Shown here: positions 1-64,000 of the stretch, in pieces
Numbering within the stretch: position 1 is the stretch's first letter
Layout of the letters: each line of letters starts with the position of its first letter
Assembly: GCA_030447545.1 (NCBI GenBank)
Contig: JAUJOV010000001.1
Coordinates: 124,001 to 188,000, forward strand
Direction of reading: 5' to 3'
From: Sphingomicrobium sp.
GTDB lineage: Bacteria; Pseudomonadota; Alphaproteobacteria; Sphingomonadales; Sphingomonadaceae
DNA: 64,000 bases
Translations under genes and position numbers: made by a program
The notes under the pieces: generated by a model
Databases searched by the model: none
What the model was told of the DNA's origin: nothing
Seen by the model: only the letters and a program-made list of their open reading frames with translations

Positions 1-90
1 GCGGGGTATTTGATTTAACGTGTTCTTTGTGGAGCATTGGCGGGATAGCCGTTCCGCTGATAGCCGTTCTCCGCCTTTCGCCGGCGCCTA

Positions 91-157
91 AATGTCTGCT
101 TTCCACCCAAAGCAGACAGAAGCCTAATGTCGCTTTCGACCCAATGCAGACATTAGG
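91..157 (+). repeat. pair of palindromic repeats
   Basis: AATGTCTGCTTTCCACCCAAAGCAGACAG and AATGTCGCTTTCGACCCAATGCAGACATTAGGC. Confidence 0.85.
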
Positions 158-512
158 CATCCCCCTAGGATGGTAGCATGACCATAGAGCAAGCTCCGCT
201 GGCCGAGGCGCTAACTCGTCTAAACGTGCCGGAGAACGTGCAGGGGCGTTCATCCGACGAACCTGTTGAGTGGGAAACCGCCTACGCGCTGTGCCACATT
301 CTGCGTTCGGCCCGCACGACTGAGGAGCAACTCATCCCGGCCATAATGACGGGCCACTTCTCAGCACGAAGCGACGGAGGCCTTGCATGAGGTGCGAGAG
401 GAACTCCGGCACATCCTCTACCACATCAGGAACGCGAGCTACTTCTCCGTAGTCGCGGAGTGACTGCTTTCCACCCATTGCGGACATTGCGAATACCCTA
501 CAACCTTAGCAG

Positions 513-1070
513 ATGATCGTTGAGCTGAACGGCCTCCCCGGAGTGGGGAAGTTCACCATCGCCCGTGTGCTGGCGGAGTCCTTGGGCGCGCGCTTGGTGG
601 ACAATCACACGATCTATAATCCTGCCTTCGCATCCACTTCGTTTCGATCCCCCGAGTTTTACGAGACAGTTTGTGCAGTGCGAACGATCACGTTCGGCAA
701 CCTGGAGAAGTTACCAGCGGGCGTTCCCCTTGTCCTGACGATCGCACCAGGCATGGACCTAGCTTGGGGACGGGACTGGCAGGCTGCGATAAAACAGCTC
801 GCCAAAAGGCGAGACGCTGCTCTGCTTGGTGTTCACCTACATTGCAGTAGACAAGAGAGGGTGCGTCGCATGAGCACGCCGTCACGGGCGCTATTGGGCA
901 AGTTGATTGACCCCAGCATGACCGACGACGAATTGCAGCGTCCCGTTCTTCTCGACCACTGTGACCGAGTTTTAGAACTAGACGTTACTGCGCTCGATGC
1001 CTCGGGAGCGGCTGATGAGATTCTGGACTGGTTGAATTGCCAGCCGGGAATGACTGCTCCCCACCCTTAG
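513..1070 (+). CDS. AAA/kinase-like P-loop ATPase
   Basis: ORF with N-terminal Walker A-like MIVELNGLPGVGKFTIARVLAESLGARLVDNH. Confidence 0.7.
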   Translation: MIVELNGLPGVGKFTIARVLAESLGARLVDNHTIYNPAFASTSFRSPEFYETVCAVRTITFGNLEKLPAGVPLVLTIAPGMDLAWGRDWQAAIKQLAKRRDAALLGVHLHCSRQERVRRMSTPSRALLGKLIDPSMTDDELQRPVLLDHCDRVLELDVTALDASGAADEILDWLNCQPGMTAPHP

Positions 1071-1111
1071 CGGGCATATGCTGATGGAACCCAACCAGAT
1101 AAACTAACCGC

Positions 1112-1663
1112 ATGGTCATCCATACAGACCGGCTTGTGCTTAGAAGGTGGCGCGAGGAAGACATCGAGCCCCTATCGGTCATCAACTCCGATCCTTTGGT
1201 CATGAAGTGGCTCGGGAGCGGTCCCCTCGGTCGTGAAGAAACGGCCCGATACATCGAGACCAATGACAGCTTTTTCGATACGCACGGTTTCGGCACTTGG
1301 GCCGTGGAACTGAGAGCCGAACGCCGCCTGATCGGATTTAGCGGAGTGCGCCCCTTTGCAAGGCTAGGGCATCCGATGAGCCCATGTGTAGAAGCGGCAT
1401 GGAGGCAAACCAGGGAAGTGTGGGGGTCCGGGTACGCCACTGAGGCCGCAAGTGCGGCTATCGCGGATGCCTTTGAAAGGTGCAATGTTTCCGAAGTCCT
1501 CGCCTGGACTCCTGTGCTCAATGTCAGGTCACAAGCAATGATGCGACGACTCCAGATGAATCGGCGCATCGAGCGCGACTTTGACGCCCCGAGTTTGCCA
1601 GCTGATCATCCGCTTAGTCCCCATGTAGTGTTTGATCTGCGGGGGCCGCCGCCGAGCAGGTGA
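1112..1663 (+). CDS. GNAT family N-acetyltransferase (RimJ/RimL-like)
   Basis: MVIHTDRLVLRRWREEDIEPL start and ...GSGYATEAASAAIADAFE acetyltransferase signature. Confidence 0.85.
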   Translation: MVIHTDRLVLRRWREEDIEPLSVINSDPLVMKWLGSGPLGREETARYIETNDSFFDTHGFGTWAVELRAERRLIGFSGVRPFARLGHPMSPCVEAAWRQTREVWGSGYATEAASAAIADAFERCNVSEVLAWTPVLNVRSQAMMRRLQMNRRIERDFDAPSLPADHPLSPHVVFDLRGPPPSR

Positions 1664-1689
1664 CGCCGGTTTCCACCCAATGCCAACAT

Positions 1690-2154
1690 TTAGCCATGGC
1701 AATTGTTGTCTCGCAGAATCCTGACGTGTGTGGCGGTGGCGAGCTGAACAGGATTGAAGCCAAGGCGCTCGTAGAAAGCGACCGCCTCGGTAGTGTACGT
1801 GCGGAGGCGCATCTCGTCGAACACGTCGCGAGCTTCTTTGAGCAGATGGCTCACAAGCGTCCTTGCAACTCCCCGTCGCCGGAATGGGTGTAAAACGTAC
1901 AGATGCCGGAGCCGAGCACGCCCAGGCGCGGGCTCGTACGGCTCCTGGTTCAACGCTGCAATGCCAACCAACTGCACTCCGACGAACGCACCAATGAGCT
2001 TCTCGCCGGAAGCCTCGAAGCGGTTTGTGCCCGCTGTCCAGTCATCAACGAGCCTCTCCAAGAACCGAAAGCCTTCTTGTGATGCTTCTTGCCGCAGGGC
2101 GGCCACGCCCGCGGCGTCTGGCGAGATTTGTTGAACGTCCACCGGCAGCAACAT
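1690..2154 (-). CDS. GNAT family N-acetyltransferase
   Basis: LRHLYVLHPFRRRGVARTLVSHLLKEAR and AVAFYERLGFNPV motifs. The ORF-track extension to 2460 runs through a palindromic repeat (MSAMGGKRTLA), so a start near 2154 is preferred. Confidence 0.75.
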   Translation of the reverse strand: MLLPVDVQQISPDAAGVAALRQEASQEGFRFLERLVDDWTAGTNRFEASGEKLIGAFVGVQLVGIAALNQEPYEPAPGRARLRHLYVLHPFRRRGVARTLVSHLLKEARDVFDEMRLRTYTTEAVAFYERLGFNPVQLATATHVRILRDNNCHG

Positions 2155-2230
2155 GCCGGGGCAACTACCATCGGCTAATGTCCGCTTTCCACCCATTGCG
2201 GACATTCGGATAAGTTGCGAGCTTGCTCTC

Positions 2231-2761
2231 TTGAGCCGCGTTTCAACAGCACTTGCTTCGGCAGCTTTGGTCGCCTTGGCCGCGTGCATGAGGGTACCGC
2301 CTGCAGGGTCTGAGGTCAGCCGTTGGCCCTCTGTGACTCTCGTGAAGAACCCGCCTCTACCGAACGTGACGGTGTCGCTGCCGCCGGGCTTCTCCGTCAG
2401 CGGCAGCGGGCATGGAACCGACAGCACAGTTGCACGGATCGTTGGGCCCGGTCTCATCATAAACGCAGATTACGGTCGGGCTGGAATGCAGACCTGCGGC
2501 AATCTCCCCGGGTGCCGCGAGGTCACGGCGACCGTAGATGGCAGGCCTGCGAGCTGGGTGCGCTTTCCGCAGCAAGGAACCGCCTTGAACCACAGTTTCT
2601 CGGAGCGGCTCGATTTCGCCGTGAAGCTGTGGCCATCACAGGACCCACGGCTAGGCCCGACTGCTGGGCTTATGTTGAGCGCCTTCTGTGCCGCTGCTGT
2701 CCAGTGTGACTTAGCGGAACATATCGCCCGGAGTGTCAAGTTCAGCGAGCCGCCGCGGTAG
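2231..2761 (+). CDS. putative lipoprotein of unknown function (TTG start proposed)
   Basis: LSRVSTALASAALVALAAC signal/lipobox in the frame of ORF 2153..2761. The upstream part of that ORF is repeat-derived (NVRFPPIADI). Confidence 0.45.
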   Translation: MSRVSTALASAALVALAACMRVPPAGSEVSRWPSVTLVKNPPLPNVTVSLPPGFSVSGSGHGTDSTVARIVGPGLIINADYGRAGMQTCGNLPGCREVTATVDGRPASWVRFPQQGTALNHSFSERLDFAVKLWPSQDPRLGPTAGLMLSAFCAAAVQCDLAEHIARSVKFSEPPR

Positions 2762-2774
2762 CGCGCTTCTGCAG

Positions 2775-2911
2775 AATGTCCGCTTTCCACCCAAAGCAAA
2801 AATAAGCGGCTAATGTCTGCTTTCGACCCAAAGCAGACATAAGCTGAGTGTCCGCTTCGCACCCTTAGCGGACATAAGGCTAATGTGCGCTTTCCACCCA
2901 TTGCGGACATA
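2775..2911 (+). repeat. tandem cluster of four 30-bp palindromic repeats
   Basis: Copies start about 2775, 2812, 2846 and 2882, each with the stem (A)ATGTCYGC / GCRGACAT form and TTTCSACCC loop. Confidence 0.9.
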
Positions 2912-3038
2912 GCCATCGCGGAAGCCTCGGGTCAGGCAACCATCGTCACGGCTCGTCATGCGCTCGGCTTCGCGGAACGACCTCACCGCCCTTGTGGAAG
3001 TTGAGCGCTCAGCAGTGGAGCAGACTTCGTCGCGGGTC

Positions 3039-4688
3039 CTATTTCGTTGCCTGCTCCAGCAAAGTCCGGGCCATTCGCTGGTTCGGATCGAGCTTGATTG
3101 CCCGCTCCGCGGCGGATTTGGCGATATCCTTGCGGCCGGTCTCAAGAGCAACGTAGGCAAGCACGAGCCACGCATCGACCGAGTCCGGAACTGCTTCGGC
3201 GACGGCTTGAGCGGCCGGCACTGCCTCGTCCCGATGGCCCTTGTGGAACACCATCTCGGCCGCGCGGGGGAGAGCGAGCTTCCGGTTGGCATAGCGGTTG
3301 GCCGGTACGGTGATGTAGGACTGCACGAAAGCACGCGCACCCGCCAGGCCGCCTTCCCTCGCGGCCTGCTGAAGCCGGTCCTCGAGTGGGCGGCCATCGG
3401 CATATGTGAGAGCCGCCTCAAGCGCCGGATCGCGGCCCGCCGCATAGTCGGCAAATTGAAGGGGGGTGTGCACGTCGACCCAGGTCCAAGGGTCGAAGTT
3501 CTGCCCCTCCTGCCAATAGACGATGGACGTGCGGATCGCGATTCCGCTGTTCGGCATTATGCTTCGGTAGGCATCGCCGTAGCTGGTCGGCGAGGAACTC
3601 GCTGGCTCGCCAATGAAGATTGCATCGGTCAACCGATCGAGATCGTCGAGGATGAACTGACTGGCTGAAAAGGTGCCGCGCGCCGTCAGAACGAACAATC
3701 GCGTGTCGTCGTCCTCCGCCTTGATCAGTTGCCTGACCAGTTTGGTACGCAGGTTGCCATTGCCGCCGAAGTTCAGCCGCAGGTCGAGAATGATGGCGCG
3801 TGCCTTGATTGCTTCTGCGCGCTCCCGGATCTTGGTCGCGAAATCACCGATTGACTGTCCGTCGATGTTGGCAACCATGTTCAACTGCGCGTAGATCGCT
3901 CGCTGTTTCGGAAGCTCGATGAGGCGGTGGTAGTCCAGCGGTGCCTGCAGCCAAACCGGCGTCGGGCCGTTGGTGGCGTCGACCCAGCCTTCGGGCGTGA
4001 TCAGCGAAATGTCCGTGTCCGGCGGCCATAGAGGGTCAACTTCGCCGGCCTGCAGCTGCACGGTCCGTCGGCGCCCCCCCTGCTCCAGCGTCAACGTCGC
4101 ACGGTCGCGGCGGCCCGACATGCGAAGCGCGTGCAATATGTCCGGCATAGACAGGTAGAGCGGCGCGAGGACCAGGTCCGCCATCGGATTGTCGCGGGAG
4201 ATGATCGCGGCCACGCGCTTGATAGCTTCGTCGATCGGAACGCCGCCGATCGCCACCACGCGCGCACCGATCAGCGACGCCTGGGCCGGCTTTGCGGCAC
4301 GAATGAACAGCCCGTCGTCGAAGGCGTAGAGCTTGATCGGCAACGACGGGAACTGGAATTTGGCGTCCTTGCGCGGATCGACGCGGGTGTGGCCGTCGCC
4401 AACCAGAGCAGCGATGCGCATCATGCCGACGATGATCTCGTCGCGCTCGAGGGTCGGTATGCGCGCGTGGAGATCGGCTACGGCGGCGTCGAAGGTCTGG
4501 CGATCGACGGTGTGGTAGAGGTTCGCATGGCGGCGCTTCATGTCCGCTACCATGAACGCCAGATCCTCACGCCATTGCTCGGCGGTGAGCTGCTGGGGCG
4601 GCGGCGCTGCAGCTGCAGCTGCAGCGGCGACTTGCGCGGACGCCAGGCACAAGGCGAGCGTCACGGCCCGGAAAAGCCGAGTGAACAT
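3039..4688 (-). CDS. S41-like peptidase with C-terminal TPR-like region
   Basis: Signal peptide; VADMKRRHANLYHTVDRQTFDAAVADLHARI..GDGHTRV; C-terminal WLVLAYVALETGRKDIAKSAAERAIKLDPN. Confidence 0.7.
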   Translation of the reverse strand: MFTRLFRAVTLALCLASAQVAAAAAAAAPPPQQLTAEQWREDLAFMVADMKRRHANLYHTVDRQTFDAAVADLHARIPTLERDEIIVGMMRIAALVGDGHTRVDPRKDAKFQFPSLPIKLYAFDDGLFIRAAKPAQASLIGARVVAIGGVPIDEAIKRVAAIISRDNPMADLVLAPLYLSMPDILHALRMSGRRDRATLTLEQGGRRRTVQLQAGEVDPLWPPDTDISLITPEGWVDATNGPTPVWLQAPLDYHRLIELPKQRAIYAQLNMVANIDGQSIGDFATKIRERAEAIKARAIILDLRLNFGGNGNLRTKLVRQLIKAEDDDTRLFVLTARGTFSASQFILDDLDRLTDAIFIGEPASSSPTSYGDAYRSIMPNSGIAIRTSIVYWQEGQNFDPWTWVDVHTPLQFADYAAGRDPALEAALTYADGRPLEDRLQQAAREGGLAGARAFVQSYITVPANRYANRKLALPRAAEMVFHKGHRDEAVPAAQAVAEAVPDSVDAWLVLAYVALETGRKDIAKSAAERAIKLDPNQRMARTLLEQATK

Positions 4689-4736
4689 TTTTTCAAACTC
4701 CTGGTTGAGTTGGTTAGGCGGCGGTGGGCGCGAGCC

Positions 4737-5150
4737 TCATCCGCTGACGCGCCTCATTATTCGTTCGGCGTCTTCGACCTGGCCGAGCGCCCAAGCGACT
4801 TTCGAGCGAACTGCCGGGTCGGCGTCCGCTCGCGCCGCTTCAAGCGCGGGGCGGGTCTCGGGAAGCTGGAGATCACCGAGCGCGTGAGCGGCAGCGATGC
4901 GAACCTCCGGGTCGCGGTCGGTCAGCAAGTCCGCAATCCGGCGCGCGTCGGCGATGCTTTCGAATTCCGCCAGAGCCCGGGCAGCCTGCGCCCGCACCCT
5001 TGGCGCCGGGTCTCCGAGCAATGGCCGCAAGCTTGCGCCTGCGTCGGCGCCGGGCGGGGGTCGCATCTCCGACAGGCCCCAGATCGCGATTGCGCGAACG
5101 TCGGCATCGTCGTCGGCCAGAGCGCGGACAAGCGGCGCACTGGCGGCGGG
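4737..5150 (-). pseudogene. HEAT-repeat domain in frame with the upstream M56 peptidase but separated by a TAG stop
   Basis: Same frame as 5151..6263; translation after the TAG is PAASAPLVRALADDDADVRAIAIWGLSEMRPPPG...DPEVRIAAAHALGDLQLPETRPALEAARADADPAVRSKVAWALGQVEDAERI. Confidence 0.65.
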
Positions 5151-6263
5151 CTAGTTGAAGGTTGTGTCCCCGGCAACCCGCCGAGCATCCCAGCTGCGCA
5201 GGTGGATTGCCCGCCCGAGTGTGCGCGCCTGCGGAGTACCAAGCTGCTCGAGTCGGCTTGCCGCTTTCTCCCCTGCCGCAGGAGCGATGGCCGCGGCAAC
5301 TGAGGTGCTTGCTGCCGGAGTTGCCGCCGCGAGCACGCCGTTGAGCGATGCCGCGAGCACCAGGCTTACCGCCGCCCATCCAAAGCGCACGCCCTGGCGC
5401 TGACGGTTGGAATCGAGGACGTGGCTGATGCGCTGTGACAGCGAGGAGCGGCTCGGCGCGACACCATTCGCCGCCAGCAGCGATGAGCGCTGGGCGTGGC
5501 GGACGGAATGGAGCAGCAGGTCCGCATAGTCCGACCTCGGCACGTTGGTACGAAGAACCGCATCGTCGGCCGCTTCCTCAGCAAGCTGGTGCGACCGGCG
5601 CACAAGCAGCCAGACGAGCGGGTTGAACCAGAAGAGCGCCAGCGCGACGCGACCGAGGATGAGTCGGAGCCAGTCGAAACGGACGACGTGAGCAAGCTCG
5701 TGGGCGATGATTGATTCGGCCTGGTCGACGGCCTTGGCGGCGGTGGAATCGATGATGATGGTCGGGCGCAGCAGCCCCCAGCTGACCGGGGAGTCGAGTT
5801 CATCGCTGACGAGGAGCGCGGTACCGTTCTTGCAGCCCACCCTGCGCTGCGCCGCGACGAGTGCCGAAAGCCAGCGGGGGTCCGCGAGAAGCTCCGCTCG
5901 CGCGCGGATTTGCCGCAGCCGGATGAGCGCCGCGGCGAGCCCTACGAGCAGCATCAGCGCGACAAGGCCGTAGGCAAGCATCACACCGCCGGACCAGTCG
6001 AAGACAGCCGTCGCAGGCGCCGAGTCTTGCGTCACAACAGACGGTGAGACAGCGGCCGGAAGAACGGCGGGAACGGCTTGAGCCGCGGTCGACACCGCTT
6101 GCGGTGTTGCGACGCTGAGGTTCGGCAACAGCACTGCAAAGACCGGAAGCAGAAGCATTGCGAGGACGCCGAGGGCATAGCGATGAGAGATTGCCGCTGA
6201 AAGGGCGGTACAGTAATGACGATCGTAGCAAGTGCCGAGCCGGCGCACAGCGTCGACTTCCAC
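5151..6263 (-). CDS. M56 family metallopeptidase (BlaR1/MecR1-like), N-terminus probably frameshifted
   Basis: HELAHVVRFDWLRLILGRVALALFWFNPLVWLLVRRSHQLAEEAADD (HExxH and M56 signature). Confidence 0.8.
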   Translation of the reverse strand: MEVDAVRRLGTCYDRHYCTALSAAISHRYALGVLAMLLLPVFAVLLPNLSVATPQAVSTAAQAVPAVLPAAVSPSVVTQDSAPATAVFDWSGGVMLAYGLVALMLLVGLAAALIRLRQIRARAELLADPRWLSALVAAQRRVGCKNGTALLVSDELDSPVSWGLLRPTIIIDSTAAKAVDQAESIIAHELAHVVRFDWLRLILGRVALALFWFNPLVWLLVRRSHQLAEEAADDAVLRTNVPRSDYADLLLHSVRHAQRSSLLAANGVAPSRSSLSQRISHVLDSNRQRQGVRFGWAAVSLVLAASLNGVLAAATPAASTSVAAAIAPAAGEKAASRLEQLGTPQARTLGRAIHLRSWDARRVAGDTTFN

Positions 6264-6319
6264 GCCATCTCAACAAGTACTGACGGTCATTGACCGCTCT
6301 GCGCGCCTTATATCACTCC

Positions 6320-6646
6320 GCCTGCTGTTCGAGTTCTCCGGCGGATGCTTTCGCTCATCCCGATGAGTTGCCGCTGCGCTGGCGGCGAGCCACCGAAGAA
6401 AGTCTGGATGAACTGGCGAACCGCATTTCCATGGTACAGGTGATCGGGAACAAAGGCGCAGATATATTCGTCTATCGCGCATGGTATTGACGAAAACCTT
6501 CTTCTCCGGGGCCGCGACAGTTACGATCCGAACGGTCAGTTTGCTCGGCGCGATCTTCCATTGATTCGTGTCTACGCTGTCAAGTCACCGCGGCTATAGA
6601 GCGTATCGAACACCTGGCGTTCGCGCGGCGGCAACTTGTCGATCAC
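6320..6646 (-). pseudogene. BlaI/MecI-family repressor remnant
   Basis: Reverse strand from GTG 6646 preceded by AGGAG: VIDKLPPRERQVFDTLYSRGDLTA*. Further downstream, fragments AVRQFIQTFFGGSPPAQRQLI and (shifted frame) GELEQQAE* resemble a BlaI C-terminus. Confidence 0.6.
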
Positions 6647-6667
6647 TGGCGAGTCTCCTGCAACTGC

Positions 6668-6692
6668 TGTTGCATGCAACATTTGTTGCAAC
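6668..6692. promoter_or_regulatory. candidate BlaI-type operator: palindromes TGTTGCATGCAACA and GTTGCAAC
   Basis: Perfect 14-bp palindrome 6668..6681 and 8-bp palindrome 6685..6692, about 20 bp upstream of the blaI-like GTG start. Confidence 0.4.
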
Positions 6693-7139
6693 CATGCAAG
6701 CGACTTCTTGGTTGTCACTCGGTCGGCGATTTTCCGACAAGTGGAAGCCTTCTCCGACGATGGCTACAAGGTTCACTTCATCATCTAGGCAGCGCGTCAC
6801 AAAGGGCTTCAGCTTCGTCTGTCAGACACCGGGGAATGAAGCACGATGACAGGAGCAAGCACGCCTCAGTGTTAGCCATCGCAATCTCCGCTTTCCACCC
6901 ATTCCGGACATAGCCGAATGTCTGTTTTCGACCCGAAACGGAGTTACTCTGGCGATGATCAGAGACTGAAAGTCTCAGGCTGAGGCTACTTGCGAGTAAG
7001 TTCCGCTAGGAGAACATCCACGTCTGCCTCAGTGGTGCGGAAGCTGGTCACCCCGGCCCGTATCACCTCTGTGTGCTCAAATTGCGAAACGGATATCCAA
7101 CACGTCCAGCTGACTGCACACGCGCGAGCACAGCCGATA

Positions 7140-7708
7140 TTACAGCCGGTGCCGTAGTATATCGAGAAGGCGCGTCGTTGCTGCACAAGCAGCAGTGACG
7201 AAAACTGCGCCAAAGCCTCCATAAAGCAGAAGGCCCAGCCTGCTCTCCAGCGATGGAGCGGGGTCCATAAGCCAGCTTCTCGCTGAGACGAATGCTACGG
7301 CAATCGCAAAGAAGATTACCCCGCATGCAGCGCCTGCCCTAACTCCGCCCTTGAGCGCGCCCATCAGCCCACCCGGGCTATGAAATGCCTTCGGCCCCAC
7401 CGCGACCAGAACCCCGGCCACAACCGGCCAGATCCACGGCCACTTCTGGCTGTTCGGAATGCAGCATGAAGAGCGTAGAACGCCCCTGCCGCCAATCCGG
7501 CCGCGACCTCGGGTGTTCTGGCAATTGAAGTCGCTCGTTCGCTAACCGCTGCCCACGAGCAGCCAAGTGCGAAGGCAAAGGCAGCCCGGGTTCCTTCGAT
7601 GTGAGAAACTTCTGCTGACATTGCCCGCACCCAGTCGCCTCGCTCGTCCGGCATGATGCGCTCCGCGTACCGTAACAAGGTCATCGCAAGGCGTGCTGCC
7701 AACGTCAT
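7140..7708 (-). CDS. membrane protein of unknown function, split by a frameshift near 7.40-7.44 kb
   Basis: ORFs 7364..7708 (RLAMTLLRYAERIMPDERGDWVRAMSAEVSHIEGTRAAFAFALGCSWAA) and 7140..7421 (TM-rich) are adjacent and consistent with one protein. Confidence 0.5.
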
Positions 7709-8022
7709 GCCGTCCTGGCTCTAGCTGCACGACTTTGAATGAGTTGGCGCTCGTAATCTGCAGTCACGCTTGCGGCCAGTCGCCTCCCTTCACTTGTCAG
7801 GCGGTAGGCATGTCGTGGTGGGCGGCCAACAACCTCGGCAGGACGCCACTCAGACTGTAGGAACCCTTGGTCGTGCAGCCGCATCAGCAGTGGGTAGAGC
7901 GTGCCGGACTTTACTCCAGTAAGCTTGCAGAGCTCATAGCCATAGCGCCACCCGCGAGGAGCCGCGCTGAGTGCCGCCAGAACCGCGTGGGCCTGAGGTG
8001 AACTGTTGGGCTTTCGTGGCAC
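7705..8022 (-). CDS. PadR family transcriptional regulator
   Basis: HAVLAALSAAPRGWRYGYELCKLTGVKSGTLYPLLMRLHDQGFLQSEW...GRPPRHAYRLTSEGRRL; 4-bp overlap with the downstream membrane protein gene. Confidence 0.85.
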   Translation of the reverse strand: MPRKPNSSPQAHAVLAALSAAPRGWRYGYELCKLTGVKSGTLYPLLMRLHDQGFLQSEWRPAEVVGRPPRHAYRLTSEGRRLAASVTADYERQLIQSRAARARTA

Positions 8023-8081
8023 ACGTATGACTTAGCATCGGGAATCTTGAGAGGCGAGCCCCGGCCGTGCGGGTGGGGAAG

Positions 8082-8104
8082 CTCGATCTTGACTATTGAT
8101 CGAG
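8082..8104. promoter_or_regulatory. inverted repeat CTCGATC-N9-GATCGAG in the divergent padR / serine hydrolase intergenic region
   Basis: Perfect 7-bp arms read directly from the sequence. Confidence 0.4.
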
Positions 8105-8151
8105 ATATATAGAGTTTATGCGCTACCCTGGCGCAGTGAAAGGCTCAGAAG

Positions 8152-9678
8152 GTGCGCGGTCTCGTATTGATGCTCCTCGCTACTGCGCTCCTCCATGGGG
8201 CGCCAACATCTGCCGCTGCATCTGCCCAGCCCATCGACCTCCGTAACCCGGTACAGAGAGTAGATCTCGAGGGGCTGGAGGCTCACGTCGAGCGGTCCAT
8301 GGAGCAGTGGGGCACCGCCGGTCTGGCGCTCGGGATCGTCCACAACGGGGAAGTGGTCTTCCTCAAAGGCTTCGGCACCCGCAACGTGAGAACGGGCGAG
8401 CCAGTGGACCCGGACACGATTTTCGCCATCGGCTCGATCACCAAATCGTTCACCGCAGTCCTCGCGGGCGTCTTGGTCGATGATGGGCGGATCAGCTTCG
8501 ACGATCGTCTCGTAAAGCATGTACCGAACTTTGCCGTTGGGGACGCATACATTACGGGCGCAGCGACTCTGCGAGACGCGCTCTCGCACCGCACCGGCTA
8601 TGACTGGCGCATGGATCCGATAGTGTTTCTCAGCGGGGGATCGAGAGCGGAAATCATCAAGCGAATGCAGCATGTGGAGCCGCACTTTCCGTTCCGGAGC
8701 GGATATGGCTACTCCAACGTCATGTACATGGTCGCCGGCGAAGCTCTGGGCGGAGCCGCGGGAGCAGGCTGGGACCGAGCGGTGGCAGACAGGATTTTCA
8801 TGCCGCTCGGCATGAATCGCAGCAGCACGACGATCCGTGGCCTGGAGCGGCAGACCAACGTCGCGACGCCGCATCGGTATGTAGCGGCAACGCAAGGGCC
8901 GAAGCCGATTTCCTGGCGCAACGTCGACATGATCGGGGGCGGGGGGCCGATCAATTCGACCGCTCGGGACATGACGCGCTACATCCAGATGCTCGCGAAC
9001 GATGGGAAGGTAGAGGGGCGGATCTTGCTCAAGTCCGAAACCCTGAAGGAACTCCTTACCTCCCACGTCGATGCGGGCGAAGACCCTGATCTCCGGCCCT
9101 TCACGAACTTCCACACCTGGGGGCTAGGCTGGGATCTGAAGGACTATAAGGGCAGGAAAATTGCGTCCCATGGCGGGCACATAGACGGAATGCAGGCAGA
9201 GATGGCGTTCGTGCCAGGCACGGGCTTCGGCGTTGTCGTACTGACCAACACCGATGGGGTGCGCTACTTGCCGACCGCGATTGTCCGCAATGTCCTCGAC
9301 CGCGCGTTCGGGGGCATCCGGCCCGAGTGGAATGCCGGCTTGCTGAAGCGCGGCCATGCCTTCCGCGAGCGACTTGCCGCGGTCCCGCCACGCGTGAAGG
9401 GAACTCGGCCGACCCTTCCCCTCACCGCATATGAGGGGTCATATCGCTGGCCTCACGGTGTTGCCTCGGTTCGGAAGCAGGGTGAGCGACTGATGATCAT
9501 ATATGGGCCCCACCAGGTCGCGCTGGAGCATTGGCAATACGACACCTTCCGCGGCTCCTGGGACGTGTTCGGTGAGCAGCTGGCCACCTTCAGCCTGGCC
9601 GGGTCCGGCAAGCCGGACCGCCTGAGCATCAACTTCGTCGGTGACTTTAAACGCGTCGCCGGGGGAGGCGCGGAGTAG
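8152..9678 (+). CDS. serine hydrolase, class C beta-lactamase/AmpC-like family
   Basis: Signal peptide; SITKSFT (SxxK), YGYSN (YxN), SHGGHIDGM motif near the C-terminal half. Confidence 0.85.
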   Translation: MRGLVLMLLATALLHGAPTSAAASAQPIDLRNPVQRVDLEGLEAHVERSMEQWGTAGLALGIVHNGEVVFLKGFGTRNVRTGEPVDPDTIFAIGSITKSFTAVLAGVLVDDGRISFDDRLVKHVPNFAVGDAYITGAATLRDALSHRTGYDWRMDPIVFLSGGSRAEIIKRMQHVEPHFPFRSGYGYSNVMYMVAGEALGGAAGAGWDRAVADRIFMPLGMNRSSTTIRGLERQTNVATPHRYVAATQGPKPISWRNVDMIGGGGPINSTARDMTRYIQMLANDGKVEGRILLKSETLKELLTSHVDAGEDPDLRPFTNFHTWGLGWDLKDYKGRKIASHGGHIDGMQAEMAFVPGTGFGVVVLTNTDGVRYLPTAIVRNVLDRAFGGIRPEWNAGLLKRGHAFRERLAAVPPRVKGTRPTLPLTAYEGSYRWPHGVASVRKQGERLMIIYGPHQVALEHWQYDTFRGSWDVFGEQLATFSLAGSGKPDRLSINFVGDFKRVAGGGAE

Positions 9679-9682
9679 AAGC

Positions 9683-11403
9683 ATGCGTGGCCGGAACTTC
9701 AGAGCAGCCCTGACCAGCGTGGCGCTCATCTCGGCTGCCGTAATGAGCGGATGTGCCACTCCCGTCCCTCCGGCGGCGAGGGTTATCCTACTCTCCATCC
9801 TTGCCGTGCGCTGTTCCTCGCTCGTCCTGGCGCATGTTCCATCCGCTTCCCAGTTCCTCGGCAGCTTGGCGCCAGTCCAGGCGGGGTGGCCGGATCGCAG
9901 CCCGGCGGCGCGGCGCGGCTAGGGCAATGCCAGCGACGGTATTCTCGCGAGATCTGCACTTGATCCCCCTAGACCGGCTAGGAATGCACGAGAGTGCACT
10001 GCGCTCAGCCATGTTGGAGCGACTGGAGGCGCGCAGTCAGCTTGAGATCTGCCGATTGCCGCTCTGGGCCTCGATCAACCATATGGAAGGCTGGCACCTG
10101 GAGCTCCCCGGAACAGCGGCCGGACAGCGCGTTGAGACGGAGCTCGAGCGACGTGTCGCCATTGAGCGCTGGGCGTCTCTGGGATCGCGGGTGGACCAAG
10201 AGATCGCGAATGCTCGGAACGGACTGAGGCAAGGCTATTCTTCTCCACGCCCCGTGGTCCGCAAGGTAATCAAGCAACTCGACGGGCTGCTGCGCGGACC
10301 GGTTGACCGCTCCCCTTTATATTCTCCTGCAGAGCGGTCCGACGACGCGGCCTTTCGGCGGACCTTTGGCGGCATCGTGGAAGGCCCGGTGAGGCTTGCG
10401 CTCTCCCGCTATCGCGACTTTCTTCAGACGGAATATCTTCCAAGGGCCCGCGAGACACTCGGGATATCCTCCCATCCAGACGGCAAAGCCTGTTACGCGG
10501 CCTTCCTGCGTCGCCACACGACCATGGCCCGCTCACCCGAAGAGGTTTATCGTTTGGGGCAGCAGACAGTTGGGCGGGCCCTCACCGAGGTCGCGGAACT
10601 GGGCAAGGCGCATCTCGGCACATCGGACATCACGGAGATTGTGAAGCGGCTCCCTCAGGACCCCCAAAACCGCTTTCGCTCCGAGGAGGAATTGATCGCT
10701 TTCTCCCGAAACGTTGTGGCGTCGGCCGTGGGAAAAAGCCGGTCGCTCTTCGTTAAGCTTCCGGAACAGGCAGTGCATGTAGAGCCATTCCCTGAGGTCC
10801 AGCGCGGATCAGGGCGGAGCGCCCATTACCAGCCTCAGCTTCGATCCGACCAAACCTGCCTACTACCGCATCAATTCGGAGGCATGGCAAACCGAAACAC
10901 GCGGCAGCGCAGGTTACAGCAGTGCACGAGGGTGTCCCAGGACATCACCTTCAAATCAGCAGGGCTCTATCCCGGACGAGCCACCCAGTCGCGAAGCTGA
11001 TGACGAATGGTGCCTTCGTCGAAGGTTGGGGTCGCTACGCGGAACAATTGGCCGAGGAAGCGGGGAGATCTACCGAACGCCACACGCCCTCATTACTCGC
11101 CGGCTTTGGCCCGCGCGAGGCATGGTGGCCGACCCGGGACTCCATGTTTTTGGATGGAGCCGTGAGAAAGTGGTCGATTACTTCATCCAGTCCGGCCGTT
11201 TGGCTCGGGCAGACGCTGACGATCTTGTGGACCGGATGGCGATCCTGCCGGGGCAGCTCACGTCGTATGACTCTGGATTGTTGGAGATCATGGCCCTTCG
11301 GAAAGAAGCTCAGGCGGCGCTGGGCGGCCGGTTCGATGTTCGTTTATTCCACGAGGTCGTTCTTGAGAATGGACCCGTGCCACTGAGACGCTGCGCTGGT
11401 TAG
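9683..11403 (+). pseudogene. DUF885 family (lipoprotein-like) peptidase split across three or more frames
   Basis: Lipobox leader MRGRNFRAALTSVALISAAVMSGC (frame 2), body in 9753..11000, HEGVPGHHLQ...AFVEGWGRYAEQLAEE in 10922..11386, and PGQLTSYDSGLLEIMALRKEAQAALGGRFDVRLFHEVVLENGPVPL in 11026..11403; parallels the intact 54.4-56.3 kb gene. Confidence 0.75.
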
Positions 11404-11574
11404 TGGCCGAGTGGACCCGTACCGTTCCCCTCGCGCCGATTGGATAGCCGGCTCTCACGGAAGAGCAAGGAAAGAGTGTTTGAATTGCTCAGCAACACCA
11501 GCGTGTCGGTGGCACATCGCCAGCCAGTTCAACCTCCCCAGGCAACAAGAGCGCGGCTCCTAAGGGCTATGCGC

Positions 11575-11640
11575 AATGTCCGCTTTCCACCCATTGCGGA
11601 CATACGCGTTATGTCCGCTTTCGACCCATTGCGGACATTA
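11575..11640 (+). repeat. pair of palindromic repeats
   Basis: AATGTCCGCTTTCCACCCATTGCGGACATA followed by TTATGTCCGCTTTCGACCCATTGCGGACATTA. Confidence 0.9.
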
Positions 11641-11780
11641 GCGGCTAAGGTTGCCTTCGATGATTGGAGGATGTCGGCTTACACCATGCCGCAATTCTGG
11701 TTTACGCGCTGTTCACTCGTCGCTTCTAATAAACATCTGACCCAACGCGGCATTCCGTTGCTCGGGCAGGAGTCGGCCAA

Positions 11781-14420
11781 ATGGCTGGATCAGTTGCTAG
11801 CACGACTGAACGTCGAACCAGCCACGCGCCAGATGTGACTGCTGCACACAGCGTCCAACCCCGCCAACCGTCAGTCGCAGTTTACCCACTGATCGGTGTC
11901 GCCTATTTCGTGGCCGCTGTTTTTGCCATTCACCTCAATTCAGATGTCGGAAACGTCGCGTCGTTTTGGACAGCAGGCGCGATCTTGCTGACGGCGCTCA
12001 TTCGATGCCGAGTAGAAGCTTGGAAAGGGCTTTTGGCGTCAGCCGGGGCGGCAGATCTCGCTGCTAATCTGGTGATGGGCGGCTCCGTTGTCGCATCCTT
12101 TGGCATAGCATGTGTCGACATGCTCGAAGTGGTCGCGGTCGTCACGGCATTGCGTTGGACTTGGGATGGCCGCCCCTGGTTCCTGTCAATGCGGTGGATT
12201 ACCGTGTTCGGCTTGGCCAGCGCGGCCGCGTCGCTCGGGGCAGCCACCTTGGGGTCCTTATGGCTGAACGCGCTAGGCGAAGCGTCCTTCATGGCGGTGT
12301 GGCAGACTTGGGTGCTTGCCGACTCCTTGGGCTTTTTAGTCGTCACTCCATTTCTTCTGAGCTGGACGGACCCTTCATTCAGGGCAGCGGTGAGCCCGCG
12401 CACCATGGCCGAAGTTGCTGGAGTGACGGCACTTTTGGCGACCGTCTCGGCATTAGTATTTACCGGCACATTCCCTTTTCTGTTCCTCATGTTTCCATTG
12501 CTCGTGCTGCTGGCACTGAGAGGCGGGCTCCTCGGCGCAACGACAGGTGTGTTGGTACTTGCGTTCATAGGAACTTGGTTCACATTCACTGGGGCAGGAC
12601 CAATTGCGGAGGTGTCGAGCAGCTCCTCGACACGCATTTTTGTCCTGCAGCTCTATCTCTTCTCCGCGGCAATTTCGATGCTCTCCATCGCGCTCATCAT
12701 GACGCAGCGTCGGCGGCTGGCGGATCGGCTGGAGCAGCAAACTGTCATCAGCCACGCGGCTCTCGACAACATGACGCAGGGATTGTCGATGTTCGACGAT
12801 CAGCATCGGCTGGTGACATGCAACCGGCGATACCGCGAGATTTACCAGTTGCCGGCAGAACTCTGTACTCCCGGTACCCCTCTCAGCGAAATTCTAGAGT
12901 ATCACTCCCGTAAGGGGATCTATGCAGGTAAACCCAAAAAGTACTTGGAAGCACTGCAACTGGATGTAGCGGACATTTCGAGGTTTCACTGTCGGACGGG
13001 CAGATCATACAAATCAAACGCAAGCGACTAGCTGGAGGAGGGGGTGTGTCCACGCATGAGGACATAACCGAGCAAAGGCTGAGTAGCGATCGAATTTCTT
13101 ACCTTGCCAGCCCACGACTAACAGGCACCTATAACAGATCATACTTCGGAGAGCAGCTGCAGGAGGCGCTCACGGCGGCCATGCGGGATCGTTTGGTCGC
13201 TTTGCACTCGGTCGACCTGGACCGTTTCAAAGAGGCAAATGACACGCTTGGCCATCCTGCAGGCGACGAAATCCTCAGGCAAGTTGCAACGCGCCTGCTC
13301 GGTCTCGTGCGAGACAGGGATGTGGTGCTCGCGTAGGCGGCGATGAGTTCTGTATCCTCCAGCGCGACGTCAAGGACGAGGCGCAGGCCGCTGCACTGGC
13401 GAGCGCGTACTCGATTGTCTCCGCAAGCCGTTCGATGTCAGTGGCCACCCAGTGGTAATCGGCGCAACGGTCGGCGTTGCCTTGGCAGACGGGGAAATCT
13501 GCGCGAACGAATTGATGAAGCGTAGCGACCTGGCACTTTACCGGGGAAGCAGGAGGGCCGAGACATTCACCGCGTTTTCGAGCAGGGAATGGACGTCTCG
13601 CTCCAAGCGCAGCGGCTGTTTGAGCAAGAGCTGAGCTGCGCGGTGCGTAACGGAGAGCTCGAGCTCGCTTATCAACCGATCCTCAACCTGGAAACGAAAG
13701 CGATCACCGGCTTCGAAGCGCTCGTGCGATGGAACCATCCAACACGGGGCCTCATCGCTCCAGCAGACTTCATTTCGGTCGCCGAGGACCGCGGCCTCAT
13801 CATTTCCATCGGCAAATGGGTTCTGCGGGAGGCTTGCAGCAAAGCCGCCGAATGGCCCGACGACATCACGGTCGCCGTGAACCTCTCGTCCGTGCAATTT
13901 AAAGCGCAGAAGGGCTCGTGGACGTGGTGGCTGCTGCTTTGTCGGCGTCCAACTTGGCCCCTCGCCGTCTCGAGCTCGAGGTGACCAGTCGGTGCTACTC
14001 CTGGACTCAAAGTCTGTGTTGCGCACCTTCAAGAAGCTCCGCGTCCTGGGCGTCGGGCTTGCCATGGATGATTTCGGTACCGGCTACTCAAGCCTGTCGT
14101 ACTTGCGCAAATTTCAGTTCGACAAGATCAAGATAGACAGGAGCTTCGTCGCAGGCATTAGAGACGATGACTGCCTGGCCATCCTTCAAGCAACGATAGC
14201 ATTGGCGACGAAGCTTGGCATGACGACCACGGCTGAGGGCGTCGAAACAGCTCAGCAGCTGGCAGTGGTTCGCCTTGAGGGCTGCACTGAGGCACAAGGA
14301 TACTTCATCAGTAAGCCGCTTTCCAGCGACGGTGTCCGAACATTTCTGGAAAAGCAGAATACGCTCCATCCGGCCGCACAGACACTTTCTCCCGGCAAGG
14401 CACCTCTACTTAGTGGCTGA
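11781..14420 (+). pseudogene. MASE1-PAS-GGDEF-EAL cyclic-di-GMP protein interrupted by several frameshifts
   Basis: MASE1 TM domain in 11781..13031, PAS DNMTQGLSMFDDQHRLVTCNRRY, GGDEF split at 13336, EAL ITGFEALVRWNHPTRGLIAPADFI and DDFGTGYSSLSYLRKFQFDKIKIDRSF in separate frames. Confidence 0.8.
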
Positions 14421-14543
14421 GGCTACAGGATCGGTCTGTGACACTATCCGCAATCGTGCATGACGGAGGCCTCTACTGCGCGCACAGCTGTGGCTTTTCT
14501 ACTGCGCACGGCGTTTCCCGTCAGGTCGGGCATTAAGGGGCTG

Positions 14544-14673
14544 AATGTCCGTTTTCCACCAATTGCGGACATTAGCGTAATGTCCGCTTTCCACCCAAAG
14601 CGGACATTAGCCTTATGTCTGCTTCCCACCCATTGCGGACACTAGCCGAATGTCTGCTTTCGACCCCAGACAT
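14544..14673 (+). repeat. tandem cluster of four palindromic repeats, with a degenerate fifth at about 14741
   Basis: AATGTCCGTTTTCCACCAATTGCGGACATTAGC, AATGTCCGCTTTCCACCCAAAGCGGACATTAGC, TATGTCTGCTTCCCACCCATTGCGGACACTAGC, AATGTCTGCTTTCGACCCCAGACATG. Confidence 0.9.
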
Positions 14674-14780
14674 GCTGATGCGATCGTGGAATTTACGGCA
14701 CGGTAGAAGGTGCATCATCAGTGCACCGCGCATCCACTGGAAAGTCCGCTCTCCACCCATAGGGGACGTCGAGGAAAATT

Positions 14781-15281
14781 CTAAGGGGAGCCGTTCGCAA
14801 GGGCAGCAGCTCTAGCCAACAGGGCCTGGCGTTCCTTCGGGCCGAGCCAGCGTCCTGCAAAAACCACCGCGTGGATCTTGTCGATGTTAGCGATGCCCTC
14901 CAGCGGGTTTGCATCAAGCAAGACAATGTCAGCAGGTGCGCCTGCCTTAAAAGCTGCTGTGGCGTCGACGCCTGACACGTAGCGGGAGACGTAGCGGGTG
15001 GGGTTCACCGTGGCAGCGGCCAGAGCCGCCCTCACCGGTAGTCCTGCCGCAACCAGAGCGAGCATCTCGTCATGAACAGATGCGCCCGGCGCGACGTAAG
15101 TTGAGTCGCTGCTGCCGGCGTCGGTTCCGGTCATCAGCGGCACGCCGGCGTCGTGGAGGTCCTTCAGATTTTTGAACAGGGCCGCCTCTACGCCTGGCTG
15201 GGCCGGTGCAGAAGCTACCGATCCCGGCAAAGCCACAGTCGTGGCTCCGCCGCGGGCCCATCTCATCCTGCTGGGCGGCAA
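14781..15281 (-). pseudogene. C-terminal fragment of an amidohydrolase family protein
   Basis: DLHDAGVPLMTGTDAGSS...VRAALAAATVNPTRYV...KAGAPADIVLLDANPLEGIANIDKIHAVVFAGRW; the N-terminal half is absent upstream. Confidence 0.7.
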
Positions 15282-15295
15282 ACGTCAGGTCGTAG

Positions 15296-15444
15296 CTATT
15301 GGCACTGATGGCGCTATTGGCACGGCTTCCGGATCTTTAGCAGCTTTAGCGGGTGAGCAGTCGTAGCTGATGCCGCAACCGAGCGCACTCCGCGGAAAGT
15401 TCGCTGAAAACAATAGCTATTGGCACTAACGACACTATTGGCAC
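15296..15444. repeat. two copies of a CTATTGGCAC-N8-CTATTGGCAC module
   Basis: CTATTGGCAC at 15296, 15314, 15417 and 15435; 18-bp period in each pair, pairs offset by 121 bp. Confidence 0.8.
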
Positions 15445-15592
15445 GGGTGCTTCTCAAGGCCCTGGGTCACGGCGATCGCCTTTTTTCAAAGCGCTCATGG
15501 GGTAGAAAGCGGGGTAAGAGTTATGGGTAATCGTCAGTTTCTCCTAGGTAGTTTGGCGGACACCATCTCCGCCAGCACTCGCGGCTGATTGC

Positions 15593-17608
15593 ATGCAGGC
15601 CGCACCACCGCCCGAACCGCCGACGACCATCGTCGTGACGGCCGAGGCACTACCCGATCCGGCCGCCGAGCGTGCGTTTGCCGTCGAGACGATCGGCGCC
15701 GAGCGGCTGCGCAACGCTGCGACCACGCAGCTCGACCAGCTGCTGAAGGAAGTGCCGGGGCTGCAGCTTTTCCGCCGCTCCGACTCACGCAGCGCCCACC
15801 CGACCAGCCAGGGCGTGACCCTGAGGGCGCTGGGCGGCAACGCGTCGAGCCGGGCGCTTCTGATCCTCGACGGAGTGCCGCAGGCCGACCCGTTCGGCGG
15901 CTGGGTCAACTGGCCGGCGTATGACCCGGCGTCCCTGGGCGAAGTGCGTGTGGTGCGCGGTGGCGGGAGCGTCTCGGCGGGCCCGGGAGCGCTTGCCGGG
16001 GTGATCGAGATGACCAGCCGGCTTCACGACGGCTTCTCGGCCGAGGCGCAGGCGGGCAGCCGCGAAGCGTTCGAAGGCCGCGTCCTCGCCGGAGTGCCGC
16101 TCGGCGGTGGGACAGCCACCCTGTCGGCGCGGGCCGGGCGAGGCGAGGGCTTCGTGCCGATTACCGCGGGCACTCGCGCGGCCATCGACGAGACCGCCGG
16201 CTATGAGGAGGCGAGCGTCCGCGGCCACTGGTCGGCGCCGCTGTCGGACGGCCTGGATGTGCAGCTCGGCGGTCTCGGCTTCACCGACCGGCGCGAGCGC
16301 GGGGTGCCGTTCACCGGCAACCGCACGGACGGGGCGGATGCGTCGGTCCGGCTGGTCGGGCGCGGGCGACTGCAATGGTCGGTGCTCGGCTATGGGCAGT
16401 GGCGCGAGCTCGAGAGCAGCTTTGCAAGCGTCAACGACGACCGATCGGCGGCGAACCGCGTGCTGCTTCAGGATTCGGTGCCCTCGCACGCCTACGGCGG
16501 AAGCTTCGAGCTGCGCCCGCATTTGGGTGACGCCGTGGAGCTTCGCATCGGCGGCGATGCCCGTAAGACGCAGGGCGAAACGCGCGAGCGCTTCTTCTTC
16601 GTTGAGGGCGAGCCGACCCGCCGCCGCCGCGCGGGCGGCGAAACGCTGACGAGCGGCCTGTTCGCGGAGGCGACGGTGCGGGCGGGTGCGCTGACGCTGA
16701 CCGGCGGCGCTCGGCTCGATCGCTGGCGGATTTCGGACGGCGAGATCAGCGAGCGGGTGATCGCGACCGGCGAGCAGCTGCGCGACGAGAGCTTCAAGAA
16801 CCGCTCGGGCTGGCGGCCGACCGCTCGCGCGGGTGCGGTCTACGAGCTTGGACCTGGCCTCAGCCTGAGGTCCGCCGCCTATCTCGGCTGGCGCTTGCCG
16901 ACGCTCAACGAGCTGTTCCGGCCGTTCCGCGCGGGTGCCGACGCGACTGCGGCCAATGCGCTGCTCGACCCGGAGCGGCTCGCCGGGATCGAGGCGGGCG
17001 CGCTCTACAGCCGCGGCGGGCTCACCCTGTCGGCAACGGCATTCGCCAACCATCTGACCGACGCGATCGCCAACGTCACGCTGGGCCAGGGGCCCGGACT
17101 CTTTCCAGGCGTCGGCTTCGTCGGCCCTGGCGGCGATTATCGTCAGCGGCAGAACCTCGACGCCGTGCGGGTGCGCGGGGTCGAAGCGTCGGCCGAGTGG
17201 CGGCGCGGGCCGCTGAGCCTGGGCGGCGGCATCAGCCTGACCGAAGCCGAGGTGCGCGCGAAGGGCGCTGCCGCCCCGCTCGACGGGCTGCGGCCGGCGC
17301 AGACTACGCGCGTTGGGCTCACGGGCCGCGTCGGCTGGGAAAGCGGCGGCCGGGCGCTGTCGCTGGTCGCGCGCCATGTCGGCGGACAATTCGAGGACGA
17401 CCTCAACCAGCGCCTGCTCCCTTCCGCGACGACCTTCGATGCGTTCGGTGCGTGGCCGCTCGGCCGCCGCTTCGAGCTGGTCGCGCGCGCCGAGAATTTG
17501 CTCGACGAGACGGTGGTCGCCGGGATCGGCGGCGGCGGTGCGGTGGAACGCGCGACCCCGCGCACCTTGTGGATCGGGCTGAGGTTCGGCCCGGACCGCG
17601 AGCGCTGA
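15593..17608 (+). CDS. TonB-dependent receptor (start/signal peptide uncertain)
   Basis: TTIVVTAEAL TonB box-like, plug LDQLLKEVPGLQLFRRSDSRSAHPTSQGVTLRALGGNASSRALLILDGVPQADPFGGWVNW, beta-barrel end IGLRFGPDRER. Confidence 0.85.
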   Translation: MQAAPPPEPPTTIVVTAEALPDPAAERAFAVETIGAERLRNAATTQLDQLLKEVPGLQLFRRSDSRSAHPTSQGVTLRALGGNASSRALLILDGVPQADPFGGWVNWPAYDPASLGEVRVVRGGGSVSAGPGALAGVIEMTSRLHDGFSAEAQAGSREAFEGRVLAGVPLGGGTATLSARAGRGEGFVPITAGTRAAIDETAGYEEASVRGHWSAPLSDGLDVQLGGLGFTDRRERGVPFTGNRTDGADASVRLVGRGRLQWSVLGYGQWRELESSFASVNDDRSAANRVLLQDSVPSHAYGGSFELRPHLGDAVELRIGGDARKTQGETRERFFFVEGEPTRRRRAGGETLTSGLFAEATVRAGALTLTGGARLDRWRISDGEISERVIATGEQLRDESFKNRSGWRPTARAGAVYELGPGLSLRSAAYLGWRLPTLNELFRPFRAGADATAANALLDPERLAGIEAGALYSRGGLTLSATAFANHLTDAIANVTLGQGPGLFPGVGFVGPGGDYRQRQNLDAVRVRGVEASAEWRRGPLSLGGGISLTEAEVRAKGAAAPLDGLRPAQTTRVGLTGRVGWESGGRALSLVARHVGGQFEDDLNQRLLPSATTFDAFGAWPLGRRFELVARAENLLDETVVAGIGGGGAVERATPRTLWIGLRFGPDRER

Positions 17609-17664
17609 TCCGCCATGGCAAGAGGCGGCAACCGTGCAGCATTGCACGGCGTTGACCGGGGGAA

Positions 17665-18423
<759 letters not shown>

Positions 18424-18485
18424 AGCCGCGGCCCTCGCTTATTGCTCGCGCTGTCCCTAGAGCCGGCCGCCTGGAGGAAGTGGCG

Positions 18486-19187
18486 ATGATCGAAGCCGAA
18501 TGGTGGGAGTATGACAGCCCCGACGAGCTGGCCGAGGCGGTCGCGGGCGACGTGTGCTTCATCATCGAAAGCGCCCTCGATGCGCGCAGCGCCTCGCTGG
18601 TTGCGCTTCCCGGCGGCGATACTCCGCGAACGATTTTCCCCCAGGTCGCGGACAAGAAGCTCAAGTGGAAGCAGGTGACGATCATCCCGACGGACGACCG
18701 GCTCGTCTCCGTCGACAGCGAACTGTCGAATGTGCGCGCTCTGGCGCAGGCCTTCCTTCCGGCCGGAGCGCGCGTAATCCCGATCGCGACGCCGCTCGAC
18801 GACTATCGCCAGGCGGGGAACGCCGCCGACGCGCGGCTTCAGGACCTGCCTTGGCCGCCGGACCTCGTCTGGCTTGGGATGGGCGAGGACGGGCATACCG
18901 CCTCGATTTTCGCCGGCCCCGACCTTCAGGCGGCGCTCGATGCGCCCAAGGCGCGGCGGGCGGTCGGAGTCATGCCCGACCCGATGCCCAAGGACGCGGC
19001 GGTGCCGCGCGTGACGCTGACTCGCGCCGGGATCCTGTCGGCGCGCACGATTCTCGTCACGGTCACTGGCGCGAACAAGCGCGAGTTGCTCGAGGGAGCG
19101 ATCGCGGACGGGCACAGCTCGAGGCTGCCGATCGGCCGGGTTCTCGCCGAGGTCGACCAGCCGATCGACATCCACTGGTGCCCGTGA
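18486..19187 (+). CDS. pgl: 6-phosphogluconolactonase
   Basis: LVALPGGDTPRTIFP...IIPTDDRLV...LVWLGMGEDGHTASIF. Confidence 0.9.
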   Translation: MIEAEWWEYDSPDELAEAVAGDVCFIIESALDARSASLVALPGGDTPRTIFPQVADKKLKWKQVTIIPTDDRLVSVDSELSNVRALAQAFLPAGARVIPIATPLDDYRQAGNAADARLQDLPWPPDLVWLGMGEDGHTASIFAGPDLQAALDAPKARRAVGVMPDPMPKDAAVPRVTLTRAGILSARTILVTVTGANKRELLEGAIADGHSSRLPIGRVLAEVDQPIDIHWCP

Positions 19188-19208
19188 CCCGCAGCCGCTG
19201 AAGGCCGT

Positions 19209-20545
19209 TCAGTCGCGCGGCGGCGCCACGGCATCGAGCCGGGCCTGGGGGATGCGTCCAACCAGCAGAATCGCAAGCGCGGCAAGCTGCGCGATTACCA
19301 GCCAGACGAAGAGTGCCGGCGCTCCGCCGTGGTCGCGCGACAGCGCCACCAGCCAGGCGCCGATGCTGATGCCCAGGTTCGCAAGCGCCATGTAGAGCGT
19401 GAACTGGGTCGCGGCGACCGCCGGATGGCTGAGCCGCATCGCGATGGGCACCAGCGAGATCATCAGGAGCACGTCGATGGCGATCGAGCCGATGATGAAG
19501 GCGGTCATGAAGTTCGAGTCGGCCCATTGCGATTCGAGCAGGCGCATCGTCGTGAACAAGGCGATGAATGCCGCCAGTGCGATCGCGGCCCCCCGCTTGG
19601 CGCCGAGGCGGTCGCCGAGATAGCCGAACAGGGTGAGGCCGAGGATCCCCGCGACCAACTGCCCAGTGCCGGCAATGGTCGTCACCCGGCCCTCGGCCCA
19701 GCCAGTAGTCTGGGTGGCGATCAGCGGCGTGATCCCGGTGACCGCGCCGTAGGTCGCGCCCTTGACACCAGCACGGGGATCAGCACGAGGCTTATCGGCC
19801 GCAGGAGCGAGACGATGGTGTTGCGCAGGATCGGCCACCAGGCACCCGCATGCACCGCCAGATTCTCGGGCCGGGCGCTTCCCTCGCTCCACGGAAGCAG
19901 CCGCTCGCCGGAGCGCTCGCGCACCAGCAGGACGAGAAAGGTGACGAGCTCAATGAACAAAGCCGCGGCCGCATAGGCCGCGCTGATTCCGAACGAAGCG
20001 ATGACCGCGCCGGAGCCCGCGGCCGAGGCGGCGATGCCGATCGACTGGCCGCCGAACATCATCCCGCCCGCCCGAGCGCGTTCATCCTCCTGCATCACAT
20101 CGACCGCCATGCCGTCGATCGCCACATCCTGGACGGTGGTGGCGGCGTTGACGACGAAGCCGATCGCGCCGAGCAGCGCGACGTCGCTCGGCACCGGCCC
20201 GATGAAGGCTCAGCCAATCAGGCAGGCGATCATCACCAGCTGCGCACCGATCAGCCACACCCGCCGCCGGCCCATCGGCAGGAAGGTGTAGCGGTCCATC
20301 ACGAAGCCGTTCACGAACTTGAGGCTCCACGGCAGCGCCGTGAGGCCGAGCACGTAGCCCACGTCCCGCGCATCGGCGCCGTTCGCGGCCATCCACGCGG
20401 GAATCGCGTACCAGAACAGGCCGAACGGTATTCCTTGCGCGACGTAGAGCACGAACACCGCAAACAGGCGCAGCCGCCGGTTGTCGGCAAGCGCGGGCAG
20501 CACGGGGCGCGGCTCGACTGCCGCACTGGCCGCCGGCCCGGTCAC
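19209..20545 (-). CDS. MFS transporter (AmpG-like), split across three frames
   Basis: 20210..20545 (LFAVFVLYVAQGIPFGLFWYAIPAWM), 19721..20194 (NAATTVQDVAIDGMAVDVMQEDERARAGGMMFGGQSIG) and 19209..19892 read as one protein. Confidence 0.75.
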
Positions 20546-22194
20546 ACGTCGGCGAGCCGCTTGCCGCGGGTTTCCCTGAGGAACAGGATCGCGACGATTG
20601 CCGACAGGCCGGTGAAGAACAAGGGGTACCAGAGGCTTGCGTAGATATCGCCAGTGATCGCGACCAGGGCGAAGCTGGTGACCGGCAGGAAGCCGCCGAC
20701 CCAGCCGGTGCCGACGTGGTAAGGCAGCGACATGGCCGTGTAGCGCACTCGGGTCGGGAACATCTCGACGAGCGCGGCGGCCTGCGGCCCATAGACGGCG
20801 GTCGCGGCCACGACGAAGCCGAGCAGCACCGCGATCATCAGCGGCAGGTTCATGGTCCGGGTGTCCGCGGCTTTGGGATAGCCGGCCGCTTCGAGGGCCA
20901 AGCCGATCTGCTTGCCGACGTCGCCCTTCAGGCTCTTGAGCTCGGCGTCGCTGAGCGCGTCGCCGGCTGGGATCGCAAGCCGCTGCTGGCCGACGAGCAC
21001 ATAGGTGCGCTCGTCAGGTGAGCGCGTCGTGTCGTAGGAGATTCCGCGGGTGACCAGCAGGCTCTTGGCGATGTCGCAGGCGCTCGAGAAGCGGGCGGTG
21101 CCGACGGGGTCGAACTGGATCGAGCAGGTGGCGGGATCGGTGGCCACCGCGACCGGAGTCGAGCGCTGCGCCTCGACCAGCGCCGGGTTCGCCGCGCCGG
21201 CGATGGCGTGGAAGCCGGGGATGTAGAGCGCGAGCGCGAGCAGCATTCCCCCGATGAGCACCGGTTTGCGGCCGACGCGGTCGCTGAGCCAGCCGAAGAA
21301 GACGTAGAGCGGCGCGCTGATCACCGTCATCACGATCAGCAGCATGTTCACCGTCGGCTCCGGCACTCCGAGCGAGCGGCCGAGGAACACCTGGCTGTAG
21401 AAGAAGGTCGAGTACCAGACGGCGCCCTGTGCGCACATGATGCCGAAGAAGGCGATGAGCACTCGCTTGACGTTCTCGCGCTGAGTGAAGGCTTCGCGCA
21501 GCGGGGTGTGGCAGATTTCGCCTTCTTCCTTGAGCTTGGCGAACTCGGGGCTCTCCGAAAGCTTCAGCCGCAGCCACAGCGAGACGATCAGCAGGATCAG
21601 CGAGACCAGGAACGGCACTCGCCAGCCCCACTCGGCGAACGCCTCCTCGCCGATTGCCGTGCGGGTGCCGAGGATCACCAGCAGTGCCGCCAGCAAGCCG
21701 AACGACGCCGACGACTGGATCCAGCCGGTCGCCGCGCCGCGCTTTTCGGCTTGCGCATGCTCGGCGACATAGATTGCGGCTCCGCCATATTCGCCGCCAA
21801 GCGCAATGCCCTGGAGAATCCTCAGGAAGATGAGCAGCACCGGGGCGAGGATGCCGGCGGTTTCGTAGGTCGGCAGAAGGCCGATGAGGAAGGTCGCGCC
21901 GCCCATCAGGCTCACGGTCATCAGGAACGCGCCCTTGCGCCCGAGCCGGTCGCCGATCACGCCGAAGATGATCGCTCCCAGCGGCCGGAAAGCGAAGCCG
22001 GCGGCGAACAGGCCCAGTGCGGCAATCAGCGCGGCGGTCGGCTCGAGCCCGGCGAAGAAGACCTTCGAAATGGTCTGCGCAAGCGCTCCGAAGATGAAGA
22101 AGTCGTACCACTCGAACGCGGTACCGGCCGACGAAGCCGCGATCACCCGCTTCATCGACCACCGTCTGTCCTGTTGCTCGGCCAGCGTCGCCAT
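20542..22194 (-). CDS. MFS transporter, metabolite:H+ symporter (MHS) family
   Basis: VIAASSAGTAFEWYDFFIFGALAQTISKVFF...GVIGDRLGRKGAF...RILQGIALGGEYGGAAIYVAEHA. Confidence 0.9.
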   Translation of the reverse strand: MATLAEQQDRRWSMKRVIAASSAGTAFEWYDFFIFGALAQTISKVFFAGLEPTAALIAALGLFAAGFAFRPLGAIIFGVIGDRLGRKGAFLMTVSLMGGATFLIGLLPTYETAGILAPVLLIFLRILQGIALGGEYGGAAIYVAEHAQAEKRGAATGWIQSSASFGLLAALLVILGTRTAIGEEAFAEWGWRVPFLVSLILLIVSLWLRLKLSESPEFAKLKEEGEICHTPLREAFTQRENVKRVLIAFFGIMCAQGAVWYSTFFYSQVFLGRSLGVPEPTVNMLLIVMTVISAPLYVFFGWLSDRVGRKPVLIGGMLLALALYIPGFHAIAGAANPALVEAQRSTPVAVATDPATCSIQFDPVGTARFSSACDIAKSLLVTRGISYDTTRSPDERTYVLVGQQRLAIPAGDALSDAELKSLKGDVGKQIGLALEAAGYPKAADTRTMNLPLMIAVLLGFVVAATAVYGPQAAALVEMFPTRVRYTAMSLPYHVGTGWVGGFLPVTSFALVAITGDIYASLWYPLFFTGLSAIVAILFLRETRGKRLADV

Positions 22195-22293
22195 CTCTGC
22201 GCTCCCCCTCAGCCGAGGGATAGCGGGTGGGCGCCGGCGCGCAAGCTGCGACCCCCTTGAGCCGCGTCTTCGGGCTGCCCATTTGACCGCCCT

Positions 22294-23166
22294 GTGCGCA
22301 AGAGTGTGGATTCCGTCGCCATCGTGGGCCTGGGGCTCATCGGCTCATCGATCGCAAGCGCGGTTCGCTCTTCGCAGGCGGGGGTGCGCATCACGGGCTA
22401 TGATGTCGCGCCGCAGGTGCGCGAGCAGGCGCGGCAGATGGGCCTGGCCGACCGCGTTGCCGACCACGTGCAGGATGCGGTTCGCGGGTCCGACCTGATT
22501 GTCCTGTGCGTCCCCGTAGGCGCCATCGAGGGGGTCGCCAGCTCGATGTCCGGGAGCGTTTTGCCCGATTCCCTCGTGACGGATGTTGGATCAACCAAGG
22601 CAAAAGTTGGCGCGGCGCTTCGCAAGGCCTTGCCGCACGCGCGGATCGTTCCTGCCCATCCTGTCGCGGGATCGGAGCGAAGCGGACCGGCAGCCGGGTC
22701 GGCGCAACTGTTCGAGGGACGATGGTGCATTCTCACTCCCGAGCCCGACGCAGCGCCCGAGGACGTCGAAGCGGTTGCCGCCTTCTGGCGCAGCCTTGGC
22801 ACAAAGGTGGAGATCATGTCGGCCGCCCGGCACGACCGACTGCTTGCGGCCATCAGCCATGTTCCGCATCTGATCGCCTACTCCACCCTCGCCGCAGTCG
22901 CCGCGCTCGAGCAGCAACAAGGCCAGCCGATCATGAAATATGCGGGGGGCGGCTTTCGCGACTTCACTCGGATCGCCGGTGCGGACCCGCAAATGTGGAG
23001 CGACATTTTCCTCAGCAACAGGGAAGCCGTGCTCGAGACTGCCGCCGCGTTCCGAACGATGGCGAAGCGGATCGAGAGCCTGATCGCTGCTGGGGATGAG
23101 GCCGCGCTTGTGGAACAATTGGAGAGTGCTCGCCGGACCCGGCTGGACCTCTGCACCGACGCATAG
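22294..23166 (+). CDS. tyrC: prephenate/arogenate dehydrogenase
   Basis: VDSVAIVGLGLIGSSIASAVR; VTDVGSTKAKV; AHPVAGSERSGPAAG. Confidence 0.85.
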   Translation: MRKSVDSVAIVGLGLIGSSIASAVRSSQAGVRITGYDVAPQVREQARQMGLADRVADHVQDAVRGSDLIVLCVPVGAIEGVASSMSGSVLPDSLVTDVGSTKAKVGAALRKALPHARIVPAHPVAGSERSGPAAGSAQLFEGRWCILTPEPDAAPEDVEAVAAFWRSLGTKVEIMSAARHDRLLAAISHVPHLIAYSTLAAVAALEQQQGQPIMKYAGGGFRDFTRIAGADPQMWSDIFLSNREAVLETAAAFRTMAKRIESLIAAGDEAALVEQLESARRTRLDLCTDA

Positions 23167-23176
23167 AAGAGCAGAT

Positions 23177-24256
23177 ATGGCACAACGCATCGACGACCTG
23201 CGGGTCCTTGACCTCAAAGAGCTTTCCTCGCCTTATCAGCTCTCGTCGGAGTACCCGATCACCGAGCGCGGCAGGGCCACGGTGGATGCCGCCCGACAGT
23301 CCATCGGCCGAATTCTGGAGGGTTCGGACGATCGATTATTGGTCGTAGCCGGCCCGTGCTCGGTCCACGATGTGAGAGCGGCACTCGACTATGCGGCCTT
23401 GCTCACTGCCGTCCGCGAAAGGTTCGCCGACCAGCTCGAAATCGTGATGCGCGTCTATTTCGAAAAGCCGCGCACCACCGTCGGCTGGAAGGGGCTGATC
23501 AACGACCCCGATCTCGACGGCAGCTTCGACATCAACAAGGGCCTGCGGCTTGCACGCCAGCTGCTGGTCGAGATCAATGATCGGGGACTTCCCGCCGGCA
23601 CCGAATATCTCGACATGATCACCCCGCAATATATCTCCGACCTGATCTCCTGGGGCGCGATCGGCGCACGAACGACCGAATCGCAGGTGCACCGCGAGCT
23701 CGCGTCCGGACTGTCATGCCCGGTCGGGTTCAAGAACGGCACCGACGGGAACGTCAGGATCGCCTTCGAAGCAGTCCGCGCGGCGTCCCATCCGCACCAC
23801 TTCCTCGGGGTGACGAAAGAAGGCCGCTCGGCAATCGTCTCGACGGGCGGCAATTCCGAATGCCACGTGATCCTGCGCGGTGGACGCAAGCCCAATTACG
23901 AACCGCATTGCATCGCAAGCGCCGCCGAGGAGGCGGCGAAATCGAGCGTGCCATGCCGACTGATGGTCGATGCGAGCCACGGGAACAGCGAGAAGAACCC
24001 GGACAACCAGGCGAAGGTGATCGACAGCATCTCGCACCAGGTTGAGAGCGGCGAGGCCGCGATTGTCGGCGTGATGATCGAGAGCAATCTCGCTTCGGGC
24101 CGGCAGGACCTCGGGCGCTCCGAAACACTCGCCTATGGCCAAAGCATCACCGACGCATGCCTCGGCTGGGACGAGACCGTGCCGCTGTTCGCCCGTCTTG
24201 CCGAAGCGGTCGAGCGGCGGCGTCAGGAGCCGGCGCGGGCAGTCACCCGCGCGTAG
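23177..24256 (+). CDS. aroG: class I 3-deoxy-7-phosphoheptulonate (DAHP) synthase
   Basis: LLVVAGPCSVHD...MRVYFEKPRTTVGWKGLINDPDLDGSFDINKGLRLAR...GARTTESQVHRELASGLSCPVGFKNGTDG. Confidence 0.93.
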   Translation: MAQRIDDLRVLDLKELSSPYQLSSEYPITERGRATVDAARQSIGRILEGSDDRLLVVAGPCSVHDVRAALDYAALLTAVRERFADQLEIVMRVYFEKPRTTVGWKGLINDPDLDGSFDINKGLRLARQLLVEINDRGLPAGTEYLDMITPQYISDLISWGAIGARTTESQVHRELASGLSCPVGFKNGTDGNVRIAFEAVRAASHPHHFLGVTKEGRSAIVSTGGNSECHVILRGGRKPNYEPHCIASAAEEAAKSSVPCRLMVDASHGNSEKNPDNQAKVIDSISHQVESGEAAIVGVMIESNLASGRQDLGRSETLAYGQSITDACLGWDETVPLFARLAEAVERRRQEPARAVTRA

Positions 24257-24742
24257 GCAAATCCCACGACCGCCCCGGCAGAGCTTCTGATTTCGCCCAG
24301 ATCAGCAAGGTCTGGCTCTTCCATCTGCGTGTCGAGAACGGCGATGACCGGGCCGGCGCGAGCGCAGGCCAGCGCCGCCTCTGCGCTGTCGGCCCATTCG
24401 ACCGGTATGGCCGAGCTGAAGTGGCGGCGTGCGCACTCTTCCAGGAGCGGCGCATTACCGTTGCTGAACAGCACCAGCCGCATCTGTCCCTGCGCCTGCC
24501 GTCCTGGCCGATGAGTTCGCGCCAGATGATCTCGACCAGTCGAGGGTCGCGCAGCGGCCCGGACTTTCAGGCGCTGCAGGATGGCGACTTCGCGCGACGG
24601 GCGCAGTGGAGACCCGCCTCGGGACTTTTGCAGCTGACATTTCGGCAGCGAGGCTCAGCCGCCGTTCGATCAGGTCGAGGATCGCGTCATCCGTCTGGTC
24701 GATGCGATCGCGGATCGCGCGCACATCCTCGGGTTGGTCCAT
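24223..24742 (-). CDS. chorismate mutase family protein, frameshifted
   Basis: [39 protein letters not shown] at 24742 followed by C-terminal part in 24223..24483. Confidence 0.65.
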
Positions 24743-24783
24743 CGGCGCCGTGTCGCACGATGCGCCGACTTGTCAAACGCGCT

Positions 24784-26725
<1,942 letters not shown>

Positions 26726-26726
<1 letters not shown>

Positions 26727-27586
26727 CAGCTCTTCTCCTCTCGGGTCCTTGCCAGAACGCGCCGCGCTGCAAGGAGATGCGGCCGGTCGACCATTCGTCC
26801 GCCGACGGACAGCACGCCGGCGCCGGGTTGACAATCGAACGCCTCGACGATTGCACGCGCATGCTCGACCTCGGCTGCCGACGGAGTGAAAGCGGCGTTG
26901 ATCACGGCGACCTGCGCCGGGTGGATCGCGAGCTTGCCGGTGAAGCCCTCGCGCGCCGCCGCTTCGGCTTCCGCGCGCAAGCCCTCACCGTCGCGGAAGT
27001 CCGCGAACACGCCGTCGACCGGCTGGACGCCTGCTGCTGCCGCACCCGCGAGGCACAGCGAGCGCGCCAGCTTGTACGTGAACGCGAGCTCGCCGCTCTC
27101 GTCATATTTGGACGACGCGCCGAGCGCCGCCGACAGGTCCTCCGCCCCCCAGCTCATTGCCGCCAGCGGCGATCTCGGGTCGCGGTAGGAAAGCAGGTTG
27201 AACAGGCTTGCGGCCGTCTCGGTGACGATCGCGTGGATCGGGATGTTGCCGGTGCGGTGGGCGAGCTGGATGATGTCCGCCCCGCTTTCCGCCTTGGGCA
27301 GCACGACTCCGTGAACGTCGGCGTTCGCGATCAGCTCGAGATCCGTCTTGTGGTCGTCGCTGCCGATGGGATTGATGCGCACCCACCATTGCGGGCCGGT
27401 GGAGCGTGCCGGCAGGGCTTTGAGGATCTCTCGGGCCTGGGCCTTTCGGTCGGCGGCGACGCTGTCCTCGAGGTCGAAGATCACTGCGTCGGCGTTGCTG
27501 TCGATGGCCTTGGCAATCTTCTTCTCGCTGTCCGCGGGGACGAACAGCCAGCTGCGAGGTTCGCTGTGGCGAACCTCGGCGGTCAT
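26726..27586 (-). CDS. HpcH/HpaI aldolase / citrate lyase beta-like CoA ester lyase
   Basis: [37 protein letters not shown]...WWVRINPI...[19 protein letters not shown]. Confidence 0.88.
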
Positions 27587-28035
27587 GCGGGCCTTTTGTG
27601 CAGCAGCGCGGTGCGCTTCATCGAGCAGACCAGCTCGCCGCGCTGGTTGATCGCGCGATGCTCCCAGGTAACAATCCCGGCGCTTGGCCGCGACTGGCTT
27701 TCCCGAACCGCGATGCACTCGCTCTCGATGCGCAGCGTATCGCCGATGAAGACCGGCTTTGGGAATTTCACCTCGTCGAAGCCGAGATTGGCGATCAGCG
27801 TGCCGAGCGTGGTGTCGCCGACCGAGATTCCGACGGCGAGGCTGAACGTGAAGCAGCTGTTGACGAGAATCTGCCCGAACTCGCTCTCCTTTGCCGCCTC
27901 GGCGTCGAGATGCATCGGCTGCGGGTTGTGGGTGAGCGTGGAGATCAGGAGATTGTCGGTTTCGGTCACGGTGCGCGTGATCGCATGTTCGACGCGGTCA
28001 CCTACCTGCCACTCATCGAAATAGCGCCCGGCCAT
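27583..28035 (-). CDS. MaoC family dehydratase
   Basis: [50 protein letters not shown] overlap with downstream lyase gene. Confidence 0.88.
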
Positions 28036-28071
28036 GCCGGTCCTAGAGCACTGCTGAAGTGAGTTGCCAAG

Positions 28072-28202
28072 GTTCGTTGTCCTGAGCGAAGTCGAAGGGC
28101 GCTGGCTCCGCGCTCGAGCAGCGCCCTTCGACGTAGTTTATCCTGAGCGACGCCGCAGGCGCCGTCGAAGGGCGCTACGCGCTCCGCTCAGGACGAACGG
28201 GG
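28072..28202. repeat. composite REP-like element GTTCGTTGTCCTGAGCGAAGTCGAAGGGC ... CTCAGGACGAAC
   Basis: Inverted copies of CCTGAGCG-AAGTCGAAGGGC / GCCCTTCGAC... / CTCAGGACGAAC between maoC-like and transketolase-like genes. Confidence 0.85.
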
Positions 28203-28207
28203 GAGGT

Positions 28208-30520
28208 TCATGCGTTCAGCAGCAGCTCGGCAACGCTTTGAGTGATTGCTTCGCCGTCGAGTCGGTAGGCGGCATAGAGGTCGGCGAGGGTGCCGGTCTG
28301 GCCGAAGCGCTCGACGCCGAGCGGCGCGACGCGCTGGCCGAGCACTCCGCCGAGCCAGGACAGCGCCGCCGGAGCGGCGTCGGCGATGGTCACCAGCCCG
28401 GCATCGCGTCCAAGCCGGGACAGCAGCTGCTCGATGTGGCTCGGCTTTCGCTCGCCGCCCCAGCGCGCGGCCTGCGCGGCCGTCCAGCCGCGATGGAGGA
28501 GATCGGGCGAGGTGACCGACAGAAGGCCGAGGGACGGGATGTCGCTCCTGAGCTCGTCCCACGCGGCGAGCGCCTCCGGCATCACCGCCCCCATGGCCAC
28601 GATCGCCGCTTCCGCCCCGGCTTGAGGCTCGCGCAGCCAGTAGCCGCCGTCGAGCGCGCCCTGGCGCCAGCCGTCGTCACTGCGCTCGACCTGGCGGATG
28701 CTGCGGGTCGAGAGGCGCAAATATGTGCTTTCGCCGTCCGGATCGTCGATCAGGCGAAAGGCCTGCTCCATCATGGCCGCGAGCTCGTCGGCGAACGCGG
28801 GCTCGTAGTGCCTGAGGCCGGGCTGGCCGAGCGCGATCAGCGGCGGGTTGATCGACTGGTGCGCGCCGCCCTCGGGCCCGAGCGTGATCCCGCTCGGCGT
28901 GGCGACCAGGATGAAGCGCGCGTCCTGGTAGCAGGCGTAGTTGAGCGCATCGAGCCCGCGGGCGATGAATGGGTCGTACAAAGTCCCGATCGGCGCGAGC
29001 CGCGCCCCGAACATGTCCCCCGCAAGACCTGCCGCTGCGAGCATCAGGAAGAGGTTGTTCTCGGCTATTCCAAGCTCAACGTGCTGGCCCTTCCTTGTAG
29101 CGGACCACTTTTGTGCCGAAGCAATCCTTGCCTGCGCGAACACATCCGGAATTTCGGTCCCCCGGTACAGGCCTCGCTGGTTGACCCATGCGCCGAGGTT
29201 GGTGGAGACCGTCACGTCGGGCGATGTGGTGACGATGCGCTCGGCAAGCGTGCCGCCGGCTTTGGCTAGGTCGAGCAGGATTCGCCCAAAGGCCGCCTGG
29301 GTCGACTGCTCCTCGCCCGCCGGGACCGGGACTGCCGGGACCGCAAGCTGCCCGAACGCGCGCCGCCGCTTCTCGCGGGCAATGCGGCTTTTCTCGAGCG
29401 CCGCCTCAACGCCGGGCCGTGAATTGTCGCCGACCCCCTCGAGCGGCTCCCACTCGTGGCCCTGACGCACACCCATCGTCTCTCGCCACGCGGCCATCTG
29501 CGTCGGGTTCATGAGCCCCGAGTGATTGTCCTTGTGCCCGGCAAACGGCAGGCCGCGTCCCTTGATCGTCCAGGCGATGAACAGGGTCGGCACGTCGTCG
29601 CGTGCGCCGTCGAAGGCTTCGATCAGCGATTCCATGCAGTGGCCGCCGAGGTCGCTGAACAGCGCCGCCAGGGCCGCATCGTCGTGGTTCTCGAGCAGGC
29701 CTGCGGCGGGCTTGCCCAGATCCGCCTCGATCCGCGCCCGCAATGCCGCGCCGCCTTGATAGTGAAGCGCCGACAATTGGGCATTCGACAGGCTCTCGAA
29801 CCAGCGCTGGACCTTCGGATGCTCGTCGAGCGCCGCCTGCAGCTTGTTGCCATACCTGAGCTCGACTACTCGCCAGCCGCACGATCGGAAGATCTCGTCG
29901 AAGCGTTCGAACATGCGGTCGGCGCTCACCGCATCCAGGCTCTGGCGGTTGTAGTCGACGATCCACCACAGGTTGCGGACGTCGTGCTTGTAGCCCTCGA
30001 TCAGCGCTTCGTAGATATTGCCTTCGTCGAGCTCGGCGTCGCCGATCAAGGCGACGAAGCGGCCGCGCTCGGCCTCATCCATCAGCGCGTGCGCGGTGAG
30101 ATAGTGCTGCACCAGGCTCGAGAAAGCAGTGATCGCCACGCCGAGCCCGACCGACCCGGTCGAGAAGTCTACCGGGATATGGTCCTTGGTGCGGCTCGGG
30201 TAGGACTGAGCGCCGCCGAGCCCGCGGAAGTTCTCGAGCGCCTCGCGCGATTGCGTGCCAAGCAGATAATGGATTGCGTGAAGCACCGGGCCGGCGTGGG
30301 GCTTCACGGCGACGCGATCGTGGGCGCCTAGCGCATGGAAATAAAGCGCGGCCATGATCGTCGTCATCGACGCGCAGCTCGCCTGGTGCCCGCCGACCTT
30401 CAGCCCGTCGGCATTCTCGCGCACGTGGTTGGCGTGGTGTATCGTCCACGCCGACAGCCACAGCAGCCGCTCGTCGAGGATCTTCAGGGCTTCGATGTCG
30501 GCGGCAACGGGCTTGAGCAT
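28208..30520 (-). CDS. transketolase-like thiamine-diphosphate enzyme
   Basis: HHANHVRENADGLKVGGHQASCASMTTIMAALYFHAL...LIGDAELDEGNIYEALIEG...ENNLFLMLAAAGLAGDMFGARLAPIGTLYDPF. Confidence 0.85.
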   Translation of the reverse strand: MLKPVAADIEALKILDERLLWLSAWTIHHANHVRENADGLKVGGHQASCASMTTIMAALYFHALGAHDRVAVKPHAGPVLHAIHYLLGTQSREALENFRGLGGAQSYPSRTKDHIPVDFSTGSVGLGVAITAFSSLVQHYLTAHALMDEAERGRFVALIGDAELDEGNIYEALIEGYKHDVRNLWWIVDYNRQSLDAVSADRMFERFDEIFRSCGWRVVELRYGNKLQAALDEHPKVQRWFESLSNAQLSALHYQGGAALRARIEADLGKPAAGLLENHDDAALAALFSDLGGHCMESLIEAFDGARDDVPTLFIAWTIKGRGLPFAGHKDNHSGLMNPTQMAAWRETMGVRQGHEWEPLEGVGDNSRPGVEAALEKSRIAREKRRRAFGQLAVPAVPVPAGEEQSTQAAFGRILLDLAKAGGTLAERIVTTSPDVTVSTNLGAWVNQRGLYRGTEIPDVFAQARIASAQKWSATRKGQHVELGIAENNLFLMLAAAGLAGDMFGARLAPIGTLYDPFIARGLDALNYACYQDARFILVATPSGITLGPEGGAHQSINPPLIALGQPGLRHYEPAFADELAAMMEQAFRLIDDPDGESTYLRLSTRSIRQVERSDDGWRQGALDGGYWLREPQAGAEAAIVAMGAVMPEALAAWDELRSDIPSLGLLSVTSPDLLHRGWTAAQAARWGGERKPSHIEQLLSRLGRDAGLVTIADAAPAALSWLGGVLGQRVAPLGVERFGQTGTLADLYAAYRLDGEAITQSVAELLLNA

Positions 30521-30540
30521 CGCTCGTGCCTAGCGCGCGG

Positions 30541-31353
30541 CTATGGCTTCGTCACCGTCACCTTGAGGTAGGTCGCCGGTATTTCCGTGCGCTCCGAGCC
30601 GCCGCGGTTCTGGCTTTCGAACAGCTGGGTGAGCTCGCGTTCGAGATCGGCTTCGCGGGCGTCCTTGGCCGCAGCCTCGAACGCATTCATCGTCGGGCCG
30701 TAATAGGTTCGGAACTGGCGAAGAAAGTCGGCCGGCGGGCCCGGATGGCGGAAGACATAGGTTGCACGCTCGCACGAGATGTTCTCCGGCGCGATGCCTG
30801 CAGCGCCGAAGCGCTCGCGGACATTGTCTTCGACGCCCCAGGTCACCGGGCTGACGAAGCCTTCCGGTGGAGGCGGCGTGTAGGCCGCGCTGATCTTCAG
30901 GATCTGCGCGACCAGGGTCGGGTCGCCGGGGATCCAGTTGCCCATGACGATCCGGCCGCCGCGGCGGGTGACGCGCACCATTTCGCGCGCGACGTCGGTC
31001 GGGCGAGGCGCGAACATCGCTCCGAAGATGCTGACGACGAGGTCGAAGCTCTCGTCCGCAATCTCCTCGAGGTTCGACGCGTCGCCTTCCTGGAAGCGGA
31101 TGTTTGTCAGGCCGGCCTCGGCCGCGCGCGCATTGCCGCGCTCGACGAGATTGGCGGCGATATCCACGCCGAGCACGTTTGCGCCGCGCTGCGCCTCCGG
31201 TATCGCCGTGGTTCCGTCGCCGCAGCCAAGGTCGAGCACGTCCATTGCCGGACGAATGGCAAGGCTGTCGACCAGCTCCTCCCCGCTCTCGCGCATGGCC
31301 GCCGCGATGCGGGTGAAATCGCCTTTCTCCCACAGTGCCTTGTTCGGGTTCAT
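30541..31353 (-). CDS. class I SAM-dependent methyltransferase
   Basis: MDVLDLGCGDGTTAIPEAQRGANVLGVDIAANLV...FDLVVSIFGAMFAPRP. Confidence 0.88.
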   Translation of the reverse strand: MNPNKALWEKGDFTRIAAAMRESGEELVDSLAIRPAMDVLDLGCGDGTTAIPEAQRGANVLGVDIAANLVERGNARAAEAGLTNIRFQEGDASNLEEIADESFDLVVSIFGAMFAPRPTDVAREMVRVTRRGGRIVMGNWIPGDPTLVAQILKISAAYTPPPPEGFVSPVTWGVEDNVRERFGAAGIAPENISCERATYVFRHPGPPADFLRQFRTYYGPTMNAFEAAAKDAREADLERELTQLFESQNRGGSERTEIPATYLKVTVTKP

Positions 31354-31408
31354 CGGCTGCTCCTCTCCAAAAAAGCGGCGGAAATCGGAGGCTTGCGCGC
31401 CTTTGGGC

Positions 31409-32788
31409 TCAGGCGAGCAGGCGCAGCGGGTTTTCGATCAGATGCTTCATGTCCTGCAGGAAACTGGCCGCGTCCCAGCCGTCCACGACGCGATGGTCGC
31501 ACGACAGCGACAGGTTCATGCGTCTGCGCACCTCGATGTCGCCGTCCACCGGCACGACCTTGTCCTCGATCTTGTTGACCGCGATGATCGCGACCTGTGG
31601 GGGAGCGATCACTGGCGTGGAGGTGATGCCGCCCATCGGACCGAGGCTGGAGATGGTGATCGTGGGGCCCGTCAGCTCCTCGCGCGACGCCTTGCCGGTG
31701 CGCGCGGCTTCGGACAGGCGTGCGATCTCCGAGGCGAGCTCCCACACGGACCTGGCTTGAGCATCGCGCACGACCGGGACCATCAGGCCATTGGGCGTCT
31801 GCGCGGCGATGCCCATGTCCACCGATCCGTGGCGGGTGAGGCTCATCGCCTCGTCGTCGAACCTGGCGTTGAGCATCGGCCAGTCGCCGAGCGCGCGGCA
31901 CATCGCGGTGACCAGGAAGGGGAGCAAGGTCAGCTTGGGATTGTCGCCGCGGTCGCGGTTCATCATCGCGCGCGTCTCTTCGAGCGCGGTGACGTCGAAC
32001 TCCTCGACCAAAGTGAAGTGCGGAATTCGCCGGTTGGCCTCGGCCATGTTCTCGGCGATTTTCCGGCGCAGGCCGACGACCTTGATGACTTCGTCGTCAC
32101 GCCGGCGAGCGCCCGCGCGCGGAGCGACCCCGCCGCCCTGGTAGAGAAGGAAGGCGTCGAGGTCCGAGTGGCGCACGCGCCCGTCCTTCGACTTCACCTG
32201 AGCCAGGTCGATCCCGAGGTCGCGAGCACGGGCGCGCACTGCTGGTGAGGCGAGGACATGCGCTCGTGCCTGCTCCCCACCTTCGTTCGTCCTGAGCGAA
32301 GTCGAAGGGCGCGGCTCGGCCGCTGGTGCAGTCGGTCCTTCGACTTCGCCCCCGGATCGAGTCCGCGCGCTCCGTTCAGGACGAACGGCCGGCTCAGCGG
32401 CCTCTTCTGCCGTGCTCGGCAGCTGCTCTTCCATCGCGGGCGTGGGCGCGACGGCGCCGTCGGTCATCGCGACCGTGTCGGTGCGCTTGCCCTCGGCATT
32501 TGTCTCCTGGCCGTCCTGGTCGCTTGCCGGAAGCTCGGTTGCCGCGCCGTCGGTTTCGATCACGGCAAGCACCGAGCCGATCGGCACCTGGTCGCCGACC
32601 TCGCCCGCGAGCTCGACCACCTTGCCCGCTACCGGGGACTCCATTTCGACCGTGGCCTTGTCGGTCATCATGTCGGCGATCTGCTGGTCTTCCTCGACCC
32701 GCTCGCCGACCTTGATGTGCCAGGCGACGATCTCCGCCTCGGCAATTCCTTCGCCGATGTCGGGCAGCTTGAACTCGAACCGTGCCAT
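31409..32788 (-). CDS. bkdB: branched-chain 2-oxoacid dehydrogenase E2 (dihydrolipoamide acyltransferase)
   Basis: Lipoyl domain EEDQQIADMMTDKATVEMESPVAGKV; catalytic SLSCDHRVVDGWDAASFLQ. Confidence 0.9.
   Translation of the reverse strand: MARFEFKLPDIGEGIAEAEIVAWHIKVGERVEEDQQIADMMTDKATVEMESPVAGKVVELAGEVGDQVPIGSVLAVIETDGAATELPASDQDGQETNAEGKRTDTVAMTDGAVAPTPAMEEQLPSTAEEAAEPAVRPERSARTRSGGEVEGPTAPAAEPRPSTSLRTNEGGEQARAHVLASPAVRARARDLGIDLAQVKSKDGRVRHSDLDAFLLYQGGGVAPRAGARRRDDEVIKVVGLRRKIAENMAEANRRIPHFTLVEEFDVTALEETRAMMNRDRGDNPKLTLLPFLVTAMCRALGDWPMLNARFDDEAMSLTRHGSVDMGIAAQTPNGLMVPVVRDAQARSVWELASEIARLSEAARTGKASREELTGPTITISSLGPMGGITSTPVIAPPQVAIIAVNKIEDKVVPVDGDIEVRRRMNLSLSCDHRVVDGWDAASFLQDMKHLIENPLRLLA
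32283..32390. repeat. REP-like element inside the E2 coding sequence
   Basis: GTTCGTCCTGAGCGAAGTCGAAGGGC ... GTCCTTCGACTTCGC ... GTTCAGGACGAACGG, translated in frame as RPERSARTRSGGEVEGP..PSTSLRTNEGG. Confidence 0.85.
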
Positions 32789-33801
32789 CAGTCGCTCATC
32801 ACTTTCTCAAGGGCTCGCTTGAGCCGCTTGGGTCCCGGGAAATAGGCCCACTCGTAGGCGTGTGGATAGGGCGTGTCCCAGCCGGTGACTCGCTCGACCG
32901 GCGCTTCGAGGTGATAGAAGCAGCGCTCCTGAACGAGCGTCGCGAGCTCCGATGCGAAGCCGGAGGTGCGCGGCGCTTCCTGGACCACCAAGCAGCGGCC
33001 GGTCTTCTCGACCGAGCGCTGGATCGTGGCGATGTCGAGCGGCACGAGCGTCCTTAAGTCGATCACTTCTGCGTCGACTTCATTCTCCTCCACTGCCGCC
33101 AGCGCGACGTGGACCATCGTACCGTAGGCAAGCACGGTAAGGTCGGCGCCTTCGCGCACCACCGCGGCCTCGCCCAGCGGAACGCTGTAGTGACCGTCGG
33201 GGACCTCGCTCGCCGGATGCTTGGACCAGGGCTTGACCGGGCGGTCGTGGTGGCCGTCGAACGGGCCGTTGTAGATGCGCTTGGGCTCGAAGAAGATCAC
33301 CGGGTCCGGGTCCTCGATCGCGGCGATCAGCAGCCCCTTGGCGTCGCGCGGAGTCGAGGGGATGGCGACCTTGAGGCCGGCGATATGGGTGAACAGGCTT
33401 TCCGGGCTCTGGCTGTGCGTCTGACCCCCGAAGATTCCGCCGCCATAGGGTGAACGGATCACCATCGGCATCGTCCATTCGCCGGCGGTGCGATAGCGCA
33501 TCTTGGCCGCCTCGCTGACGATCTGGTCGTAGCCGGGGTAGATATAATCGGCGAACTGGATCTCGATCACGGGCTTGAGGCCATAGGCGGCCATTCCGAC
33601 CGCTGTGGCGACGATTCCGCCTTCGGTGATTGGAGCGTCGAAGCAGCGCTCCTTGCCGAACTCGCGCTGCAGGCCTTCGGTGACCCGGAAGACGCCCCCG
33701 AAATAGCCGACGTCCTCGCCGAACACGACCATGTCGGGATCGCGCGCCATCATCACCTTGTGCGCGCTGTTCAACGCCTGGATCATGTTCATCGCCGGCA
33801 T
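32788..33801 (-). CDS. bkdA2: branched-chain 2-oxoacid dehydrogenase E1 beta
   Basis: MIQALNSAHKVMMARDPDMVVFGEDVGYFGGVFRVTEGLQ...FDAPITEGGIVATAVGMA. Confidence 0.92.
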   Translation of the reverse strand: MPAMNMIQALNSAHKVMMARDPDMVVFGEDVGYFGGVFRVTEGLQREFGKERCFDAPITEGGIVATAVGMAAYGLKPVIEIQFADYIYPGYDQIVSEAAKMRYRTAGEWTMPMVIRSPYGGGIFGGQTHSQSPESLFTHIAGLKVAIPSTPRDAKGLLIAAIEDPDPVIFFEPKRIYNGPFDGHHDRPVKPWSKHPASEVPDGHYSVPLGEAAVVREGADLTVLAYGTMVHVALAAVEENEVDAEVIDLRTLVPLDIATIQRSVEKTGRCLVVQEAPRTSGFASELATLVQERCFYHLEAPVERVTGWDTPYPHAYEWAYFPGPKRLKRALEKVMSD

Positions 33802-35072
33802 CAGCCGCGGCCCTCGTCCACCGCGATGTCGCGCTGCTCGGCGAGGTGCCACGGGACTTGCTCGTAGACGTCCTCGAACATGCTCTCGATATTGTCCTTG
33901 CCCTGCTCGGACAGGATGCCCTGGCGCTCGGCTTCTTTCTGGGCGGAGCGAACCGCCGCGTCGCATTCGGAGCGCATCGCCTCGTGGCGCTCGTCGTCCC
34001 ATTCGCCCAACGCGGTCAGGTGGAGCTTCAGGCGCTCGACGGGGTCGCCGAGCGGCCAGGCCTTGGCTTCGTTGACCGGCCGGTACCCCGACGGGTCGTC
34101 GGACGTGGAATGGCCTTCCGCCCGATAGGTGAAGAACTCGATCAGCGTCGGGCCCATGTTCGAGCGCGCGCGGTCCGCGGCCCAGCGCACAGCGGCGTGC
34201 ACCGCAAGCGCGTCATTGCCGTCGACGCGGAAGGCCGGCATTCCATAGCCGACTGCGCGCTGCGCGAACGTCGCTTTCTCCGCTCCTGCAATGCCGGAGA
34301 AGCTCGAGATCGCCCATTGGTTGTTCACGACCGCAAGGATGACCGGCACGTCGTACACGGCCGCGAAGGTCATTGCGGCGTGGAAGTCGCCTTCCGCGGT
34401 CGCTCCGTCGCCGATCCAGCCCATGGCGATTCGGCTGTCGCCCTTGATCGCCGCGGCCATCGACCAGCCGACCGCCTGCGGGAATTGCGTCGCAAGGTTG
34501 CCGGAGATGGAGAAGAAGCCGTGCTCCCGATCCGAATACATGATCGGAAGCTGCCGGCCCTGGAGCTTGTCGCCCTTGTTCGAGTAGATCTGGCACATCA
34601 TGTCGACCAATGGATAGCCGCGCGCGATCAGGAGGCCCTGCTGGCGGTAGGTCGGGAAGTGCATGTCCTCGAAGTCGAGCGCGGCCGCGGCGGCTACGGC
34701 AATCGCCTCTTCGCCGAGGCACTTCATGTAGAAGCTGGTCTTCCCCTGGCGCTGAGCGCGGTACATGCGGTCGTCGAAGATGCGCACGGTGACCATGTCG
34801 CGCAGCATCTTCCTGAGCGTGTCTGGGGCGAGCTTCGGGTCCCACGGGCCGACTGCGCGATGCTCGTCGTCGAGCACGCGCACAAGCGTGGTTGTGAGCG
34901 GGTGAGTCTCGGCTGCGGCCGCAGCGATGTCGGGCCGCGGCGCGGATCCGGCGGCGGGAATGCTCTGAGCCGAAATATCCGGCTTTTGACGCTGCCGGAA
35001 CGGCGGCTCGGGCACGTGCAGCGCCAGCTTGGGCCGGTTGGGCTTCAGGCGCGAGGGGTCCCTGTCACTCAT
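33801..35072 (-). CDS. bkdA1: branched-chain 2-oxoacid dehydrogenase E1 alpha
   Basis: TSFYMKCLGEEAIAVAAAAAL...MGWIGDGATAEGDFHAAMTFAAVYDVPVILAVVNNQWAISSF...YRAEGHSTSDDPSGYRP. Confidence 0.92.
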   Translation of the reverse strand: MSDRDPSRLKPNRPKLALHVPEPPFRQRQKPDISAQSIPAAGSAPRPDIAAAAAETHPLTTTLVRVLDDEHRAVGPWDPKLAPDTLRKMLRDMVTVRIFDDRMYRAQRQGKTSFYMKCLGEEAIAVAAAAALDFEDMHFPTYRQQGLLIARGYPLVDMMCQIYSNKGDKLQGRQLPIMYSDREHGFFSISGNLATQFPQAVGWSMAAAIKGDSRIAMGWIGDGATAEGDFHAAMTFAAVYDVPVILAVVNNQWAISSFSGIAGAEKATFAQRAVGYGMPAFRVDGNDALAVHAAVRWAADRARSNMGPTLIEFFTYRAEGHSTSDDPSGYRPVNEAKAWPLGDPVERLKLHLTALGEWDDERHEAMRSECDAAVRSAQKEAERQGILSEQGKDNIESMFEDVYEQVPWHLAEQRDIAVDEGRG

Positions 35073-35173
35073 CTGCAATCGCTCATCCAAGGGCAGGCGC
35101 TTAGTGCCCGCCGCGAGGCTCGGCAACTGGCGCTGCGTTGACCGCCGCAGCGGCGCGAGGGTAGGGCGCGCGC

Positions 35174-35479
35174 ATGGCTGAAGACACTGACGCTCCCGAG
35201 CTTCCCGACCGGCTGTCGCTCGACCCGCGCAGCCCGCATTTCAACGAGGAGATCCTGAGCCGCGGCGTCGGGATCCGCTTCAACGGTCAGCAAAAGACCA
35301 ACGTCGAGGAATATTGCGTCTCGGAAGGGTGGATTCGCGTGGCCGCGGGCCGCAGCCGCGACCGCTACGGCAACCCGATGACTCTAAAGCTCAAGGGCCG
35401 CGTCGAGCCCTATTACGAACCGAGCCTTGGCTCCGGTCAGAAGCCGGAAGGCGAGCCGGGCGTCGCGTCCGAAGGGTAG
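35174..35479 (+). CDS. DUF3297-like protein
   Basis: LPDRLSLDPRSPHFNEEILSRGVGIRFNGQQKTNVEEYCVSEGWIRVAAGRSRDRYGNPMTLKLKGRVEPYY. Confidence 0.75.
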   Translation: MAEDTDAPELPDRLSLDPRSPHFNEEILSRGVGIRFNGQQKTNVEEYCVSEGWIRVAAGRSRDRYGNPMTLKLKGRVEPYYEPSLGSGQKPEGEPGVASEG

Positions 35480-35670
35480 GACGGATTGCGGCGCTGCCGC
35501 CGCTCCCACAGCTTCTTCGCTCCCCAGCCGAGGCCCAGCGCGAGGCCGAGCGGCCCAAGGCCACGCCGCGCGAGCGCGGCCGCGCCATAGCCGAGCATCG
35601 CGCCCTTGGCGCCGCTATGCCGTCCGGCGATCCGCTTGCCGATAAAGGCTCCAGCGAGCTTCCCGATCAT
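35437..35670 (-). CDS. small Gly/Ala-rich hypothetical protein
   Basis: MIGKLAGAFIGKRIAGRHSGAKGAMLGYGAAALARRGLGPLGLALGLGWGAKKLWERRQ. Confidence 0.55.
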   Translation of the reverse strand: MIGKLAGAFIGKRIAGRHSGAKGAMLGYGAAALARRGLGPLGLALGLGWGAKKLWERRQRRNPSYPSDATPGSPSGF

Positions 35671-35833
35671 GCCAAATCAACCTTTCTCAAGCTGCTTGCA
35701 TGGCTATCAAGGCGCAGCGGCCGCCGAAGGTTCCCACCAGGGTTGGGAAGTTTCGCCAACCTTAAGTGGCGAATCCCGCCACCGGCGCTGACGGCGGCTG
35801 CGTTCAAATGCATTTTTGGCGGTTTTGCGCGTT

Positions 35834-35849
35834 TGGCACGGCTCTTGAG
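35834..35849 (+). promoter_or_regulatory. sigma-54 -24/-12-like promoter TGGCACGGCTCTTGAG
   Basis: Matches TGGCACG-N4-TTG; the -12 GC is GA here; 60 bp upstream of a small ORF and pspC/pspB-like genes. Confidence 0.5.
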
Positions 35850-35908
35850 TATGTCCCTGGTGTCTGGCCCGCGATTGGCTGCGGAGCCTGAAAAAAGGGA
35901 GATTAAGA

Positions 35909-36040
35909 ATGTCCGGTCAGTCCAGGTTCGCCCCGCTCTTCGCCGCCGCCGCGGCGCTGCTGATGAGCTCGGCCGCCATCGGCGCAGCGGTCGGTCCGGC
36001 GCAGGCCGGCACGACCTCGGCTGTCGCCCGGATCGCCTGA
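35909..36040 (+). CDS. 43-aa small secreted/membrane peptide upstream of pspC-like gene
   Basis: MSGQSRFAPLFAAAAALLMSSAAIGAAVGPAQAGTTSAVARIA; preceded by AAAAAAGGGAGATTAAG; below the ORF-track length cutoff. Confidence 0.55.
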   Translation: MSGQSRFAPLFAAAAALLMSSAAIGAAVGPAQAGTTSAVARIA

Positions 36041-36065
36041 GCGCTTCAAACCAAGGGGAAGCAAA

Positions 36066-36461
36066 ATGGCCCGCAAGCAGTATCGCTATTCGCTGAACCG
36101 CCGCGACGCCAAGCTGGTCGGGGTCTGCTCGACACTCGGCGAAATGGTGGGAGTCGACCCGACCTTCCTCCGCATCGGCTTCGTCGCCGCCTTGTTCCTG
36201 ATCGGCTGGGAAGTCGCGTTGCTGACCTCTGTCGGGCTCGGCATCTATTTCACGGTCCAGCGCAAGCGCGCGCTGGACGGCCGCGCCCGGACGAGCGACT
36301 TCGACCGGATGGGTGAGGCGCCGAGCGTCCGTCCGTCTGTCCACGCGCTGCGCACCGAGCTCGACCCCACCGACCGCCGGCTGATGGCGATCGACCATCA
36401 TCTCAACTCGACCAACGACGAGCTGGCGCGCGAGACCGAAGCGCTCCGGGAGGAAAAGTGA
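36066..36461 (+). CDS. pspC: PspC domain protein
   Basis: YRYSLNRRDAKLVGVCSTLGEMVGVDPTFLRIGFVAALFLIGWEVALLTSVGLGIYFTV. Confidence 0.85.
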   Translation: MARKQYRYSLNRRDAKLVGVCSTLGEMVGVDPTFLRIGFVAALFLIGWEVALLTSVGLGIYFTVQRKRALDGRARTSDFDRMGEAPSVRPSVHALRTELDPTDRRLMAIDHHLNSTNDELARETEALREEK

Positions 36462-36691
36462 TGGAACCGCTGACGATGGTCTTGCTCGCAGGAGGTCTCT
36501 TCGGGGGGCTCGGCGCGGCAAGCTGGGCGGGGCTCAAGGCCTGGCAGGGCTGGCTCGAGCTCAAGCGCTTCGAGCTCACACATGCGAGCCCCGACCGCAC
36601 CCTGCCGCCTGCCGGCAACCGGATCGAGCTCGCCGATCTTCGCGAACGGGTGCGCAAGCTCGAAGCCATCGCCGCAGGTATCGACCTTTAA
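36461..36691 (+). CDS. PspB-like small membrane protein
   Basis: MEPLTMVLLAGGLFGGLGAASWAGLKAWQGWLELKRFELTHA...LADLRERVRKLEAIAAGI, overlaps pspC end. Confidence 0.5.
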   Translation: MEPLTMVLLAGGLFGGLGAASWAGLKAWQGWLELKRFELTHASPDRTLPPAGNRIELADLRERVRKLEAIAAGIDL

Positions 36692-36826
36692 AAGGAACGG
36701 CACCGCCTCCCCAGGTGCCTTCCCGCTCGAGGCGGCCGGACTGCCCCAGTCCGCCGCCTCTTTTTCCTCGCTTGTTCAAAGGAGTGCATTCAAGCGCGGT
36801 TCAGCGCAGGCCGCGGCTATGCGGCT

Positions 36827-36838
36827 TGTTACGTAATA
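36827..36838. promoter_or_regulatory. near-palindrome TGTTACGTAATA (Zur-box-like)
   Basis: Core TTACGTAA palindrome about 55 bp upstream of the TonB receptor GTG start. Confidence 0.35.
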
Positions 36839-36891
36839 ATGTCTCGGCTAATTCGCCGCGCGCCTTTTTTCAAAGTGAGCTCTGGATCCTC

Positions 36892-39090
36892 GTGAAGATC
36901 ATTGCCGCCTTTCTTGCGTCCGCAGCACTTGGTGCTTCGCCGGCCCTTGCGCAGCAGACTAATCAGCCCGACCCGGAGGATCAGCAGCAGGAGGCGGCGC
37001 AGCCGCAGCCCGCCGCCCAGGAGCCTCCGGCGCACGAAGGCCACGAGCATCACGAAGAGGCGCCGGAAATCGTCGTGACCGGCGTGAGGCAGCTGGACAT
37101 CCTTGCCGGCACCTCGGTCTTGTCCGGCGAGGAGCTTCAGCGCGACGTCCGCGGGCAGATCGGCGAGACCCTGACGCGCCTGCCGGGCGTGTCGGCGACA
37201 TCCTTTAGCCCCGGCGCCTCGCGGCCCGTGCTGCGCGGCTTCCAGGGCGAGCGCGTCCGAGTGCTAACCGATGGCATCGGCTCGATCGACGTGTCGAGCA
37301 CGTCGGCGGACCATGCGGTGACGATCGACCCGCTCACTGCCGAGCGGGTCGAAGTGCTCCACGGGCCGGCTGTGCTGCTGTTCGGCAGCCAGGCGATCGG
37401 CGGCGCGGTCACTGTCATCGACCGGCGCATCCCGCGCTCCGTCCCCGAGGAGGGCGTTCACGGTGATGTGCTCGGCGTCCTGGGCTCGGCCGCCGAGGAA
37501 CGCTCGATCGGCGGAGCCTTCGATTTCGCGCTCGGCAGCGGGTTTGTCGCCCATGTCGACGGCACCCTGCGCAAGAGCGACGACCTTCGCACCGGCGGGT
37601 TCGTGCTTTCGCCCGAGCTTCGCGAGGAGCAGTTCGAGATTGCCGAGGAGGAGCTCGAGGAGGGCCACCCCGACGAGGCGGCCGAAGCGCTCGAGCTTGC
37701 CAATCTGCGCGGCGAGATCCCCAACAGCGCGACCGAGCAGCAGACCGTCGGCATCGGCCTCGCGCTGATCCGCGACAGCTTCAACATCGGCGGGTCGATC
37801 AGCCGCTTCGAAAGCAACTACGGCGTGCCTTCGCGGCCCGGTGCGGGGCACGGGCACCACGAGGAAGAGGGCGTTGAAGAAAGCGACGGCGGCGAGGACA
37901 AAGAGGAGGAGCACGGCGAGGCGCCGGTCACGATCGACCTCAAGCAGACCCGTTACGACCTTCGCGGCGGATATGAATTCGGCTCGGGCTTCTTCGAAAG
38001 CGCGCGCCTGCGCATGGGCGCGGCCAATTACGAGCACACCGAGTTCGAGGGCGAGGAAGTCGGCACCGTGTTCAAGTCGGACGGCGTCGAAGGGCGGCTC
38101 GAGTTCGCGCAGCGCGAGCAGGGCGGCTGGACCGGCGCGAGCGGAGTTCAGTATTTCACGCGCGACTTCGCGGCGATCGGCCCGGAGGCGTTCGTTCCGC
38201 CCAACGAAAGCCGGCAACTCGGCCTCTTCACGCTTCAGGAGATAGACCTCGGACGCGTCGGGCTCGAGGCCGCCGCGCGTTACGAGCGCAGCAGGGCCGA
38301 GGCGCACACGCTCGGGCTTGAGCGCACCTTCAATGCCTTTTCGGCCGCCCTTGGCGCATCGTACGAAGTGGATCCGCGAGTCCGCGTCGGGCTCAACCTG
38401 TCGCGCAGCGAGCGCGCGCCTGCGGCCGAGGAGCTGTTCGCCAACGGCCCGCACATCGCCACGCAGGCCTTCGAGATCGGCGACCCCAATCTCGATACCG
38501 AAAAGAGCATCGGCGCCGAGGCCTACGTACGCGTCGAGAAAACCGGCTTCGAGTTCAATGTGACCGGCTTCGCCAACCGCTTCAACGACTTCATCTACCA
38601 GGAAGAAACCGGCTTCGAGGAAGACGAGCTGCCGGTGTTCCAGCACCGGCAGGCGGACGCGACCTTCTACGGCTTCGAAGCGGAAGCTTCCGCGCGGCTG
38701 TTCGAGGCGGGCGGGTTCCGCTTCGTTGCCGACGCCGTCGCGGACTATGTACGCGCGACGATCAAGGGCGGCGGCCCCGTGCCGCGCATCCCGCCGCTGC
38801 GGCTGCTCGGCGGACTCGAGGCGCAGTCGGACCAAGTCGACGGCCGCGTCGAGGTCGAGTGGGTGAATGAGCAGGACCGCGTCGCCGAGTTCGAGAACCC
38901 GACCGACGGCTTCACCTTGTTCAACGCTTCGCTCGCGTGGCGGCCGTGGGGCAAGGCGCGCGAAGCCAGCCTGGTGCTGAGCGCGAACAACATCTTCGAT
39001 GTCGAAGCGCGTCGGCACGCCTCGTTCACCAAGGACTTCGTGCCGCTGGGCGGCCGCGACATCCGCCTCAGCGCCCGTTTCGGCTTCTAG
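36892..39090 (+). CDS. TonB-dependent receptor with His/Glu-rich segments, putative zinc (ZnuD-like) receptor
   Basis: GTG start VKIIAAFLASAALGASPALAQ; plug LTRLPGVSATSFSPGASRPVLRGFQGERVRVLTDGIGSIDVSSTSADHAVTIDPLTAERVEVLHGPAVLLFGSQAIGGAVTVID; HEGHEHHEE and GHGHHEEEGVEE segments. Confidence 0.85.
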   Translation: MKIIAAFLASAALGASPALAQQTNQPDPEDQQQEAAQPQPAAQEPPAHEGHEHHEEAPEIVVTGVRQLDILAGTSVLSGEELQRDVRGQIGETLTRLPGVSATSFSPGASRPVLRGFQGERVRVLTDGIGSIDVSSTSADHAVTIDPLTAERVEVLHGPAVLLFGSQAIGGAVTVIDRRIPRSVPEEGVHGDVLGVLGSAAEERSIGGAFDFALGSGFVAHVDGTLRKSDDLRTGGFVLSPELREEQFEIAEEELEEGHPDEAAEALELANLRGEIPNSATEQQTVGIGLALIRDSFNIGGSISRFESNYGVPSRPGAGHGHHEEEGVEESDGGEDKEEEHGEAPVTIDLKQTRYDLRGGYEFGSGFFESARLRMGAANYEHTEFEGEEVGTVFKSDGVEGRLEFAQREQGGWTGASGVQYFTRDFAAIGPEAFVPPNESRQLGLFTLQEIDLGRVGLEAAARYERSRAEAHTLGLERTFNAFSAALGASYEVDPRVRVGLNLSRSERAPAAEELFANGPHIATQAFEIGDPNLDTEKSIGAEAYVRVEKTGFEFNVTGFANRFNDFIYQEETGFEEDELPVFQHRQADATFYGFEAEASARLFEAGGFRFVADAVADYVRATIKGGGPVPRIPPLRLLGGLEAQSDQVDGRVEVEWVNEQDRVAEFENPTDGFTLFNASLAWRPWGKAREASLVLSANNIFDVEARRHASFTKDFVPLGGRDIRLSARFGF

Positions 39091-39140
39091 CCAGCCCTCT
39101 GCTTGTGTCCGGCCGGGCCGACGCCTAGTCCGACCCGGCT

Positions 39141-40028
39141 ATGGACGTCCACGGCCATTTGCACGTCGGGACGCGAAACTTCGACCGCGTGTTCGCGATC
39201 GGCATCCTGCTCAACCTCGGCTTCGTGATCGTCGAGGCGGTGTTCGGCTTCATTGCCAATTCGGTCGCGCTGATGGCGGACGCGGGCCACAACCTGTCCG
39301 ACGTGCTCGGGCTGATCGTCGCCTGGGCGGGAGCGGTGATGGCTCGTCGGGAGGCGTCGCGGCGCTTCACTTACGGGCTGAAGAAGGCGTCGATCCTCGC
39401 CGCGCTGATCAATTCGCTGTTCCTGCTGGTGGCCGTCGGCGCGATCGGGGCGGAAGCGGTCCGCCGGCTGTTCGACCCGTCGAGCACTCAAGGCACGCTT
39501 GTCATCATCGTCGCCGCGGCGGGCATTGCAGTGAACGGCTTCACCGCCTTTCTCTTCTCGCGCGGCAGCCGCGACGACATCAACATCCGCGGCGCCTTCC
39601 TCCACATGAGCGCGGACGCGGCCGTCTCGGCCGCCGTGGTGTTCGCCGGGCTGGTGATCCTGCTGACCGGGCAGATGTGGGTCGATCCGGTCATGAGCCT
39701 CGCGGTTGCAATCGTCATCCTGTGGAGCAGCTTCGGCCTGCTCAAGGAATCGGTGTGGATGTCGCTTGCCGGGGTGCCGTCGGGCATTGTCATCGACGAG
39801 GTCGAGACGGCGCTTGCCGAGCTCGACGGAGTGGCCGCGGTGCACGACCTCCACGTCTGGCCGCTGAGCACGACCGAAAATGCGCTGACCGCACATCTGG
39901 TCGTTCCCGATCACGATTCATCCGACGGGCTGTTGCGCTCGGCCTGTGCGATGCTTCATGGCCGCTTCGGAATCGGCCACTCGACCATCCAGATCGAGCG
40001 GGAGCACCAGGGCAACGCGCACTGCTGA
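39141..40028 (+). CDS. cation diffusion facilitator (CzcD/ZitB-like) exporter
   Basis: VEAVFGFIANSVALMADAGHNLSDVLGLIVAW...INIRGAFLHMSADAAVSAAVVFAG...VHDLHVWPLSTTENALTAHLVV. Confidence 0.92.
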   Translation: MDVHGHLHVGTRNFDRVFAIGILLNLGFVIVEAVFGFIANSVALMADAGHNLSDVLGLIVAWAGAVMARREASRRFTYGLKKASILAALINSLFLLVAVGAIGAEAVRRLFDPSSTQGTLVIIVAAAGIAVNGFTAFLFSRGSRDDINIRGAFLHMSADAAVSAAVVFAGLVILLTGQMWVDPVMSLAVAIVILWSSFGLLKESVWMSLAGVPSGIVIDEVETALAELDGVAAVHDLHVWPLSTTENALTAHLVVPDHDSSDGLLRSACAMLHGRFGIGHSTIQIEREHQGNAHC

Positions 40029-40029
40029 C

Positions 40030-41234
40030 ATGAACGTGACCCATCTCGAATGTTCGCTGACGGGCGAGCGCTACACGGCGAACGAGCCGCACAATCTTAG
40101 CCGCGCAGGCAAGCCCCTGCTCGTTCGCTACGACTTCGATCAGGCGCGCGCCACGCTCACTCGCGAGAGCATTGCCGGCCGCCCGCGCGACATGTGGAAA
40201 TGGCGTGAGCTGCTTCCATTGCCCGACGGATGTGAGCCGGTGAGCCTGGGCGAGAACGAGACTCCGCTGATCGAGCTCGCCAACACCGCGGCGCGCGCCG
40301 GCGCGTCGAGCCTCATCGTCAAGGACGAGGGCCGGCTTCCGACCGGCTCGGTCATGGCGCGCGGCCGCGCCCTCGGCGGGACCATGGCGCGGCCTTTCGG
40401 CATCGCTTGAGTGGCGCTTCCGACCAACGGCAATGCCGGCGCGGCGCTCGCGGCCTATGCGGCCCGTGCAGGGATGGACTCTTCTCGTCGTCTGCCCCGC
40501 AGAAACTCCGCAGATCAACGTCACCGAAACCGCGGCTTACGGCGCGCGCGTGTGGGTGGCGGACGGTCAGATCGACGAGTGCGGGCGGCCTGATCCGCGA
40601 AGGGGCGGCCGAGGGCCGCTGGTTCGACTGCTCGACCCTCAAGGAGCCGTACCGCCTCGAGGGCAAGAAAGTGATGGGGCTCGAGCTTGCCGAGCAGCTC
40701 GGCTGGACCCTGCCGGACGCGATCTTCTATCCGACCGGCGGCGGCACCGGCCTGATTGGCATGTGGAAGGGCTTCGACGAGCTCGAGGCCGCAGGCCTGA
40801 TCGGGCCGGAGCGCCCGCGCATGTACGCGGTCCAGGCGTCCGGCTGCGCACCGATCGTCCGCGCGTTCGAACGGGGCGACGAGTTCGCCGAGCGCTGGGA
40901 AGGCGCGGCGACGGCGGCAATCAGGAATCTGCGTGCCGAGCGCGGTCGGCGACTTCCTGATCCTGCGCGCCGTGCGCGACAGTGGAGGCGCGGCCATCGC
41001 CGTGGACGAGGACTCGATCCTGCAAGCCGTCGAGGACGTGGCCCGCGACGACGGCATGCTGTTCTGCCCCGAAGGCGGGGCGGTGCTCGCCGGCTGGCGC
41101 TCTGCGCTCGAGCGCGGGCTCGTCAGGCCCGACGAGCGCGTGGTGCTGTTCAACTGCGCCAACGGAAACAATATCCGCTGCCCGATCGCTCGAAGCAGCT
41201 GGAACTGTCGAGCGCCGGCGCCGCGATGCTTTAA
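40030..41234 (+). CDS. thrC: threonine synthase, interrupted by several frameshifts
   Basis: MNVTHLECSLTGERY...SLGENETPLIELANTAARAGASSLIVKDEGRLPTGS; VALPTNGNAGAALAAYAARAGM; LPDAIFYPTGGGTGLIGMWKGFDEL; VARDDGMLFCPEGGAVLAGWRSAL. Confidence 0.8.
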
Positions 41235-41301
41235 CGCGACCGAAAAGCCCGGCAGCCGCCGAACGATAGAACGGTTTGGGCTCCCGCGGGTTCGTGCGTC
41301 C

Positions 41302-42266
41302 ATGGGCAAGAAGCGCCGGCTGCGGATCGCCAGCTACAACATCAACGGGATCAACACGCGGCTGCACCTGCTTCTGCGCTGGCTCGAGGAGTTCGCGCCC
41401 GACGTCGTCGGCCTGCAGGAGCTCAAGTGCACCGACGAAGCCTTCCCGCGAGCGACATCGAAGCAGTGGGCTATTCGGCGATCTGGCACGGTCAGCGCAG
41501 CTGGAACGGCGTCGCCATTCTCAGCCGGGTCGGCGAGCCCGTGGAGACCTGCCGCGGCCTTCCTGGCGACCCGGACGACAGCCACAGCCGCTACATAGAG
41601 GCTGCGGTGTGCGGGATCCTGATCGGCAACCTCTATCTCCCCAACGGCAATCCTTGGCCCGGCCCCAAGTTCGACTACAAGCTCGCCTGGATGGACCGCC
41701 TTCACGAGCACGCCCGCGCGCTGCTCGACAGCGGCGTGCCGGCGATGCTGATCGGCGACTTCAACGTGATCCCGACCGACGAGGACGTGTACAAGCCCGA
41801 ACGCTGGGCGAAGGACGCGCTCTACTCGCCCGAGGCCAGGGCCAAGTTCGCCGAGCTGGTCGCGCAGGGCTGGACCGACGCGATCCGCACTCTCCATCCC
41901 GACGAGCGGATCTACACCTTCTGGCACTATTGGCGAAACGCGTTCGAGCGGAACGCCGGAATTCGCATCGACCACCTGCTGCCCAGTCCGCCGCTAGCGC
42001 CCCGCTTGAAGGCTGCGGGAGTCGATCGCACCCCGCGCGGCTGGGAGAAGCCCAGCGACCATGCGCCGGCGTGGTGGAAGTCGAAGTGCCTTGAGCCGCT
42101 CGAGAGGCGTGTCCGCGGGCCGCTGGTGCGCGACGCAGTTACGAGCGAACCAGTCTCCACAAGATTTCCCCGATCTGCGGCCATTTACAGGGATAATCGC
42201 GGCATCGACCCTGTTCGGGGCTTGGCGGCGTGGAAATTCCAGGGCAATTCCAGTGCATTAGCCTGA
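41302..42266 (+). CDS. xth: exodeoxyribonuclease III, frameshift near 41.45 kb
   Basis: RLRIASYNINGINTRLHLLLRWLEEFAPDVVGLQELKCTDEAFP; MLIGDFNVIPTDEDVY; RIDHLLPSPPLAPRLKAAGVDRTPRGWEKPSDHAPAWW followed by an atypical tail. Confidence 0.88.
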
Positions 42267-42352
42267 GAATTCCCTATGATCTTGAACAGGGAAGTTCTGA
42301 TCTAGAACAGAGATCTTGATGTCAGTGCCCTAACGGAACAGGGATTATGGGT

Positions 42353-43774
42353 CTATCGGCCAAGGATGCGAGCCAAGCCGAAAGTGGGTCCACTACTTAG
42401 GCGCGCCCAGTTCAGGTACTGGGAGATGCTATCGATCTGATCGTCGTACTGCCCATTCGGAAATTGCGTGATCTCAGTGCGGAGCGGCTCGAGCCAATCA
42501 GCCCGTTTGGGCAGAAGAACATGACCAGCCTCGATGGCTGGACTTTCGGCTACGAGGCGGGACACTTTGTCCGCTTGCGGCGTGCACCCAATCGGATTCG
42601 GTACGCCGACTAATTTTTCCTGCGCTAGCTGCTGGATTAGCGCCGTCCCCGTCACTTTGTCTTCGATCAGAATGGTGTTCGCTTGGTATTTACGCGCGAG
42701 CTCCACGACCATCCACTTTAGGTCCGGGAAATCCCATCGATGACGCAGGATGTAGATCAGGTAGTGGTCGCTCCTGTCGAACCCAGGTTGTGCAAACCGA
42801 AATAGTCGTTGCCTGCTCCAGCCTTCATGCCGATGTCCCAGCTCTGCACGATTGTGTGGCCGGAACCAGCCGGCGCTCTCTCGAATGGCTTAAACCATCT
42901 CCACTTGATGAGCTCTCCTTCGACAGGAATAGGCCGCTGCTGGTACTGAGCGGAGAAGTTATAGCTACCAAGGGTCGTACGAAGGTGCTCCAGGGCGGAC
43001 CGAGGCTCCCTCGCCGTATGAAGTACGTCGCCGGTGGGCCGATTGAACACCCGCTGGATCCCGATTGGCACAGACTGGGGTTCATCGGCGATCGCTGGCA
43101 GGGAGAGTACCGTCCAGCCTCCCTGGTCTCGAAGGTGCCCTGCAAGGTCATTCTGATGAAGCCGCTGCATGACAACAACGATCGCCCCATTCACCTTATC
43201 GTCGAGCCGCGAGAACGCCGTGTTCGCGTACCAGTTGATCACCGCTTCACGTTTTGCGTCAGAGGCCGCTTCCTTCGCGTTCATGATGTCATCCAAGATC
43301 AACAGGTCGCCGCCGCGCCCTGTCAATGTGCCGCCCGGTGACGTCGAGTGTCGGTAGCCGCGAGCGGTTGTATGAAACTCGGTCTCGGTGTTCTTGCCGT
43401 TGCCGATGACAGTGCCTGGAAACAGGGCGCGGTACATGTCAGTCCGCATCAGTGTCCGGCAGTCGTTGGCATGCTTGATAGCGAGATCGGCTGAGTAGCT
43501 AGCAGCGATAATCTTGCGCGCGGGATTATGGCCAAGGCAGAAGGCGGGGAATGCCACCGACGCCGCGATCGACTTCAGAGATCGGGTGGCACTTCGATGA
43601 TGAGGCGTGTCACCTCGCCACTTCGGACGCCCTCCAGCTGATAGCAAATGGCATCAAGATGCCAGTTCCACCGGAGCGGCTCGCCGGCAACGATCAGCGG
43701 AACGCCATTCGGAGAAATGACGCCAAGTCGGAGCGAAGGATCGCGTCGCGCAGACGCCGTTGGTCAATTGTCAT
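42353..43774 (-). pseudogene. phage terminase large subunit, frameshifted
   Basis: LKSIAASVAFPAFCLGHNPARKIIAASYSADLAIKHANDCRTLMRTDMY...GGDLLILDDIMNAKEAASDAKRE; nuclease part ANTILIEDKVTGTALIQQL; N-terminus MTIDQRRLRDAILRSDLASFLRMAF in another frame. Confidence 0.82.
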
Positions 43775-44225
43775 CGACGTCGCTGACGGGAGGCAGGTTC
43801 CGCCAATAAGCGTCGATGATTTCCTGATCCTCGCGGATCACAGCTGCTAGATCAGCAGGGGGTTCAGCCGGCAGGTGCGCGGCAGCCAGCAGCAACAGTC
43901 GATCGATGGCGCGAACGTCACCATTCAGGACTTGCTGGCGCAGCCTCAGGAGCATCGCGTGCGTTGTCGACACCTTGCTCTTGCGGCCGCCTTCTGTGAC
44001 CACGACCTTGGCCTGGAGCACCTCCCGCAATTCAGTTTTGAATGAGCGTCGGCCTTTGGGCCGCCCGGCCGGATCCCAAGAGACACCTTTCTTAAACTGG
44101 CTTGCAGCAGGTGGTTTCTTGTAGCCCACCTCCTCAGATTTCTGTTCGTTGCTAGTGCGGGCTGTAGTTTCCCCACTTTTCCCTTCTACTGGCTCAACCT
44201 CGCCGTCGCTTGTCTTAATGCTCAT
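43764..44225 (-). CDS. DUF5681 domain protein (phage small-terminase-like position)
   Basis: KKPPAASQFKKGVSWDPAGRPKGRRSFKTELREVLQAKVVVTEGGRKSKVSTTHAMLLRLRQQVLNGDVRAIDRLLLL. Confidence 0.82.
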   Translation of the reverse strand: MSIKTSDGEVEPVEGKSGETTARTSNEQKSEEVGYKKPPAASQFKKGVSWDPAGRPKGRRSFKTELREVLQAKVVVTEGGRKSKVSTTHAMLLRLRQQVLNGDVRAIDRLLLLAAAHLPAEPPADLAAVIREDQEIIDAYWRNLPPVSDVDDN

Positions 44226-45539
44226 TGGCCCTTTTCCCCGGTCGACATGGCGGAGGCGCTGCTACGAGCGGCGAAGGTCCGTCCCGCTTGGTCGACCGCT
44301 GATGTGCCAGTTGCTTCTTCGAAGCGCCGGACAATCAGGTCGCAGTAGAGCGGATCGAGCTCAATCAGACGCGCTCGCCTCCCGTCTGCTCGGCAGCAAG
44401 CAGCGTCGTGCCGGAACCACCGAATGGATCGAGAACTAGGCCGTCGCGGCGGCTGACGTCGAGAATGGCGTCAGCTACCAGCTCGAGCGGCTTGACGGTT
44501 GATGCCAAGCAAGCTGAACGGCACGATCGGCGGAGAAGCTGTTAGCTCCAGCATATGCCCAGACGTTCGTACGGTATCTGCCATGTTGCCCGAGCTCGAC
44601 CGCATTGATGCGCGCTCGTGTTCCACGCTTGAAGACGCCGACAAGCTCATGCTGGCTCCTATAGAGTGAACCCATGCCTGCGTTAGTTTTCGTCCAAACG
44701 CATAGGTTGATCAGTGCATCGTAGACCGAACGACCTGCCGTCTGGAGCTCAAACAAGTGTCTCCAATCCATGCACACGAAGTGTATCGAGCCATCTGCGC
44801 TCGCTCTTGCTGTGTGGGTTAGAGCCGTCGTCAGAAAGGCGATGAATTCGCTTTCACTCATCTCACCCGAGGCCTGGACGAACTCACGATGTCGAACTCG
44901 GCCTAAGCCCGAGACGTGCCCCTGCACGGGCACATTGTAGGGCGGGTCGGTAAACACCATCTGCGCGCGCGAACGTTCAAGCAGCCGCTGGTGCTTGCCG
45001 CTTGGTTGCATCGCCGCAGAACAAGCGGTGTGGCCCAAGTTGCCACAGGTCACCTAATTGGGTGACCGCGGGGCCTGGCTGCAACGCAGGAGGTGGCACG
45101 GCCTCCGACCGCTTCGCTACTGCGTCCTGATCGAGCAGGAGCTCGATGGTACCAAGCTCAAAGCCGGTCAACTCGAGATCGAAGTCAGGATCGATGTCGA
45201 TAATCGCTGCGAGTTCTCGGGCCAGGACGGGCTTCGCCCAGCCCGACTTCAGCCAAGCGATTATCGGCAACAATGTACGCTTTCTTCTCGGCACTGCTAA
45301 GATAGTCCACGCAGATAGTTGGCACCTCGGGCAGATTGAGATCCTGGCTGCCGCCAGTCGAGCATGCCCCGCTAGAACTGTCCCATCACCGTCGACGAGG
45401 AGCGGGCAGTGAAGCCGAACCGCTCAATCGATTGTGCGAGCTGCTGCACCTGCTTTGCGCTGTGAGTGCGTGCGTTACCTTGGTAAGGCGTCAGCTCGCT
45501 CGGACGACGGTAGCTGATGCGTTTCTTGGACTGCTTCAT
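44222..45539 (-). pseudogene. ParB-N domain / DNA methyltransferase fusion, frameshifted
   Basis: SELTPYQGNARTHSAKQVQQLAQSIERFGFT (ParB-N); LFCGDAT; MVFTDPPYN; FVCMDWRHLFEL; C-terminal LDPFGGSGTTLLAA in another frame. Confidence 0.8.
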
Positions 45540-45633
45540 GCAATGGCTCCTCACAAGAGGACCCTCAGATGAAGCGCCGATCAGCGAAATGCATTTATGG
45601 AAAATCAGCGGCCGTGACGTTCCTCGCTCATCT

Positions 45634-46194
45634 TCACAAGAAACCGTTCTGCCGCGAAGGGAAGGCGGAACTTAGTTCGCACGATCTCTGCATAGTGGCG
45701 TGGCAGTCATCGTGCAGGGTAAGTTGATGATCAGAGTAGTGTTGGGCCAGCATCGAGTTGCGCCGACCCTGTCGGCGCCAACGTTGAAGAAGCTTTAGGT
45801 AAACAGGGTATTCGACGCTCGCGACCATGTAGCGAACACTGGCCGGCTTTTTCGGGCGGCCGCGAGGGCGACGTATCCGACCGCGTGCGAATTCATCGCA
45901 GTAAGTGCTAAAAGCCTCGTGCTCTTGCCACGCCGGGTTGTTCTCCTTGATGGCGGTGATCTGCTCCGCATCCACAATCAAGCCCTTGGCACGTTTATTC
46001 GCGAAGTTGATGAGTGAGCCGGGATGGAACGCCCTAGTGATCGCTCCGAGATCACTGAGCGTGGAGACCCCATTTGAATTCAAACGCCCCGCCTGATGCT
46101 TGTTGCAGTTCACGGTTGGCGCGGATCTCATAGTTCTCTTGTTAGCTTTGCCACTGGGGCTAGGCCAGCACCGATTGCCTCCAAATGCCAGCAC
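45634..46194 (-). CDS. hypothetical phage-associated protein
   Basis: ORF 186 aa containing HPGSLINFANKRAKGLIVDAEQITAIKENNPAWQEHEAFSTYCDEFARGRIRRPRGRPKKP; true start unclear. Confidence 0.4.
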   Translation of the reverse strand: MLAFGGNRCWPSPSGKANKRTMRSAPTVNCNKHQAGRLNSNGVSTLSDLGAITRAFHPGSLINFANKRAKGLIVDAEQITAIKENNPAWQEHEAFSTYCDEFARGRIRRPRGRPKKPASVRYMVASVEYPVYLKLLQRWRRQGRRNSMLAQHYSDHQLTLHDDCHATMQRSCELSSAFPSRQNGFL

Positions 46195-46287
46195 TCAACG
46201 CGCCGTCGAAGGCCGCTCCGCGCTCGGCCGACATCAGCTTATTGCTGGCTGTAACCTTTCAGTCCTGCCCCTTGGATATCGGTTAGC

Positions 46288-46317
46288 AATGTCTGCTTTC
46301 GACCCATTGCGGACATT
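46288..46317 (+). repeat. palindromic repeat, same family
   Basis: AATGTCTGCTTTCGACCCATTGCGGACATT. Confidence 0.85.
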
Positions 46318-46526
46318 AGGGGTACCATCGAGTAGACGCTGATCAGAGCCCGTTGAGCGGGTAGACCTCTGCGGCATTGAGCAGGCCGTCATCCTCGCCT
46401 GCAAATATACCAGGCGGCGCGGCCAAGCACCTGTGGCGCGCAGGGTTACCCGAAAGCAGCAGCCACTCAGAACTATCGGACGCGGGAGCTGTTGATTGGG
46501 TACACCTAGATCAAGAGGAGTAACCA

Positions 46527-46757
46527 ATGAACGATCGTGAGAACAGGCGCACAAAGGTCGACGAGGACCGCACGGAAGGCAGCATGAAGCAGACGGGTGG
46601 ACGCCTGAAGGAGGGCGCCGGTAAAATTGTCGGCGATGAAAAGATGAAGCGCGAGGGGGAGGCCGAGCAGAGCGAAGGCAAGATCCAAAACGCTTGGGGC
46701 GGTGCCAAGGACAAGGCGCGAGAAGTCACTGGAGGTGATGACCGCAACGAGCGGTAA
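46527..46757 (+). CDS. CsbD family stress protein
   Basis: GSMKQTGGRLKEGAGKIVGDEKMKREGEAEQSEGKIQNAWGGAKDKAREV; RBS-like AAGAGGAG upstream. Confidence 0.88.
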   Translation: MNDRENRRTKVDEDRTEGSMKQTGGRLKEGAGKIVGDEKMKREGEAEQSEGKIQNAWGGAKDKAREVTGGDDRNER

Positions 46758-46870
46758 TCGCGGCCCCTTAGACCTGCGGGAGGCGGTCAACGTCTCCCGC
46801 ACCTATGTGACATCAGTCAGAAACTTTCAACTTGCGAAGGTCCTAGCATCGACCTTCGAAGGAGGCGCTC

Positions 46871-47047
46871 ATGATCGGATTTGCAGTCACGCTTCTAATC
46901 ATCGCGGCGATAGCGGCGATCCTGGGATTTGGCGGCATTGCCGGAGCTTTAGCCGATGTCGCCATCATCATTTTTGTGCTCGCTCTGGTGGTGGGTCTCG
47001 TGCTGCTAGTGCTCGGATGGAAAGCAGGCAAAGCAATCACCGACTGA
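46871..47047 (+). CDS. 58-aa DUF1328-like membrane protein
   Basis: MIGFAVTLLIIAAIAAILGFGGIAGALADVAIIIFVLALVVGLVLLVLGWKAGKAITD with upstream GAAGGAGGCG; not in the ORF track because it is under 60 aa. Confidence 0.7.
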   Translation: MIGFAVTLLIIAAIAAILGFGGIAGALADVAIIIFVLALVVGLVLLVLGWKAGKAITD

Positions 47048-47063
47048 ACGATCTCATGCGCGC

Positions 47064-47092
47064 AATGTCCGCTTTCCACCCGAAGCAGACAT
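47064..47092 (+). repeat. palindromic repeat, same family
   Basis: AATGTCCGCTTTCCACCCGAAGCAGACAT. Confidence 0.85.
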
Positions 47093-47182
47093 AAGCCCCC
47101 TGCGGCGTCGGAGCGTTTGCCTCCTCGGCAACCCCGCACTATCAGCGGCCGCCAAATCCAACCGCAGCTGCCAAGGAACCTC

Positions 47183-48325
47183 ATGACACTCACGATCTCG
47201 AGCGCGTTCGACGCGGGCAATATCCGCGTCGTCAGTCAGGACGGCGACCGGGCCGACCTGGAGATCGTCAAGGATCACATGAGCGACTTCTACCAGTGGT
47301 TCTATTTCCGCGTTGCGGGGGGAGCCGGGCGCGAGGTGACGCTGAGGATCACGAACTGCGCGGGCGCGGCCTATCCGCACGGCTGGCACGACTACAAGGC
47401 GTGCGTGTCGGCCGATCGCGAGGAATGGCTGCGCGTTCCCGACACGAGCTATTCGAACGGCATCCTCACCATCCGGCTGACGCCCGCGACCGACTGCATC
47501 TGGGTCGCGTACTTCGCGCCTTATTCGATGGAGCGGCACCACGACCTGATCGCCTCGATCGCGGCGCTTGAGTTCGTCGACTATTCGTCGCTCGGCAAGT
47601 CGCTCGACGGGCAGGACATCGACTGCCTGACGATCGGCGAGGGCGAGCTTAGCGTGTGGCTCTACGCGCGCCAGCACCCGGGCGAGACCATGGCCGAATG
47701 GTGGATGGAGGGCGCGCTCGACAAATTGTGCGACCCCGACGATCCGGTTGCGCGCGTGCTTCGCCGCGAGTGCACCTTCCGCGTGGTCCCCAACATGAAC
47801 CCCGACGGGTCGCGCCGCGGGCATTTGAGGACCAACGCCGTGGGCGTGAACCTCAATCGCGAATGGCATGCGCCGAGCGCGGACAAGAGCCCCGAGGTGC
47901 TGTGCGTGCGAAACGCCATGGACGAGGCGGGCGTCGACTTTGCCATGGACGTCCACGGCGACGAAGCGATCCCGGCCAACTTCCTCGCGGGGTTCGAAGG
48001 CATTCCGTCGATCACCGAGCGGCAGACGCGGATGTTCGGGCTGTTCTCCGACGCGCTCGAGCGCATCTCGCCCGACTTCCAGACCCGGCAGGGCTATGAG
48101 ATTCCGGCTCCCGGCGAAGCGAACATGTCGATGTCCACGACCCAGCTCGCCGAGCGCTACGGCTGCGTGTCGATGACCCTGGAAATGCCGTTCAAGGACA
48201 ATTTCGACCTGCCCGATCCGGTCGCCGGGTGGAGCCCCGAACGCTCGCGCCACCTGGCCTTTTCCTGCCTCGACGCGCTGCACGCGATCCTGCCCGAGCT
48301 GAAGAAGGCGAATGGCTCGCGCTGA
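47183..48325 (+). CDS. M14 family (cytosolic carboxypeptidase-like) metallopeptidase
   Basis: [23 protein letters not shown]...[28 protein letters not shown]...[10 protein letters not shown]. Confidence 0.9.
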
Positions 48326-49017
48326 TGCCCAGGCTCGTCCTCCTGCGCCACGGCCAGTCGCAGTGGAACCTCGAGGACCGCTTCACCGGCTGGTGGGACG
48401 TGGGCTTGTCGGAGCGGGGCGTCGGCGAGGCTTTCGAGGCGGGCCGGCTGATGAAGCGGGCGGGCGTGGACTTCGACCTGTGCTTCACCAGCCTGCTCAC
48501 GCGCGCGATCAAGACGCTCGACCTCGCGCTCGAGGAGATGGACCGGCTGTGGCTGCCCGTCACCAAGGACTGGCGCCTCAACGAGCGGCACTATGGCGGG
48601 CTTACCGGGCTCAACAAGCAGGAGATGCGGGAGAAGGTCGGCGCGGAGCAGGTGCAGATCTGGCGCCGCTCGTTCGACGTCCCGCCGCCGCCGATGGAGC
48701 AAGGCAGCCAGTATGACGTGAGCTCCGACCGCCGCTACGCGGGGATCGACGTGCCTCGGGTCGAAAGCCTCAAGGATACGATCGCGCGCGCGCTGCCTTA
48801 TTATGACGCGGCGATCGCTCCGGCGCTGCGCTCGGGCAAGCGGGTGCTCGTCTCCGCCCACGGCAATTCGATCCGCGGGATCATCAAGCATCTGTCGAAC
48901 ATCAGCGACGAGGACATTTTGGGGCTCGAGATCCCGACAGGGCAGCCGATCGTCTACGAGCTGAACGACGATCTTGGCGTGGGTGAGCGCTACTATCTGA
49001 GCGAGCGAGTGGCCTAG
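48325..49017 (+). CDS. gpmA: 2,3-bisphosphoglycerate-dependent phosphoglycerate mutase
   Basis: [32 protein letters not shown]...RHYGGLTGLNKQE...VLVSAHGNSIRGIIKHL. Confidence 0.95.
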   Translation: MPRLVLLRHGQSQWNLEDRFTGWWDVGLSERGVGEAFEAGRLMKRAGVDFDLCFTSLLTRAIKTLDLALEEMDRLWLPVTKDWRLNERHYGGLTGLNKQEMREKVGAEQVQIWRRSFDVPPPPMEQGSQYDVSSDRRYAGIDVPRVESLKDTIARALPYYDAAIAPALRSGKRVLVSAHGNSIRGIIKHLSNISDEDILGLEIPTGQPIVYELNDDLGVGERYYLSERVA

Positions 49018-49023
49018 GCCGCC

Positions 49024-49098
49024 GCGGCGGCTCTTCACGCTGCTACGGCAGCTAAGCCGCAGCGGCGGCTCTTCACGCTGCTACGGCAGCTAAGCCGC
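49024..49098. terminator. tandemly duplicated 37-bp hairpin unit between convergent genes
   Basis: GCGGCGGCTCTTCACGCTGCTACGGCAGCTAAGCCGC twice, separated by one A. Confidence 0.65.
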
Positions 49099-49667
49099 CG
49101 CTTTCTCGCGGTACATCGCCTGGTCGGGGCGGGCCATCACCGTCTCGGCAGTGTCGCCGGCCGCGATTTGCGTAATTCCGATTGCGACGCTGAGCGGCAG
49201 GCCAGTGCCCTGGAAGCAGAACTCGCAGCCGGCGATCTGCGACACGAGCCGTTCGGCCGTCTCTCGCGCGCTGTTTCGTCGGCATGCTCGAGCAGGATGC
49301 CGAACTCGTCGCCGCCCAGGCGCGCGACGCAGTCGCTTCGGCGCACTCCGCCGGCAAGCGCGCGCGCGACCTGGATGAGCGCCTCGTCGCCGGCCGCATG
49401 GCCGAACGAATCGTTGATCTTCTTCAAGCCGTCGATGTCGACGAACAGCAGGGCCGCGGGGTCGCCATAGCGGGTCACCCGGTCGATAAGGCGCTCGAGC
49501 TGGCGCATGAAGCCGCGGCGGTTGGGAAGCTCGATCAGCGAGTCCTGGTGAGCGAGCCGGTCGAGCATCTCGACGCGCTGCTCGAGCCGCGAGATCTCGC
49601 TGCGCAGGCGCGAGATTTCACCGAGCAAAGCCTCGGCATCGGACGCATCGAGCAGCCTGTCGTCCAT
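49090..49667 (-). CDS. GGDEF domain diguanylate cyclase, frameshift near 49.26 kb
   Basis: RLAHQDSLIELPNRRGFMRQLERLIDR...LLFVDIDGLKKINDSFGHAAGDEALIQVARAL...VARLGGDEFGILL; C-terminal DQAMYREKAAA* in another frame. Confidence 0.85.
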
Positions 49668-49815
49668 GGTGCCTGAATTCCCCTGTATCGAGCGCGACAT
49701 AACGCGAATCGCACCCCGTGGGAATTGCTCTCGAGCCCAGTATCTGCGTTGCGCCGCCGCCATCCTGTTCCTAAACGGCACGCTTTCGTTTCTGGCTTGA
49801 GAGCGATGCGGCGCG

Positions 49816-50298
49816 ATGGCTGAGCCTATGGTCGGGATCATCATGGGCAGCAGCTCCGACTGGGACACGATGCGCCATGCCGCCGAGACCCTCGAGCGCC
49901 TGGGGGTCGCGCACGAGGTCAGGATCGTCTCGGCGCATCGCACCCCAAGGCGGCTCTACGATTACGCCTCTTCTGCCAGGGAGCGGGGCCTGAAGGTGAT
50001 TATCGCCGGGGCCGGCGGGGCCGCGCACCTGCCGGGGATGACCGCGTCGATGACCAGCCTTCCAGTGCTCGGAGTGCCGGTCGAGTCGCAGTCGCTCGGC
50101 GGCCTCGACAGCCTTCTGTCGATCGTCCAGATGCCCGCCGGAGTGCCCGTCGGAACGCTTGCGGTCGGGCGCGCCGGAGCAGTCAACGCAGCGCTGCTCG
50201 CCGCCGCAATCCTCGCGACCTGCGACGCTGAGCTCCAGGCGCGGCTCGACCTTTATCGCGACGAGCAGACCCGCTCGGTGGCCGAAACGCCCGAATGA
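49816..50298 (+). CDS. purE: 5-(carboxyamino)imidazole ribonucleotide mutase
   Basis: [39 protein letters not shown]...[18 protein letters not shown]. Confidence 0.95.
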
Positions 50299-51362
50299 GT
50301 CTTGCCCCGGGCTCGACCGTCGGGATCGTCGGCGGAGGCCAGCTCGGCCGGATGCTGGCGATCGCGGCGGCCCAGCTCGGCTACAAGTGCCACATCCTCG
50401 ACCCGCACGAGCATCCCTGCGCGGCCGACGTCGCCGCTTCCTTCACGCGCGCGGCCTACGACGATGCCGCTGCGCTCGAGGCGTTCGCCCAGGCAGTCGA
50501 CGTCGCCACTTACGAGTTCGAGAATCTGCCGGTCGAGCCGCTTGGCCGGCTGGGCGAGAAGCTGCGGCCGGGCCGGAAGTCGCTCGCCGTCGCTCAGGAC
50601 CGGGCCGAGGAGAAAAGCTTCATCGAAGCCAGCGGCACTCGGGTCGCTCCGTGGCGCGCGGTCGCAAGCCTCGGCGAGGTCGGGGCGGCAGTCGCCGAGC
50701 TCGGGCTGCCGCTGGTGCTGAAGACCCGGCGGTACGGATATGACGGCAAGGGCCAGGCCTGGATCCGCGAGGCGGCCGAGGCCGAGGCGGCGTGGAACGC
50801 GATTGCGCACGAGCCCGCGATCGCCGAGGCCGGAGTCGACTTCGCGGCGGAATATTCGGTGATCCTCGCGCGCTGGGCCGATGGAACGACGCGATTCTGG
50901 GACAGCCCGGAAAACGTTCATGAGGGCGGGATCCTCAGGCGCTCGAGCGTGCCCTGCGGCCCGGCAGTCGCGCCCCAGGTTCCCGAGGCCCGCGCGGCGG
51001 CCGGACGGATCGCCGACGCGCTCGGCCACGTCGGCGTTCTCACGGTCGAATTCTTCGCCAGCGCCCAGGGCCCGCTGGTCAACGAGATCGCGCCGCGAGT
51101 CCACAACAGCGGCCACTGGACGATCGAAGGGGCGGAGACGTCGCAGTTCGAGCAGCACATCCGCGCGATCTGCGGCCTTGCGCCAGGCTCGACGCGCCTC
51201 GCGGGCGCTTCGGCAGTGATGGAAAATCTGATCGGCGAGGAGGTCAACCGCTGGCCCGAGCTGCTCGCTCGAGCCGGAGCCCATGTGCACATCTACGGCA
51301 AGGGCGAGGCGCGCTCCGGCCGCAAGATGGGGCACCTCACGACGGTGAACGGCGGAGGCTGA
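50295..51362 (+). CDS. purK: 5-(carboxyamino)imidazole ribonucleotide synthase
   Basis: [30 protein letters not shown]...[17 protein letters not shown]...[30 protein letters not shown] overlap with purE. Confidence 0.95.
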
Positions 51363-51492
51363 GGCTTCTCCGTTTCGGACCTGTCGTTGATTGGCTGTTA
51401 GCCGATCGAGCGACAAGGAACGCGCTTAACGACCTCGCTCGGTGCAGGGTCAGTGGGCAGATGCTCGCATTGGCTGGGGTGAAAAAGCGCAC

Positions 51493-52738
51493 ATGAATCT
51501 TGTCCCGTTCATCACTCGTGCCGTGGCGATCGATGAAAATTCGACGCAGCTGAACCGCATCCTTCGAGCGATCCGGACGCACCTCGACATGGACGTGGCG
51601 TTCATCTCCGAGTTCGTCGACGGCCACCGCGTGTTTCGCGAGATCGACGCTGCGGAGGGCTGCGAGTGCATCGAGGTCGAAGGATCCGATCCGCTCGGCG
51701 AAAGCTATTGCTACTGGGTTGCGGAAGGCAGGCTGCCCAAGCTTATCCGCGACCCGGCCGACCATCCGCTGACCGCCATGCTGCCCGCGACCAACAGGGT
51801 GCCCGTGGGCGCGCATCTCAGCGTTCCGATCAAGCTGCGCGACGGCAGCGTCTATGGCACCTTCTGCTGCTTCAGCTTCTCGCCCGATCGATCGCTGACC
51901 AGCCGTGACCTGTCGACAGCGGAGGCGTTCGCCCAGGTCGCTGGCGAGCTGATCGACGACGCCCTCGAGAGGGAGAGCGAGAGCCAGCGAACCGTGGAAC
52001 GCATCTCGTTGATTCTCGCGACTCGCAACCTGGATATCGTCTACCAGCCGGCCATCCGGCTCGACGCCCCGGGAGTGGCCTTCGGTCGAGGCGCTCGCCC
52101 GCTTCCCGGGTGAGCCCTACGAGCCGCCCAACCGCTGGTTTGCCGCTGCGGCTCGAGTGGGGCTGACGGTCGAGCTCGAGATGCTCGCGATCGAGCGCGC
52201 GCTCGAGGGACTGTCGAAGCTTCCGGCGAAAACCGCGATCAGCGTCAACATCTGTGCCGAGACGGTGCTGAGCGCCGAATTCGCAAAGCTCATCGAGCCG
52301 GCGCCGCTCGATCGCATCATCCTGGAGATCACCGAGCACGACCTGGTGACCAGCTACGCCCAGCTGATGGGGGCCTTGCAACCGCTCCGCGCACGAGGCT
52401 TGCGGCTTGCCGTCGATGACGCCGGAGCGACCTACTCGACCTTCCGGCACATCGTTCTGGTCCGGCCGGACATGATCAAGCTCGACATGAGCCTCGGCCG
52501 CGGCATCGATTCGGACCCGGCGCGGCGCGCACTCGCTTCGGCGCTGATCACCCTGGCGCGCGAGATCGGAAGCGAGGTCGTCGCCGAGGGCGTCGAAACC
52601 GCGGGCGAGCTCCGCCGGCTGCGCGAGCTTGGAGTCACTCTCGCCCAGGGCCACCTGATCGCCCGTCCGGGCCCTCCAGGCGCGGTTTCCGCACGGGCGG
52701 GCGCCAAGGCGCGGCTGGAGACGTCCTCGGAGCTGTAG
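51493..52738 (+). CDS. GAF-EAL domain putative cyclic-di-GMP phosphodiesterase, frameshift near 52.08 kb
   Basis: GAF part GESYCYWVAEGRLPKLIRDPADHP...VPVGAHLSVPIKLRDGSVYGTFCCFS; EAL part VEALARFPGEP, ISVNICAETVL, ILEITEHDLV, VAEGVETAGELRRLRELGVTLAQGHLIARP. Confidence 0.82.
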
Positions 52739-52811
52739 TGAACGGGCGCATTCGCGCGCTTGAACGCGATGCTCGGGAACCGAGCAGCACCCCCTTCGTC
52801 ATTGCCGGGCA

Positions 52812-53201
52812 ATGGTGCGCACCAGCGAGGATTCGAAGCAGGGGATCCAAGGCCTAGGCGTGCTGGTCGTAGAGGATTCGCCGGTAGTCGCGCCCAATGT
52901 GCACGACATCCAGACCGATCTCGGCTGCACGGTGGTCGGCCCGGCACACAACATCGCGCGGGCACGCGAGCTCGCCCAGGAAGAGCAGTTCGACGTTGCC
53001 GTCGTCGACCTTCACATCCGCGGTGACAAGATCTTCCCGATTCTCGACATGCTCGAGGCGCGCGGAGTCCCGTTCATCATCACCAGCGGCTATGCCGACT
53101 GGACCATGCCGGACAAATGGCAGGACCGGCCGCGGCTGGCCAAGCCCTATACGATCGACACCCTCCAGAACGCGCTCGAGGAGCTGGTCGCCGCCCGCTG
53201 A
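52812..53201 (+). CDS. single-domain response regulator receiver
   Basis: GVLVVEDSPVVAPNVHDIQTDLGCTVVGPAHNIARARELAQEEQFDVAVVDLHIRGDKIFPILDMLEARGVPFIITSGY...RLAKPY. Confidence 0.88.
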   Translation: MVRTSEDSKQGIQGLGVLVVEDSPVVAPNVHDIQTDLGCTVVGPAHNIARARELAQEEQFDVAVVDLHIRGDKIFPILDMLEARGVPFIITSGYADWTMPDKWQDRPRLAKPYTIDTLQNALEELVAAR

Positions 53202-53259
53202 GCCTTTGGTCCGGTCCGGATCGTTACGGAACCTCAAGGTTCTTCAACCGTTTTTTCGC

Positions 53260-53728
53260 GTGCAGGCCCCGAAGCACGGGCGGGGGGCATCGGGGCGTAA
53301 ACTTGCACTTGCCGCGCTGCTCGGCAGCTCAATCGCGCTCCATGGCTGCGCGACGGTTCCGGCCACGACGGCGACGGCTTCCGGCAAAATGTGCGGAACC
53401 TACGGCTACATCGACGTCAACAATGACGGCATCATCACCGGCACCGAGTGGACCACCTACCGGACCAACGCCTACGGCCATTGGGACGTCAACAAGGACG
53501 GCCGGATCGACCGCGCCGAGTTCGAGAATTGCTGGCGCGGCGGCGGCTTCTACCGGCAGGCAGGCTACAGCCCCGACTATTGGACCCACTACTGGACCGC
53601 GTTCGACGCGAATAACGACGGCTACCTGTCGAACGAGGAATATTGGTCGGCATCGGCCTGGAGCCGGATGGACGCGAAACGCCAACGGGCGGATCGACGC
53701 CAACGAGTGGGTGTGGTGGCGGATGTAG
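53260..53728 (+). CDS. EF-hand lipoprotein-like protein, one-base frameshift before the fourth EF-hand
   Basis: LGSSIALHGCA lipobox; DVNNDGIITGTEW, DVNKDGRIDRAEF, DANNDGYLSNEEY, and DANANGRIDANEW after removing one A at 53677-53679. Confidence 0.75.
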
Positions 53729-53863
53729 TGCCGCTTCCAGGTTGAGCGAGTGGCGGCTAGACGGGGGCTTGGCAGCGCGACTGCCGGCCCCCGGGGCACG
53801 CGAAGCTTACACAATCTTAACTGTCGCGGGGCCATTCCTCCTCAAGAAGGAGTGCGCGTGCCC

Positions 53864-54340
53864 ATGGCCATCCTTGCGCAACTGCAGGAAGCCGACAGCA
53901 GCGAACGCCGCGGCGCAGCCCGCCGGCGGCTCCAGCTCGAGACGGCTGGCGCGACCCAGGCGACTCCGAACATCCGCGTCATGATCCACGATCTGTCGGT
54001 GAGCGGGCTGCTGATCGAGACCTTCGCGCAGTTTTCGATTGGCGAGCGAATCGAGCTGCAGCTTCCCGAGGCCGGCGCGGCCGAGGCGCTGATCGTGTGG
54101 AACAGCGGGCGCTATTTCGGCTGCCGTTTCGCCCAGCCGATCTCGACCGCAACGGTCAGCGCGGCCTTGCTGCTCAGCCCCGGCCATTCGGCGAATGCGG
54201 ACAGTGCGCAGCTCATTTCCGTGGCGCTCAGCGAGCTTCGCGCGCTGGCCTCGCGGGTCGAGCACATCACCGACAAGCTCCACCAGGCGATTGACGATCG
54301 TGGCGCCCCCCAGGCCGAGGGCACGCGCGAACAAAGCTGA
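53864..54340 (+). CDS. PilZ domain protein
   Basis: SERRGAARRRLQLET...VMIHDLSVSGLLIETFAQFSIGERIELQLPEAGAAEALIVWNSGRYFGCRFAQPIS. Confidence 0.75.
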   Translation: MAILAQLQEADSSERRGAARRRLQLETAGATQATPNIRVMIHDLSVSGLLIETFAQFSIGERIELQLPEAGAAEALIVWNSGRYFGCRFAQPISTATVSAALLLSPGHSANADSAQLISVALSELRALASRVEHITDKLHQAIDDRGAPQAEGTREQS

Positions 54341-54366
54341 AGGGCCGCGGGAGCGGCGCGTATACG

Positions 54367-56283
54367 GTGCAACCCGGCGTCGCATTCGCTAAGACAGGCG
54401 AAGTCACGACAGCCAAGGACCGCCCGTTGAAGCACGCTCTATCCGTCTGCGCCCTTCTCCTTCTCTCCACGGCCTGCGCAACCGCGCCGGCTCCGCCGCC
54501 AGCGCCGGCGCCCGCGCCACCGCCCGCCGCACTTGCGCCGGTCCCGCCGGCCGACGCCGCGGCCGAAGACCGGCGGCTCAGCGCCTTTCTCGACGCCGCA
54601 TTCGAGGAACAGGCGGCGCGCAGCCCGCAATTCCTGACCGCGCTCGGGCGCAAGGACCAGTACGACCGGCTCAACATCCACACGGACGAATATAGCCAGC
54701 AGGGCCTCGCGCTCGCGCAGCGGCAGCTGCAGCAGATGCGGGCCCGGTTCGACCCGGCGCGCCTCAGCCCCGCCGGGCGGCTCAGCTATCGCCTGTTCGA
54801 GGAGGAGATCGAACAGGACGTCGAGAACTTCCGCTGGCGCTGGCACGGCTATGAGGCGGACACCAACGGCAGCCCGACGGGCGCGATCCCGGTCTTCCTG
54901 ATCAACCAGCACCGGGTCGCGAGCGTGGCCGATGCCGAGGCCTACATCTCGCGCCTGCGCGAGGTCGAGCGGGTGATGGGCGAGATCACCGCCAACATGC
55001 GCCGGCAGGCGGCGATGGGCGTGGTTCCGCCGCGCTTCAATTTCGAGCCGGTGCGTGCCGATGCCCGCCGGGTGCTTGCCGGCGCGCCGTTCAGGGCGGG
55101 AGCCGACACGCCGGTGTTCGCCGACTTCAAGTCGAAGGTGAACAAGCTCGACATTGCCGAGGCGGAAAAGGCGCGGCTGATCGCCGCTGCGCGCGAGGCG
55201 CTGACCGGTCCGTTCCACCGCGGCTACCGGACATTCCTCGGCACCTGGGACGCTCTCGAGCGGCAGGCGACCGGCAACCGCGGGGCGTGGAGCCTGCCCG
55301 AGGGCGACGCTTATTATGCCCACCAGCTCGAGGGTTCGACGACGACGGATCTGACCGCAGACCAGATCCACCGGATCGGGCTCGAGCAGGTCGCGCGAAT
55401 CCATGGCCAGATGGAGCGGATCAAGGGGCAGGTTGGGTTCAAGGGTACGCGGCAGGAATTCTTCCAGCACATCATCACCAGCCCGCAGTTCAAATATCCG
55501 AACACGGAGGCGGGCCGGCAGCAATATCTCGCAGACGCGCGGCGCTACATCGCCCAGGTGATGGCGGTTGCGCCGCAATGGTTCCGGCGCTTGCCCAAGG
55601 CGCCGCTCGAGGTGCGCGCGGTGGAGGCGTGGCGACAGGAGACCGCTCCGGTCGCCTTCTACAACCGTCCGTCGGAGGACGGGTCGCGGCCGGGCATCTA
55701 CTACGTGAACCTCGCCGACATGACGCAGGTGCTCAAACCGCAGATCGAAGCCATCAGCTATCATGAGGGCGCGCCCGGGCACCATTTCCAGAGCGCGCTT
55801 GCGCAGGAGCTGCCCGACGTGCCGAAGTTCCGCCGCTTCGGCGGCTATGGCGCCTACGGTGAAGGCTGGGGGCTCTATTCGGAAGCACTGGGCAAGGAGA
55901 TGGGATTCTACCAGGACCCGATCTCGGAGCTTGGCATGTATTCGACCCAGCTGTGGCGGGCGGTGCGGCTGGTGGTCGACACGGGCATCCACTCGAGGCG
56001 CTGGACCCGCGAGCAGGCGATCCAATATTTCGTCGACAATGCTTTGCTGTCGCGGCGCGATGCCACGAAGGAAGTGGAGCGCTACTTCAACTGGCCCGGC
56101 CAGGCGACGAGCTACAAGATCGGCCAGCTCAAGATCCTGGAGCTGCGCGACCGGGCGCGCCAGGCGCTCGGGGACCGGTTCGACATCCGCGACTTCCATG
56201 CGGTCGTGCTGGAGAACGGAGCAGTGCCGCTCGACGTGCTCGAGGAGCTGGTCGACGCCTATATTGCGCAACGCAGGGGGTGA
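54367..56283 (+). CDS. DUF885 family lipoprotein/peptidase (start codon uncertain)
   Basis: [18 protein letters not shown] leader; [26 protein letters not shown]...[13 protein letters not shown]...[19 protein letters not shown]. Confidence 0.88.
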
Positions 56284-56927
56284 TCGTCGGTCCGTTGAGG
56301 GCGCTCGCGCTCGCCGCGCTTCTGCTCGCCCGCGCTTGCCGGCAGGACGCCGCGCCTGCGCCTGCGCCCGAGTACAACCCCGAAGAGGCAGGCACGGTCG
56401 ACCACGCGATGTGCCTGCTCGGCTTTGCCGCAGTGCCGCTTCGCGAGGTCTCGACCGGGCATCACCTGGTCGAAGCCACGCTCAACGGTGAGAAAGGAAG
56501 CTTCGTCCTCGATACCGGCGCCAACGCGACCGTGCTCGACGCGGGGCACGTCCAGCGCTTCCGCGTCGGCGGGCGCTCCGGCGGCTCCGGAGGCGCGATC
56601 GGCGTCGGCGGCGGCGGAAGCGCGAACCAGGTCGGGATCACAAGCCTGCGCGTTGGCCCGGTCGACATCCGGCAAAGGCGGATCGTCACCACCGATCTGT
56701 CGCAACTGCTCGGCGTGATGAGCCGCATCACCGGGCGCACCGTCTACGGCATCATCGGGCAGGACGTGCTGCAGGAGCACCGGGCGATCATCGATGTGGC
56801 GCGCCCTATGCTTTATCTGATGGAGCAGGACCGGGACCCGGCGCCGGTGCCTGCGGAACGGTGCCGCTCGGCGGAGAGCGAAGGTGAGTCGGCTCCGGAG
56901 GCGGCACGCGGGCGGTCACGCGAGTAA
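56280..56927 (+). CDS. retropepsin-like aspartyl protease family protein (GTG start)
   Basis: HHLVEATLNGEKGSFVLDTGANATVLD...VYGIIGQDVLQEHRAIIDVARPMLYL; overlaps the DUF885 stop. Confidence 0.8.
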   Translation: MIVGPLRALALAALLLARACRQDAAPAPAPEYNPEEAGTVDHAMCLLGFAAVPLREVSTGHHLVEATLNGEKGSFVLDTGANATVLDAGHVQRFRVGGRSGGSGGAIGVGGGGSANQVGITSLRVGPVDIRQRRIVTTDLSQLLGVMSRITGRTVYGIIGQDVLQEHRAIIDVARPMLYLMEQDRDPAPVPAERCRSAESEGESAPEAARGRSRE

Positions 56928-57032
56928 ATCGCGTGACGTCAGACCTGTCGCGACGCCGGAGGTTTTCCGGCGGCGCGCAGGCTGGCTGGCCTTCGCCGTC
57001 TCTACGCGCTGCTGACGATTGCTGCGCAATCG
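56915..57032 (+). repeat. two-hairpin element, copy A
   Basis: GTCACGCGAGTAAATCGCGTGAC ... CTCTACGC ... CGATTGCTGCGCAATCG. Confidence 0.75.
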
Positions 57033-57057
57033 CTGCGCTGCGCTCGGCGGCTCCGGC

Positions 57058-59909
57058 TTAGCGGGGCTGGATCTCCTCGATCGGCATTCCGAGCTTCTCG
57101 AGCTGCGGCCGGATCTTCGCCGCGTCGCCGACCACCACCCACACAAAGCTTTCCGGAGTGACCGCCGCGCGAATCGCCTCGTCGAGCGTCGAGCGGGTCT
57201 GCGCCCGGTAGAGGCCGGCGAGACGCTCGAAATAATCATCGGGGCGGCCGAGGAAGTCGTTGGTAATCATCCCCTGGAGCACCGCGGCCGAAGTTTCGAA
57301 CCGGCCGGGGAGCTGCTGGATGTTGTTGGCGAGGATGCGCGTGAGCTCCTCGTCGGTGGTTCCCTTGACCGTCAAGAAGTCGCGGTAGTTGGTCGCGAGC
57401 GCCATGATCGAGTCGGCGGTGCGGTCGGCCTGGACCGGCGCACTGACGACATAGGGCACCGCCTTCTCGTTGAGCGAAAGGCCTCCGCGAACGCCGTACG
57501 ACCAGCCCTTGGTCTCGCGCAGGTCCATGTTGATGCGCGACAGGAAGTTGCCGCCGATCACGTCGTTGGCGCTGGTCAGCGCAGTGACGTCGCTGCGCGG
57601 GTCGACGGGAGTGATCTGGCCTCCGACGATCACCGACTGTGGCGACTGCGGGCGGTCGATCAGGACGATCTTCGGGCTCGCAGGGCGCGAGGGCGCGGCC
57701 GTGAACTGCTTCTGCCCGCGTCCGGCGGTCGGCGCCTGCCACTGGCCGAAGCGCCGGTCGAGCTCGGCCCTGATCTCCTCGAGCGGGCGATCCGAGACGA
57801 CGAAGATCTCGAGATTGTCGGGCCTGAGCCAGGACTGCTGGAAGGCGACGAGATTGTCGCGCGTGAAGCCCTGGACGGTCCTCTCGTCGCCGATCCCGGT
57901 GTTCGCATAGGGGTGCGCTGCGCCGTAGAGCAAAACAGGAAGCGCCCGGCTCGCGAGGCCGTTCGGGTCCTTCAATTGCTGCGCGATGGCGGTGAGCGTC
58001 TGGCTGCGCACGCGCTCGACTTCTGCCGGGGCGAAGGCCGGATTGCGCACGATGTCCGCGAGAAGGTCGAGCGACGGGCCGAGGTTGGCGCTGAGCGCCG
58101 ACAGGCCGACGGTGCTTCGGTCGGCCGAACCGCTCGCGCTGATCTCGGCGCCGAGCCGCTCCTCTTGTTCCGCGATCTGCTGCGAGGTGCGGGTGGTCGT
58201 GCCCTCCTGTAGCAGGGCGAGGGTCATGTTCTGAAGGCCGCGCGCGGTCGGAGCGTCGGCCGCATAACCGGCGTCGAACGTCAGAGCGAGCTGCGTGACC
58301 GGCACCGCGCTGCGCTGCGCATAGTGGAGCTGGACGCCGTTCGACAAGGCGACATGGCTGACTTCGGGGAAGTCGAGCGCCTGCATCCCCCCGAGCGGCG
58401 GAATCTCGCGCTTTTTCGTGACCCTGATCCGGTCGGAGCCCTTGCTGGCCTTTTGCGCGACCGCCTTCGATTCCTGGTAGGGTGGCCGCTCGCCGGGCTC
58501 GAGCCGCACGCGAAATGCGGGGTTGCCCAGCCACTGCGCCATGGCCGCGCGAACTTCGGCGGGCGTGGTGGTCGCGTAATTGGCGAGCGTCTTGCGGTAG
58601 AAATCGCTGTCGCCGAACGCGAGCACCTCGCCCTCGGCCAGAGTGACGGCCTTGCCGCCGAACCCGCCGGCCTGCTCGAGCGCGCGTATTCGCCCGCCGG
58701 CCTCGCGCGTCGCGGCGCGGGCGACCTCGTCGGCAGTCGGCCCTTCGGCGATATATGGCGCGATGATCTCGTCGAGCCGCCGCTCGACCAGCGCGACGTC
58801 CACCCCAGGCTTGACCGTCGCCTGGGCGAAGAAGATGCCGACCCGCTGGTTGGGATAGAGGCCCGCGCTGACCGAAACGGCGATCTTCTCGTCGCGCACC
58901 AGGATCCTGTCGAGGCGCGAGCTTGCAAGCCCGCCGAGCACCGACCCGCCGATGTCGAGCGCGACCAGCTGGCGGTCGAGCAGGCCCGGCATCGGCCAGT
59001 AGCGCGACACGGTGGTCGTCGCGACGCGGTCCTTCATCACCACCGACGTGGGCGCGGCAAGCACCGGCACGCTCGCTTCGGCGGGCACGTTCTGCGGCCC
59101 GCGCGCGATGTCTCCGAAATATTTCTCGACCAGCGGCCGGGCGGTCGCCGCATCCACGTCCCCGGCAAGCACCAGCACCGCATTGTTCGGACCATCAATG
59201 TCGCGGAACCAGTCGCGCACGTCGGCAAGGCTCGGAGCGTCGAGGTCGGCCATCGAGCCGATGACGGTGGCGGTACGGGTGGCCCTCGGGGAAGAGGTTC
59301 TTGAGCACCTCCTCGAACACCAGGCCGCCCGGCCGGTTGTCGCCCTGGCGCTTCTCGTTCTGGACGACGCCGCGCTGATTATCGAGCTTCGCCTGGGTGA
59401 CCGCGCCGAGCAGATAGCCCATCCGGTCGCTCTCCATGAACAGCGCGCGCTCGAGGGCTCCAGTGGGCACCGTCTGGAAATAGTTGGTGCGGTCGAAGTG
59501 GTCGTGCCGTTGTAGTCGGTCGCGCCGATCTGCTGGAGATATTCGAAGAAGTCGCCCGGCAGGTTTCCGAGCCGTTGAACATCAGATGCTCGAACAGATG
59601 GGCAAAGCCGGTGCGGCCCTTCGGCTCGTCCTTGGAGCCGACATTGTACCACATGGCGACGCCGACCACCGGCGCCTTGCGGTCGGTGTGAACGAGCACG
59701 GTGAGCCCGTTGGCGAGCTGGAACTGCTCGTGCGGGATCTCGACCTGGCTGATCAGCTGCGGGACCGGCGCGGGCTCGGCGGGAGCCGGCGGCGCCTCAG
59801 CGAGCGCAGGCGGGGGCGGAGCAACTTGCGCGACCTGGGGCGCCGTCGCGCAGGCGGCGAGGATCGAGGCGCTGGCGAGCAGCAGGGCCAGGCGGTTGCG
59901 GCTGATCAT
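57058..59909 (-). CDS. M16 family (insulinase/pitrilysin-like) metallopeptidase, frameshifted at 59.26-59.57 kb
   Basis: N-terminal lipobox LLASASILAACA; FQLANGLTVLVHTDRKAPVVGVAMWYNVGSKDEPKGRTGFAHLFEHLMFNGSE (HxxEH); second domain VHLHYAQRSAVPVTQLALTFDAGYAADA-like. Confidence 0.9.
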
Positions 59910-60056
59910 CTTCAAAAGGCTCCCAAAACAGCGGTCGACACCTGTTGAGCCTGAGCCTCCCCGAGCGCAACCCGCTTCGACATAGCGGCGAGCTATATCG
60001 ACCAACGGCGGAACGCGGCTGACACTCCCCAACCGCTCTGCTAGCGCGCCCGGCCA

Positions 60057-61919
60057 ATGACCAAGACTGACCGCATCAGAAATTTTTCGATCATTGCCCA
60101 TATCGACCATGGGAAGAGCACGCTGGCCGATCGGCTGATCCAGCGGACGGGGGGGCTTAGCGAGCGCGAGATGAGCGCTCAGGTGCTCGACAACATGGAT
60201 ATCGAGCGCGAGCGGGGGATTACGATCAAGGCGCAAACCGTCCGCCTCGAGTGGAACGGGTACGAGCTGAACTTGATGGATACTCCTGGGCATGTCGATT
60301 TTGCCTATGAAGTTTCCAGGTCGCTGGCGGCTTGTGAGGGTGCCCTTTTAGTCGTGGATGCGGCGCAGGGGGTTGAGGCTCAGACTTTGGCCAATGTCTA
60401 TGCGTCGATCGAGCATGATCATGAGATCGTGCCGGTGATCAACAAGATCGACCTTCCCGCCGCGGATGCGGAAGGGGTTCGGCAGGAGATCGAGGAGATC
60501 ATTGGGCTCGATGCGTCGGGCGCGGTGCTTGCCTCCGCGAAGACCGGGATCGGGATCGATGAGGTTCTGCAGGCGATCGTCGACAAGATTCCGCCGCCCA
60601 GGGGCGATGCGGACGCGCCGCTCAAGGCGATGCTCGTGGACAGCTGGTACGACCCGTATTTGGGCGTGGTCATCCTGGTGCGGGTGATCGACGGGTGCCT
60701 GAAGAAGGGCGCGCAGGTGCGCTTCATGGCCGCGGGCACGACGCACCTGGTCGATCGCGTGGGCTGCTTCCGGCCCAAGATCGAGCAATTGGGCGAGCTC
60801 GGCGCGGGCGAGATCGGCTTCATCACCGCGCAGATCAAGGAAGTCGCGGAAACGCGGGTCGGCGACACGATCACCGACGCGAAGCGGCCGGCCGCTCAGG
60901 CTCTGCCCGGGTTCAAGCTGGTCCAGCCGGTGGTGTTCTGCGGGCTTTTCCCGGTCGATGCGGCCGAGTTCGAGAAGCTTCGCGAGAGCCTGTACAAGCT
61001 CAGGCTCAACGACGCCTCGTTCAGCTTCGAGATGGAGACCAGCGCGGCGCTTGGCTTCGGCTTCCGCTGCGGCTTCCTTGGCCTGCTGCACCTCGAGATC
61101 ATCCAGGAGCGGCTGACTCGCGAGTACGACCTCGACCTCATCACCACCGCTCCGAGCGTCGTCTACAAGATCCATCTGAGCAGGAGCAGGAAGGACCGCC
61201 CTTCGACAGGCTCGGGACGAACGGAGGAGGGGGAGCACGAAAGCGGCGGCAGCATCATCGAGCTGCACAACCCGGCGGATATGCCCGACCCCAACCGGAT
61301 CGAGACGATCGAGGAGCCGTGGATCGAGGCGACGATCTATGTGCCGGACGAATATCTCGGGCCGATCCTCAAGCTGTGCCAGGACCGGCGCGGCGTGCAG
61401 AAGAACCTGACCTATGTCGGCAGCGGCAGCCACCAGCGCGCGCAGATCACCTACGAGCTGCCGCTCAACGAGGTGGTGTTCGATTTCTATGATCGGCTGA
61501 AGTCGATTTCGCGGGGCTATGCGTCGTTCGACTATCACCAGATCGGCTATCGCGAGGGCGACCTCGTCAAGATGAGCATCCTGGTCAACAACGAGGCGGT
61601 GGATGCGCTGAGCATGATCGTCCACCGCGGCAACGCCGAGGCCCGCGGCCGGGGCATGTGCGAGCGGTTGAAGGACCTGATCCCGAGGCATTTGTTCAAG
61701 ATCCCGATCCAGGCGGCGATCGGCGGGAAGGTCATCGCGCGCGAGACGATCGCGGCGCTGCGCAAGGATGTGACGGCGAAATGCTACGGGGGTGATGCGA
61801 CGCGCAAGCGCAAGCTGCTGGAGAAGCAGAAGGAGGGGAAGAAGCGGATGCGGGAGTATGGCTCGGTGAGCATTCCGCAGGAGGCGTTTATTGCTGCCCT
61901 GAGGATGGGGGAGGAGTGA
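60057..61919 (+). CDS. lepA: elongation factor 4
   Basis: [39 protein letters not shown]...[28 protein letters not shown]...[22 protein letters not shown]. Confidence 0.97.
61197..61227 (+). repeat. half REP-like element inside lepA
   Basis: CGCCCTTCGACAGGCTCGGGACGAACGGAGG, translated as [11 protein letters not shown]. Confidence 0.8.
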
Positions 61920-61939
61920 AGCACCGAGCCTAAGGGAGG

Positions 61940-62056
61940 CTTTGCGAAGCAAAGGCGAGCTTAGGCGTAGAGATGCGGAACTCCCGGCCGGCGCGCGAGC
62001 GAGCGGCCTAAGGCGCGCTGCGAGACGCGTCCGACGTCACGAATTTACTTCGTGAC
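61940..62056 (-). repeat. two-hairpin element, copy B (inverted relative to copy A)
   Basis: GTCACGAAGTAAATTCGTGAC ... CTCTACGC ... CTTTGCTTCGCAAAG on the minus strand. Confidence 0.75.
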
Positions 62057-62239
62057 AATGTTTATTTGTTGGTTGTTCCCTGACTTACGTCGCTGATCGC
62101 ACGGTGCGTGGCTTCGTTCTTCAGGCTTGTCATGATTTTCTCCCTGAGCATGGTGATGCTGGGAAAACTGCGCATTGACCCTTTCGGAACAGCAAATCGC
62201 TCTGTCGCGATCCTTTCTAAAGTCTTCCGAACGTCGCTG

Positions 62240-62734
62240 TCATTCACGATATGGCGAATCTCGCCTGGCCTTAGAGCGCCGGCGCCTGCGATGCGCGAGG
62301 CCGGCGCAGCCTTGGATGTGAGTCTTGCCGTCTGTGGTCCAGACATATGCCCCGAACCGCGGCGTCAACTGAAGGAGCGTGACCGCCTGCCGCGAGAGAG
62401 GCACAAGGTGCGAGCGGGCGGACTTCGTCTCTTCACTACCCAGTACCCACGTCCCTCGCTCCAGGTCGAGCTGGGCCCACCGCATGGACGCAACCTCAGT
62501 GCGCCTCTGGCCGGTTAGGAAGAGCATCCGAACGAAACCGGCATAAGGGTAGCCAAGTAGTTCAGAGGCTTTCCATGCGCGGGAAACCTCCTCCATATCG
62601 AGGAAGCGGTCGCGCGGAGCCTCATCCTCTCCAGTTTTCCGATCACAGCGCCGACAAACCCTTGAGTCCTCGGTTGCGCTCCGCCCGGAGGGCTGCGCTG
62701 GGGTTCGAATGCCTCCGCCCGCGTCGGCCGCCAA
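62240..62734 (-). pseudogene. tyrosine recombinase/integrase fragment
   Basis: ASELLGYPYAGFVRMLFLTGQRRTEVASMRWAQLDLERGTWVLGSEETKSARSHLVPLSRQAVTLL; lacks the C-terminal HxxR/Y region in frame. Confidence 0.7.
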
Positions 62735-62737
62735 TGG

Positions 62738-63868
62738 TTACAGCGAGATGCTCGGGCTGTAGCGCATTTCGTGCTGGGCGATGGTGGCGCGGACCACGTT
62801 CTGCATCAGCGCCATTCGGGTCGGGAGAGGAACCGAGGTCTTCCTGATCATCACCGCGACCGAATAGCTGCGCCCGTCGGGGGCGGTGAGGATGCCGATG
62901 TCGTTGTACCCGGCCTGGGTGGCGCCGAGCACCTGGCCGGTGCCGGTCTTGTGGCTGAGGCTCCAGCCGGCCTTGAGGCCGCCCTTCAGCCTGTTCGGGC
63001 CGGTCCTGGTCTGGCTCATGATCGACAGCAGGCGCGCGGTCGAGGCGGGCGAGAGCAGTTCGCCCCGCTTCAGGCGCGCGAGCGCATTGACGATCGCGCT
63101 GGCCGAAGCGCCGTCATAGGGGTCCTCGAGGTAGCGGTTGAACGCCGCGCGGCGGACCGTCATCGGAAGCGCGTTCCTCGCCTGGTAAAAGGCATTGCCG
63201 ATCGAATAGCTCTGGGTCCAGGTGAGGCCGGCGATGCGCGCCTGGAGCGAGCGCTCGCCGTTGTAGAAGCGGATCGCGCCGAGGCCCTTGGTACGGATCA
63301 TCGCGCGCACCGCTTCGGGCCCGCCGACCGAGCGCATCAACTTGTCGTTGGCCGTATTGTCGCTCTTGGTCAGAGCTTCGCTCATCAAATTGGAGAGGCT
63401 CGTCGTATAGCCGCCACCGAGGATTTTGGAGCGGATCGGCTGGTGGAACAGCGTCAGGTCGCTTCGCCCGAGGCTAACCCTATCGGTCAGACTCACGCGG
63501 CCTTTGTCGACCGCGTCCAGCGCGGTGATCGCCACCCACAATTTGCTGACGCTCTGCTGCGGCGTGAGCACGGCTCCGTTCCAGTCGGTGGCCCAGCCCT
63601 CGTTGACCGACTTTACCGCGATCCCGACGCTGCCGTTGAAGCCGCGGCCGAGCTGGTCGATGCGGTTCGCGAGGTAGGCCGGCGCCTGCGGCGTGCGGAC
63701 TGCTTGAACCGGGCGCGGCGCAACCGGCCGCGGCTGCGCCGCGGGCTGCGCGGCGGCGGACCCGGCCATGCTCTGGAGAACCACGCCGGTCCCGGTTTGC
63801 CCAACCGAAAACAGCGCCATTCCAAGGCTGATCCAAAGCGACGTCATGACTGTACTTTCCCCCACCAA
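62738..63868 (-). CDS. class A beta-lactamase-like serine hydrolase
   Basis: TPQQSVSKLWVAI (SxxK), LTKSDNTANDKLM (SDN), SLSHKTGTGQV (KTG). Confidence 0.85.
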   Translation of the reverse strand: MVGESTVMTSLWISLGMALFSVGQTGTGVVLQSMAGSAAAQPAAQPRPVAPRPVQAVRTPQAPAYLANRIDQLGRGFNGSVGIAVKSVNEGWATDWNGAVLTPQQSVSKLWVAITALDAVDKGRVSLTDRVSLGRSDLTLFHQPIRSKILGGGYTTSLSNLMSEALTKSDNTANDKLMRSVGGPEAVRAMIRTKGLGAIRFYNGERSLQARIAGLTWTQSYSIGNAFYQARNALPMTVRRAAFNRYLEDPYDGASASAIVNALARLKRGELLSPASTARLLSIMSQTRTGPNRLKGGLKAGWSLSHKTGTGQVLGATQAGYNDIGILTAPDGRSYSVAVMIRKTSVPLPTRMALMQNVVRATIAQHEMRYSPSISL

Positions 63869-64000
63869 AACCCAAGCAATGCCAGCAGGTTAGCGTATCA
63901 TGCCTGAACGCAGCCTGTTCCACCCGGCGACTTGAGAATCGCACTGCGGAGGCGATTTGCCAAGCCCGTTATGACGCGGGCGGCGGGCTCCTGGCGAGCA

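Follow-up and report, generated by a model that had tools for sequence, protein, structure and literature searches.

A dispersed palindromic repeat of fixed orientation behind gene ends in Sphingomonadaceae

Two copies, A and B, of a dispersed chromosomal palindrome of the Sphingomonadaceae, about 110-170 bp long, are present in the window (the whole 64-kb stretch of DNA analyzed here), and exactly these two were convincing in a search of the window with the covariance models R1 and R2. The copies belong to a real, clade-restricted and previously unnamed family of gene-end palindromes, locked in orientation and REP/BIME-like if that class is taken broadly. The stems of the element change sequence while pairing is kept, and the element usually stands directly behind a stop codon, including those of core genes in several genera. 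We give an even chance to its acting, as a REP-like gene-end palindrome, as a boundary or protector of transcript 3' ends.

Architecture and covariation of the element

Each copy comprises a core and, next to it, a longer and variable third hairpin, H3 (Table 1). The core is composed of two hairpins, H1 and H2, and a closing stem, P0, with almost no linker, and is regarded as a three-way junction because the bases preceding H1 pair with the bases following H2 as P0. The closing stem covaries, occurring as GCC/GGC, ACC/GGT, CAC/GTG or CGC/GCG and in the extended forms GAGCC/GGCTC and AAGCC/GGCTT. The consensus of H1 is GTCACGnnR-GTRAA-YnnCGTGAC, with the GTRAA loop found in 107 of 110 distinct cores. 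The consensus of H2 is GTCRG-W-nnnn...nnnn-CYGGC, the foot of which starts with GTCRG and a single bulged A or T, ends with CYGGC and contains a fixed T.G at the second pair (169/169 in one set and 100/100 in another). The outer stem of H1, the GTRAA loop and the H2 bulge with its T.G pair are candidate marks, probably read by a protein.

Table 1. Coordinates of the two copies of the element and their hairpins in the window
Feature	Position	Strand	Basis
Copy A, whole element (P0-H1-H2-P0'-H3)	56910..57057	+	R1 and R2 model matches
Copy A, H1, GTCACGCGA-GTAAA-TCGCGTGAC	56915-56937	+	sequence, fold
Copy A, H2, GTCAG-A-CCTG...CAGG-CTGGC	56938..56986	+	fold, core comparison
Copy A, H3, long hairpin	56988..57056	+	sequence, R1 match
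Copy B, whole element	61920..62061	-	R1 and R2 model matches
Copy B, H1, GTCACGAA-GTAAA-TTCGTGAC, 8-bp stem	62036..62056	-	sequence
Copy B, H2, GTCGG-A-CGCG...CGCG-CCGGC	61987..62035	-	sequence, fold
Copy B, H3, CTCTAC in internal loop, tip CTTTGC-TTC-GCAAAG	61920..61986	-	sequence, R1 match

A sequence-only reading of the window had described copy A as a 118-bp element of two hairpins separated by a variable middle. All the words it named were found where it placed them, including H1, CTCTACGC at 57000-57007 and the tip of H3, CGATTGC-TGC-GCAATCG, ending at 57032. The length proved too short, since the R1 match spans 56914-57059 in copy A (147.7 bits, with A being a seed sequence) and 62057-61912 in copy B (97.4 bits, with B outside the seed), and the H3 arms reach the neighboring stop codon. 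There are three hairpins and the closing stem P0, and the supposed variable middle is hairpin H2, which itself covaries. A second element proposed at about 61.94-62.06 kb was borne out in its words and their order; its minus-strand location had not been mentioned in the sequence-only reading. The R2 core model matches copy A at 56910-56992 (53.5 bits) and copy B at 62061-61981 (39.7 bits).

Copy A is flanked on one side by the stop of an aspartyl-protease gene on the plus strand (Pfam Asp_protease_2) and on the other by the stop of a minus-strand M16 peptidase gene (Pfam Peptidase_M16/M16_C). As previously proposed, the TAA of the aspartyl-protease ORF (56925-56927, with the ORF ending at 56927) falls within the H1 loop, and the outer 3' end of H3 adjoins the M16 peptidase stop codon (57058-57060, minus strand). 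H2 of copy A is the long variant, with the one-base bulge and the fixed T.G second pair, and its H3 has the internal loop CTCTAC/CTC. In copy B, the outer end of H3 is set against the lepA stop codon (61917-61919), which immediately precedes the element; CTCTACGC lies at 61972->61965, and a T-rich tail is present. The alignment of A with B has a mean column identity of 73% over 213 columns, flanks included. The folding energy of copy A is -71.7 kcal/mol (z = -4.7 vs shuffles), and the advantage over shuffles is moderate for copy B, folded as its own strand (z = -2.8). Beyond copy B, an integrase-like fragment on the minus strand (62240-62734; TGQRRTEVASMRWAQLDLERGTW...) and, next to it, a beta-lactamase-like ORF (62738-63868) were assigned by eye.

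The claim of stem variation with pairing maintained, alongside conserved loop and linker words, was upheld in two alignments. In counts biased by a core detector that demanded near-complete pairing, 14 of 22 pairs vary on both sides among 34 diverse cores (covariation score 0.386 vs 0.108 shuffled), 4 changed cells are one-sided vs 101 two-sided, and the signal is lost when partners are slid by 1-3 columns (score ≤0.057); a 40-core alignment gave a score of 0.322 vs 0.101 shuffled, with 14 two-sided pairs out of 23. Two H1 pairs escape this detection bias because the database pattern had N at their positions, and they were Watson-Crick in 175 of 180 cases vs 139 expected. H3 covaries strongly (e.g., columns 163-168 with 310-313) in alignments fitted to R1, which lean towards the model. 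R1 is an RNAalifold consensus model made from six copies of equal H1 length from the genome of the window; equal-stem subsets were used for the models because MAFFT misaligns 8- and 9-bp H1 stems. A compensatory change in place is seen between two copies behind rpoA (L096 and L123), in which CGGCGC/GCGCCG in H2 is replaced by CGACGC/GCGTCG.

A second subfamily (loci L255-L257, L260, L278-L281 and L283 in genomes G100, G063 and G134, which are of other genera) keeps H2 and the overall plan with H1 swapped for, e.g., GCGGG-CAAAG-CCCGC; its H3 is comparable and contains GAGTC in the internal loop. Behind rpoA, H2-like pieces with exchanged partners were also observed. The swapped H1 and the exchanged H2 partners mean that the element is modular.

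Copy number, range and placement at gene ends

A covariance model was built, as the sequence-only reading had advised, and sphingomonad genomes were searched, yielding many more copies in which the order of parts holds. In the genome of the window, R1 gave 22 matches at E ≤ 0.01, a few of them weak hits to the antisense strand of copies already counted, leaving about 20 copies; a nucleotide search with copy A found at least a dozen relatives there. Within the genus, 36 of 37 genomes were positive for R1, as were 38 of 251 genomes and 20 of 96 genera in a family sample with 12 candidates scored per genome; among 24 genomes from other families of the order, none was positive. The exact H1 pattern occurred in 87 stretches among 84,980 species genomes, and the records behind them are all sphingomonads or unplaced Alphaproteobacteria or Proteobacteria MAGs. 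Among 385 alphaproteobacterial genomes, only two Sphingomonadaceae, including the genome of the window, were positive for R2, with 14 candidates scored per genome; absence across the class outside Sphingomonadaceae is thus a provisional conclusion. Sphingomonas daechungensis, in which one match (L127) is identical in sequence and score to a match (L076) of genome G010, appears to belong to the same genus.

Copies within a genome have a median identity of 0.69-0.74, with a maximum of 0.82 in the genome of the window and up to 0.88 in a row of three copies in genome G007. Local clustering was found in G007 and G023 and was not significant in G018, G258, G266, G100 and the window's own contig C3. 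In the G007 row (L210, ~1825.4-1827.7 kb), three consecutive genes each have a copy at their 3' end, all in one orientation, and their UTRs each begin with AGCACCGAG; the identity of 0.88, the highest within a genome, suggests local spreading. Other arrangements include a direct tandem of two copies separated by 27 bases (L004/L035, G000:C63:260-580), head-to-head pairs with H1 facing H1 about 20-30 bases apart in G005, G007 and G031, and, in the genome of the window, H3-like stretches behind stop codons with no recognizable H1-H2 core (L011, L018, L006). The H1 pattern also occurs in four IMG/VR 'viral' contigs (L176-L179), which may be host DNA, and the 56-nt core of one Sphingobium copy matched no plasmid or phage record. 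A RAYT/Y1 transposase was rejected as the mobilizer in this genus, since a single genome out of 23 contained Y1_Tnp and that of the window did not; genomes with 17 copies are among those lacking it. Spread would be old and partly local, and no transposase belonging to the element was found.

Read in the sense of the abutting gene, the order is stop codon - H3' - H2' - H1'. Of 144 contexts, 112 have the H3-side gene directed towards the element, with a median core-to-stop distance of 61 nt (quartiles 51-70), about the length of one H3, and the orientation of the gene on the H1 side is free (73 vs 67). All but 2 of the 148 cores fall outside the genes called by a simple home-made codon-based finder that misses some genes; at L038, it missed rpoA, which ends at ~C81:64201, with the element at C81:64203-64346. 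Exclusive placement at convergent 3' ends, which the sequence-only reading had raised, was rejected, as 51 convergent vs 58 co-directional contexts were counted where the abutting gene is encoded on the strand opposite to the element.

The element abuts rpoA, sspB, rplL, rpoD, nusG, rpsA, rpsI, mreB, recA and nrdB, two tRNA genes, and genes encoding a HerA helicase, an L,D-transpeptidase, urocanase, M13 peptidases, an M16 peptidase, LepA and TypA. At the 3' ends of rpoA, rplL, lepA, rpoD, nusG, rpsA and sspB, it was found in different genera or species, and many related genomes have the same genes without it. The rpoA site is shared by Sphingobium, Novosphingobium, Sphingopyxis, Chakrabartia, an Erythrobacteraceae MAG and the genome of the window, with rplQ downstream of rpoA in all three loci checked. 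Among the rpoA copies, H1 is nearly unchanged, the differences in H2 are compensatory and H3 varies freely. In many element-free genomes of the family, the spot between rpoA and rplQ is occupied by other palindromes or terminator-like hairpins, which is expected if a strong hairpin counts more than its sequence. Those at L328-L377 are unrelated to one another in different sphingomonads, being of the CCCCGGCGAAGGCCGGGG type, a CGTC-type repeat or T-tract terminators.

Wobble pairs and candidate roles

Compensatory change alone does not indicate which nucleic acid is read, and wobble pairs were therefore counted in stems with ≥85% Watson-Crick pairing. The element stems contain 40 G.T and 49 A.C among 3571 cells, whereas 28 tRNAs encoded at the same loci gave 19 vs 1 in their acceptor and T stems (Fisher p = 3e-5). 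Because the wobble pairs have no strand bias, ordinary one-strand RNA selection is not the main force; of the two marks of a one-strand structured RNA, compensatory change and an excess of G.U over A.C, the second was not found in these stems. In co-directional copies, G.T 14 and A.C 9 on the plus strand correspond to G.U 9 and A.C 14 in the gene sense; an alignment fitted to a plus-strand model could still mask a slight preference in that sense. That G.U does not exceed A.C in the gene sense counts against a purely RNA-level role, which predicts a G.U preference, and the missing bias is not an alignment artefact, since a plus-strand model fit should favor G.T.

The remaining options are a function of both strands, DNA structure, or renewal of the palindrome by template switching, a process established in bacteria. 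Mutation, rather than selection, may account for some of the conserved pairing. Palindrome correction acting alone would erase the fixed bulge and the T.G pair, and their persistence therefore speaks for recognition of the asymmetric H2 foot by a reader. Of the structured RNA or single-stranded DNA element originally proposed, the RNA part is disfavored by the contrast with tRNA stems; a structure that is used as DNA, is used on both strands or is maintained through DNA-level copying fits better.

In the proposed boundary role, transcription of the abutting gene would produce nested perfect hairpins right behind the terminating ribosome. These would act as a 3' boundary, limiting read-through into the neighbor, and would shield the upstream message from 3' exonucleases; in operons such as rpoA-[element]-rplQ, expression could then differ between the upstream and the downstream gene. 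A putative protein would read the invariant parts of H1 and H2, and stem perfection would come partly from selection and partly from DNA-level copying within the palindrome, proposed because wobble intermediates are as scarce on one strand as on the other. A canonical intrinsic terminator was rejected for most copies, as a T-rich tail (≥5 T among the first 10 bases) follows H1' in 10 of 92 copies and TTTT occurs in the first 20 bases in 2 of 92. A full terminator between rpoA and rplQ would require a separate rplQ promoter.

A serious though less likely alternative is that the element works at the DNA level, as a cruciform or folded single strand that a protein such as a recombinase, an HUH nuclease, or a nucleoid or topology factor binds or cuts, and is merely tolerated at gene ends. 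The unbiased wobble pairs, so different from those of tRNA stems, and the near absence of one-sided changes agree with this, as do the local clusters in two genomes and the resemblance of the fixed bulge and T.G pair in the H2 foot to hairpin recognition marks. However, a symmetrical cruciform would not predict a fixed orientation right behind the stop codon, a strand-specific single-stranded substrate should show G.T above A.C on that strand, and Y1/RAYT transposases are missing from 22 of 23 genus genomes, including those with 17 copies. We consider unlikely the more specific proposal of a sphingomonad-specific module, read as folded DNA by a dedicated protein, that would mark the ends of core-gene transcription units and spread by template-directed copying without a transposase; this protein would use the H2 bulge and T.G pair and the H1 GTRAA loop in a three-way junction or cruciform.

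That the copies are functionless remnants of a once-mobile MITE-like element seems less likely still. Their dispersal, lineage-specific expansion, mosaic H1 and H3 modules and local clusters, with the identity reached in G007, point that way, but pairing survives extensive change of stem sequence, a site is common to several genera with H1 of the rpoA copies almost constant while H3 diverges, and the genome of the window lacks near-identical recent copies. A trans-acting or cis-regulatory RNA made from the plus (H1-H2-H3) strand, with a GNRNA-type pentaloop, is very improbable: the conserved GTRAA loop, the fixed U.G wobble in H2 and the covarying three-way junction would suit it, yet this strand runs antisense to the abutting gene, a plus-strand gene precedes the element in no more than about half of the copies, no promoter-like match was found near copy A or copy B, and the wobble counts give this strand no advantage.

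Comparison with known repeats and structured elements

The family is multi-copy, extragenic, palindromic and located behind 3' ends, and is in this wide sense REP-like. A literature search found no report of the sequence or of a comparable sphingomonad element, and in Rfam scans at the gathering threshold and at E ≤ 1, only tRNAs exceeded the gathering score. As judged by eye, the core words GTCAC..GTGAC and GTC..GGC do not fit the integron attC core sites RYYYAAC/GTTRRRY. RIME1 and RIME2 of rhizobia and ERIC are 100-150 bp elements with two palindromes; the sphingomonad element resembles them in size class, multiple palindromes, intergenic position and restriction to one bacterial group. The H1/H2/H3 plan and the locking to stop codons are not known from RIME or ERIC.

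Sphingomonads are important degraders and plant associates whose 3'-end biology is little described, and a family of fixed orientation behind rpoA, rplL, nusG, rpoD, rpsA and lepA offers a handle on how their transcription units end and are separated. The check for wobble asymmetry could also sort RNA selection from DNA-level palindrome upkeep in other 'covarying' bacterial repeats. In other bacteria, intercistronic hairpins confer segmental mRNA stability, as in the malE-malF REP and the puf operon, and rpoA-[element]-rplQ likewise places a strong hairpin between co-transcribed genes, where we infer a similar function.

The REP/BIME, GTAG and CGTC super-families are dispersed intergenic palindromes behind 3' ends, as is the sphingomonad element, and consist of single hairpins of 20-40 bp (Di Nocera et al., 2013, PMC3733652). 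Their neighbors are co-directional or convergent, with the stop codon sometimes supplied by the repeat; CGTC families occur mostly in alphaproteobacteria, have no dedicated transposase, and are built of units with 8-9 bp stems that almost invariably start with A-T pairs and end with a CCA-like tail (PMC3733652). Unlike these single hairpins, the sphingomonad element has three hairpins on a three-way-junction plan, a fixed orientation and a fixed distance to the stop codon, and its stem starts with GTCACG and has no CCA tail. Identity with CGTC-tagged REPs was rejected, as H1 starts with GTCACG and H2 with GTCRG, the latter having no A-T start; a CGTC word does occur at the H1/H2 junction, and the CGTCATT...AATCC pattern was not found in the window. 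Identity with GTAG REP/RAYT systems was likewise rejected, given no GTAG tag at H1 or H2 and the single Y1_Tnp-positive genome in the genus. The L17 downstream element is structured and lies behind rplQ, with uncertain orientation (Weinberg et al., 2010, PMC2864571); the sphingomonad element shares with it a structured character and a place in the 3' region of a ribosomal-protein gene, but stands behind rpoA, and the L17 family was unmatched in the Rfam scans.
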